Assembly: GCA_905235605.1 (NCBI GenBank)
Contig: CAJOMF010000029.1
Location: 1 to 46,073 of the forward strand
Reading direction: 5' to 3'
Length of the DNA stretch: 46,073 nt
DNA from: an uncultured bacterium
GTDB lineage: Bacteria; UBP6; UBA1177
Shown: in pieces, positions 1 to 46,073 of the stretch
Layout of the letters: each line of letters opens with the position of its first letter
Numbering within the stretch: the stretch's first letter is position 1
The notes under the pieces: model-generated
The model's database searches: none
What the model was told of the DNA's origin: nothing
Seen by the model: only the letters and a program-made list of their open reading frames with translations
Made by a program: the position numbers and the translations under genes

Positions 1-1144
1 CAAATTCCGTCACGCAGGGAGCATCTGTAGCAAATCTGTGGAAACCGCTTTTTGCAGACGGGCTTCATTTTGATTTCGCATGGCGGACATTCAAATGGGC
101 GAATGAAACATCGGATAAGAAAAATATGGCGGCAGTTCATTGTGTGATAATAGGATTCAGTGCCGCTGAAAATAAAGAACCGAAAATCATTTTTGTGAAT
201 GAACAGGAAAAAATCGAGGCTGAAAACATAAACGGCTATCTGCTTGATGCTCCGAATATTTTTATCGAAAAGCGGACTGTACCTTTGTACAGTGTACCGC
301 CGCTTCTTACTGGCAGCCAGCGTATCGACAACGACGAATTTATATTTACAGATGAAGAAAAAACTGAATTTGTAAAAACAGAACCTTTGTCAGAAAAATT
401 TTTTCGCACTTGGTATGGAGCTGAGGAGTTTTTGTATAATTCTCCGCGCTGGTGTTTATATTTGGGAAATTGTTCGCCTTCAGAACTTCATAAAATGAAA
501 AGTTGTATGAAAATTTTGGAAGCGGTGAAACAGTATCGCCTTGCCAGTAAAAGAGCGGCAACTGTCAAAGCGGCTTTATATCCGGCAAGATTCGGACTTG
601 AAGTTATTCCGACAACAAATTTTCTGATTGTTCCGGTAGTTTCTTCGGAAAAACGAATTTATGTTCCGGTCGGCTTTATGACACCGGACAATCTTTGCAG
701 TAATCAGGTAAATATGATCCCTGATGCCACGCTTTATCATTTCGGGGTGTTGACTTCGTCTGTTCACAACGCTTGGATAAGAGTTGTCTGCGGGCGTCTT
801 GAAAGCAGATACCGCTATTCAAAAGACATTGTTTACAACAACTTTCCGTGGCCGGAAGTTTTATTGGAAAGCGGAGAGCTTGCCCGCAGAAAAATGCACG
901 CGAGCCGCGTGCGCTCCGACATAGAACATCTGCTCAGGCGATTTTAGATGCCCGCGCAAAATATCCTGATTCTTCTCTTGCAGATTTGTACGATGAAACA
1001 CTGATGCCGCCTGAACTCCGCAAAGCCCACAGAGAAAACGATAAAGCCGTTACGACTGCTTACGGCTTCGATCCGAAAATGACAGAAGCTGAAATTGTGG
1101 CTGAACTTTTCAAAATGTATGAAAAACTGACGGAAAAGAAATGA
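1..1144 (+). pseudogene. MmeI-like restriction-modification enzyme, C-terminal fragment with frameshift
   Basis: The open frame runs in from the left edge, so the N-terminal nuclease and methyltransferase core are outside the window. The visible part carries the target-recognition and C-terminal region of the class I SAM-dependent DNA methyltransferase (MmeI/type IIL) family: a segment like SVANLWKPLF, then AAVHCVIIGFS, then the family hallmark YNNFPWPE near base 850. Reading continues in this frame to a stop at 945-947, but the expected ending (AQAILDARAKYP..LADLYDE..MPPELRKAH..) lies in another frame up to 1144. The switch fits a single-base deletion around 925-935. No homopolymer sits there, so this is more likely a true mutation or an assembly error than slippage. 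These enzymes both methylate and cut DNA. Truncation at the C-terminus would affect specificity. Family assignment is firm. Whether the gene is dead is uncertain. Confidence 0.8.
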
Positions 1145-1208
1145 TTTCCGGGAAATACATCCGGCTTTCAATTAAAGGAGAACTTCCTGAGAAAGTGTTT
1201 CCTTTTTT

Positions 1209-1237
1209 CTGTTTATTTTTGTTTAAATCATTATAAT
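1209..1237 (+). promoter_or_regulatory. possible promoter of lgt-pgi-galE
   Basis: A perfect TATAAT at 1232-1237 lies 26 bases before the lgt start in an AT-rich gap. The -35 position (about 1209-1214, CTGTTT) is weak, so the assignment rests on the -10 box and on the position between the broken methyltransferase gene and the first gene of the operon. Confidence 0.4.
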
Positions 1238-1263
1238 TCATCGTTTTTTTGTTGAGGTAAAAC

Positions 1264-2100
1264 ATGTTGAACTGGCTTTCTTACGGAGCGGTAGACATCA
1301 CCGGATATATTACTCCGTTCCTGTTTTTACTGGATGTTCTGATCTGGTTTTTATTGGTAAGAAAAAAGACCAGCATCAAAAAAAACAGAAAAATTTTAGT
1401 GAAAACCGGCATTTTTTCGCTGCTCGGAGCTGCAATCGCGCCGCTCTTGATAATCGTGGTTTCGGGAAAGCTGTTTCCGTTTCTGTCATCTGCAGGTAAA
1501 CTGATCAAAAGCATAAACAGTTTTGCCATGTTGAAAACAGCGCTGATCGTTGCATTCAAAGGTTTTTCGATAACGGGCGGCATACTCATCCTTTCGATTG
1601 TTCTTCTGTTTGCTTTGAAAGATGCGAAAAAACTCACTTTTGCAATTCTTTATCCCTTCCCGCTTTTCGCGGCGCTTGCCAGAATCAACTGTTTTCTCAA
1701 AGGGTGCTGCTTCGGCAAACTTTCTGAAGGGATTTTTGCGATAAAATATCCGCCGGCAAGCCTTGCGTCAAGACAGCATTACGCCCAGTCGCTGCTTCCG
1801 TCGCGCTATGTCGCATCAATGCCGGTACATCCGACGCAGCTTTACATCGTTTTTTCGATGCTGATGCTTTTTATCGGTGTAGTTCTTATGAATAAGTTCA
1901 AAGTTAAAAAGAACATCATCGCAGGAACAGTCCTTGCCGGTTACGGATTTTTCAATTTCTTTATAGAACTTTCCCGCGAAGAGCCGCTTGTCTTCAATTT
2001 CATTACAATGGGACAAATCATGGAAATCATTCTTGTTTTCTTAGGTTTTTATCTTATTTTCAAAGTAAAGGAAGAAGATATTTCGGAAAGTGGAAATTAA
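1264..2100 (+). CDS. lgt: prolipoprotein diacylglyceryl transferase
   Basis: Transfers diacylglycerol from phosphatidylglycerol to the lipobox cysteine of prolipoproteins in the inner membrane, the first step of lipoprotein maturation. The 278-aa product is strongly hydrophobic with about seven membrane segments. The family core is present: ARINCFLKGCCFG (about residues 140-152), the arginine and Gly-Cys-Cys-x-Gly arrangement of the Cys-rich Lgt variant rather than the enterobacterial form, then HPTQLY (about 184) and a C-terminal ELSREEP segment. ATG at 1264 is preceded by GAGGT. It starts a three-gene run with pgi (9-nt gap) and galE. The window encodes at least five lipoproteins that would be its substrates. 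Assignment is confident. The divergence from typical Lgt is normal for non-proteobacterial members. Confidence 0.88.
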   Translation: MLNWLSYGAVDITGYITPFLFLLDVLIWFLLVRKKTSIKKNRKILVKTGIFSLLGAAIAPLLIIVVSGKLFPFLSSAGKLIKSINSFAMLKTALIVAFKGFSITGGILILSIVLLFALKDAKKLTFAILYPFPLFAALARINCFLKGCCFGKLSEGIFAIKYPPASLASRQHYAQSLLPSRYVASMPVHPTQLYIVFSMLMLFIGVVLMNKFKVKKNIIAGTVLAGYGFFNFFIELSREEPLVFNFITMGQIMEIILVFLGFYLIFKVKEEDISESGN

Positions 2101-4781
<2,681 letters not shown>

Positions 4782-4799
4782 TCAAAAAATATTTGCTCA

Positions 4800-5573
4800 C
4801 TATATTTCAACTCTTTCCGCCTTTGCGGCAAGGTCATTGATGATCTCTCCGGCTATGATGAGACCGACAACAGAAGGGACAAATGCCGTGGATCCGGGGA
4901 TATCTCTGCGTTCAGTACATTTTCTGGCTGTTCCGGGCGGGCAGATACAGTGCATCCGGCAACTGATTGACATGTCTTCCAGAGGTCTGACCGGTTTCTC
5001 TTTAGAATAGACCACTTTCAGGGATCTGATCCCGCGTTTTCTGCATTCCTTCCGCATGATTTTCGACAGCGGGCATATCGATGTTTCATAAATATCCGCG
5101 ACTTCAAATGCCGAAGGATCGATTTTATTGCCGGCAGCCATGGATGAGATCACGGGAACTCCGGCTTTATTTGCATTCCCGACGATGGTGAGTTTTCCGG
5201 TCACGGTATCAATGGCATCTACTATGTAGTCATACTCACTGAAATCAAAGAGATCCTGAGTATTGGGAAGATAGAAGGTCTTATAAGTTCTGACTTTGCA
5301 GTCGGGATTGATCTCGTGTATTCGTTCCTCGGCGACATCCACTTTATATTTGCCGACCGTCTTCATAGTAGCCAGTATCTGCCGGTTGAGATTGGTCAGG
5401 CAGACCTTGTCGTCATCGATCAGATCAAGCGCTCCGATCCCGGAACGGGCAAGGGCTTCCACAGTATATCCGCCGACCCCGCCGATCCCGAACACGGCAA
5501 TGCGGCAGGAAGCAAAATACCGCATGACCCTTTCTCCATAAAGAAGCTGTGTTCTTGAAAACTGATTCAGCAT
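4800..5573 (-). CDS. tcdA: tRNA threonylcarbamoyladenosine dehydratase (TcdA-like)
   Basis: ThiF/MoeB-type E1-like enzyme that cyclises t6A37 to ct6A in tRNAs reading ANN codons, using ATP. The adenylation fold is visible: GIGGVGGYTVEALARSGIG (residues 30-48), LIDDDKV, then TNLNRQ (about 61). The Cys-rich stretch SCRMHCICPPGT and the C-terminal SVVGLIIAGEII are characteristic of the TcdA/CsdL branch rather than ThiF or MoeB. The 257-aa length fits. It begins 16 bases after the tkt stop on the same strand, so it is probably co-transcribed with tkt. The SD is poor, which suggests translational reinitiation. Confidence 0.9.
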   Translation of the reverse strand: MLNQFSRTQLLYGERVMRYFASCRIAVFGIGGVGGYTVEALARSGIGALDLIDDDKVCLTNLNRQILATMKTVGKYKVDVAEERIHEINPDCKVRTYKTFYLPNTQDLFDFSEYDYIVDAIDTVTGKLTIVGNANKAGVPVISSMAAGNKIDPSAFEVADIYETSICPLSKIMRKECRKRGIRSLKVVYSKEKPVRPLEDMSISCRMHCICPPGTARKCTERRDIPGSTAFVPSVVGLIIAGEIINDLAAKAERVEI

Positions 5574-5589
5574 TGCATTCTGCCAGTCA

Positions 5590-7584
5590 TTATCTGGATT
5601 TTGCCGCTTTGACGATGTTTTCAGCGGTGAAGCCGTATTTTTCCATGACCAGGCTTCCCGGTGCGGAAGTTCCGAAAGTATCGACTGCGATTATTTTTCC
5701 TTCTTCTCCTGCATATTTTTCCCAGCCGAAACTTGCTCCCGCTTCGATGACTATGCGGTTTTTGACACTTTTCGGAAGCACGGATTCCCTGTATTTTTCG
5801 GGCTGTTTTTCAAATGTTTCACGTGAAACCATGTTGATGACTCTCACTTTTCTGCCCTCTTTCTTAAGAGTTTCGGCAGCCTCAAGCGCGATATGGACTT
5901 CCGAACCTGTCGCAATGAGAATGAGTTCGGGAGCAGCCTCTTCAAGAATTGCGTAAGCACCTTTGAGCGCGTTTTCTGCTGCGGCGTATTTCGTTCTGTC
6001 AATGACCGAAACATCCTGACGGGTCAGAATGAGGGCAACGGGCTGATTTTTATTTTCAAGGATATATTTCCATGCGACTGAAACTTCGTTCGCATCTGCC
6101 GGACGCCATACTTCAAGCCCCGGAATGCAGCGGATGGACGCAAGCTGTTCTACCGGCTGGTGTGTCGGACCGTCCTCGCCTACTGCAAGAGAATCGTGTG
6201 TGAAAAGGAATACCGGGCCGAGTTTTGCAAGTGCTGCAAGCCTTATCGGTGGGCGCATATAGTCGACGAACGAGAAGAACGTGCCGGTGTAGGGTTTGAG
6301 CATTCCGTGGTAGAAAATGCCGTTTGCGATAGCTCCCATCGCGTGTTCCCTGACTCCGAAGTGAATGTTTTTGCCCGAAAAATCGTCTGCAGAGATCCAT
6401 TTTTCGCCGGAGATCGTCGTTTTCGTCGAGCAGCTGAGGTCTGCGTCGCCGCCTACAAGCCACGGAACGGCTTTGCCGAGAGCCGCAAGGACTTTTCCGT
6501 CTGCAGCACGGGTCGCCATTTTCGTTCCCGCTTCGAATTTGGGAAGGATCTTGTCCAGATTTTCAACTTTAAGTTCCTGCATATCCTTGAATTGAGCCGC
6601 TTCCTGCGGATATTTTTCCGCATATTCGGCAAAAAGTTTATTCCAAGCCGCGACAGCTCTCTTTCCGGTGCGTTTTATCGAAGCAAAATCCTTTTTAACA
6701 TCGTCATCGACAAAGAAAAACTTTTCGGGATCCATTCCGAAACCTTTTTTTACCGCCGCAAGTTCGTCGGCACCAAGCGGAGAACCGTGGGATGAAGAGC
6801 TCCCGGCCTTGTTCGGAGAACCGAAGCCTATCGTGGTTTTGAAAATTATGAGAGTCGGTTTCGTCTGCTCTTTTTTCGCCTTTGCTATCGCGCGGTCGAT
6901 CGATTTGAGATCGCTGTTGCCGTCAGCAACGGTGAGGACCTGAAATCCGTAGCTTTCGAAACGTTTTTTTACGTCTTCGGTGAAAGTTATCGCAGTCGGG
7001 CCGTCGAGTGAAATATCGTTTGAATCGTAAAGCAGAATGAGCTTCCCGAGCTTGAGATGCCCCGCCAATGATGCGGCTTCGGAAGCGATCCCCTCCATCA
7101 GGCAGCCGTCACCCAAAAGTGCGTAAGTGTAGTGATTTATGATCTCAAAACCGGGTCTATTGAAGCGCGCTGCGAGCATTCTTTCGGCAATCGCCATGCC
7201 GGCTGCATTTGCAACACCCTGACCGAGCGGACCAGTAGAAGCATCCACACCCGGAGTTACGCCGAATTCGGGATGACCCGGAGTCTTACTGCCTAACTGC
7301 CTGAAATTCTTCAGATCGTCCATCGAAAGTTTGTATCCGGCAAGATGGAGCATCGAATAGAGAAGCGCACTGCCGTGACCCGCTGAAAGAACGAAACGGT
7401 CGCGGTCGATCCAGTCAGGATCTGTCGGAGCGACTTTCAGATGTCTCTTCCAAAGCGTGTATGCAAAAGGTGCAGCCCCCATCGGAAGCCCGGGATGACC
7501 CGAATTAGCCTTCTGGATCATGTCTGCTGACAAAACACGGACGGTATTTACACTTTTTTCAGAAATTTTATCGGGAAAAGCCAT
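5590..7584 (-). CDS. tkt: transketolase
   Basis: TPP-dependent enzyme of the non-oxidative pentose phosphate pathway. The start was set at the ATG at 7584 (MAFPDKIS), giving 664 aa, because GGAG lies 7 bases upstream and the upstream extension in the ORF track has no SD. Visible features are [11 protein letters not shown] (substrate His), the TPP/Mg motif GDGCLMEG...LLYDSN (about residues 150-180), and the pyrimidine-domain signature [14 protein letters not shown] (about 460). All three transketolase domains are complete. It probably forms an operon with downstream tcdA. Gene order and sequence look ordinary. Confidence 0.96.
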
Positions 7585-7688
7585 TTTCAACTCCACAAAA
7601 AGTTCATAAATCGGCTGAATATACAAAAAAATAGACAAACGACAAGATAAAAATGGTGTCAGATGAATCTTTTGGAAAAGTTTTTGTG

Positions 7689-8450
7689 CTACAGAAGATT
7701 TTCCAGAAAAACTTTGTTTAGACTATCCCAATTTGACGGATATTCTTCGCTTTTTGTCTGCAGGATTTTTTCGATTTCGGCAATATTTTGTTGAATGAAA
7801 TCGTCAAGAGTTTTGATGTGAGGACCTTCGGTCTTTTCCAGATTGTGCTTTTTCGCCTCTAAAAGCCGCATAAAATCGTCTTCGATCTCACTGGGCATGG
7901 AACCCGTGTAAAGTTTTGAAAAAAGTGTCGGCGGCGGGCTCTTTTTCTCGAGGATCCAGCGGCACGCAAAGATCGGACGCAGAACATAAAGATACTTTTT
8001 GAGGATGACGCTATCCTCTTTGAAATATGCGCGAAGGTTGTTTTTCGCAATCGAAATGTAGTGGTAAAGCATCCGTTTTTCCGAAAAATATTCAGGCATT
8101 ATGCTTTTTACCCGCTGCCAGTCTCCGGTCGTACGGTAAACCACCGGCGAATCGGCCCATTCGAAAATCACGGGATTCGATTTTGCAAGAAGCAGAAGCA
8201 GCTTTTTTATATCCCAGCCGTTGATGTCATAAATATCGTTGAGTTCATATTCGATCACATCTCGGACGGCATCAAGCCTCAGATAGTCGCGGATATCCCG
8301 CACATAGACAAAACGCACGTCGTAATCGCTGTCAGGAGAAGCAAAACCCCACGCGCGGCTGCCGCTTTCACAGGCATAAATTATCTTTACATTATGCTTC
8401 TGCTCGATTTCCGAAAGTTTCTCTTTGATTGTTTCTTCAATGCTCGGCAT
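7689..8450 (-). CDS. YcgL/RlaP-type nucleotidyltransferase (COG3541-like)
   Basis: DNA polymerase beta-superfamily nucleotidyltransferase of the stand-alone COG3541 kind, which in other bacteria has been linked to RNA repair and phage contexts. The 253-aa product has the catalytic pattern [18 protein letters not shown] (about residues 29-46), i.e. GS followed by the DxD pair, then a WDIKKLL...NPVIFEW block and a helical C-terminal domain. The ATG is preceded by AGGAG. It stands alone on the minus strand, with a divergent promoter for the 8565 gene. The exact substrate is unknown. It differs from the small MNT-type nucleotidyltransferase 1 kb away and lacks a HEPN partner. Confidence 0.8.
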
Positions 8451-8502
8451 TTTATGCTCCTTTGATAAATAAAACGACAGATTTTACATACAACGAGATT
8501 TT

Positions 8503-8530
8503 TTGCAATCAAAAAGTTGTCAGCTACAAT
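8503..8530 (+). promoter_or_regulatory. sigma70-like promoter for the first small paralog
   Basis: TTGCAA at 8503-8508, a 16-base spacer and TACAAT at 8525-8530 stand 35 bases before the start of the 8565 gene. It is read divergently from the nucleotidyltransferase gene. Inferred from consensus only. Confidence 0.45.
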
Positions 8531-8564
8531 AATTGCTGCTTGAGCGAAAGAAGGGAGGATGAGG

Positions 8565-8870
8565 ATGAGTAAGGAAGAAAAATATGACCTTTTGAAAGAT
8601 CTTGAGGAACCGTTTGAATTTAAAGGAGAAGCTGTTTCTGAAACAGTTGATGGTGTAACATTTTACAAAAATGATTCAACTCAAAAAATTTGGTGGGTAG
8701 AATCTGAAGTTATGGATGATTTCAGATTCAGTTTTGACAAAAAAATAATTTTCAACTTATTCAAAGACTATCCAAAAAAGCTGAACAAAGAACAAAAAGA
8801 AATCTTTGACAAAGAAAACCCTTATTGGGCTGATTTCTTTAAAGACCGCAAAAAAGAGGATAGAAATTGA
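8565..8870 (+). CDS. hypothetical protein, paralog A (IWW...ENPYWADFF family)
   Basis: A 101-aa acidic and lysine-rich cytoplasmic protein without signal peptide or membrane segment. I do not know its function. It aligns over its length with the gene at 9704: shared MSKEEKY start, an FYK...KIWW core, an FSFDKK-type segment, an LF/IY..DYP element and a nearly identical ending EIFDKENPxWAD. This may be a numbered Pfam DUF (I think DUF7675, unverified). The start was moved two codons down from the track because GGGAGGATGAGG before ATG 8565 matches the leader of the paralog (GGAGGATAAGG-ATG). The two copies bracket the MNT/HEPN pair, so they may be immunity-like or regulatory partners or simply passengers. 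Confidence 0.75.
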   Translation: MSKEEKYDLLKDLEEPFEFKGEAVSETVDGVTFYKNDSTQKIWWVESEVMDDFRFSFDKKIIFNLFKDYPKKLNKEQKEIFDKENPYWADFFKDRKKEDRN

Positions 8871-8950
8871 ACTTTAAAAAAATCACAAAAAAATGTAATG
8901 AAATTGCTAGAAAAGCACTCGAAAACATTTGTTTTGAAAAATTTTTCCCT

Positions 8951-8979
8951 CTCGCTTTTTTCAAAAAATCGAGTATAAT
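8951..8979 (+). promoter_or_regulatory. promoter with palindromic operator of the MNT/HEPN pair
   Basis: A TATAAT at 8974-8979 stands 17 bases before the SD/start region of the antitoxin gene. Directly upstream, filling the -35/-10 spacer, is a 23-bp palindrome CTCG-C-TTTTTT-C-AAAAAA-T-CGAG with one mismatched pair (8951-8973). A palindrome there is typical of autorepressed toxin-antitoxin operons. The operator role is inferred. Confidence 0.5.
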
Positions 8980-8996
8980 ACGGCAGTTTTTGTGTT

Positions 8997-9308
8997 TTGG
9001 AGACAAACATGGTCGCTCACGAAATAAGCATTCTGACAAATAACATTGCTCCGATCGCGGCAAAATACGGAGTCGAGAGAATCAAGCTGTTCGGTTCAAG
9101 GGCACGAGGAGACAACAAACCGCAAAGCGATTACGATTTTTTGATAAGCAAAGGAGAGATTCACTCTCTGCTGCAATATGCGGCTTTCGTAGCCGAACTC
9201 GAAGAACTTTTAGGAGTGCCTGTTGATGTCATCACCGACACATCGGATGATGAATACTTGATAAACACTGCGGAAAACGAGGGAATTGAAGTCTATGGAA
9301 ACAAATAA
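8997..9308 (+). CDS. mntA: MNT-type nucleotidyltransferase antitoxin (MntA-like)
   Basis: A small 103-aa minimal nucleotidyltransferase. The family motif is intact: FGSRARG followed at the canonical distance by SDYDF (GS-x10-DxD, about residues 31-45), with the third acidic position in PVDVIT. In characterised MntA/HepT systems this protein AMPylates and neutralises the HEPN toxin. Because the catalytic triad is present, an enzymatic antitoxin is plausible here. The ATG follows GGAG with 7-base spacing. It overlaps the hepT start by 14 bases, which couples translation. Lies between two paralogous unknown genes. Confidence 0.85.
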   Translation: METNMVAHEISILTNNIAPIAAKYGVERIKLFGSRARGDNKPQSDYDFLISKGEIHSLLQYAAFVAELEELLGVPVDVITDTSDDEYLINTAENEGIEVYGNK

Positions 9309-9657
9309 CCGCGACCAGCAGATAGTCAGCAAAATAATCAAATATTGCAGTGAGATCGAGCAGACTCACGAGAGTTTTGAGAATAACAAAGAGCTTTTTT
9401 TCGATAAAAACAGCGGTTTTATTTACCGAAATTCGATAGCAATGCCTATTTTGCAGATCGGAGAACTCGTAAAAACTCTTTCCGATGAGTTCAAATCAGC
9501 ACACAACGATATTCCGTGGTGCGATATAGCAAGAATGCGAGACTGTTTCGCTCATCGATACGGCACAATGGATTATGACATGACTTGGAATACATCTGTC
9601 AACGATGTGCCTGTGCTGAAAAAATATCTTGAAAATCTGAAATCTGATGCCTCATAG
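9295..9657 (+). CDS. hepT: HEPN-domain toxin (HepT-like)
   Basis: A 120-aa all-helical HEPN RNase-type protein (the former DUF86 group). The active-site motif R-x4-H is seen as RDCFAHRY (about residues 81-88), preceded by the conserved DIPWCDIARMR helix. In known systems the HEPN dimer cleaves RNA and is inactivated by tyrosine AMPylation near the RxxxxH-x-Y motif. The tyrosine of HRY is present. ATG 9295 was preferred over the track's TTG at 9286. It overlaps the mntA end and would be translated from the same message. Function as a toxin is by family. Confidence 0.83.
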   Translation: METNNRDQQIVSKIIKYCSEIEQTHESFENNKELFFDKNSGFIYRNSIAMPILQIGELVKTLSDEFKSAHNDIPWCDIARMRDCFAHRYGTMDYDMTWNTSVNDVPVLKKYLENLKSDAS

Positions 9658-9703
9658 GCTCGTTTTTATGTTTCAAAACAAAAAATCATAAAGGAGGATA
9701 AGG

Positions 9704-10003
9704 ATGAGTAAGGAAGAAAAATACACGGCTGAGGATCTTTTCAGAGAACTTGAAGAAACTGCCAACGAAGAAGATACGACCGTATGGATAACAGTTGACG
9801 AGGTGGATTTTTATAAAGAAAAGCCTGAATGCAAAATTTGGTGGCTTGAAGATCCTGAAACTAAGGGTGAAATATATTTTACTTTCGATTTCAAGAAAAT
9901 ATACGGCATCTACAGTGATTATCCTCAAAACCTAACAACGGAAGAAAAAGAAATCTTCGATAAAGAAAACCCTTTCTGGGCTGATTATGTCAACGGAAGG
10001 TAA
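9704..10003 (+). CDS. hypothetical protein, paralog B
   Basis: A 99-aa acidic cytoplasmic protein, clearly paralogous to the 8565 gene: same MSKEEKY start, DFYKEKPECKIWW core, FDFKKIYGIYSDYP and the ending EKEIFDKENPFWAD. Divergence is high enough (roughly half of positions) that the duplication is old or the copies arrived separately. A strong SD, AAGGAGGATAAGG, precedes the ATG. It follows hepT by 46 bases and may be in the same transcript. Function unknown. The shared aromatic and acidic positions suggest a small globular fold. Confidence 0.75.
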   Translation: MSKEEKYTAEDLFRELEETANEEDTTVWITVDEVDFYKEKPECKIWWLEDPETKGEIYFTFDFKKIYGIYSDYPQNLTTEEKEIFDKENPFWADYVNGR

Positions 10004-10049
10004 TTTCTATTCAATTTATTACAAAGCCGTTGACTCTTTCTCGAAATAG

Positions 10050-10133
10050 TTTTTCGAGTTAAGGGGGTAAAAATTGCAAAAAAGTAAAAAGTTGCCCCCT
10101 TAACTTGAAAAATACCCCGTTAAATGATATGCT
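10050..10133 (+). promoter_or_regulatory. inverted-repeat operator and promoter of the AAA ATPase gene
   Basis: Two 18-bp arms, TTTTTCGAGTTAAGGGGG (10050-10067) and CCCCCTTAACTTGAAAAA (10095-10112), are inverted repeats matching at 17 of 18 positions with a 27-base spacer. Inside the spacer are two near-identical direct repeats GTAAAAA(N)TTGC. A promoter TTGAAA (10105-10110), 17-base spacer, TATGCT (10128-10133) overlaps the right arm. This looks like an operator, or a hairpin in a longer message. Confidence 0.55.
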
Positions 10134-10158
10134 TTTTCGGATCTTATCGGAGGTTACT

Positions 10159-11406
10159 ATGGAATTTGAAATCAGAAACGATTTATACCCGAGAGAGAAA
10201 TATTTGGAAAAAATCAGAGGATTTTATCACGAATGCGAGGTGATAAAGGTTTTGACCGGCGTCAGAAGATGCGGTAAATCGTCGATCATGAATCTTATCA
10301 TTCAGGAATTGCTTGCCTGCGGCGTGAACAGAGAAAATATCCTTTATTTCAATCTTGATAAAAAACCGTTCGATACGGTCGATTCGGCCGAAAAACTTGA
10401 TAAAATAATCGAAAAAAACAGGACTGCAAGCGGCAGAAACTATCTTTTTATCGATGAGATCCAGAACATCAAAAGCTTTGAAAAGATAATCAATGCATGG
10501 CGTGAAGAGGGCAACTTTTCGATATTTATCACTGGTTCGAACTCTTATCTTCTGTCGGGAGAGCTTGTGACAAAACTGACCGGACGGTACATCGAATTCA
10601 ATATTCTTCCTCTTTCGTTTGACGAATACTTGAACGTGAAAAAGTTTTTCGGGAAACAGGTTTCCGACGATTCGACGGAGCTTAGAAATTATATCTACGA
10701 AGGTGGTTTTCCTTATGTTTTAAAGCTCAACTCAATGAATGACAAAAGAAGATATGTCCAGAATCTCATTGACGAAATTTATGAAAAAGATGTAAAAAAA
10801 AGACTGAAAATAAGACACCGTTCCGTCTTCGAATCGATCATGAAGTATCTCGTCAACAATTTCGGTGCGACAACGAGCATCCAGAATATTGTCGATGATT
10901 TTGTCAAAAACGGCGTGAATATCAAAAGAGAGACTGTCAACCGGTACATTGAAGCCTTGGAGAGTGCGAAAATCATCATGTCCTGCAGCCGGTTCGACAT
11001 GAAATCAAGGAAATCGCTTACCGGAGAAAAAAAATTCTACCTCTCCGACCTCTCGTTTTACTACGCATTGAATACCGACAACCGTATAAATTACGGTCCG
11101 GCATTGGAAAACATCGTCTACACCTACGCTTTAAGCCTGGATTACTCAATCAGCGTCGGCAGGATCGGAAAACTGGAGTGCGATTTCATTTTAAGAGATA
11201 ACGAAATGAATTATTCATATATTCAGGTCGCATACACGATTTTGGAAAGCAGAGAAACAGAGGATCGGGAATACCGGAGCCTTGAAAACATAACATGGGA
11301 TAACTATCCGCGTTACCTGCTTACGATGGATAATCTTATCCAGAAGCGAAACGGCATAATTCACTGCAATATAGCTGAATTTATTAAGGAAAACAGGAAA
11401 TTCTAA
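10159..11406 (+). CDS. AAA ATPase with C-terminal DUF4143 domain
   Basis: 415-aa P-loop ATPase. N-terminal AAA-type domain: Walker [10 protein letters not shown] (residues 34-42), Walker [10 protein letters not shown] (about 94-102) and a sensor-like IFITGSNS. The C-terminal DUF4143 part has the restriction-endonuclease-like signature ECDFIL...YIQVAY. Proteins of this type are abundant in accessory regions of anaerobes. Their physiological role is unknown, with links proposed to mobile elements and defence. Start set at ATG 10159 because GGAGG lies 6 bases upstream. The longer track start would sit inside the operator. A second, different member of the superfamily is at 22255. The msrA remnant follows on the opposite strand. 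Confidence 0.82.
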
Positions 11407-11567
11407 TTTTCCCTCATAGCAATGCAGAAAAGTTCAAGCGGCAAGTGGCAGTAACCGTTGGGATTTTTGACAAGATATTTCTGGTGATATTCTTCAGCGG
11501 GATAAAAGTTTTCGAGCGGTTTCACTTCGACCGCGAATTTTGCCGCATTTTCGCCGAAAAGCGATTT
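11403..11567 (-). pseudogene. msrA: remnant of peptide methionine sulfoxide reductase A
   Basis: Reading the minus strand gives about 54 codons [11 protein letters not shown]...[26 protein letters not shown] ending in TAG at 11405-11403. The [12 protein letters not shown] stretch is a hallmark of the MsrA C-terminal region. An in-frame TAA stands directly before KSLFGEN, and the catalytic GCFW motif and the N-terminal two thirds are absent upstream, where ahcY begins. So this is a decayed 3' end. It overlaps the ATPase stop codon. Too short and interrupted to be in the ORF track. Confidence 0.75.
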
Positions 11568-11635
11568 TTACCATTTCTTTTGCCTTTTTCCTGCTTTTTC
11601 CTATGATTGCGCGGTTTTTGTTCAAGGAGGATAAA

Positions 11636-13036
11636 ATGAACAACGAATTCAAGGTAAAAGACATTTCTCAGGCTGATTTCGGCAGAAAGGAGATCGCTCT
11701 GGCTGAGATCGAGATGCCGGGACTTATGGCGCTTCGTGAAAAATATGCTGAAAAACAGCCGCTCAAAGGAGCTCGTATCACGGGAAGTCTTCACATGACG
11801 ATCCAGACTGCTGTTTTGATAAAGACTTTAGTCGCTCTCGGTGCGGATGTCCGCTGGGCAAGCTGCAACATCTTCTCTACTCAGGATCACGCGGCGGCGG
11901 CCATTGCCGACATGGGCGTTCCGGTCTTCGCATGGAAAGGCGAAACTCTTGAAGATTACTGGCAGTGCACGCTCAAAGCTCTTTCGTTCCCCGGCGGCAA
12001 AGGTCCGCAGCTCATCGTTGATGACGGCGGAGACGCGACGCTTCTCGTCCACAAAGGGTATCAGTATGAAGAAGATCCGACGATTTTCGACGCTCCGGCT
12101 GAGAACCGCGAAATGCAGATAATCATTGATCTCATCAAGGAAGAATACAAGAAAGATCCGCAGAAATGGCACAAAATCGTTAAGGAAATCAAGGGTGTAA
12201 GCGAAGAGACCACGACCGGCGTCCACAGACTTTACCAGATGCTCGAAAAAAATACCCTTCTCTTCCCGGCTATAAACGTCAACGATTCTGTTACGAAGTC
12301 GAAGTTCGACAACCTTTACGGCTGCCGGGAATCGCTTGCCGACGGCCTCAAACGCGGAACAGACATCATGGTCGCTGGTAAAATCGTCTGCGTCTGCGGC
12401 TACGGCGATGTCGGCAAAGGATGTGCGAAGTCGATGCAGGGTTTCGGCGCGAGAGTCATCGTCACCGAGATCGACCCGATCTGCGCTCTTCAGGCGAGCA
12501 TGGAAGGTTTTGAGGTGAGAACAGTTGAAGAAGTCGTTGATTTTGCTGATATTTTTGTAACAGCTACAGGAAACTGCGACATCATCACGGTCGACCACAT
12601 GAAGAAAATGAAAAACATGGCGATAGTCTGCAACATCGGACACTTCGACAACGAGATCCAGGTCGATGCGCTCTATGCCGTCCCCGGCGTCAAGAAGATC
12701 AACATCAAGCCGCAGGTCGACAGAATCGAGTTCCCCGACGGACATTCGATAATCCTTCTCAGCGAAGGCAGACTTGTAAACCTCGGCAACGCGACGGGAC
12801 ATCCGAGCTTCGTAATGAGCAACTCTTTCACAAATCAGGTTCTGGCGCAGATGGATCTCTGGCAGAACGACTACAAACTCGGCGTTTACATCCTTCCGAA
12901 GCATCTTGACGAGGAAGTCGCGCGTCTCCACCTTGCAAAACTGGGGGTAAGCCTCACGAAACTCACGCAGAAACAGGCCGACTACATCGGAGTAAAGGTT
13001 GAAGGTCCCTACAAAGCGGATCATTACAAATATTGA
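11636..13036 (+). CDS. ahcY: adenosylhomocysteinase (S-adenosylhomocysteine hydrolase)
   Basis: NAD-dependent cytoplasmic enzyme cleaving S-adenosylhomocysteine to adenosine and homocysteine, closing the methyl cycle. ATG 11636 with AAGGAGG just upstream gives 466 aa, the normal length. The track's longer start runs through the msrA remnant. Visible features are [16 protein letters not shown] (about residue 80), the NAD-binding [10 protein letters not shown] (about 260) and the family C-terminus [10 protein letters not shown] that reaches across the dimer. A 408-aa antisense ORF in the same region is a shadow. A GAGACG hairpin directly follows the stop. No SAH riboswitch is recognisable upstream. 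Confidence 0.96.
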
Positions 13037-13043
13037 TTTTTGC

Positions 13044-13070
13044 AGAGACGTCATGATATGGCGTCTCTAC
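13044..13070. repeat. GAGACG-type hairpin, copy 1
   Basis: GAGACG (13045-13050) and CGTCTC (13062-13067) form a short hairpin ending in CGTCTCTAC, 8 bases after the ahcY stop. Similar elements follow three other genes in the window (19876, 20509, 35249). Confidence 0.6.
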
Positions 13071-13099
13071 GTGATTTGCGGTTTTTACGGAGGTTTTAA

Positions 13100-14083
13100 A
13101 TGAAAAAAATCCTTTTTACTCTGTTGTTTTCAACCCTTTTTCTGAATCTCAACTCGTGTATCGCGATGAAAAACGATGTCGATATGGCGAAAACCGAGCT
13201 TCGCGCCGAAACCACTGCAAAAATGAAGATCCTTGAAGAAAACGTGACGAAAAACGTGACTCAATCACTCAAAGAGGAAGTGGCAAAACTGAATGCGCGT
13301 CTTGACGAGATCGAAAAAACGCAGCAGACCGAAAAGCAGATGCAGAAAAACAAGATCGACCTTTCCTTCAACAATCTTGAGGAGTTGCGCGAAACCATCA
13401 AAGAGCTCAACAAGAGAATTGACAATGTCGATATGACGGCGCAGAAAAATTCTCTTTTCTCAGAACAGATAAGTGCTCTCGAGAAAAAAATCGCTGAAAA
13501 CGAGACCGAACTCGCTCAGTTGAAAGAAAATATGAATTCGCAGATAGAAAACCTTAAACCTGTTGACAAGTTCACCGTGACGAAAGAAGGTGCCGTCAGA
13601 CTGCCGGAAAACTCGGAAAAAAGCTACAACCAGCTTGTAGAATACACAAAAAGCGGAAACTGCGACCCCGTGATCGCAAGAAAAGCGTGGGAAACTTTTG
13701 CCGACAAGTGGCCGGAAACCAGAAAATGCGACGTGACATTCTGGACAGGTGAAACATACTATATGGAAAAAAGCTACAACAAGGCTATCGAAACCTTGCA
13801 GCCAATCGAAAAAACATACCCCGGATGCGCAAAAATCGAGCGCAGCTACCTTCACATCGCCTTTTCACTTTTCTACATCGGCAAAGTCGAAGTCGCGAAC
13901 GCCATTCTTGAAAGCATGAAGGAAAAATTCCCGCAGCCGGCATTTCCCGATGAAGTAAAGGAACTCGAAAAGCTGATAAGATCAAAAATGCCGAAAAAGG
14001 CAGCTCCGGCAAAAAAAGCGGAACCTGCAAAAAAGGCTCCTGCAAAACAGCAGACAAAAACTCCTGCTAAAACCAAAAAGTAA
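13100..14083 (+). CDS. coiled-coil/TPR lipoprotein, CpoB(YbgF)-like
   Basis: A 327-aa lipoprotein. Signal peptide MKKILFTLLFSTLF ends in lipobox LNSC (Cys at about residue 20), so it should be anchored in the outer membrane or inner-membrane outer leaflet. Residues about 25-160 are a long heptad-rich coiled coil of K/E/N/L. Residues about 180-285 contain TPR-like repeats (SYNQLVEY..., EKSYNKAIETLQPIEKTYPGC...). The last 35 residues are a KKAAPAKKAEPAKK-type Lys/Ala/Pro tail that could bind peptidoglycan or other anionic polymers. The coiled coil plus TPR order matches CpoB/YbgF of the Tol-Pal system, though no tol or pal genes are adjacent. SD GGAGG precedes ATG 13100. Confidence 0.72.
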   Translation: MKKILFTLLFSTLFLNLNSCIAMKNDVDMAKTELRAETTAKMKILEENVTKNVTQSLKEEVAKLNARLDEIEKTQQTEKQMQKNKIDLSFNNLEELRETIKELNKRIDNVDMTAQKNSLFSEQISALEKKIAENETELAQLKENMNSQIENLKPVDKFTVTKEGAVRLPENSEKSYNQLVEYTKSGNCDPVIARKAWETFADKWPETRKCDVTFWTGETYYMEKSYNKAIETLQPIEKTYPGCAKIERSYLHIAFSLFYIGKVEVANAILESMKEKFPQPAFPDEVKELEKLIRSKMPKKAAPAKKAEPAKKAPAKQQTKTPAKTKK

Positions 14084-14133
14084 CTCAAAAAATTTATTTT
14101 CAGCAAAAATCCTTAGAAAAAGGGCAAAAAAAA

Positions 14134-14209
14134 TGGCTCCTCGTGACGGACTTGAACCGCCGACCTAGTGGTTAACAGCCACCCGCTCTACCGACTGAGC
14201 TAACGAGGA
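14134..14209 (-). tRNA. tRNA-Asn (anticodon GTT)
   Basis: On the minus strand the 76-nt sequence starts TCCTCGTTAGCTCAGTCGG and folds as a full cloverleaf: acceptor TCCTCGT/ACGAGGA, D-arm AGCTCAGTCGGTAGAGC, anticodon stem GGTGG/CCACT-type with loop CTGTTAA (anticodon GTT), T-arm with GGTTCAAGTCC. The 3' GCCA is encoded. GTT decodes AAC/AAU, i.e. asparagine. Confidence 0.96.
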
Positions 14210-14381
14210 ACCTCAAAAAATTGGATCAAATGTAACGAACTCAAACGGGCGGCAGTATACGCCGCGAAAAAAAATAGTCAAATAAAATCTTCTATTTTTT
14301 GTGAACATTACAAACTTTTACAGTAAAAACAAATAGTTATCTTTAAATTTGGCTTGCGTTACGACTGAATCGCATAAGGGC

Positions 14382-14406
14382 AAAAAAAATCCCCCGTTGC
14401 CGGGGG
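14382..14406 (-). terminator. Rho-independent terminator of the zinc-ribbon gene
   Basis: CCCCCG-TTGC-CGGGGG (14391-14406) forms a 6-bp all-GC stem with tetraloop. On the minus strand it is followed by eight T residues (A-run at 14382-14389). It lies 42 bases past the stop of the 14448 gene, in the right orientation. Confidence 0.85.
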
Positions 14407-14447
14407 ACGCCGTTTGAGTATTACAACATAACCTGAGGGGATCTTAA

Positions 14448-14708
14448 TCAGCTGATTTTCATCGTTTTTTTATGTTCTCTGAAAACCATCGGAATGAATT
14501 TCGCAGATTCAACCGTTTCAGCAACAAAGTGCATGAAGTCGCTTGTCGGCTCGGTCTGCCAGATTTTTCCGCATTCAGAGCATCTGAAAACGCGTCTTTT
14601 TCCGTCAAAGAAAACCGCGTCATGATAATTTCCGTTGTTTGCCTCGTATATACTTTTTCTGATTTCGAGCGACTCTCCGCCGCCGCAGCATTCACATTTA
14701 AAACTCAT
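14448..14708 (-). CDS. small zinc-ribbon protein
   Basis: An 86-aa protein with two CxxC pairs, CECC (residues 5-8) and CSEC (about 50-53), spaced as in a zinc ribbon. The rest is polar with a KIWQTEPTS segment. Start set at 14708 because GGAGGT sits 4 bases upstream of that ATG. It has its own terminator and is monocistronic. No enzyme motif is present. Likely a nucleic-acid or protein-binding zinc protein. I do not recognise a named family. Confidence 0.7.
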   Translation of the reverse strand: MSFKCECCGGGESLEIRKSIYEANNGNYHDAVFFDGKRRVFRCSECGKIWQTEPTSDFMHFVAETVESAKFIPMVFREHKKTMKIS

Positions 14709-14956
14709 TTCTACCTCCAAAAATCAAAAAACACGCTTATTTAGTTCCACTAGGTGCCGATTTTTCTGACTCAAAAATGAACTTTTTTTGAAAAAAGTGA
14801 ATAAGTCGCGATTTTTATTGATGAATTTTTACATGTTTTTTTGAGGGATTCTGCCGCTCATAATGCCTAATAAGGTAAAAATCCTGAAATTCGCGTTTTT
14901 GAATAGCCAAAACACAACGTATCATAACGCGTTTTTGATTTTTTAAGGAGTTGATT

Positions 14957-15115
14957 TTGTTAACAGAAAATATAAATTTTGCGAATCAAGAATCAAGAAT
15001 CAAGAATCAAGAATCAAGAATCAAGAATCAAGAATCAAGAATCAAGAATCAAGAATCAAGAATCAAGAATCAAGAATCAAGAATCAAGAATCAAGAATCA
15101 AGAATCCGCGTTTAA
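14957..15115 (+). CDS. possible short ORF of NQESRIK heptapeptide repeats
   Basis: A TTG at 14957 preceded by AAGGAG (14945-14950, 6-base spacing) opens a 52-codon frame: LTENINFA, then five or more NQESRIK units, then IRV and TAA at 15113-15115. The repeat is created by the 7-bp DNA repeat read in three phases (21 bp = 7 aa). Predicted product is a highly charged, probably helical peptide. A weak promoter (TTGAAT about 14909, TATCAT about 14930) is upstream. The good SD supports translation. The unusual start and pure repetitiveness argue against. Gain or loss of one DNA unit would shift the frame. Confidence 0.35.
   Translation: MLTENINFANQESRIKNQESRIKNQESRIKNQESRIKNQESRIKNQESRIRV
14983..15106. 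repeat. heptanucleotide tandem repeat (GAATCAA), about 17.7 copies
   Basis: Seventeen uninterrupted perfect copies of GAATCAA from 14983 to 15101 plus a partial GAATC to 15106. No base substitution was seen in the array, which points to recent expansion by slippage. It lies about 200 bases before the start of the 15312 envelope gene in a 600-bp stretch lacking any other clear gene. Confidence 0.97.
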
Positions 15116-15311
15116 TTATATGTGATTCAAACGTAAAAATCAAGTTTTTCAGTCAAAAAATTTCAGATTCTTTTAATAATTTTAGTTGTTTCCCATTCTC
15201 TTGCGGCGCCTCCCTAGACTCCCTAAACTCCATAGAATTGCGCCGCACCCCGCGCCGCACAAGACAGCGTCAACCGCGCCGCCCGATACAGCACGCAACA
15301 TAGGAGGAAAA
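15116..15311. other. intergenic leader before the CsgG/Sel1-like gene
   Basis: The first half is AT-rich. The second half is unexpectedly GC-rich, with repeated GCGCCGC words (15240-15290). The track ORF starts at 15186 but no SD supports that. I see no RNA gene. It may be the 5' leader of the 15312 message. Confidence 0.4.
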
Positions 15312-17483
15312 ATGAATAAATTCTGCCTCATTTTGTCACTATTTTTCAGCACATTGGTTCTTTTCGCAAATGATGATGACAAGTTGAAATTAGCCGTCAT
15401 GGAGTTTGAGGATCTCAGCGGGAAACTTTCTCCGCAGATGCTCTCCGGAGCCACCGAGTATATGCGAGGTGCATTCGTCAGCTCTAACAAGTATGTCGTT
15501 ATCGCCAAAGAGCGGCAGGAAAAAGAGATGATCAAGGAGATAAAACGGGAATCATACAAATCCTGCAATGACAAAAACTGCCAGATCCCGCTCGGTCAAG
15601 CTCTTTCCGCTGACACGATACTGCGCACTACAATCAATTTTTTCGGTGGAATTTTCACGATCACTTCAGAACTCATCGACCTTGCGAAAGAAGCGACTGT
15701 GAGCGGTGCGAAGCAGAATTTTGACGGCTCAGAACGTTCGCTCATGCAAGCTCTCGACAGGATCGTCGTCCAGATCGCCGGAACAGCCCTTTCCTACGGT
15801 GTTGAAGCGATGCAAACTCAGGAAATTCAAGGCGTAAAACTCGGCGGTGTCGAGCTTGACACGATGCCGAAAATCGAAGTAAAAGAAGCAAATTTTGATG
15901 AAGTCAAGAACTCTGTTGCGGTTGAAAAACTTGAATCCAATACCGGAATTTCACTTGAGGCCGATGCCGATGTTCTTGTCCTTTACGACAAGTGCGTCAA
16001 AGCAGACCGGAATGGCGAAACAGACACTCTCCACACCATCGATTTATGGTCTCAACTTGCTGAAATAAAAGATAAAAACCCGTTTCAGCAGCAGGCTCTA
16101 AAACGAATTTCAGACTGGAAAAAATACGTTTATTCAAAGCAGATGGCTAATTTGTTCGAGGCAGCCAAAGCGGCTGACAAGGCAGGACAGATATTCCCTC
16201 AAAAAGCAATTGACGCCTGGAACGATGTTTTCAAACAAAAAGGAACGACATACGCTGAAGAAAGTGAAAACCGCATTTTTTTGGCAAAATTCGATAATCC
16301 TTATGAACGCTCAGCCATGGAACGCTGGAATTTCTGGAAAAACTATAAATCACAGATCGAAAAATATAAAAATCAGCTTCAGAAATTCGAGGAACAAAGG
16401 AAAGAGGACAGGGAAAAACTGAAAAAAATTCTTCCGCTTGAAGTCATAACCGATGCGCAGAAAAGAACCGTCCTTCTCCAATACATGGAAATCTATGCTC
16501 CTTTCTATGGAATCGAGGATGTAAACAGCATTATTTATTCTATGGACGACAACACGGCTGCGAAACACATTTACGGACTCGTCTACAACGACTATTTGAA
16601 GAAGGAAATGGCTGAAAAATGCGAAAAAGGCAATGGTGCTGCGTGCTATATCTCGGCATCGCTTACAGAAGTCGAAGATCCGCAGAAATCGAATATGTTT
16701 TTCGCTCAATCATGTGAAAGAGGCGTTGTGAATGCATGTGTCAAAACAGGAAGAATCTACTTCCAGAACAAGCAATACAAAGATGCGGCAAAACTTTTTT
16801 ACGAATCATGCGGAATGGAGTCGCCTGAAGGATGCCATATAGCGGCTTATGTCACAGCAAAAGGAATGGGCGTTGAAGAAGATCTCTTTCTTGCAGGAGC
16901 AGTTTATAAAAAAGCATGTGAATTGGGCTATGAAGCAAGCTGCCGACCGGCAAAACAGCTGTCCGGCGTCACTCCTGAAAAATTAGAGCAGATAAAAGAA
17001 CAGCAGGAACACCAAAAACTTGTTGAAGAAAAAAGAAAAGCCGAAGAGAACAGAAAAAAGGCAGAGGCTGATAAAAAGACAAAGATAGCTGATGAACTCA
17101 ACCGCGCAGGGCGCAAAAAAAGATTAGGAATGGCAACAGGATTTCTTGCTTCGGGTGTGGTCGTCACAATTTTGGGCGGAGTCTCGTTCTACGGCATGGG
17201 ATCTGCAGAAAAGGATCGTAAAAATTATTACGATGAATATTGGGGTGCTACAGGAAGCAAAGCTACCGAATACCGCAAAAAAGCGCAGGATGCCGACAGC
17301 AAGCGTAAAACATATTTGGGTCTCGGAATTGCCGGAGTCGGTGCCGGTGTTGCACTCATAACAACAGGAATCGTTTTTTACAGCATTGATTTCGAAAGTG
17401 AGAAAAAGGTAAAGAAAAAATATAATGTCTCAATCGGCACAAGCCCGTTGGACGGAACATTGCAATTTGCGTTGAACTGGTAG
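15312..17483 (+). CDS. exported protein: CsgG/TolB-like N-domain, Sel1-type repeats, C-terminal membrane segments
   Basis: 723 aa from ATG 15312, which has AGGAGG 4 bases upstream. A Sec signal MNKFCLILSLFFSTLVLFA is followed by an AVMEFEDLSG...VVIAKERQ domain (to about residue 170) of the kind found in lipoprotein-associated CsgG/TolB-N-like periplasmic proteins. The middle is helical and charged. About residues 430-545 hold Cys-bearing Sel1/TPR-like repeats (CEKGNGAACYISA, CERGVVNACVKTG, CELGYEASC), then a K/E-rich coiled coil (about 555-600) and two hydrophobic segments (about 605-628 and 665-690). The end, IGTSPLDGTLQFALNW, resembles an outer-membrane beta-strand terminus. Likely an envelope-spanning scaffold. 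The next gene follows after 9 bases, so an operon. Confidence 0.65.
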   Translation: MNKFCLILSLFFSTLVLFANDDDKLKLAVMEFEDLSGKLSPQMLSGATEYMRGAFVSSNKYVVIAKERQEKEMIKEIKRESYKSCNDKNCQIPLGQALSADTILRTTINFFGGIFTITSELIDLAKEATVSGAKQNFDGSERSLMQALDRIVVQIAGTALSYGVEAMQTQEIQGVKLGGVELDTMPKIEVKEANFDEVKNSVAVEKLESNTGISLEADADVLVLYDKCVKADRNGETDTLHTIDLWSQLAEIKDKNPFQQQALKRISDWKKYVYSKQMANLFEAAKAADKAGQIFPQKAIDAWNDVFKQKGTTYAEESENRIFLAKFDNPYERSAMERWNFWKNYKSQIEKYKNQLQKFEEQRKEDREKLKKILPLEVITDAQKRTVLLQYMEIYAPFYGIEDVNSIIYSMDDNTAAKHIYGLVYNDYLKKEMAEKCEKGNGAACYISASLTEVEDPQKSNMFFAQSCERGVVNACVKTGRIYFQNKQYKDAAKLFYESCGMESPEGCHIAAYVTAKGMGVEEDLFLAGAVYKKACELGYEASCRPAKQLSGVTPEKLEQIKEQQEHQKLVEEKRKAEENRKKAEADKKTKIADELNRAGRKKRLGMATGFLASGVVVTILGGVSFYGMGSAEKDRKNYYDEYWGATGSKATEYRKKAQDADSKRKTYLGLGIAGVGAGVALITTGIVFYSIDFESEKKVKKKYNVSIGTSPLDGTLQFALNW

Positions 17484-17492
17484 GAGGTCATT

Positions 17493-18770
17493 ATGAGAAC
17501 TAAACTATTGATTTTATCGGCAATTTTCACGACCTGCCTTATTTCATGCGAAAAGAAGATGGTCTGGCTCAATCCTGATGATCCCGAAGCTGATTTATCT
17601 AAAATCAGTGCAATGTGCGAGGAAAAATATGCCGAATGCGGATATATAGAACAAGAATTTGACGGCAAAATGAGAAAATTTTTCTGCGGAGAATGCACGC
17701 AGGAAGGATATGAATGCAAAACATACAACAGATGTGAAGACATTGACGAATGCGCAGATACTACGCTGAACAACTGCCATGGCAATTTTGAGTGTCACAA
17801 TTTGGATATAAAATTTGACGGGAAACCGTTTGAGTGCGTCTGTAAGAAAAATTATTCGGGCGATGATTGCACCCCAGAGACAAGAACGAAAGAATGCGTC
17901 GATTTGCCTGAAAACGCTGAGTGGAACAGCGTTTCAGAAATCACCCAGACCTGGAACGGTGAAGATTGGGAACCTTCAAACCAAGGGACTTTTAATGAAG
18001 AAACAAGCGAAACAGAGTGCAGGTTTAAATGTAAAGAAGATTATTTCTGGAACGACAGCAAATGTTTGAGTGATACAAGAACATTCAAATGTACCGGACT
18101 TCCCGAAAATGCAGTTTACAACACTGTCGATGAAATTACGCAGACTTGGAACGGCGAAGAGTGGATACCTTCAGACGAAAGCTATTTCAGCGAGACTCCG
18201 AGCACGACAGAATGCCGTTTCAAATGTGCATCGGCAGAATACACATGGAACGGCAGCACATGCGCAAGCAACGGCTCATCAACACTTCCTGAGTGCAGCT
18301 CAACTTCATCAACCCCGTGCAGGGATTCAACAAGCGGTCTCACCTGGTCAGCGAGGGCATCATCAACCTACACATGGCAGAATGCAGGCACATATTGTTA
18401 TAATTTGACAGAAGGCGGCTATTCGGATTGGCACCTGCCGACGATTGATGAACTCAGGACGCTTCTGATAGCAGACAGAGTGAAAAACAACTGTCAGGTA
18501 AGCGAAACAAACAACTGTCTGTCTAGCAGTTGTTGGAGCTGCTCAACCTGCACGCAGACAGGTACACAGTCATCAAGCGGAACCGGTTGTGATTCTTGGG
18601 GCACCTCATACAGCGACGGGCATTACAGCAAATTCGGGGAAACCGAATGTTTCTGGTCTTCCTCTACTAAATCAGATAATTCAGGTTACGCATGGTGCGT
18701 GTACATCAATAACGGAAGCGTGATCAGCCTCAATAAGACTTACAGCATCAATGTTCGTTGTGTGAGGTAG
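17493..18770 (+). CDS. lipoprotein with EGF-like domain, two Cys-rich repeats and DUF1566 (Lcl-like) C-terminus
   Basis: 425 aa. Signal ends in lipobox LISC (Cys about 19). Residues about 60-128 contain a calcium-binding EGF-like module (DIDECAD...CHGNFECHN...CVCKKNYSGDDC). Two imperfect ~60-aa repeats follow, each with the pattern C-x-LPENA-(E/V)-(W/Y)N-(S/T)-V...QTWNGE-(D/E)-W...TECRFKC. The C-terminal ~150 residues, CRDSTSGLTWSARAS...WHLPTIDELRTLL...CFWSSS...INVRCVR, are a DUF1566/Lcl C-terminal domain, an FGE-sulfatase-like or C-lectin-like surface fold. Extracellular exposure and ligand or adhesive function are inferred. The SD AGGAGG overlaps the preceding stop codon. Such modular lipoproteins tend to form large paralogous families in certain uncultured lineages. 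Confidence 0.78.
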   Translation: MRTKLLILSAIFTTCLISCEKKMVWLNPDDPEADLSKISAMCEEKYAECGYIEQEFDGKMRKFFCGECTQEGYECKTYNRCEDIDECADTTLNNCHGNFECHNLDIKFDGKPFECVCKKNYSGDDCTPETRTKECVDLPENAEWNSVSEITQTWNGEDWEPSNQGTFNEETSETECRFKCKEDYFWNDSKCLSDTRTFKCTGLPENAVYNTVDEITQTWNGEEWIPSDESYFSETPSTTECRFKCASAEYTWNGSTCASNGSSTLPECSSTSSTPCRDSTSGLTWSARASSTYTWQNAGTYCYNLTEGGYSDWHLPTIDELRTLLIADRVKNNCQVSETNNCLSSSCWSCSTCTQTGTQSSSGTGCDSWGTSYSDGHYSKFGETECFWSSSTKSDNSGYAWCVYINNGSVISLNKTYSINVRCVR

Positions 18771-18834
18771 GTCGTGACCGCATTTTACGAGCGAAGCGAG
18801 TTATTTTTGCCCGCCCTTTTGAAGGGGGCGGGCT

Positions 18835-18853
18835 CTTGGCTCCCACTTTGGGG
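18835..18853. repeat. truncated copy of the palindromic repeat family (right-half core)
   Basis: CTTGGCTCCCACTTTGGGG is identical to the core of the large repeat at 43470. It follows a strong hairpin GCCCGCCC...GGGCGGGC (18809-18833). The rest of the unit is missing or replaced by unrelated inverted repeats. Confidence 0.6.
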
Positions 18854-18872
18854 TCGAGTTGCCAGTGGCAAG

Positions 18873-18924
18873 TCGACTCGCTGACGCGAAGCGGTCAGGC
18901 GAGTCGAAATTTTTTAACTTTTTT
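18873..18924 (+). terminator. hairpin with T-rich tail after the DUF1566 lipoprotein gene
   Basis: TCGACTCGC-TGAC and GTCAGGCGAGTCGA (arms 18873-18885 and 18894-18907) form a long GC stem, followed by TTTTTT-AAC-TTTTTT. A second overlapping inverted repeat (TCGAGTTGCC/GGCAAGTCGA, 18854-18876) allows an alternative fold. Good candidate for the terminator of the 15312-18770 operon. Confidence 0.65.
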
Positions 18925-19016
18925 GATGGAGGTGGCAAAATGGATTCACCATAAAAAAGAGGGCTAACAAAATTTAACAATTTGTATTTACTGAAATTTT
19001 ATTTGTGGAGAAAAAA

Positions 19017-19871
19017 ATGTGTGCAGCAAAAATTTCACGGCTTGTCGAAATATACAAACTTATAAAAGAACATGGTATCAATAATCCTGACGGAAGTATT
19101 GATCTTATTGGAGATATTGATTTAAGCAATCTGGGACTTCCTGAAATTCCTTTTAAAATCAGGAATTTGTTCGGAGATTTTGACTGTTCTAACAATCAGT
19201 TGACATCTCTGAAAAATGCGCCGGATTGGGTTAGCGGAGATTTTGACTGCTCCAACAATAAATTGACCTCTCTTGAAGATGGTCCATCGTATGTCGGAGG
19301 AGATTTTTACTGCGCAGGTAATCCGAATTTGAAATCTTGGGGCTCAAATACATCAAGAAACATTAACGGGAATATCTATTCTTATGCCGAATATCTAAAA
19401 ACCAACAAAAAGGAGATGGAAAAGAGAAAAGCTCTAAAAATCGGTTTAGTCGCATGCAGCAAAAGCAAACAAGGAAAGGACGATCCAACAAAAAAATTCA
19501 AAGCACAGGAAATCTACACAGGCAACTCTTTCGGCAAATCAAAGGAATACTGCCTCGACAAAGCAAACGGATTCAATGAGTGGTATATTTTGTCAGAAGA
19601 ACATGAGTTGCTGGATAAAAACAAAATGATTTCTTATTACGATAAATATTTGGGCGACTTGTCCCGCAAAGAAAGAAGAGCGTGGGCAGCAACAGTCCTT
19701 GATGAACTTGGTAAAAAATATGACCTTAAAAGAGATTTGTTCTATATTTTCGGCGGAACGCTTTACTATGAAAATTTGAGTCAACACCTAAATTGTGTTG
19801 TTTTTGAATATAAAGGCAGTAACAGCATCAACTTGGAAGCACCCAGAATTTACACAAATGGCGGTAAATAA
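19017..19871 (+). CDS. LRR-like repeats fused to a DUF6884 domain
   Basis: 284 aa from ATG 19017 (GGAG 7 bases upstream; the track GTG lies within the SD). No signal peptide, so cytoplasmic. Residues about 30-110 have leucine-rich-like repeats with the unit GDFDCSNN-(Q/K)-LTSL, three turns. The C-terminal half starts KIGLVACSKSKQ (about 143), then IYTGNSFGKSKEYC, WYILSEEHELLD and YLGDLSRKERRAWA. I match this to DUF6884, a domain reminiscent of deazaguanine-transferase-associated proteins, but I cannot confirm that relation. The fusion of a cytoplasmic LRR binding module to this domain is unusual. The gene sits alone between envelope operons and is followed by a GAGACA hairpin. Function unknown, possibly an effector or nucleic-acid modification accessory. 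Confidence 0.68.
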   Translation: MCAAKISRLVEIYKLIKEHGINNPDGSIDLIGDIDLSNLGLPEIPFKIRNLFGDFDCSNNQLTSLKNAPDWVSGDFDCSNNKLTSLEDGPSYVGGDFYCAGNPNLKSWGSNTSRNINGNIYSYAEYLKTNKKEMEKRKALKIGLVACSKSKQGKDDPTKKFKAQEIYTGNSFGKSKEYCLDKANGFNEWYILSEEHELLDKNKMISYYDKYLGDLSRKERRAWAATVLDELGKKYDLKRDLFYIFGGTLYYENLSQHLNCVVFEYKGSNSINLEAPRIYTNGGK

Positions 19872-19875
19872 TTTT

Positions 19876-19898
19876 GAGACATCAAGAATTGTCTCTAC
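19876..19898. repeat. GAGACG-type hairpin, copy 2
   Basis: GAGACA (19876-19881) and TGTCTC (19890-19895) followed by TACAATTTTTT, 4 bases after the stop of the DUF6884 gene. Stem plus T-run could terminate transcription on the + strand. Confidence 0.55.
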
Positions 19899-19929
19899 AA
19901 TTTTTTGTTATTTTTTTATGGAGGAAAAA

Positions 19930-20511
19930 ATGAAAAAATCACTCATCAGTTCACTTTTTGTTTTCGCAGTTTCAATCTTTTTCGCTTCATGCGGAAGCGC
20001 ACCCGCAACCGAAACCGGCAAAGTCGTTCAAAACGAACTTCACAATGCACCCAAATGGGTCCTCGGCAGCTCCAGCACATCTGAACAGCTCTGCGGCGTA
20101 GGAAGCGCCGGCGGTTCCAGAAATGTTGCTATGATGCGCTCAGCCGCAATGGGCAGAGGCAGGACCGAAATCGCGAGAATGCTTGAACTCAAAGTTCAGT
20201 CGATGCTTAAAGACTACCAGTCAACAACGACCGGCGGCGAAGAATTCGGCACAGCTGCAAACGACGAACAGCACATCGTCGATGTCGCAAAACAGATCAC
20301 CGACACGACACTTACCGGCACAGAGCAGAAAGACACATGGGTCTCCGATTCAGGAACGCTCTATGTCCTTATGTGTGCAGACCTCAACAAATTCAGAAAC
20401 GCAGTCGGCAACATGAAACAGCTGAGTGAAAGCGTCAGACAGGCAGTCGTTGAAAGAGCAGAAAAGGCTTTCGACGAACTTTCGAAAGAGATCAACGCAC
20501 AGAAACAGTAG
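19930..20511 (+). CDS. LPP20-like lipoprotein
   Basis: 193 aa from ATG 19930 (GGAGG 5 bases upstream). Signal MKKSLISSLFVFAVSIFF ends in lipobox FASC (Cys about 21). The mature protein begins GSAPATE and has APKWVLG, then CGVGSAGGSRNVAMMRSAAMGRGRTEIARML, the conserved helix of the LPP20 family. A C-terminal helical part, ADLNKFRNAVGNM, is rich in Gln and Glu. LPP20-type lipoproteins are outer-membrane anchored. No enzymatic role is known. Together with the 20619 gene it looks like a pair from an old duplication, separated by hairpins. Confidence 0.75.
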   Translation: MKKSLISSLFVFAVSIFFASCGSAPATETGKVVQNELHNAPKWVLGSSSTSEQLCGVGSAGGSRNVAMMRSAAMGRGRTEIARMLELKVQSMLKDYQSTTTGGEEFGTAANDEQHIVDVAKQITDTTLTGTEQKDTWVSDSGTLYVLMCADLNKFRNAVGNMKQLSESVRQAVVERAEKAFDELSKEINAQKQ

Positions 20512-20534
20512 ATACGTTTTATGAAACGTCTACA
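20509..20534. repeat. GAGACG-type hairpin, diverged copy 3
   Basis: GTAGATACGTTT-TATG-AAACGTCTAC forms a hairpin directly at the LPP20 stop codon. It shares the outer GTAGA/TCTAC and the CGT core with the other copies but the inner stem differs. Confidence 0.4.
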
Positions 20535-20543
20535 CACGAAATT

Positions 20544-20584
20544 CCCCGGAACATCAGTTTACAGAAAAACAAAACGTTCCGGGG
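20544..20584 (+). terminator. possible intercistronic hairpin
   Basis: CCCCGGAAC (20544-20552) and GTTCCGGGG (20576-20584) are perfect 9-bp inverted arms with a 23-base A-rich loop, followed by AACTCTCTTTT. The loop is long for a terminator. It may instead stabilise the upstream message. Confidence 0.45.
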
Positions 20585-20618
20585 GAACTCTCTTTTGCAC
20601 TTTTAAAAGGAGAAATTA

Positions 20619-21473
20619 ATGAAAACAAAAATTTTATCAGCACTTTTCTTTTTGATGTTTTCAGTTGTTTCATGCGGCAGCGCCGATGAGAAAAGCAACG
20701 CGAAACCGGCAACCACCAGCGTCAGCAGACCTGAATGGACAAAAATCGCTGAAAAAATCGAAAAACCTGATGTTGTGCTTTTTGTCGGAGAGGCAAGCAA
20801 CGCAAATTCGGAAGAAGATGCCGTCAATTTGGCTCAGCAGAACGCTTTTGCGAAAGTGAGCAACTCTTTCGGAGTCTCGGTCAAAAGCGAATTCAAGTCG
20901 CATGAAGTCGAAACAAACGGCGAATATTCCTACGCGATCGGGGTAAAAAGCTCTGTGACCGGCAAACAGATCGAAGTCAAAAACTATCACATCAAAGACA
21001 AATACACCGAGCGTTCAGGCAGAAATGAATACAACGCCTTCGTTCTTCTTGCAATTCCCAAAACCGAACTTGCAAGGATCCAGACCGAAGTCGACGGATT
21101 CGGCGTCTGGGCTTTGAAATCGGATATTCCCGAAGCGGCAGACAGGATCCGGGAACTTTTTCCCGTTTTCAACCGGAAAGGGATAAAACTCAATCAGGAG
21201 ATAAAATTCGAGGAGACCGGCGATATTTCCGCAGTTGCAGCCGCATCAAACAAGGCTTTTCTCCTCAGAATCGAAGTAAAGGAAACAAAATCGGAGGAAT
21301 ACGACGGTGAATTTTATTCCGTGATCGAAATCAACGCCGAACTTTTCAACCTTCTCACGGCAGAAACGATAAACCGGTGGAGAGTTGAAAGCAAAGGTGC
21401 CGCTTACAGCCGCGGGGAAGCCCTGTCAAACGGCATCACGAAAGCTGTTCAGGAAATAACAAGTCAGATTTAA
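20619..21473 (+). CDS. LPP20/DUF4384-like lipoprotein
   Basis: 284 aa. Signal MKTKILSALFFLMF with lipobox VVSC (Cys about 19). Mature N-terminus GSADEKSNAKPATT is a flexible linker. The core PEWTKIAE...LFVGEASNANSEEDAVNLAQQNAFAKVSNSFGV (about 42-85) follows the LPP20-like pattern of Pro-x-Trp then a Gly-x-Ala segment and an Ala-rich helix, here extended by a second alpha/beta region (to about 280) with FLLRIEV and RWRVESKGAAYSRG. AAAAGGAG precedes ATG 20619. Probably an outer-membrane lipoprotein. Convergent with the thioredoxin-like gene with 10 bases between stops. Confidence 0.68.
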   Translation: MKTKILSALFFLMFSVVSCGSADEKSNAKPATTSVSRPEWTKIAEKIEKPDVVLFVGEASNANSEEDAVNLAQQNAFAKVSNSFGVSVKSEFKSHEVETNGEYSYAIGVKSSVTGKQIEVKNYHIKDKYTERSGRNEYNAFVLLAIPKTELARIQTEVDGFGVWALKSDIPEAADRIRELFPVFNRKGIKLNQEIKFEETGDISAVAAASNKAFLLRIEVKETKSEEYDGEFYSVIEINAELFNLLTAETINRWRVESKGAAYSRGEALSNGITKAVQEITSQI

Positions 21474-21483
21474 CCAACTGTTT

Positions 21484-21987
21484 TTATTTCAGATTTTTAA
21501 TTTTAGCCATTGCTTCATCGAAAGAAGCAGTCTTGAAAAGAAGTTTTCCTGATTTATCGAGAACAAAGATCATAGGAAGCGTCACATCGCCCGATTTTTC
21601 AACAACTCCGAACTTTTTGCCGACAACGGAATATTTGTCGAAAACCGTCTCGAAACCGAACTTGTTCTGCTTGAAATAATCTTTGAGATCCTTTTCGGTC
21701 TTCTTCCTGTCTCCTTCAGCCGGAAGCGAAACCAGAATAAATTCAAACCCTTTCGACTTATTTTCTTTGAGGAACCCGTCCCACTTCGGCAAAGACCTTT
21801 TGCACGGATCGCACATAAGTGAAAAGAAATCGACTATGAGATACTTCGCACCGCTTTTTTTCATCATTTCATCCGATGAGACAAGTCTGCCGCTGCCGCT
21901 CATCGCATAAAGCTCGATACTGTAGTCATCCGCGGCACAAAGCTGGAAAAAAGAGAAGAAAAACACAAAAAGAATGATTTTTTTCAT
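21484..21987 (-). CDS. exported thioredoxin-like protein (TlpA/ResA type)
   Basis: 167 aa. N-terminal Sec signal MKKIILFVFFFSFFQLCA, so periplasmic. The thioredoxin fold is marked by LIVDFFSLMCDPCKRSLPKW, with active site CDPC (about residues 59-62), and the cis-proline region DVTLPMIFVLDKSGKLLF (about 138). CxxC with the preceding SLM is typical of the TlpA/ResA/AhpC-TSA-related group that reduces or oxidises envelope thiols. It could act on the Cys-rich Sel1 and EGF proteins encoded just upstream, which is inference. Monocistronic, no DsbD or cytochrome c genes nearby. Confidence 0.8.
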   Translation of the reverse strand: MKKIILFVFFFSFFQLCAADDYSIELYAMSGSGRLVSSDEMMKKSGAKYLIVDFFSLMCDPCKRSLPKWDGFLKENKSKGFEFILVSLPAEGDRKKTEKDLKDYFKQNKFGFETVFDKYSVVGKKFGVVEKSGDVTLPMIFVLDKSGKLLFKTASFDEAMAKIKNLK

Positions 21988-22254
21988 AATTTCCTATCAA
22001 TTCAAGTCTATAAAACAAAGAACAAGCGGATATAGCACAAAAAAACAGGAAAAAGAATTTTATTCCTGCAAACTCAGCAACCGCTGTCATTGTGCAAAAT
22101 CAAAATGACGGCAGGCGGGCAGACCTAAGCTCCCAGAGGATTTCACAAAACAAGGGCTTGATTTTTCAAGATATTTCCAGCAAAGCTCTGCTGATTTCGG
22201 GAAAATGATTTTGTGGCAGATAATTCTACTGTAAGGCAATGAAAAACCAAATTA
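21988..22254. other. intergenic region with small inverted repeats
   Basis: No ORF or RNA gene recognised. Contains CAGGAA...TTCCTG (about 22046-22070) and TGTCATT...AATGACG (about 22085-22108) inverted repeats, otherwise unremarkable AT-rich sequence between two minus-strand genes. Confidence 0.4.
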
Positions 22255-23607
22255 TTACAGCAGCCATGCCATATAGACCGGCAGATAAACTACCCCGTCT
22301 TTTTCCTGAAGGTCTTTCGTATGAAGCACGAATGCTGTGTTGAGCTCTTCCGCATACTTGCTTCTGAACTTGTTGATCGAAGAAAGCGTGTAGTTTTTGC
22401 CCGATTTGACTTCGATCGGAGAGATGTTGTGCCTGTTCGTCACCTTCGATTTCGCGATAAGAAAATCGATCTCCATTCTCGAATTTCTGTCAGTTCTCGA
22501 CGAATTTGAATAAAAATAGAGCTTGTGCCCCGCAGAGACCAGCATCTGAGCGACGATATTCTCAAAAATCATCCCTTCGTTGACTTCAAGGTTGCCGAAA
22601 AGCAGTTTTTTATAGATTTCCTCCGAAACTATTTCGTTTTCGTCGAACGAGTGGCTGATCAGAAGTCCCGTGTCGGCCATATACATTTTAAGTGAAGAAC
22701 TGTCGCGGTTCAGCTTCAGCCCGATATTCGGCTCGGTCGAATTGTAGCAGATATTGACGATCATCGAATCTTCCAGCCAGAAAAATGCATTTTCGTAATC
22801 CCTTGATTTTATTCCCTTTCCCAGTGCGGCAAGAGAGAATTTTTTCTCGTGTTTGGAAAGCTGCGACGGGATTTCATCAAAGACCGCTTTGACTTTATGC
22901 TCGTAACCAGCTGCATGCTTTGCGATATCGGCACGGTAAAGTGAAAGAATGTCCCTTTTTACCGCATCGACCGCCTGAAAATCCTTATGCCTGAAATATT
23001 CGGCAACCGCCTGCGGCATACCGCCGATAATCAGATATTCGCGGAAAAGAGTCATCGATTTCCTGTGCAGAAGCGGCCCCATCGGCACTTTTTTTTCGAA
23101 GCAGGTTTTTATGACCGAAAGAAGGTTTTCCTCCTGCGCCGCCCACAAAAATTCCTCAAAATCCATCGGATACATCCTTAAGTGCCGCTCTTCCGAAGGG
23201 ATCACGATGTCTTTCACGTTTTTTTTGATCGACACGAGCGAGCCTGTTTCAATATAGTCATAACGACCGTCCGCAACCAAAAATTTTATAGCGGCACGCG
23301 CCCTCGGACAGAGCTGGACTTCGTCGAATATTATCAAAGAGTTGCGCTTAAAAAGCTTAACATTGTAAGCCGCAGACAAAAACGAGAAAAACGAATCCAG
23401 ATCCCTCAGACCGCTGCTGAACAGATCGCGGATCTCAGGCTCTGCTTCGTTGAAATCGATAAGAATGTAGGATTTATAGTTTTTTCCGGCAAACTCTTTT
23501 ACAGCGTAGCTTTTACCGACACGCCTTGCGCCGTCGATCAAAAGTGCCGTTTTACCACAGCTTTTCTGCTTCCATTCAAGCATCTTTTCAATGATTTTTC
23601 TTTTCAT
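22255..23607 (-). CDS. AAA ATPase with DUF4143 domain (second subfamily)
   Basis: 450-aa P-loop ATPase. Walker A GARRVGKSY (residues 26-34), Walker B SLIIFDEVQLCPRA (about 91-104). Central helical region with YLIIGGMPQAV, then MYMADTGLL, and a C-terminal PD-(D/E)xK-like core EIDFLI...ISPIEVKSGKNYT (about 375-410). This is the common ATP-binding/DUF4143 architecture of gut anaerobes, more distant from the 10159 ATPase than members within one subfamily. Function unknown. The nuclease-like motif E-D-ExK is complete, so DNA cleavage is possible. Monocistronic. Three phased repeats occupy its promoter region, right upstream of the ATG. Confidence 0.82.
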   Translation of the reverse strand: MKRKIIEKMLEWKQKSCGKTALLIDGARRVGKSYAVKEFAGKNYKSYILIDFNEAEPEIRDLFSSGLRDLDSFFSFLSAAYNVKLFKRNSLIIFDEVQLCPRARAAIKFLVADGRYDYIETGSLVSIKKNVKDIVIPSEERHLRMYPMDFEEFLWAAQEENLLSVIKTCFEKKVPMGPLLHRKSMTLFREYLIIGGMPQAVAEYFRHKDFQAVDAVKRDILSLYRADIAKHAAGYEHKVKAVFDEIPSQLSKHEKKFSLAALGKGIKSRDYENAFFWLEDSMIVNICYNSTEPNIGLKLNRDSSSLKMYMADTGLLISHSFDENEIVSEEIYKKLLFGNLEVNEGMIFENIVAQMLVSAGHKLYFYSNSSRTDRNSRMEIDFLIAKSKVTNRHNISPIEVKSGKNYTLSSINKFRSKYAEELNTAFVLHTKDLQEKDGVVYLPVYMAWLL

Positions 23608-23631
23608 GCAGGCACCTCAAAAAGCATTTTT

Positions 23632-23717
23632 GCACCAAATCAAGATTTTTGTAGCACACTTTTTGCACCAAATCAAGATTTTTTAGAGGTGCTTTTCGCA
23701 CCAAATCAAGATTTTTG
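23632..23717. repeat. three direct repeats with exact 33-bp period
   Basis: GCACCAAATCAAGATTTTT occurs at 23632, 23665 and 23698, each 33 bases apart (close to three helical turns), with spacers that share GCACCTC/GAGGTGC words. The array lies 25-110 bases upstream of the AAA ATPase start. Too few and too close to be CRISPR. Consistent with binding sites for a regulator or with a small VNTR. Confidence 0.85.
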
Positions 23718-23859
23718 TAAAATTACTGAAGATCAAAAACCATTTTAACACCGGCTGCTCTGTTAAATATTCACTGTGAAAAGCCGAAAAAACCTCTTTT
23801 CTTGACTTTTTTCCCAGTAATCATAGCGTTTCGCGTTTTATTTTTTAACAGTGGAGAAA

Positions 23860-26115
23860 ATGTTGATAAAGTTTATTAAGAATAAAATCGGTAATGATTT
23901 AAATACTTTTTCCGATGTCAGAAACGGTGCTCTCAACAATCTGGATAAATTTCTGATCCTCTTCACCGTCGTTTTGTGCGCTCTGCTCTACATCCCGATG
24001 CTCGGCAACTTTTTTATGATCGATCCGTGGGAAAACCACTATTCGCATGTTGCGTGGGAGACTCTGGAGAACAATTCTTTCGCAAAGCTGTGGTTCCAGC
24101 ATTCTAACAAGTTCTGGTCGAAGCCGCCGCTTCTTTTCTGGATGCTGATGCCGTTCTACAAGTTCAATATTTCCGAGTTTTCGGGAAGACTGCCTATCGC
24201 TTTGTTTTCGATAATCTCTTTAGTCGGTTTCTACATTCTTCTGACGCGGCTGATTTCGCGAAAATCTGCAATAATTTCAACATTTGTTCTTATGCTTTCA
24301 CCTCAGTATTTCATGCTTTCGCGTCAGATCATGGTCGATCTTCCGTTCGTCGCGCTCAACACTATTGCGATGCTCTGTATGACGGTCTACTACTTCGGAA
24401 ATATCGGAACTGATGAGAAAATATTCAAAAAAATCCCGCGAAGTGATTTTTATCTTTATCTTTTCTATTTTTTCGAAGGCTGGGCATTCCTGGCGAAAGG
24501 TCTTCTTTCGATCCTGATACCAGGCATTGCACTTTTCGTTTTTATGGTTTTTTCGCGTAATTTCAGCTGGTTTTTCGCGTGGAGACACCTCAAAAAACAC
24601 CTTATAGGAATGCTTGTTTATCTTGCCGTCGTCATGCCGTGGTTCGGTTATATGTGGATAAGCGAAGGAAAAAGTTTCTTTGACACTTTTATTATTTATC
24701 ACCACTTCAAAAGAACTACAGGCGAAATCCATAAGCCGAACGATCTCTACACGCTTTATGTCAGGATACTGGGCTATGCGATGTTCCCGTGGAGCGCTTT
24801 CCTTCCGGCTGCACTTTACAATTTTTTAACTAAAAAAGAGGAAGATTCAGAAAAAACCAAGAAACTTTTCTTTTTCAGCTCGTTCATAGGACCTTTTCTT
24901 TTCTTCTCTTTTTCATCGACTAAATTTTATCACTACATTGCGCCTGTTGTTCCGTTTCTTGCAATATTTTCAGGTATTTATATTGAAAAATTGTGGAGTG
25001 AACGCTGGACTCTTGCGACAAAAGTCGAAGCCGTTATTTCAATATTTTTAGTTGCTGCGATCGGGCGGGACATCGGTGACAAACACGTTCTTTTCCTTCA
25101 CCTCGTAACTTTCTACAACACAAGAAAAATTCCTGTTCAGGCTTCCTGGGAACCTGTGATAATTTCAGTTTTTGCTGTTTTCTGCTTCATAATTTTCCTA
25201 ATGATTTTGAACAAAAATCTGCAGAATAAAGGTTTTTATATCCTTTTTGCGCTCAGTGCAGGATTTATGACTTACTACTTTGCAGAGCCGCTTCCGCAGA
25301 TTTCAAAATATTATTCTTTAAAACCTCATGTTGAAGCCTATCTGAAGGACAGTCCTGAGAGAGCGCCGATTGCTGACTATTACAAATGGTTAAGAAAATC
25401 AGCAGGTTTCTGGCTTAAAAACGAGATAACTTTTTTGCAGACAGACAAGGAAAAAAATGTCATAAGATTTTTTGACAAACCGGGTATTCAGTATGTGATC
25501 CTTCGTGACAACGATAAAAAACGCTTTGAAACGCTAATGAAAAGAATAAACAAAAAAACAGTTGTCGTTTACAGCGGAGCTAAAAATACACTGCTAAAAG
25601 TTTTTGGAAAAGGTCAGGAGCGCGATATATCTAAAGCTGGCGGATACATCGTTCAAAATCTTCCTGAAAACTTAATAAAATCAAATGTTATTTTTGATAA
25701 TGCAATAAAATTGGAAGGTTTTGTAATTGACAAAAAAAATATAACGGAGCGCGATGGAAAATTCTTTGCAAAAGAAGGATCAACAATCAATATAGACCTT
25801 TATTTCAGATCTATTACCGACAAAATCAATAAAGATTACGATGTTTTTCTCCACAATGAAGGCAACAACAAAGACAAAAGGACAAAAGGTGACGGAAACA
25901 TGGCAAACGGCACTTACCCGACTGATTTCTGGAAAAAAGGTGAAACCATCAGACATCCGTTAAAAATAAATATACCTAAAGGGTCAAAAAACAATTATTA
26001 TATTGCATACACCGGCTTATATCAGGAAGAGTACAGAGCTAATATAACAAACAAAAATGAAGTAAAGGAAAGCGACAACAGAGCTGAACTTATTAAAATT
26101 TACCTCGACAGGTAA
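23860..26115 (+). CDS. membrane glycosyltransferase, GT39/ArnT-like (PMT_2 family)
   Basis: 751 aa. Residues about 30-480 hold around ten to twelve hydrophobic helices. The first periplasmic loop has DPWENHYSHVAWE (about 62-74) and KPPLLFW (about 92-98), the acidic and KPP motifs of polyisoprenyl-phosphate-dependent sugar transferases (PMT/ArnT). It should transfer a sugar from undecaprenyl phosphate to protein or lipid outside the inner membrane. The C-terminal ~240 residues are soluble and much more Lys/Asn rich. ATG 23860 was chosen (GGAG 3 bases upstream) over the GTG at 23851. The gene overlaps recF tail-to-tail by 16 bases. Acceptor unknown. Confidence 0.78.
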   Translation: MLIKFIKNKIGNDLNTFSDVRNGALNNLDKFLILFTVVLCALLYIPMLGNFFMIDPWENHYSHVAWETLENNSFAKLWFQHSNKFWSKPPLLFWMLMPFYKFNISEFSGRLPIALFSIISLVGFYILLTRLISRKSAIISTFVLMLSPQYFMLSRQIMVDLPFVALNTIAMLCMTVYYFGNIGTDEKIFKKIPRSDFYLYLFYFFEGWAFLAKGLLSILIPGIALFVFMVFSRNFSWFFAWRHLKKHLIGMLVYLAVVMPWFGYMWISEGKSFFDTFIIYHHFKRTTGEIHKPNDLYTLYVRILGYAMFPWSAFLPAALYNFLTKKEEDSEKTKKLFFFSSFIGPFLFFSFSSTKFYHYIAPVVPFLAIFSGIYIEKLWSERWTLATKVEAVISIFLVAAIGRDIGDKHVLFLHLVTFYNTRKIPVQASWEPVIISVFAVFCFIIFLMILNKNLQNKGFYILFALSAGFMTYYFAEPLPQISKYYSLKPHVEAYLKDSPERAPIADYYKWLRKSAGFWLKNEITFLQTDKEKNVIRFFDKPGIQYVILRDNDKKRFETLMKRINKKTVVVYSGAKNTLLKVFGKGQERDISKAGGYIVQNLPENLIKSNVIFDNAIKLEGFVIDKKNITERDGKFFAKEGSTINIDLYFRSITDKINKDYDVFLHNEGNNKDKRTKGDGNMANGTYPTDFWKKGETIRHPLKINIPKGSKNNYYIAYTGLYQEEYRANITNKNEVKESDNRAELIKIYLDR

Positions 26116-27128
26116 AAAACTTCTATATCATTGAAATTATTGATATTCTCTATTGAACTAGTCATCAGTATCTGATTTTTCAAAGTCTCTATTTCCTTAA
26201 AAAGCATCTTTTTGGTCTCATCATCGACAAAAACGAAAATATCGTCTATGAGAAATATAGGAAATTCGTTTTTTTCGGCGTAAATACTGATTTCCGCAAG
26301 TTTTATCAGAAATGAAGTTATGTAAGTTTCACCCATCGAAATGTTGTTTTTGGCATTTCCGACTTCTGTCGTGATATTTATATTGTCAAGATGCGGTCCG
26401 TAAAGCGAAAAGCCTTTTTCAAGCTCTTTTTCAAGCCTTGAATCAAGTTTTTCAGCGCAGTTTTCATCTGTATTGTAAGTAAAGAAAACTTTCATTTCTG
26501 AAAAGAGTTTTTCCAATAAAATAGAGACTTTTTTATTGATTGTTTCACATGAAACATTCCTTTTTTTCCTTATCCTGTCAATAAGAGGTGCTGCCGCCGC
26601 ATTCAGATACTTGACAACTTCGGCATTTTTGTCTTTAAGAGCTGCATTTTTGTTTCTGATGTATCTGATGTATTCGCTCATGTCGTCAAAATAGCTTTTG
26701 TCTTCAATAAAACAAATCCTGTCTATAAAATCTCTTCGGAATTTAGGGCTTCCGGTGATTATAAACATGTCATCAGGAGAGTGAACGACAGGATAAGCTA
26801 TATTCAGAAGGTCTTTTCTTGAAGAAACATTGCCGTCAATTATTATTTTTTTATTTCCTTTTCTGTCGCAACCAACTGAAACTTTTCTGCTGTAACTTTC
26901 AAAATCATCAAAATCCGACTCAATATAGAAATTATGACTTTCTTTTGAAATGCAGTCCTTTATGTCGAAAGTTTTGAAGGATCTTCCGCTTGAGACAACA
27001 AAACAGGCTTCAAGGATAGAAGTCTTTCCTGAGCCTGTTTTTCCTTTTATAAGCAGTTTCTGAGGCAGATTTATAGAAAAATCGGATAAAGATCTGAAGT
27101 TGGATATGAAAACTGAGTTTATTTTCAT
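26100..27128 (-). CDS. recF: DNA replication and repair protein RecF
   Basis: 342-aa SMC-like ATPase that helps load RecA at gaps. Walker A GKTGSGKT is at residues 29-36, preceded by the family start ISNFRSLSDFSI. The signature region SPDDMFIITGSPKFRRDFIDR (about 116-136) is typical of RecF, as is YGPHLDNI (about 240). The D-loop/Walker B segment is FLIDDIFVFVD (about 296-306), a divergent version of the usual LLDDxxSELD, so the Walker B is atypical in the last residues. It starts 4 bases after dnaN and is third in the dnaA-dnaN-recF order. Confident by motif and context. Confidence 0.9.
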   Translation of the reverse strand: MKINSVFISNFRSLSDFSINLPQKLLIKGKTGSGKTSILEACFVVSSGRSFKTFDIKDCISKESHNFYIESDFDDFESYSRKVSVGCDRKGNKKIIIDGNVSSRKDLLNIAYPVVHSPDDMFIITGSPKFRRDFIDRICFIEDKSYFDDMSEYIRYIRNKNAALKDKNAEVVKYLNAAAAPLIDRIRKKRNVSCETINKKVSILLEKLFSEMKVFFTYNTDENCAEKLDSRLEKELEKGFSLYGPHLDNINITTEVGNAKNNISMGETYITSFLIKLAEISIYAEKNEFPIFLIDDIFVFVDDETKKMLFKEIETLKNQILMTSSIENINNFNDIEVFYLSR

Positions 27129-27132
27129 AAAA

Positions 27133-28284
27133 TCAGATTCTGAGAGGCATGATCATGTGAACATAGAAGAATTCTTCAGTTTCTTCTTTCAAAGTCATAG
27201 GTTTATTAGCAGCTTCTTCAACTATTACGTTTACATTGTTATCATCTATAACATTGATTACATCAAGGAAGTATTTAGCATTTACAGCAACGCTTCTTTC
27301 AGTTGAAAAACCTTTTTCAATAACTATTTCATCAGTTGAAGTTCCGCCTGTATTTGAATTTGCTGTGAGTTTAAGAACATTTCCATTGAAGAAATACTTC
27401 GAAACCCACATTTTGTCTTCTGAATTAAGGACGATAACTACACGTTTTATTGCCTCTATAAGCTCCTTTCTGTTTGCAACTGCAAATTCTTTTCCGTTAA
27501 GAACTTCATAAGTTCCGATTATAGGACGGTGCTTAGGAAATTCATTTTTGAAAAGTCTCGAAATAAATATAACATTTTCATTCTTTATAAACATTTTTTC
27601 GTCGTCTATGGCTACATAAGCATCCTCGACATCAGCAAAAATTTTGGTTATTTCAGCAAAATTCCTTCCGGGAATAACTATTCCGCTTTCAAATTCAGGA
27701 ATATCCATATTGAAATTCTTGAGCATAAGTACAGAAAGTCTGTGAATATCAGTAGTTACCATATCAACAGTCTCTGTTCCGTCATCATTTTTTACTTTTA
27801 TGATAAGAACTCCTGAATAAGCCTTAGTCATATAATTTTCAGTCATTGAAAACTGAACTTTCTTGTAGGAAGAAATAAGCCTGCTTATTTTTACAGGTTT
27901 ATATTCTTTTGAAGTATCTGAAATTTCAGGGAAATCTGACGGATTAAAGCATGGGACCTTATATTCTGATTTGTCTGCTGTTATATCAAGAACATTGTTG
28001 GATTCGTTATACTTGAATATTATATTTTCAGCTTTTGAAAGACGGCATATATCATGAATGGATCTTGCAGGAACTGCTATTTTTCCTTCTTCTACCGATT
28101 CTTCGAGATTTACCTTTGCTAAAACTGTTATCTCGAGATTTGTAGCACTGAGAGTGCATTCTCTGTCTTTAAAGCTGAAAAGAACACTGGTAAGAACAAC
28201 CATCGTATGTTTCTTTTCTACACACGAACTGCAGTAATCAAGAGCCTTGAGAAGTTCATCCTTTTTGAAAGTTAATTTAGTCAT
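27133..28284 (-). CDS. dnaN: DNA polymerase III beta subunit (sliding clamp)
   Basis: 383 aa, three tandem clamp domains of roughly 125 residues. N-terminus MTKLTFKKDELLKALDYCSSCVEKKHTM and C-terminus YVHMIMPLRI (the (I/V)MPxR(L/I) end) are diagnostic. PARSIHDICR (about 73-82) is the conserved segment of domain I. Forms a ring that tethers the polymerase to DNA. SD AAGGAGAG before the ATG, own promoter upstream (TTGACA and TATAAC), and 4-base spacing to recF. The codon use of this gene is AT-biased compared with pgi or ahcY. Confidence 0.96.
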   Translation of the reverse strand: MTKLTFKKDELLKALDYCSSCVEKKHTMVVLTSVLFSFKDRECTLSATNLEITVLAKVNLEESVEEGKIAVPARSIHDICRLSKAENIIFKYNESNNVLDITADKSEYKVPCFNPSDFPEISDTSKEYKPVKISRLISSYKKVQFSMTENYMTKAYSGVLIIKVKNDDGTETVDMVTTDIHRLSVLMLKNFNMDIPEFESGIVIPGRNFAEITKIFADVEDAYVAIDDEKMFIKNENVIFISRLFKNEFPKHRPIIGTYEVLNGKEFAVANRKELIEAIKRVVIVLNSEDKMWVSKYFFNGNVLKLTANSNTGGTSTDEIVIEKGFSTERSVAVNAKYFLDVINVIDDNNVNVIVEEAANKPMTLKEETEEFFYVHMIMPLRI

Positions 28285-28460
28285 AATTCTCTCCTTAATT
28301 AAAAAAACAATTATAAATAACCTTTGTTATAATGTTTAAAGACGATAAATTGTCAATAAAAACATGGTAGTTGTAAAACTTTTCAGTGTTGAAAAAAATG
28401 TTTGTTTTTTGTGGTCTTTTCATGGTCTTAGTTTTTCAACATACTAATTTTCAACATTTG
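28285..28460. other. oriC: candidate replication origin between dnaA and dnaN
   Basis: A 176-bp, very AT-rich gap. It has three exact copies of the 9-mer TTTTCAACA: 28448-28456 and 28433-28441 on the + strand and 28387-28395 inverted (TGTTGAAAA). Each differs from the classic DnaA box TTATCCACA at two positions. Two TGGTCTT words lie between them. The AT-rich part next to dnaN could be the unwinding element. Location beside dnaA is the usual place for oriC. The box identity is inferred. Confidence 0.55.
28326..28356 (-). promoter_or_regulatory. dnaN promoter candidate
   Basis: On the minus strand TTGACA (28356-28351) is followed by CATTAT at a 16-base or TATAAC at a 19-base spacing. Both are reasonable -10 boxes, 40 or so bases before the dnaN start. 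It overlaps the origin candidate. Confidence 0.45.
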
Positions 28461-29801
28461 TTATAAACTCTTTCCTGAGCTTTCGATTTCTTTGCTCAAT
28501 TTCGTAACAAGTTTAGATATCTGCTCATCATCAAGTATGAGTTTTTCCACGTTTGAAACTGATGTTATTATTGTGGAATGATCTCTTCCGCCGAATTTTT
28601 CGCCTATTTCCTTAAAAGTCTTCGAAGTATATTTTCTAGCCAGATAAATAGCTATCTGTCTTGATATCGATATTCCTTTTGTTTTTTTCTTCGAAATAAT
28701 TTCAGAATGCTTAACTTTCGTGGCTGTAGAAACTATTTTTATTATATCTTCAATTTCTGTCGGTTGTTTTTTTATAGTATTTTTAAGGGTACTTTCAGCA
28801 AATTTAAGATCTATAACTCCGTTTCCTATAAATTCATGATAAATTTTAAGAGTATTTAAGGCACCTTCTATTTCACGTACATTGTTTTTCAGGTTTGAAG
28901 CTATGAAATCAGCTACTTCATCTTCTATTTTCATATCGTAAAGTTCTGATTTCTTTTTGATTATAGCTACTCTTGTTTCGTATTCAGGCGGAATTATTTC
29001 AAGGGTAACACCCATTGAAAAACGTGATCTGAGTCTGTTGTCTATGTCGTTTATTTCTGTTATGTGTTTATCAGAAGTTATAACTATCTGTTTTTTCTTG
29101 TCGTAAAACTGGTTGAAAATATAGAAAAATTCATTCTGAGTACCTGATTTTCCGGATAAAAACTGAATGTCGTCTATAAGAAGAACATCATTTTTAATTA
29201 TTTTTTCCCTGAAGTCTGAGATTGTCTTTGATTCAATAGCTTTAATATAATCTATTAAAAGCTGGTTCGTAGTCGAATAATAAACTTTTTTATGTTTGTT
29301 GTTTACGATGTAGTTTCCTATAGCCTGTATTATGTGAGTTTTTCCCAGTCCTGAATCACCGTATATAAAAAAAGGATTATAACCTGTTCCTGGATTTTTT
29401 GCTATAGCCTGTGCTGCAAGATAAACGCCGGCATTGGAAGGACCCATTACGAAATTATTGAATGTATAATCTTTATATTTTTCATATTCATCAGTAATTT
29501 TACAGCTGGTTTTGTCTGTTTTATCTTCGTTTTTGAAATCAAATTCAAGCTGCAGATCTTTTTCTTCGTTTTCTGGAACTACTATGAACTGGACTTCTGT
29601 ATTTTCATCAAAAAGAGTCTTAGCAATTTTTTCTATTTTGGATAAATAGTTATTTTTCTTAAGAAAATTATAAGCATATTTACTTTTGCAGTTTACAATT
29701 ATTTTTTCTCTTGACTCTTCTTTGGGATAAAGAGCGTCAATAAAAGTATTTATCTCATTATTATTGGTCTTTTTGAGCTCTTCTACTATTGTTTTCCACA
29801 T
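28461..29801 (-). CDS. dnaA: chromosomal replication initiator protein DnaA
   Basis: AAA+ initiator that binds and opens oriC. Start at ATG 29801 (MWKTIVEEL) because GAGGG stands 4 bases upstream, giving 446 aa. Domain I about 1-80, linker about 80-110, AAA+ domain with Walker A GDSGLGKTH (about 148-156) and Walker B VLLIDDIQF (about 206-214), arginine finger region DNRLRSRFSMG, and DNA-binding domain IV with the signature FGGRDHSTIITSVSNVE near 410. Compared with the common RDHTTVLHA form, two base-contact or backbone positions are changed (Thr to Ser and His to Thr). First gene of dnaA-dnaN-recF. Confidence 0.96.
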   Translation of the reverse strand: MWKTIVEELKKTNNNEINTFIDALYPKEESREKIIVNCKSKYAYNFLKKNNYLSKIEKIAKTLFDENTEVQFIVVPENEEKDLQLEFDFKNEDKTDKTSCKITDEYEKYKDYTFNNFVMGPSNAGVYLAAQAIAKNPGTGYNPFFIYGDSGLGKTHIIQAIGNYIVNNKHKKVYYSTTNQLLIDYIKAIESKTISDFREKIIKNDVLLIDDIQFLSGKSGTQNEFFYIFNQFYDKKKQIVITSDKHITEINDIDNRLRSRFSMGVTLEIIPPEYETRVAIIKKKSELYDMKIEDEVADFIASNLKNNVREIEGALNTLKIYHEFIGNGVIDLKFAESTLKNTIKKQPTEIEDIIKIVSTATKVKHSEIISKKKTKGISISRQIAIYLARKYTSKTFKEIGEKFGGRDHSTIITSVSNVEKLILDDEQISKLVTKLSKEIESSGKSL

Positions 29802-29883
29802 TATGCCCTCTTGCATCTTCCAAAATTTCCAGCTATTTTGTCAAATATTCGTTACTTTTCAAGAAAAAAATAGTTTTTGAGAT

Positions 29884-30576
29884 TTATCCTTGAAAACAGT
29901 GGTTTTCTTTGACAGCAACGTCAGGAAAGTCCGATATGATACCTTTTGTAAAGTTGTTTTTAAGAATCTGCTGCATCTCTTCTGCTGTATTGACGTTCCA
30001 GTAAACAGCTTCTGTTTTAAAAGGCAGAGACGGAATGAGTTTATTTACTGTGAAATCAAAATTTCTGCAGTCAGGCAGAACGAAATCTGGTCTTAGTTTC
30101 ATTATTCTTGACACAAGATCTTTCTTTGTAGTGTCGTCAAAAAGGAGTCCTTTCTTTAAACCTGTGAAATCATTTGTAATTTGTTCAATAACACTATCAA
30201 AGAATGAAGTTGTTATAAAATCTTCCGGCATAAAATGCAAAAGGGTTTTCTCAATAGTTTCTTTAGTTGTCTCAGGCTCCTTTATTTCAATATCAAGCTT
30301 GATTTTTCCTTTGCATAAATTCAAAACATCTTCGAGAAGCGGGACCCTGTAACCTGAACTTTCTGAAATTTTTATTATTTCACTGTAATTCATTTCTCTG
30401 AGAATGTGTCCTTTTAAAGCAGGATCGTGATGAATTATCAGTTTTCTGTCTTTTGAGTAACGGACGTCGAATTCTATAAAGTCAGCACCGTCGGAAATAG
30501 CGGCTGAAAAACTTTCAAGAGTATTTTCTTTTGCTTTTTTCGGACTTCCGCGATGCCCTCCGATGAGTTTTTTCAT
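29884..30576 (-). CDS. glycerophosphodiester phosphodiesterase
   Basis: 230-aa TIM-barrel GDPD enzyme hydrolysing glycerophosphodiesters to glycerol-3-phosphate and an alcohol. Catalytic elements: GGHRGSPKKAKENTLESF (His/Arg/Glu at residues 8-20), FIEFDVR (Glu/Asp, about 34-40), IHHDPAL (about 48-54) and the metal-binding LDIEIKEP (about 92-99). No signal peptide, so the cytoplasmic type. It stands 68 bases upstream of the dnaA start and has the same orientation, so transcription could read into dnaA. ATG with AAGGAG upstream. Confidence 0.9.
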   Translation of the reverse strand: MKKLIGGHRGSPKKAKENTLESFSAAISDGADFIEFDVRYSKDRKLIIHHDPALKGHILREMNYSEIIKISESSGYRVPLLEDVLNLCKGKIKLDIEIKEPETTKETIEKTLLHFMPEDFITTSFFDSVIEQITNDFTGLKKGLLFDDTTKKDLVSRIMKLRPDFVLPDCRNFDFTVNKLIPSLPFKTEAVYWNVNTAEEMQQILKNNFTKGIISDFPDVAVKENHCFQG

Positions 30577-30638
30577 AATTTTTCTTCTCCTTCAAAAAAT
30601 TCAAAACACGGCTGATTTTATGTTTTGTGAAAAAATAA

Positions 30639-30686
30639 ACACTATTTTTGATGTTAAGTTGAATAAATAACAAAATAGTGTAATAT
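30639..30686 (+). promoter_or_regulatory. promoter with inverted-repeat operator, HEAT-protein operon
   Basis: TTGAAT (30659-30664), 16-base spacer, TATAAT-like TAATAT (30681-30686) about 25 bases before ATG 30711. Inverted arms ACACTATTTTTG (30639-30650) and CAAAATAGTGT (30671-30681) flank the -35 and touch the -10, as expected for a repressor site. It lies in the divergent region with the GDPD gene. Confidence 0.5.
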
Positions 30687-30710
30687 TTCAGGGTTTTTTA
30701 GGAGGGAGAC

Positions 30711-32600
30711 ATGCTGTATATAGGAAAAAAACTCGAACTTACGGAATACTTCAAATCAGTTCCGCTTGAACAGAAGGCTCAGCTTTACAGGGGTATCCGC
30801 GCTATTATGGCTATGCTTGTCAAAGTATCGAAAATGACGGAAATTTATTCTGTACGGGATAAGATTTTTTCTGAATTTACCGAAACGATGAAACAGAATC
30901 TTGATGTGATACACAATCTTCTTCCGTTTGCTACGGTAACTACGAAAAAAGTCGGTTTTTACTATCAGGAACGCAAGATCAAGCTCTTCGACGAAGGTGA
31001 AAGAAAATTCAGAAATATATTTTTAACCAATGAAATCAGAGAATTATACTTTGTAAAAGGAATAACTCCGGAAGAGATAGTAAACTTTTTCGCAGTAATT
31101 AAGGAAACTTTGAACTACACTCTTCTGGACTACGATTTCAACACACGTCTTTGGGACTACGGCATAACTCACATCGGAACGATTTCCGATCCCGACATGG
31201 GTGATCCTGAACCTTGGCAGGAAAGCTGGTTCAGGAGCGATGTTACACCTGTAACTCCCGATAAACTATTTGCGATGAAGCCTCAGAATGTCAATGAACT
31301 GTCGGAAATATCAAATGAATATAATATGCTGCCGGTCGTTGATATGGAAAAATTCAAAAAATGGGCTGAAAGCTGCGGAAAGGATGCTGTTGTAGGTAAG
31401 TATCTTGAAAATGCAGTCAATGTTGTTCTTGCCAATCCTGACAGAGAATCCAACAGAAATATTGTCGGAAAGATATGCGAGTATGCTGTAAAAAACGTTC
31501 AGAACAGTGATTTCGTCTCAGGTTTTATTTATATCAACAATCTGATTTTATTAGAAAAAGGTATAACTGATAAAGAAAATATAATATACCATAAAGTCAG
31601 GGAAGTTTTAGACAGAATAAAGTCTGAAGATTTTCTCAATTCTATATTTGAAATAGCCGCAGGAATAGATAATTCGCAGATAAAAAGTTTCAGCAGTCTT
31701 CTCAATCTTATCAGTGGAGAGCAGTTTGAAACGGCGTTTACCAAACTCTGCGAACTTGACAATAAAGCGGTACGTCTCGGCTGCCTTGAGGGTTTGGCAA
31801 AAAATCTTAAAGATCCTGAAGTTGTTCAAAGATTCATTGACAATCCTGACTGGCATGTTGTCAGAAATTTTCTCTACATAATGAGATTTGCGTATAATCC
31901 GGAATTTCTTCCTCAGGTCCGTGAAGTCATGAATCACGAGGTAAAGCAGATAAGGATAGAAGCAGCAAGAGTTTTAAGTATTTACGATGCCGATGAAAAC
32001 CTTGAATACTGGGAAAAAGCAGTTTTCTGCCCCGATGAAGAAGTAAGGATCCTGGCGGTCGAAAACCTTGTAAAAGTTAAAGACTTGAAGGTAAAAAGTA
32101 TTTTCAACGAGATTTTCAAACCTGCAAACCGCTCAAAGTTCAATCTTACCGACTACGAGCGCTACATGGACCGCATCCTGGCTTCCGGAAGAAACGAATT
32201 TTTTGATCTGCCTGGTTCGATGATATTTTCCGAAAATAGGGAATTAAGAATTATAGCTTTAAAATCATTGAATAAATTGAACAATCCTTCTATGGTTCTC
32301 ATGCAGATCAAAAGAAGGATAACTAGTCAGGAATTTCTCGCTTTAGACAAAGAAGAAATAGAACTTCTGCTCGGTTTGATGAAAGGAGAAATGATAACGC
32401 CGATGCTTGAACATCTAGAGTATCTTTTTACGCTTCACGGTAATATATTTAATAAAAATAAATATTTACCTATAAAAAAGCAGGTTTTTGAATTTGTAAG
32501 GCAGAAAGCTGCAAAAAATATGGCGATGCGCAGCTGGATCGAAAAGGGAAAGAAGAGCGGCGACAGCGAAACGCGTTCCATTCTTGAGGAAAGGAGTTAG
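30711..32600 (+). CDS. HEAT-repeat-like cytoplasmic protein
   Basis: 629 aa, no signal peptide. Residues about 1-150 resemble the N-terminal region of HD-GYP-associated proteins: a helical stretch with F..D......F..LF..EIRELYF-KGITPEEIVNFF (about 100-125), and the same pattern occurs in the next gene. Residues about 230-600 are helical pairs with HEAT-like units (EVKQIRIEAARVLSIYDADE; DEEVRILAVENLVKVKD). No catalytic motif. Probably a scaffold working with the 32603 protein, whose start is 2 bases after this stop, indicating tight coupling. GGAGGG precedes the ATG. Specific function unknown. Confidence 0.65.
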   Translation: MLYIGKKLELTEYFKSVPLEQKAQLYRGIRAIMAMLVKVSKMTEIYSVRDKIFSEFTETMKQNLDVIHNLLPFATVTTKKVGFYYQERKIKLFDEGERKFRNIFLTNEIRELYFVKGITPEEIVNFFAVIKETLNYTLLDYDFNTRLWDYGITHIGTISDPDMGDPEPWQESWFRSDVTPVTPDKLFAMKPQNVNELSEISNEYNMLPVVDMEKFKKWAESCGKDAVVGKYLENAVNVVLANPDRESNRNIVGKICEYAVKNVQNSDFVSGFIYINNLILLEKGITDKENIIYHKVREVLDRIKSEDFLNSIFEIAAGIDNSQIKSFSSLLNLISGEQFETAFTKLCELDNKAVRLGCLEGLAKNLKDPEVVQRFIDNPDWHVVRNFLYIMRFAYNPEFLPQVREVMNHEVKQIRIEAARVLSIYDADENLEYWEKAVFCPDEEVRILAVENLVKVKDLKVKSIFNEIFKPANRSKFNLTDYERYMDRILASGRNEFFDLPGSMIFSENRELRIIALKSLNKLNNPSMVLMQIKRRITSQEFLALDKEEIELLLGLMKGEMITPMLEHLEYLFTLHGNIFNKNKYLPIKKQVFEFVRQKAAKNMAMRSWIEKGKKSGDSETRSILEERS

Positions 32601-32602
32601 TT

Positions 32603-34018
32603 ATGGATGAAAGAAGAAACAGACCCGAATACGATAATTCGCCGAAAAAATGGCGCTACAATTTTTCAAAATCGCTTTTCACTTTCTGGAAAAATGTCAA
32701 GATGTACGGCGACAAAAATGAGAGGATCACTGAAGAAATCACGTTTTTCAAGCAGGTCCTCGATTTTTTCTTTGCCGAAAAAGACGAACTTTCGATTCTT
32801 TTTGACGGAATAGACATAAAAGTCGACAAAGTAAGAATAAGGGGTCAGAGGCAGGATGACAAATATTTTGAAGATGTTTACGATCTGTTTCTTTCGCTCT
32901 GTATGTCGGGAATAACCTTCAAAAAAGGGGTAACTGATGAAGAAATTCTGACTCTTCTTGCCGTTATCGGAAAGTATCCGGTAGGCCGCGAGCCGAAAAT
33001 CAAGGCTTATGAGCGCGTCAGAGCCGATCTGCCGCCTCTTGACCATATCGAGATTTATCCTTATGACCCTGAAGAATCGGGCAATCTTCCGATTTATACG
33101 CCGGAGCAGTCTGTTCGGCAGATTTACTGTTCTTTGGCGCGCGATTACGGTGATATCTGCAAAATGGTCGATGCAGCAGAAAGCATCCCGCTCCGTATGA
33201 CGGAACGCAGAGTTCAGGATCTGATAAGTATAGTTTCAAACACTAAAAAAATTGAAATCATTGAATTTATTATGTTTTTAGCATCAATAGCCTCTTTTGA
33301 AGGTTCAACTGAAAGCGCTTTTGCCGTTTCCAATGTTTTCTGGTCGGTTCTTATTGCCAAAAAACTCAAAATCGATATGCAGTCTGTAAAAAGAATAGCA
33401 GTTTCAGCTTATTTTCAATATTTTTCGAAAGATAAGGAAAAAGGTTATTCCGCGCTTTCGAGAATGGATGAATTCAACTATGACAGGATCGAGGCGGCAG
33501 TCAACGCTTCCTACAGAATAAGCGACTTTTCCGACAAGGCGCTGATCTCCGATGTGTCGGCGTCAAGCGGGACGCTTTCAGGTGAAATACTTAAACTTGT
33601 TTCGTATTTTTCGGCAGTTACTAGAATTTGGCCGGCAAATTCGTTCTACAAAGGGCCGCTTATGACAAGGCCGCAGGCAATGCGTTCAATAATAAGAAAC
33701 TGCACGAAAGGAGTTTTCAACAAGGAAATAGTCGAAGCGTTCTTTTCGATGGCGGGTATCTACCCGATAGGAAGTCTGGTCAAACTTTTTGACGGAACAC
33801 CGGCTGTTGTCGTAAAAAGATTCAAGAATTTCTTCGAACAATCGGAAGTTCTTGTTTTTGACAAAAATCTTTCAGTCGGTGAAAGAAAAACTGTAACAGC
33901 TGAAAATGTTTTGGATATTCCTGATGCGGCAGGGGTTGTTCTTCCTGAAAAAACGATTGTCGGAATTCTAAACACATTCCTTGACGAAAGAGAAATCTCA
34001 AATGAAAAATCTGAATAA
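32603..34018 (+). CDS. degenerate HD-GYP-like protein
   Basis: 471 aa, cytoplasmic. N-terminal part (about 20-130) parallels the 30711 protein (GITFKKGVTDEEILTLLAVI). The C-terminal half has the skeleton of an HD-GYP domain tail: SYFSAVTRIWPANSFYKGPLMTRPQAM corresponds to the usual D.YDA.TS.RPYR segment, followed by FNKEIVEAFFSMAGIYPIGSLVKL. The HD metal pair and the GYP loop are not visible, so c-di-GMP phosphodiesterase activity is unlikely, and a binding or scaffolding role is more plausible. Its end overlaps the start of the RlmI-like gene by 17 bases. Inference from pattern only, not alignment. Confidence 0.6.
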   Translation: MDERRNRPEYDNSPKKWRYNFSKSLFTFWKNVKMYGDKNERITEEITFFKQVLDFFFAEKDELSILFDGIDIKVDKVRIRGQRQDDKYFEDVYDLFLSLCMSGITFKKGVTDEEILTLLAVIGKYPVGREPKIKAYERVRADLPPLDHIEIYPYDPEESGNLPIYTPEQSVRQIYCSLARDYGDICKMVDAAESIPLRMTERRVQDLISIVSNTKKIEIIEFIMFLASIASFEGSTESAFAVSNVFWSVLIAKKLKIDMQSVKRIAVSAYFQYFSKDKEKGYSALSRMDEFNYDRIEAAVNASYRISDFSDKALISDVSASSGTLSGEILKLVSYFSAVTRIWPANSFYKGPLMTRPQAMRSIIRNCTKGVFNKEIVEAFFSMAGIYPIGSLVKLFDGTPAVVVKRFKNFFEQSEVLVFDKNLSVGERKTVTAENVLDIPDAAGVVLPEKTIVGILNTFLDEREISNEKSE

Positions 34019-35189
34019 AACTGTCACGCTTGAAAAAGGGCGTGAAAGACTGGCAAAAAACCACAATCCGTGGGTCTATTCAAAGGCTGTGAAACATATT
34101 TCGGACGGAGTTTCAGACGGAGATACCGTCGCTGTTCTGGATTACGCCGGAGATTTTATTGCGTGGGCACATTATAACGGAAGATCCGGCATAGCGCTGC
34201 GCCTTCTGGAATGGGACGAGGCGAAATGTCCTGATGAGGAGTGGCTGGAAGATAAAATTTCAAAGGCCGTCGCTTTAAGAAAGAGGATAATTCCTGAAAA
34301 TACCGGTATTTACCGACTCATTTTTTCTGAATCCGATATGCTTCCCGGCATAGTCTGCGACGTTTTTGAAAAAACGGGCGTCCTTCAGATCTCGACCCCC
34401 GCTTTTGACAGGATCAAAGCACGGCTTGCTGAAATCATAGCGGAAACGGCGGGGCTCGAAACGGTTTACGAAAAGAGCGACGGTGACGGCAGAAAGATCG
34501 AAGGCTTGCCTGAAACATCAGGATTTCTTTACGGAAATCTGGCAGATACAAAAATTGTTTCACGTGAAAACGATCTTTTTTTCGAAGCCGATCTTTCAGG
34601 CCAGAAGACCGGTTTTTACGCCGATCAGAGGGATAACCGCAGGTTTTTCGGTGAAATCGCACGCGGAGAAATTCTTGATATCTGTGCGTTTTCGGGAGCG
34701 TTTTCTGTCTATGCCCTGAAAAACGGAGCAGAACACGCGATATTACTCGATATTTCCAAAGAATCGGAGGCGCTAGTACGGCGCAATATGGAGCTTAATT
34801 CTATTGATTCCTCGCGCTACACCTTCATAAAAGGGGATGTTTTCGAACTTCTGCGCAAATTCGCGCTTGACGGGAAAAAATTTGATTCAGTCGTGCTTGA
34901 CCCGCCGAAACTCGTTCCTTCGAACAAATACCTTGAAAAAGGACTTCGCGCCTATAAAGACTTGAATTTCAACGCACTCAGACTCGTTAAAAAAGGCGGA
35001 ATCTTCGCAACATTTTCGTGTTCAGGCGCAGTAACTCCCGCCGATTTCAGAAACGCTGTCGCATTTGCCGCGCACGATGCCGGACGCGAACTCAAGATCC
35101 TGCGCCAGCTCCATCAGGCTCCCGATCATCCGATCCGCGTCAGTGCACCGGAAACGGAATATTTGAAAGGTCTGCTGGTCGAAGCCTAA
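34002..35189 (+). CDS. rlmI: 23S rRNA cytosine-C5 methyltransferase, RlmI-like
   Basis: SAM-dependent class I methyltransferase with N-terminal PUA domain, expected to make m5C in 23S rRNA (C1962 in E. coli). From ATG 34002, 395 aa. The PUA-like region begins VTLEKGRERLAKNHNPWVYS. SAM motif I is DICAFSGAFSVYALKNGA (about 228-245), followed by LDIS, the DPPK motif (about 302-305) and the catalytic cysteine context TFSCSG (about 342-347). The longer track start (TTG 33981) lacks support. It overlaps the preceding gene by 17 bases, so it is cotranscribed with two unrelated-looking proteins. RlmI versus RlmK/other COG1092 members is not certain. Confidence 0.83.
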   Translation: MKNLNKTVTLEKGRERLAKNHNPWVYSKAVKHISDGVSDGDTVAVLDYAGDFIAWAHYNGRSGIALRLLEWDEAKCPDEEWLEDKISKAVALRKRIIPENTGIYRLIFSESDMLPGIVCDVFEKTGVLQISTPAFDRIKARLAEIIAETAGLETVYEKSDGDGRKIEGLPETSGFLYGNLADTKIVSRENDLFFEADLSGQKTGFYADQRDNRRFFGEIARGEILDICAFSGAFSVYALKNGAEHAILLDISKESEALVRRNMELNSIDSSRYTFIKGDVFELLRKFALDGKKFDSVVLDPPKLVPSNKYLEKGLRAYKDLNFNALRLVKKGGIFATFSCSGAVTPADFRNAVAFAAHDAGRELKILRQLHQAPDHPIRVSAPETEYLKGLLVEA

Positions 35190-35248
35190 TAATATAACAC
35201 AATGATTTTATTGGATTTTGAGTAAAAAAACAGATCTCCTGTGATTTC

Positions 35249-35273
35249 TGAGACGTGTCAGGTCACGTCTCTA
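35249..35273. repeat. GAGACG-type hairpin, copy 4
   Basis: GAGACGTG (35250-35257) and CACGTCTC (35264-35271) make a perfect 8-bp stem with 6-base loop, ending in TAC. It lies between the convergent rlmI and nrdR genes and overlaps the nrdR stop codon. Could serve as a bidirectional terminator. Confidence 0.65.
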
Positions 35274-35723
35274 CTTTTCGCGGACTTCGTTTGCTTTTGC
35301 GATGAAGTCTTTGGGTTCGCCGAACTCTTTATATACCGATGCAAAGCGGATGAAAGCGACTTTGTCGACCTCTTTCAGCTCGTTCATGACGAGATCGCCG
35401 ATGACGCTCGTTTCGACCTCTTTCTTTTCGAATGACTGAAGCTCCTTTTCGATCTTGTCGATCATAATGTCGATGGTTTCAGCCGAAACGGGGCGTTTCT
35501 GGCAGGATATCATGAGCCCTTTTTTGATCTTGTTGCGGTCGTAGGGTTCTCTCTCGCCGTTTTTCTTTTTTACGACGGGCATGACTTCCTCGATCCTTTC
35601 GTAAGTCGTGAATCTGCCGCCGCAATCCTCGCATTCGCGTCTTCTTCTGATCTCGCAGTCGTCTTTTGTGGAACGGGAATCAATAACTTTGTCTTTAATG
35701 GAACCGCAGAATGGACATCTCAT
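35271..35723 (-). CDS. nrdR: transcriptional repressor NrdR
   Basis: 150-aa ATP/dATP-sensing repressor of ribonucleotide reductase genes. N-terminal zinc ribbon MRCPFCG...CEDCGGRFTTYER (Cys at 3, 6, 31, 34 approximately) followed by the ATP-cone domain (VVKKKNGEREPYDRNKIKKGL...). Length is exactly typical. It is downstream of glyA with 36 bases between, the frequent glyA-nrdR pairing. No nrd genes are in this window and I find no convincing NrdR-box pair upstream of it. The stop codon lies in a hairpin shared with rlmI's 3' side. Confidence 0.95.
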   Translation of the reverse strand: MRCPFCGSIKDKVIDSRSTKDDCEIRRRRECEDCGGRFTTYERIEEVMPVVKKKNGEREPYDRNKIKKGLMISCQKRPVSAETIDIMIDKIEKELQSFEKKEVETSVIGDLVMNELKEVDKVAFIRFASVYKEFGEPKDFIAKANEVREK

Positions 35724-35759
35724 TGGACTACTCTGAAAAAGTTTATGAACTACTGGCTG

Positions 35760-37052
35760 TTATCTGTTGATGAGCGGGTATTTTTTGCAGAGAGCGATGA
35801 CTTCATTGTGGACTTCTTCGATGACTTTGTCGTCGATAATGCTGTCGTCAATGCCGATCTTCGGGTTGTATTCGTTGCTCTTGATGTTCATGATGACTTT
35901 GTCCATAAGTCTTGCAACGTGGCGGACATCGTCTTCATTGAGGCCTCTTGTGGTGAGGAAAGGCGTTCCTACGCGGATACCGCTCGTGATGAAAGGCGAC
36001 TGGTCGTCAAACGGAACCATGTTCTTGTTGACGGTGATGTGCGCCTTGTCAAGAGCCTTCTCAACGATCTTTCCGGTTTTGCCTTTGTTTCTGAGGTCGA
36101 TGAGCATAAGGTGGTTGTCGGTGCCGCCTGAAACAAGGTCGTAACCCATTTTGTTGAATTCGTCAGCCATAGCAGCTGCGTTTTTGACGACCTGGGTCAT
36201 ATAGACTTTGAAGCTCGGATCAAGCGCTTCCTTGAAACATACTGCCTTTGCAGCGATGACGTGCATGAGCGGGCCGCCCTGCATTCCCGGGAAAACGGCG
36301 GAGTTGAGGTCTTTTTCGTATTCTTTCTTCGCAAGAACGAGACCGCTTCTCGGACCTCTGAGGGTCTTGTGGGTCGTCGAAGTTACGAAATCGCAGTAAG
36401 GAACAGGGCTCGGATGAAGTCCTGCAGCGACGAGACCGGCGATGTGTGCCATGTCTACCCACGTGATCGCGCCGACTTTGTCACAGATCTCTCTGATTCT
36501 CTTAAAGTCGATGATCCTCGGATAAGCCGAAGCACCTGCAAGGATCATTCTAGGCTTGTTTTCGACAGCAAGGCGCTCCATTTCGTCGTAGTCGATCCTG
36601 CCGGTTTCCTTTGCAACACCGTAGGGAACGATGTTGTAAAGTTTTCCGGAGAAGTTTACCGGGCTGCCGTGAGTGAGGTGACCGCCGTGGTTGAGGTTCA
36701 TCGCGAGAACCGTATCACCCGGTTTGCAGACCGTGAAGTAAACGCTCATATTTGCCTGAGAGCCGCTGTGGGGCTGGACGTTAGCACATTCTGCACCGAA
36801 AAGCTGGCATGCTCTCTCTTTTGCGAGTTTTTCGACCTGGTCTACTACTTCGCAGCCGCCGTAGTATCTCTTTTTCGGATAACCTTCGGCATATTTGTTG
36901 GTAAGCAGCGAGCCCTGAGCTTCCATGACGGCATTGCTCGTAAAGTTTTCACTGGCGATAAGTTCAAGACCGCCTTCCTGTCTCTCAGCCTCTTTTTCGA
37001 TGATTGCTGCAACTTCCGGGTCAACGCTCGGGATGTACTTCAAATTCAACAT
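35760..37052 (-). CDS. glyA: serine hydroxymethyltransferase
   Basis: PLP enzyme interconverting serine and glycine while loading tetrahydrofolate, the main C1 source. Start at ATG 37052 ([14 protein letters not shown]), GGAGG 6 bases upstream; 430 aa. Family motifs: LIASENFTS (about 31-39), [15 protein letters not shown] (about 54-68), PLP lysine in [15 protein letters not shown] (about 222-236). Complete C-terminal domain. It supplies C1 units that link with ahcY in the methyl cycle. First gene of glyA-nrdR. No glycine riboswitch recognised in the 185-base upstream gap shared with the M3 peptidase promoter. Confidence 0.96.
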
Positions 37053-37164
37053 TTTATCCTCCAAAAAAAGTTAAAAAACCAAAAAACCGCAACAGTTTAA
37101 TAATAATAAATTATTTTGCAAATTTAGGTTGTAGAAAGCAGTTGCCCTGCTGTTTTTTGAAAAA

Positions 37165-37192
37165 TTGACACTTTTCCCATAATCCTTAAAAT
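37165..37192 (+). promoter_or_regulatory. sigma70-like promoter of the M3 peptidase gene
   Basis: TTGACA (37165-37170), 16-base spacer and TAAAAT (37187-37192), 45 bases before ATG 37238. One of the best consensus matches in the window. Confidence 0.65.
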
Positions 37193-37237
37193 TTTGTGCT
37201 TTAAAAAGGCAATGTTTTTTCATATTAGGAGGAAAAA

Positions 37238-39313
37238 ATGAAAAAAAGATTGGTTATTTTGGCAGTTTTGGCGGGACTTGTTTTCGCTTCGTGCGGAAGT
37301 CAGCCTGCAAAAGAGGAAGAACCGGCAAAACAGTCCGCAGCTCCGGAACAGGCTGCACAGCCTGAAAAAGTTGAAGAAAAAGCTCCCGATTTCGGTGAAA
37401 AAGGAAACGCTTTCTACAAGCACTGCACTGATGAATTTGCCGCTGTAAAAGCAATCATCGCAGACATCAAGGCAAATCCGGCAGAAAGAAAATCCATCGA
37501 AAAACTTCAGCTTTTCAACAATTTCGAAATCAAAATCGAAGACGCATGGGGCAAAATCGAAATTTATCAGATGAATCACCCCGACAAAGGAATGAGAGAT
37601 GCAGCTATGGCGGCTGAAAGCGAGCTTATGGCTATTCTTTCCGAGATAAACCTTGATGCAGATCTTTACAAAGTCATGGCGGCTATCCCGGCTGACGATC
37701 CGGCGTTCGACGAGGAAGACAAGCACTTCCTTAAAGACGTTATCGACGATTTCAAACGTTCCGGCGTTGACAAAGACGAGAAAACCCGTGAAGAAATCAA
37801 AAAAGTCAATGCTGAACTTGTTGCAATCGCTCAGCAGTTCAATGCAAATATCGCAAGCGACAGAAAGAGCATAAAAGTTGCTCCGGAAAGACTCAAAGGA
37901 CTTCCCGAGGACTTCATCAACGGTCACGCGAAAGACGAAAACGGCATGATCACTCTGACCAGCGACTATCCTGATTACTTCCCGGTAATGGAATCGGCTG
38001 ACGACGAAACTCTGAGAAAAGAGATGTATTTCATGGCTCAGACCGTTGCTTATCCTTCAAACGAAGAGGTCTTCGACAAACTTCTCAAAGCAAGAAAGAA
38101 AATTGCGAACCTTCTCGGTTACAAAAACTGGCCCGAATATTCGCAGGCAAAACTTATGATCGGAAACCCCGAAAACGCTGAAAATTTCGTAAAGAAAATT
38201 GCAGCGATGTCAATGCCTTACGCTAAAAAGGAGGCAGAAGTCCTTCTTGCAAAGAAAAAAGCCGTTCTGGGACGTGAAGACGTCGAGATCGAGCCGTGGG
38301 ACAGGTTCTACTATCCGCGCCTCGTCAGAATGGAAAAGTTCAACTACGACCCCGAAACAGTCAGACCCTACTTTGAGATCCAGAAAGTCCTCAACGGAAT
38401 TTTCACAGTAAATTCAAAGATTTTCGGCCTTGAATTCAAACAGATCAAACGTGACGACGTTTGGCACGAAAGCATTCTTTCATACGATGTTTACTCAAAC
38501 GGCGAAAAGATCGGAACATTCGACCTCGACCTTTATCCGCGTGAAAACAAATACAAACATTTCGCAATGTTCACGAACCAGCAGGGGATCAAGGGAAGAC
38601 TTCCGAGAATGGCTATCGTCGGCAACTTCCCGACTCCGGTAAACGGCAAGGCTTATGTCGGTCACGACAGCGTTCAGACCCTTTTCCACGAGTTCGGACA
38701 CCTCATCCACGGAATCCTTGCAAGCGGACACAAATACATCCGTTTCGCAGGAACCAACTGCCAGAGAGACTTTGTTGAAGCTCCGTCGCAGTTTATGGAA
38801 GAATATGTATGGGATGCTCCGATCCTTCAGCTCTGGGCTACCAACGACGCAGGCGAGCCGATCCCGGCTGAACTTGTCGAAAAGATGAAAAAGTCTGATG
38901 AATTCGGTAAAGGTCTCCACACTTCGAGACAGCTTTACCTCGCTATCCTTTCGCTTGAAGTTTACCTTCAGGATCCCGATGCAGAAGGTTTCAACCACCA
39001 CGCTTTCGAGAAGAAGACAGAAAGAGAGTTCTCACCGTGGAAGACCTACGAAGAGACCCATCAGATCGAGAATTTCGGACATTTGGAAGGATACAGCTCG
39101 AACTACTACACCTACATGTGGTCGCTTTCCGTTGCGAAAGATTTCTACGGTTACATCCAGCAGAACGGCGGTCTCATGAATCCGGAAGTTATGGGAAAAT
39201 ACAGAGATCAGGTCCTCAAGGCAGGCGGCGCGAAAGACGGTATGCAGATGGTCCGCGATTTCATAGGCAGAGAGCTTTCGTTTGAAGAGTTCGAAAAGTG
39301 GCTCAACAACTAA
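37238..39313 (+). CDS. M3-family zinc metallopeptidase, lipoprotein-anchored
   Basis: 691 aa. Signal peptide MKKRLVILAVLAGLVF with lipobox FASC (Cys about 21) and a Glu/Pro/Ala linker to about 50 (EEEPAKQSAAPEQAAQPEK). The rest is an M3A peptidase (thimet oligopeptidase/Dcp/OpdA type): helical N-half with GYKNWPEYSQAKLM, then the zinc motif LFHEFGHLIHG (HExxH about residue 483) and the third-ligand region FVEAPSQFMEEYVW about 25 residues on. It should trim short peptides at the envelope. Most M3A enzymes are cytoplasmic or simple periplasmic, so lipid anchoring is noteworthy. SD GGAGG. ispE follows after 18 bases without a clear SD, so possibly an operon. Confidence 0.9.
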   Translation: MKKRLVILAVLAGLVFASCGSQPAKEEEPAKQSAAPEQAAQPEKVEEKAPDFGEKGNAFYKHCTDEFAAVKAIIADIKANPAERKSIEKLQLFNNFEIKIEDAWGKIEIYQMNHPDKGMRDAAMAAESELMAILSEINLDADLYKVMAAIPADDPAFDEEDKHFLKDVIDDFKRSGVDKDEKTREEIKKVNAELVAIAQQFNANIASDRKSIKVAPERLKGLPEDFINGHAKDENGMITLTSDYPDYFPVMESADDETLRKEMYFMAQTVAYPSNEEVFDKLLKARKKIANLLGYKNWPEYSQAKLMIGNPENAENFVKKIAAMSMPYAKKEAEVLLAKKKAVLGREDVEIEPWDRFYYPRLVRMEKFNYDPETVRPYFEIQKVLNGIFTVNSKIFGLEFKQIKRDDVWHESILSYDVYSNGEKIGTFDLDLYPRENKYKHFAMFTNQQGIKGRLPRMAIVGNFPTPVNGKAYVGHDSVQTLFHEFGHLIHGILASGHKYIRFAGTNCQRDFVEAPSQFMEEYVWDAPILQLWATNDAGEPIPAELVEKMKKSDEFGKGLHTSRQLYLAILSLEVYLQDPDAEGFNHHAFEKKTEREFSPWKTYEETHQIENFGHLEGYSSNYYTYMWSLSVAKDFYGYIQQNGGLMNPEVMGKYRDQVLKAGGAKDGMQMVRDFIGRELSFEEFEKWLNN

Positions 39314-39331
39314 GTTTCCGATAATTCTTTA

Positions 39332-40171
39332 ATGATTTCAAAAGTTTATTCTCCGGCAAAAATCAATATTTTTTTAAAAGTAGAAGGGCGCGAAACTGGG
39401 AGCGGAATGCACTTCATCAACTCTCTTTTCGCTCCTATAGACCTTTTTGACACGATCGAAATTGAAGAAAGCGCCTCGTTTTCGGTAGTTACTGAAGGGA
39501 TCTCGGAAAATATCCCGACCGAAAAAAACATAATTTTCAAGGCATACTCAGCTTTGCAGGGTTATGTCGGGAAAGAACTTCCGGAATTTGAGGTAACAAT
39601 CAGGAAAACGATCCCGAGCGGCGCAGGCCTCGGCGGCGGAAGCAGCAATGCGGCGGTATTCCTCAAATTTCTGAATGAATACTGCAAACTCAATTTAAGT
39701 TTAGCTCAACTTATTGAAATCGCTTCAAAAATCGGAAGTGACGTGCCGTTTTTCGTTCTCGGAAGACCTGCGCTCGTCAAAGGTCTGGGCGAAAAAATGG
39801 AACCGATAGAACTTCCGCCAAGCGACGACTTTTTCGTTCTCGTAAACCCTGAAATCCACGTCAACACAGGGCTTGCCTACTCGCTTTTTGATAAAAAATT
39901 CCCGAATTGCGATACTTCAAACCGCGTTCCGGAACACTTTTCATGGAAAAATGAAGACATTTTCAACGATTTCGAAGAGATAGTTTTCGCAGAATTTCCC
40001 GAAATCGCCCGCGTCAAAATGGAACTTGAAGCTATGGGCGCTCACAAAGTCTTCATGTCGGGAAGCGGTTCTACTCTCATCGCCATGACAAAAAGCGAAG
40101 AGGGAGCCGGAAAGATAGTCTCGGAATTTTCAAAAAGATTCAAAACTGTAAGAAAGATAAAGATAGGCTGA
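39332..40171 (+). CDS. ispE: 4-diphosphocytidyl-2-C-methyl-D-erythritol kinase
   Basis: GHMP kinase of the MEP isoprenoid pathway, ATP-dependent phosphorylation of CDP-ME. 279 aa. The N-terminal motif SPAKINIFLKV (about 6-16) and the ATP loop PSGAGLGGGSSNAA (about 90-103) are diagnostic, with SDVPFFVLG (about 137) of the substrate site and the C-terminal HKVFMSGSGST (about 232). Downstream of the M3 peptidase. The SD is indistinct, so translation may depend on coupling. The stop is only 5 bases from the convergent HsdR-like stop, and the junction contains CTGAGAGGGTT, resembling an end of the large repeat family. Confidence 0.93.
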   Translation: MISKVYSPAKINIFLKVEGRETGSGMHFINSLFAPIDLFDTIEIEESASFSVVTEGISENIPTEKNIIFKAYSALQGYVGKELPEFEVTIRKTIPSGAGLGGGSSNAAVFLKFLNEYCKLNLSLAQLIEIASKIGSDVPFFVLGRPALVKGLGEKMEPIELPPSDDFFVLVNPEIHVNTGLAYSLFDKKFPNCDTSNRVPEHFSWKNEDIFNDFEEIVFAEFPEIARVKMELEAMGAHKVFMSGSGSTLIAMTKSEEGAGKIVSEFSKRFKTVRKIKIG

Positions 40172-40176
40172 GAGGG

Positions 40177-43008
40177 TTACGCAGCCGAAGCGTTGGCATT
40201 GACTTTATCTATCACTTTGCGGATGCCGAGCCATAGGGAAGTGTCGCTGAAGACTTCCACGATGCTGCCGCGGTCGGTAAACGGTGCTTCCTGAAGGACT
40301 GAAAGGTCTTTCATCATGCCGTTGTGAACGATGTATTCCACGATCTGGTTGACGAAATAGATCTGGCGGCTGTCAAGGCTGGTGTTGTTCAGAAACTCAG
40401 CGAAAGCCTCTTTTGCCGCGTTCATGTCGAGTCCTACGATTTCACGCACGAATTCGCCGAGCGGTTTCGCTTTATACAAAGCTTCGTAATCTTCCCTGGT
40501 TCCGGCTTCGCTCCAGAGTATCGCCTCGAGATCGGTCATATCTTTGCCTGTGAGAGGAAGATTGCTTTTGAGTTTGGCGATGACACCTTCGTTCTGGTGC
40601 TTGCGGACAAAGTATTCCGCCCGTTCGCGGTAAGTTGTGAGATAGGTAGTTTCGGCTTCTGCGACGCTCCATTTTGTCGAAAGCACTTCGTCGCTGAAAT
40701 TCGTGTCGTATAGACTGTGCGAATAGTTGACATACGTCATCAGATTGCGCAGATTTATGCGGATCTCCTCAAATTCCATGATTCCTGCGGTATCAAGGTA
40801 ATATGTGTGGAGGATTTTGTTTATAAGTTCTGACTGCATCATAATTGCGGGAATATTGGCGATATTTGCCACGGCATTCACCTTTTTCATGAGGTCGTTC
40901 CGTGCCGCGCCGTATTTGTTTCCTGCTAATAATGCAAGCTCTATTCCGTAAAGAAGGGCATCGAAACGCAGTGCTTTGACATCATCGATGTCGGGCTGGA
41001 TAAGCGGCACGAGTTCGCGCTTCATGTTGAGTGTCTCTTCGTAAGTCAAAGCGTTGTAGTTTTCAGGGTTTGAATAGAGTTCGACATATTTCAGATGCTG
41101 TCTTACGGCGAAATTGCCGCGGTCGAGTTCGCGCACTTTTTTAACCATTTCCTCAACCAGTTTTTTGCGGAAAGCGATGAGTTCAGGTGTCTGCCAGATG
41201 ATCTCCTGAAGTTTGAAGGCGATCTGCGCTTTGAGAAGGAAAAGAGCCCCTTGCAGAGCCACAGTGTCAGCACTTGCCCGCCCTTTGTTCATGCGGAAAA
41301 ACTCGAAGTTCCCGCAGAAATCGAAGATGTAGAACTTTGTCTTGTCAAATCCGTCGATAAGTCCCTGGCATAGGCGTGTTCCGCGTCCTATCATCTGCCA
41401 GAATTTTGCTTTGCTGAGAACGACTTTGAAGAAAACCAGATTCAGCACTTCGGGGACATCGATTCCGGTATCGAGCATATCGACTGAAATGGCTACCTGC
41501 GGCAGTTTTTTTGCGTCAGAGAACTCGTCGATCGCGCTCTGGGCATAGTTTATGGTGTTGTCGATCACTTTGGCGTAGTTGTTCAGGTGGGGAAATTCCT
41601 TTCCGAAAACTTCGAGGATTTTTTCTGCGTGTCTGTGGTTTTTTGCAAAGATGATCGTTTTGCCGATTTTGCTGTTGTAGTCGATTTTAAGTCCGTCGTT
41701 CATCAGGATGCGCAGAACTTTTCGGATGGTGTCTTCGTTGAAGATCCAGTCGTTCAGTGCTGACGGTGTGATGCTTTCGGGGATTTCGCCGCTTTCATCG
41801 GCAAAAGTCTTTTCGTATTCCTCTTTTTCTTCATCGCTCAGTTCGTCGTAAACTATTCCGCGCTGGATGAATTTGAGTGTCGTTTCGACTGAAAGAAAAT
41901 CGACCAGATAGCCGTCTTTTACTGCCTGCGCCAGCTCGTAACCGTAAGTCGGAACGCCGTTTTCAAGCTCGAAAACCTCGTAGGTGTTTTTGTCGATTTC
42001 GTCTTTAGGTGTCGCGGTGAGACCTACGAGCGGAGAATCGAAGTAGTTGAAAATTTCCTGATATTTGTTGTAGATCGAGCGGTGCGCTTCGTCGCAGATC
42101 AGAAGGTCGAAGTGTCCGCAGGAAAAGACTCTTCCTTCTTTGTCACGCACTGAATCGATGCAGTTTATCATTGTCTGGTAAGTCGAAAAGACGCAGTGAG
42201 CTTCGATGTTGCATTTTTCTTCGCAGAGATTTGTGACAGAAAGATCGGGCAGAAGGTTCACAAAGCTGCGTTTCGCCTGGGTCACGAGGGAATTTCTGTC
42301 TGCGAGGAAGAGGACGTTTTTGATCCAGCCCTTGTCCATCAGCACTTTTACGAGTGCGATGACGGTTCTTGTTTTGCCGGAACCTGTCGCCATGACAAGG
42401 AGAGCCTTTCTGCGGTTTTTCTCTCCGAAACTGTCGCATACCGCTTTTATTGCAGCTTCCTGATAGTAACGTCCGGCAATATTTCTATCCGCCATAATGT
42501 TTTTCAGGCTGCTGCGCATCCGCTGGAGATTGAACCACTTTTCAAGATCACGTTTCGAATAGATCCTTGCGACCTTCCGCTCAGGATACTGGTTGTCAAC
42601 GATCCGTGTCTCGAAACCGTTTGAAAGAAAAACAACCGGGCGGAATCCCTGCTTCTTCTCAATCAGATCGGCGTAAAGTTTTGCCTGCTGTCTCCCTTTT
42701 GAAACATCAACGCAGGTGCGTTTCGCCTCGATTACGGCAAGGATGCGGCCGTCGTCACCAAACAGCGCATAGTCGGCAAAACCCACTTCCGACTTGTTCG
42801 GCATACCAGGGAGTTCGTATTCGTTGAGCCAGTTTTTTCCCTCTATCCAGCCGTCATCACGCAGCATCGTGTCGATGTATTTTTTGCGGGTCTGGCCCTC
42901 TCCGTCACCGCTTGCTGCGGTGACACCTCCCCCTGAGTGGGAGGCAAGGCTTGGCTGCGCAGCAGACTGAGAGGGGTTCTCTGAGGGATTCTCTTTATCA
43001 TTGTTCAT
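40177..43008 (-). CDS. type I restriction R-subunit-like helicase/nuclease (EcoEI R-like)
   Basis: 943 aa. After an odd linker (1-38), residues about 39-100 start QTRKKYIDTML and contain the nuclease motif FADYALFGDDG...AVIEAKRT. The SF2 translocase follows: MATGSGKTRTV (motif I, about 207), LLICDEAHRS (II), VGLTATP (III), MLDTGIDVPEVL and QMIGRGTRLCQG (VI). The C-terminal half is the EcoEI-R-type domain. In type I systems this subunit translocates and cuts, but no hsdM or hsdS is in the window, so it may be orphan or supported elsewhere. The start overlaps DUF559 by 11 bases and has GGAG 8 bases upstream. Residues 11-38 derive from a palindromic repeat. Confidence 0.83.
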   Translation of the reverse strand: MNNDKENPSENPSQSAAQPSLASHSGGGVTAASGDGEGQTRKKYIDTMLRDDGWIEGKNWLNEYELPGMPNKSEVGFADYALFGDDGRILAVIEAKRTCVDVSKGRQQAKLYADLIEKKQGFRPVVFLSNGFETRIVDNQYPERKVARIYSKRDLEKWFNLQRMRSSLKNIMADRNIAGRYYQEAAIKAVCDSFGEKNRRKALLVMATGSGKTRTVIALVKVLMDKGWIKNVLFLADRNSLVTQAKRSFVNLLPDLSVTNLCEEKCNIEAHCVFSTYQTMINCIDSVRDKEGRVFSCGHFDLLICDEAHRSIYNKYQEIFNYFDSPLVGLTATPKDEIDKNTYEVFELENGVPTYGYELAQAVKDGYLVDFLSVETTLKFIQRGIVYDELSDEEKEEYEKTFADESGEIPESITPSALNDWIFNEDTIRKVLRILMNDGLKIDYNSKIGKTIIFAKNHRHAEKILEVFGKEFPHLNNYAKVIDNTINYAQSAIDEFSDAKKLPQVAISVDMLDTGIDVPEVLNLVFFKVVLSKAKFWQMIGRGTRLCQGLIDGFDKTKFYIFDFCGNFEFFRMNKGRASADTVALQGALFLLKAQIAFKLQEIIWQTPELIAFRKKLVEEMVKKVRELDRGNFAVRQHLKYVELYSNPENYNALTYEETLNMKRELVPLIQPDIDDVKALRFDALLYGIELALLAGNKYGAARNDLMKKVNAVANIANIPAIMMQSELINKILHTYYLDTAGIMEFEEIRINLRNLMTYVNYSHSLYDTNFSDEVLSTKWSVAEAETTYLTTYRERAEYFVRKHQNEGVIAKLKSNLPLTGKDMTDLEAILWSEAGTREDYEALYKAKPLGEFVREIVGLDMNAAKEAFAEFLNNTSLDSRQIYFVNQIVEYIVHNGMMKDLSVLQEAPFTDRGSIVEVFSDTSLWLGIRKVIDKVNANASAA
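42896..42976. repeat. palindromic repeat element inside the HsdR-like gene
   Basis: An 81-bp unit from CCCTCTCCG to GAGAGGGG. It contains an 8-bp perfect hairpin GTCACCGC-TTGCT-GCGGTGAC, then CCTCCC...GGGAGG, then CAAGGCTTGG and CTGCGCAG palindromes. Its ends are inverted (CCCTCTC/GAGAGGG). 81 is a multiple of three and the element reads through without a stop on the minus strand, encoding residues 11-38 of the helicase. Same family as 43371-43515. Confidence 0.8.
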
Positions 43009-43363
43009 CGCTCATTCTCCTTTTGACAACATTGTCAATGTGTTCGCATACAACTGCAAATTGTGTATCGACTTCAATATTTGAGAAACGAAGCACTTCA
43101 AGTCCGTATCCTTCAATAATCGCCGTCCTTTCCGCATCATAAGCCAATCCCTGCTCATCATAATGCTGAGAACCGTCAATCTCAATTACCAGTTTTGCAG
43201 CACAGCAATAAAAATCGGCGATAAAAGATTCAATTATCCGCTGCTTATAGAACTTTACAGGATAATTTCTCAAAAACATATACCACAATTTTCGTTCCTG
43301 CGGAGTCATTTCGCGTCTCAGTTCCTTCGCTCTTTCAAGCATTTTATTGTTTTTAGGAATCAT
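42998..43363 (-). CDS. DUF559 endonuclease-fold protein
   Basis: 121 aa, cytoplasmic. Recognisable DUF559 (Vsr-like/MTES_1575) pattern: AKELRREMTPQERKLWYMFLR (about 12-32), FYKQRIIESFIADFYC (about 37-52), then the nuclease core AKLVIEIDGSQHY (about 56-68) with D-x-Q-H and AYDAERTAIIEGYGLEVLRFSN (about 73-94). The fold is that of small PD-(D/E)xK/Vsr-type nucleases. Biological role unknown. It begins MIPKNNKMLERA, and the GAGAGGG end of the adjacent repeat serves as SD (7-base spacing). The 3' end overlaps the HsdR-like gene start. Repeats lie on both sides, suggesting a functional or mobile unit. Likely horizontally acquired. Confidence 0.85.
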   Translation of the reverse strand: MIPKNNKMLERAKELRREMTPQERKLWYMFLRNYPVKFYKQRIIESFIADFYCCAAKLVIEIDGSQHYDEQGLAYDAERTAIIEGYGLEVLRFSNIEVDTQFAVVCEHIDNVVKRRMSDEQ

Positions 43364-43370
43364 GTGTTAG

Positions 43371-43515
43371 CCCTCTCCGCCGCTTTGCGGCACCTCTCCC
43401 TGAGTGAGAGGCAAGTCGCCCTCTCCGTCTGCTTTGCAGCCACCTCTCCCTGAGTGAGAGGCAAGAAAACTTGGCTCCCACTTTGGGGGAGCTGTCACGA
43501 AGTGACTGAGAGGGG
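43371..43515. repeat. composite palindromic repeat (two left half-units and one right half-unit)
   Basis: Left half-units CCCTCTCCG-hairpin-CACCTCTCCCTGAGTGAGAGGCAAG lie at 43371-43415 and 43419-43465, nearly identical except for compensated changes in the inner stem (GCCGC/GCGGC versus GTCTGC/GCAGCC). A right half-unit CTTGGCTCCCACTTTGGGGG...GTCACGAAGTGACTGAGAGGGG (43470-43515) is an imperfect inverted copy. Stem-preserving variation implies selection on structure. The unit starts 7 bases upstream of the DUF559 ATG. Confidence 0.85.
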
Positions 43516-43725
43516 TTCTACAATTTTAATGAGTTCTATTATTTTCTCCGAACTTTTCTCCGAACTTTTCTCCGAACTTTTTACCGTACTTTTTACCGTA
43601 CTTTTCACTATACTTTTCACTGTACTTTTCACTGTACTTTTCTGTGAACTTTTCTGCGAACTTTTTTGGGTAGTTTTTTGGGTAGTTTGGGTAGTTTTCT
43701 GGGTAATTGTTTTAGTTTTCTCCAC
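43495..43725 (-). pseudogene. truncated ORF with KSTV/KSSE tetrapeptide repeats
   Basis: Minus-strand frame of 76 codons from GTG 43725: EKTKTITQKTTQTTQKTTQKSSQ..KSTVKSTVK..KSSEKSSEK then IIELIKIVEPLSVTS and stop. The repetitive part comes from a 12-bp DNA repeat. Such KTTQ/KSSE linkers followed by KIIELI usually precede the winged helix of AlbA_2/RecG-like ATP-binding regulators. Here the winged helix is cut off at the repeat element (last residues EPLSVTS are repeat-encoded) and the N-terminal domains are absent, with a TGA just before the GTG. So I read it as a leftover linker. Confidence 0.55.
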
Positions 43726-43757
43726 AGTTTTTCACCCTAGTTTTTTGATTTTCTACC

Positions 43758-43895
43758 CTAGTTTTTTCGCATTTGTCTTGGTAGTTTCTTGGTGCTTCTG
43801 CCAAAAGAAGCAATAACTGCCGCTGTTTCACGGATATGTGACCAGCTTAATTCGCTACACGCTGCGTAGCGAATTTGTTTAATAAAGTCGGTCAT
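43758..43895 (-). pseudogene. short ORF, possible DUF1016-type remnant
   Basis: 45-aa frame MTDFIKQIRYAACSELSWSHIRETAAV... ending at TAG. SELSWSHIRE resembles the LSWSHYRxL motif of DUF1016 (YhcG-type PDDEXK) N-terminal domains, but nothing else of that family follows. GAGG stands 7 bases upstream of the ATG. It includes the perfect inverted repeat TTCGCTAC...GTAGCGAA. Probably a fragment left by rearrangement between the repeat unit and the ATPase module. Confidence 0.35.
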
Positions 43896-43915
43896 TGGTC
43901 TGCCTCACTATGAGC

Positions 43916-45376
43916 TCAAACAGATTGCCTGAATTTATCTAACAAATGTTCTTGCATCAAAACTATATTCTCTTTTTCAACATAATGGTATATAGACGCA
44001 ACAATAATCTGGTTGTCAGGAAAATCTCTTTTAAGAATTTGCATCATTTTATCAATATTTAACCCATCTATCTCTTTTCCTTTCGGAGAATCCAGAATTA
44101 TCGGCAATTTAATGCCTAGAGCTTTTTCAATTTCTAAAATATAAGCCAAACGAAAAGAAAAAACTGTGTTGTGTAAGATTGCTCCAGATAGTTCTTTCAG
44201 ATTGCTGGTAAAGAGATATCTCCATGATATTTTTTCTGCATCTGGCACTTCCAATTCTGCCATATACTTTTGAACAGTTTTTATCATAGTTTGAGTAACA
44301 GAATTGTTATTATTGGTAAAATCAGAAATTTGTTTTGTTAACAATCTTTTTTCACCTTCTAATTTACCAATAATACTTTTAACATCTTCTGGGAAAATAT
44401 CGATTGTTGACATTTTTTTATCAAAACTGTCCGCCAAGGATTCTGTTTCAAAAAAAGATTGCTGTTGTTCTTCATTTTTAACTGCGAGTTGCAATTTTTC
44501 CAATTCTTTTAAAACTTCATTCATCTGCGGTATCAATGTTTTTTTCTTGGCTTTGAGCAGTTCAATACAATCATTAGCACCGACAATCATATCAGAGGTT
44601 ACACACACATTTTCACCTGTGTTTAACTGGATAACAAGCTTCATGCCTTCAATCAATTCTATTGTCTTTCGATTGCTTTTCATGAGATTATTCAAGCGTT
44701 TAATTTCTTTTTTCAGTGTATCTCGTTCAACCTTTAGTTGATCAATTTTTAACAATCGTTCACTATCATAATTAAGTCCAGTAAGAGAATTCTGATCAAC
44801 AACAATTTTGTCACGATATTCTGCAATATTTAAGATATGGCGATGCTTTTTTAAGCTTTCTTCAACCTTGCGCTTTTTCAAAATAAGATTATCACAGTTT
44901 CTATCTGACAAGCCCCTTATAAGTTCATTAATATTGAATCTTATACCAGCTATTACTTTGCCTCGATTTAAAAGCGTCCAGCCTTTTTCCTGATCGGCAT
45001 AAAATGCCCCAAGTAAATTATTCAGAATATCTACATTCCTTGTTCCAAATAATTTCTCGTGCAGTTCAGACAATTGAGTAGGCAATGCATACGAATACTG
45101 CTCTTCTCCTTTTAATAATTCTATATAATCTGGTTTTTTTCGTTTTAGTACCAACTCTGAATTATCATCTTTTTCTAAAACTAGTTCAATTGAAGTGGTT
45201 TCCATACGAAAATTTTTAGTCCCTGGAATATTATACCCCAAACCATATAAAACACATCTCAAAAGAGTAGTTTTACCGGTGCTATTTTTTTTACTAAAAA
45301 CCAAATTAAACCCTGATTTAAAGGTTCTTTCTGTATACAACAGTCCTTGTTCAATGAGAATGGTTTTTATTATCAT
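43916..45376 (-). CDS. SMC/Rad50-like ATPase of an ABC-three-component-type module
   Basis: 486 aa. N-terminal half-ATPase: FNLVFSKKNSTGKTTLLRCVLYGLG (Walker A NSTGKTT, about 30-37), Gln-loop region. Middle (about 165-340) is a long coiled coil (ERDTLKKEIKRLNNLMKSNRKTI; LEKLQLAVKNEEQQQ) with an insert. C-terminal half-ATPase: LSGAILHNTVFSFRLAYILEIE (signature-like region) and LPIILDSPKGKEIDG (Walker B, about 420-435), then NQIIVASIYHYV. The layout matches the DUF2326/ABC-3C ATPases found in anti-phage-type modules. Strong SD AAAGGAGG. Overlaps the upstream partner by 4 bases. Much more AT-rich than the housekeeping genes, consistent with transfer. Confidence 0.68.
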   Translation of the reverse strand: MIIKTILIEQGLLYTERTFKSGFNLVFSKKNSTGKTTLLRCVLYGLGYNIPGTKNFRMETTSIELVLEKDDNSELVLKRKKPDYIELLKGEEQYSYALPTQLSELHEKLFGTRNVDILNNLLGAFYADQEKGWTLLNRGKVIAGIRFNINELIRGLSDRNCDNLILKKRKVEESLKKHRHILNIAEYRDKIVVDQNSLTGLNYDSERLLKIDQLKVERDTLKKEIKRLNNLMKSNRKTIELIEGMKLVIQLNTGENVCVTSDMIVGANDCIELLKAKKKTLIPQMNEVLKELEKLQLAVKNEEQQQSFFETESLADSFDKKMSTIDIFPEDVKSIIGKLEGEKRLLTKQISDFTNNNNSVTQTMIKTVQKYMAELEVPDAEKISWRYLFTSNLKELSGAILHNTVFSFRLAYILEIEKALGIKLPIILDSPKGKEIDGLNIDKMMQILKRDFPDNQIIVASIYHYVEKENIVLMQEHLLDKFRQSV

Positions 45377-46008
45377 AGGGAAACCTCCTTTCTGATTTTT
45401 TCTATTCGATATCGTTGGTGAATTATTTTTGCCAACACTATTTTTGCAACACCTTCTTGAATATCAGTTGGCAATGAATTTAGAGAGAGTATTTCAACAT
45501 AATCTTCCCATTTGTTTTCGACAAAACAACTAACTCTTTCTTTCCACGGTAAAGATTGGTTTTCTAAATTATAATCAAAAAGAACTTGCGTCACAATGTC
45601 ATATTTTTCGGTACAATTGCTTATTAATTCAGAATATCGTTGGTTTATCTCTGCTATCAATCCCTCATCATAATCATTGATATAATCTGTTGGTAAATCT
45701 TTCCCCAAAGTAAGAGCTATCACAGGCCAAACAATATCTTTTTTATTAACTCTTATTGATGTGGCTATTTTAGACCCGTTATGAAAGATATCGTTTTGCC
45801 AGATTGTCATTAATTGAGTCGAATTTATAATGTGTCCTAGCTCCAATTGATTTAAGAATTGCTGTATTTTTTCTTCAATAACTTTGTAACGTTCTTTATT
45901 ATTATGGTTCAGTCCTAAATTCTGTGGGATAGTCGAAAAGTGTAAAGATTTTTGAGAAAAAAATAGAAAAAGATAGGATTCATCCTTAAAATCTTTTTGA
46001 CAAAACAA
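45373..46008 (-). CDS. hypothetical partner protein of the SMC-like ATPase
   Basis: Up to 211 aa. I do not recognise the family. The C-terminal part is helical with SLPWKERVSCFVENKWEDYVEIL and ends IEKIRKEVSL at the 4-base overlap with the ATPase gene, so the two are cotranscribed. In ABC-three-component operons the ATPase is accompanied by a small middle component and a larger effector, and this could be the C-terminal remainder of either. The start is doubtful: the TTG at 46008 has no SD and the first ~35 codons look non-coding, so the 5' end may have been lost when the element to the right arrived. Confidence 0.5.
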   Translation of the reverse strand: MFCQKDFKDESYLFLFFSQKSLHFSTIPQNLGLNHNNKERYKVIEEKIQQFLNQLELGHIINSTQLMTIWQNDIFHNGSKIATSIRVNKKDIVWPVIALTLGKDLPTDYINDYDEGLIAEINQRYSELISNCTEKYDIVTQVLFDYNLENQSLPWKERVSCFVENKWEDYVEILSLNSLPTDIQEGVAKIVLAKIIHQRYRIEKIRKEVSL

Positions 46009-46025
46009 GCTTAAGGAGAATCCTA
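45974..46025 (+). repeat. inverted repeat enclosing a -35-like TTGACA before the rightmost gene
   Basis: TAGGATTCATCCTTAA (45974-45989) and TTAAGGAGAATCCTA (46011-46025) pair with one bulge and include the SD AAGGAG in the right arm. TTGACA is at 45997-46002 in the loop. A hairpin that hides the SD is the kind of device insertion sequences use against read-through expression. Confidence 0.55.
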
Positions 46026-46027
46026 AG

Positions 46028-46073
46028 ATGGCTTATAAGCAAAACAAAAGAGATAGTCAAGAAACAGTCGTTC
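46028..46073 (+). CDS. 5' end of a gene running off the window
   Basis: ATG 46028 begins MAYKQNKRDSQETVV, open to the window edge, with AAGGAG 9 bases upstream. Too short to assign. The hairpin in front and the position against a truncated gene would fit a transposase, but that is a guess. Confidence 0.4.
   Translation, partial: MAYKQNKRDSQETVV

Follow-up and report, generated by a model that had tools for sequence, protein, structure and literature searches.

Chromosome origins of the dnaA-dnaN type, as described for Bacillus subtilis with its unwinding element (PMC8287927) and for the dnaN-proximal origin of Cyanothece (PMC4674748), have a noncoding, AT-rich gap with DnaA boxes in both orientations. 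The basal unwinding system combines such boxes with DnaA-trios (PMC8287927). The canonical box, TTWTNCACA, has C at position 6 (C6). The variant with A at this position (A6) is known elsewhere, since the Mollicute consensus TT(A/T)TC(C/A)ACA, given in a review of phytoplasma genomes, covers TTTTCAACA and the review names this very word (PMC3322544), and since the origin of the linear Cyanothece chromosome has been assigned a TTATCAACA box (PMC4674748). Epsilonproteobacterial origins have a lineage-specific box spelling, peculiar in the T at position 5, which the authors tentatively linked to helix-5 residues 435, 438, and 439 (PMC5043019).

The 46,073-nt stretch of DNA analyzed here (the window) contains a locus of the dnaA-dnaN type, in which two - strand genes, dnaA (stop at 28461) and dnaN (start at 28284), precede recF and flank a noncoding, AT-rich gap (Table 1). 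The first-pass annotation had proposed this gap as a candidate oriC, citing three exact copies of TTTTCAACA, two direct and one inverted. We found all three copies as described, and the proposal is supported by the position of the gap, its conserved box cluster, and the GC skew in relatives, features that can be read directly from the sequences. The gap is thus very probably the chromosome replication origin, which places an origin for an uncultured ruminant-gut lineage. It is of an ordinary kind; its boxes deviate from the textbook consensus, though not without precedent: the three window boxes all have A at position 6 and match the TT(A/T)TC(C/A)ACA type, and a search for TTWTNCACA alone would miss the main boxes of this origin.

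Table 1. Features of the dnaA-dnaN region, in window coordinates.
Feature	Position	Strand	Remarks
dnaA, replication initiator	28461..29801	-	Pfam Bac_DnaA 6e-59, Bac_DnaA_C 5e-23; start context in relatives
dnaA-dnaN gap, candidate oriC	28285..28460	.	176 bp, 76.7% AT; pooled GC-skew step here in relatives
DnaA box A, TTTTCAACA	28448..28456	+	reads TTTTCAACA or CTTTCAACA within the genus
DnaA box B, TTTTCAACA	28433..28441	+	TTTTCCACA in relatives G012 and G001
DnaA box C, TTTTCAACA	28387..28395	-	inverted relative to boxes A and B
TTATTGACA	28351..28359	-	identical in 9/10 genus members; at most two mismatches from TTATCCACA
dnaN promoter candidate, TTGACA-16-CATTAT	28329..28356	-	overlaps box D; block conserved in the genus alignment
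Degenerate box D, CTTTAAACA	28333..28341	-	G013 has an exact TTTTCAACA here
AT-rich stretch before dnaN, candidate unwinding element	28285..28332	-	
dnaN, sliding clamp	27133..28284	-	Pfam DNA_pol3_beta domains

We compared the gap with the dnaA-dnaN gaps of relatives (n = 19: ten of the same genus with orthologous gaps, G005, four of the same family, and four of the same order). Within the genus the layout is constant: the dnaA stop is followed by box A, box B, a spacer of ~37 bp, and the inverted box C, and then by the block TGTTTTTATTGACA, CTTTAAACATTATAACA (box D), the AT-rich stretch, and the dnaN Shine-Dalgarno sequence. In the genus alignment (ten gaps, the window counted), mean identity to the window was 0.91 to 0.98 for the boxes and 0.99 for the TTATTGACA block, against 0.83 overall. 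Conservation alone is no proof, since some other stretches of the gap are equally conserved. The strongest argument from sequence for regarding the repeats as DnaA boxes is the exchange of C and A at position 6 of orthologous sites. Box B of the window, TTTTCAACA, is replaced in G012 and G001 by TGTGGAAAA, which corresponds to the classic DnaA box TTTTCCACA, so the repeats are probably DnaA boxes in which A is accepted at position 6. Mollicute boxes show a similar alternation of A and C at this position, but the window comes from an unrelated bacterium in which TTTTCAACA dominates, at genus-conserved positions. The family member G017 has TTATCAACA at a place comparable to box D, and in order-level relatives box conservation fades and boxes are harder to recognize. 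G005 (L021, G005:C43) belongs to the same genus by binning; its only DnaA is 45% identical, like that of a different order, and its dnaA contig may be mis-binned.

The first-pass annotation had named GC skew as a check on the origin, and we ran it on long contigs around dnaA from six relatives (incomplete genomes), with gene direction as a covariate. The skew step across dnaA was positive in all six (t = 3.1, 4.4, 7.0, 4.4, 3.2, and 1.5). In a pooled breakpoint scan of the six contigs, which resolves to only ~3 kb, the maximum fell at offset 0 from dnaA (LRT 138.7, compared to 105 at -6 kb and 102 at +6 kb), so that the strand-composition switch expected of a dnaA-dnaN type origin is present in relatives when pooled. 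The cumulative skew minimum lay 1.4 kb from dnaA in G013, 0.8 kb in G009, and 19 kb in G021 (an order-level relative with 400 kb of contig), and the single contigs of G003, G007, and G012 had no cumulative minimum at dnaA. The window, with its 46 kb, shows no significant skew step of its own (t = 0.8) and is too short for a verdict, though its best breakpoint also falls at dnaA.

With a resolution of ~3 kb, the skew would also accommodate an arrangement in which the repeats are mainly regulatory, with DnaA or another factor controlling dnaA-dnaN transcription from them and the origin lying outside the gap but close to it, perhaps no more than a few kb away. The conserved dnaN promoter candidate fits such a role, as it lies between boxes C and D and overlaps D, and TTATTGACA is most likely its -35 element (TTGACA). 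Clustered boxes at conserved positions nevertheless fit the usual oriC layout, and no second cluster of exact TTTTCAACA copies was found within the window. Regulation and origin function are also compatible, and we consider a mainly regulatory role improbable.

The orientation of the copies brings up a second alternative, in which they are the arms of an RNA hairpin, a terminator or attenuator between dnaA and dnaN, since in the window box C repeats box B perfectly in inverted orientation. The loop would be ~37 nt and the stem A/T-rich. RNA folding of the gap was no better than that of shuffled sequences (z = 0.65), and relatives in which box B has become TGTGGAAAA or TGTTTAAAA show no compensating change in box C. 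Because the folding is unexceptional and the box changes are uncompensated, we rejected the hairpin, which is very unlikely to explain the repeats.

The clustering itself was assessed against the gap and against the genome. In dinucleotide-preserving shuffles of the gap, three copies of TTTTCAACA occurred in 0 of 20,000, and any 9-mer within two mismatches of TTATCCACA was present three times in 0 of 5,000. The genome has 197 exact copies of TTTTCAACA in 2.67 Mb (136 contigs), and thus 0.012 copies are expected in the gap; at least three copies there have a Poisson P of 3e-7. The comparison of 9-mer frequency in the gap and the genome, also suggested by the first-pass annotation, accordingly found the word strongly concentrated in the gap (~240-fold over genome density). 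Within the limits of incomplete genomes, this comparison and the skew check, the two results that might have refuted the proposal, thus both came out in its favor. Direct pairs at most 30 bp apart occur only twice in the genome, the gap pair included, and the dnaA-dnaN gap is the densest exact TTTTCAACA cluster of its contig in the window, G007, and G013. That the repeats merely reflect chance or codon usage, TTTTCAACA being a frequent coding word, is scarcely credible. The word does outnumber its reversed form ~2.5-fold across the genome (197 vs 78), and in the window and the contigs of genus relatives ORFs contain 48 of the 54 copies found outside the origin; coding thus probably explains the global excess. 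It does not explain the local cluster, which is noncoding, genus-conserved, and beyond chance at genome density. A related 9-mer that had been pointed out at 23861, TGTTGATAA, occurs once, within the opening codons of an ORF resembling a glycosyltransferase (23851-26115), and nothing suggests that it is part of the origin.

Taking the gap as oriC, we next considered how it would work. DnaA would bind boxes A and B beside the dnaA stop, box C in mid-gap, and the degenerate box D by the AT-rich stretch, and would open the duplex at the AT-rich stretch before dnaN. As we propose, the boxes read TTTTCAACA because this DnaA, whose recognition helix carries Ser435, accepts A as well as C at position 6, and the origin gap would also house the dnaN promoter. 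We hold this joint reading, in which the gap is an oriC with DnaA on boxes A-D, duplex opening, Ser435-tolerated A6, and a dnaN promoter, to be highly likely; DnaA binding, duplex opening, and firing at the gap are the parts that we infer from sequence.

Compared to described dnaA-dnaN type origins, the locus is alike in its noncoding AT-rich gap, boxes in both orientations, and skew switch in relatives, but it has few boxes, only three of them exact, A rather than C at position 6, and a weak DnaA-trio run. As in the basal unwinding system, box D is followed by an AT-rich stretch toward dnaN. We scored DnaA-trios as TAN steps, which is stricter than the looser NAN pattern (PMC8287927). By this score the window gap has at most two steps, not above chance, and thus no run of at least three within 16 bp of a box, in contrast to the basal system. 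Runs of 5-6 TAN steps before dnaN, above shuffles, were found in G017, G018, and G021 (TATTATTATTAATAA and similar), likening these relatives to that system. As the long runs occur only in more distant relatives, trio-type unwinding is a likely mechanism across the wider group but only a candidate one in the window genome. The lineage-specific spelling is reminiscent of Epsilonproteobacterial origins, although the peculiarity is at position 6 (A) in the window versus position 5 (T) in those bacteria.

The DnaA protein encoded in the window has an AAA+ domain and a domain IV helix-turn-helix with conserved R/D/H contacts. Residues were numbered on the E. coli DnaA sequence. At residue 399 the window has K, where most relatives have R, and domain IV carries RDHSTIITS, as the first-pass annotation had stated, with several differences from RDHTTVLHA of E. 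coli. That annotation had also guessed at an altered DnaA specificity. The guess needs correcting: A6 boxes go with Ser rather than Thr at residue 435 across phyla, and most of RDHSTIITS is beside the point, since G017, with the motif RNHATVISS, still has TTTTCAACA, as does G042, which has otherwise standard contact residues (KDHSTVIHA, P423).

In an initial sample of ~30 genomes that reached into other families, TTWTCAACA occurred beside dnaA with Ser435 and almost never with Thr435. Since the Ser435 idea arose from these data, we tested it on 123 other genomes, a sample in which a few phyla give several genomes and which leans to genomes with a DnaA matching the query well. Boxes were counted within 1.2 kb of dnaA, in flanks that include some coding sequence. 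The 53 Ser435 genomes had 58 A6 and 83 C6 boxes and the 65 Thr435 genomes 13 A6 and 136 C6, while the reversed A6 control word occurred 5 and 4 times, respectively. At least one A6 box was present in 26/53 Ser435 versus 11/65 Thr435 genomes (Fisher p = 0.0003); restricting the count to AT-rich genomes that have a box of either kind gave 20/26 and 6/24 (p = 0.0005). With GC and residues 423, 432, and 440 as covariates, Ser435 kept its effect (p = 0.004) and R432 also had one (p = 0.007). Residues 423 and 440, considered as causes of the box change, had no independent effect with covariates and were set aside. In 10 of 24 phylogenetically independent Ser/Thr pairs only the Ser member had A6 boxes, and in 1 only the Thr member did (p = 0.012).

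Residue 435 has been reported to contact bases (PMC5043019, PMC7561715). The link between Ser435 and A6 is a correlational, cross-genome association, and linked residues could be the cause. We tentatively suggest, as an idea with somewhat less than an even chance of being right, that across bacteria DnaA residue 435 (Ser/Thr, E. coli numbering) sets the acceptance of A at box position 6, such that a single natural substitution would broaden the binding code and origins would drift accordingly, the A form having become the rule in this clade. The association adds to the origin assignment itself and makes the earlier guess about specificity testable. If it held in binding tests, a simple rule would allow DnaA boxes and origins to be predicted from protein sequence in lineages without experimental data.

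We also noted several features near dnaA and elsewhere in the window. Translation of dnaA probably begins at the ATG at 29801 (MWKT...), because in the close relatives G007 and G014 an in-frame TAA just upstream of this codon separates it from the other candidate ATG. At this start, ATG TGG AAA A (29792-29801) spells TTTTCCACA on the opposite strand, overlapping the start codon; this classic-type box is kept in most genus members read and is partly forced by Met-Trp-Lys. The gene immediately upstream of dnaA, also on the - strand, encodes a glycerophosphodiester phosphodiesterase (29884-30576), and its place is kept in 7/9 same-genus relatives with loci reaching that far (not found in G008 and G013). 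An Rfam scan of the window returned one tRNA and nothing else. Near the window edge, 126-947 encodes a partial MmeI-like type IIG restriction enzyme (target recognition domain). A perfect 7-bp tandem repeat, GAATCAA (17.7 copies, 100% identical), occupies 14983-15106, just before a large ORF (15186-17483). A 12-bp tandem repeat of the TTTTCACCGAAC type at 43542-43665 yields a repetitive ORF (SELFSELFTVLFTVLF...) and adjoins a type I restriction HsdR-like gene (40177-43008).
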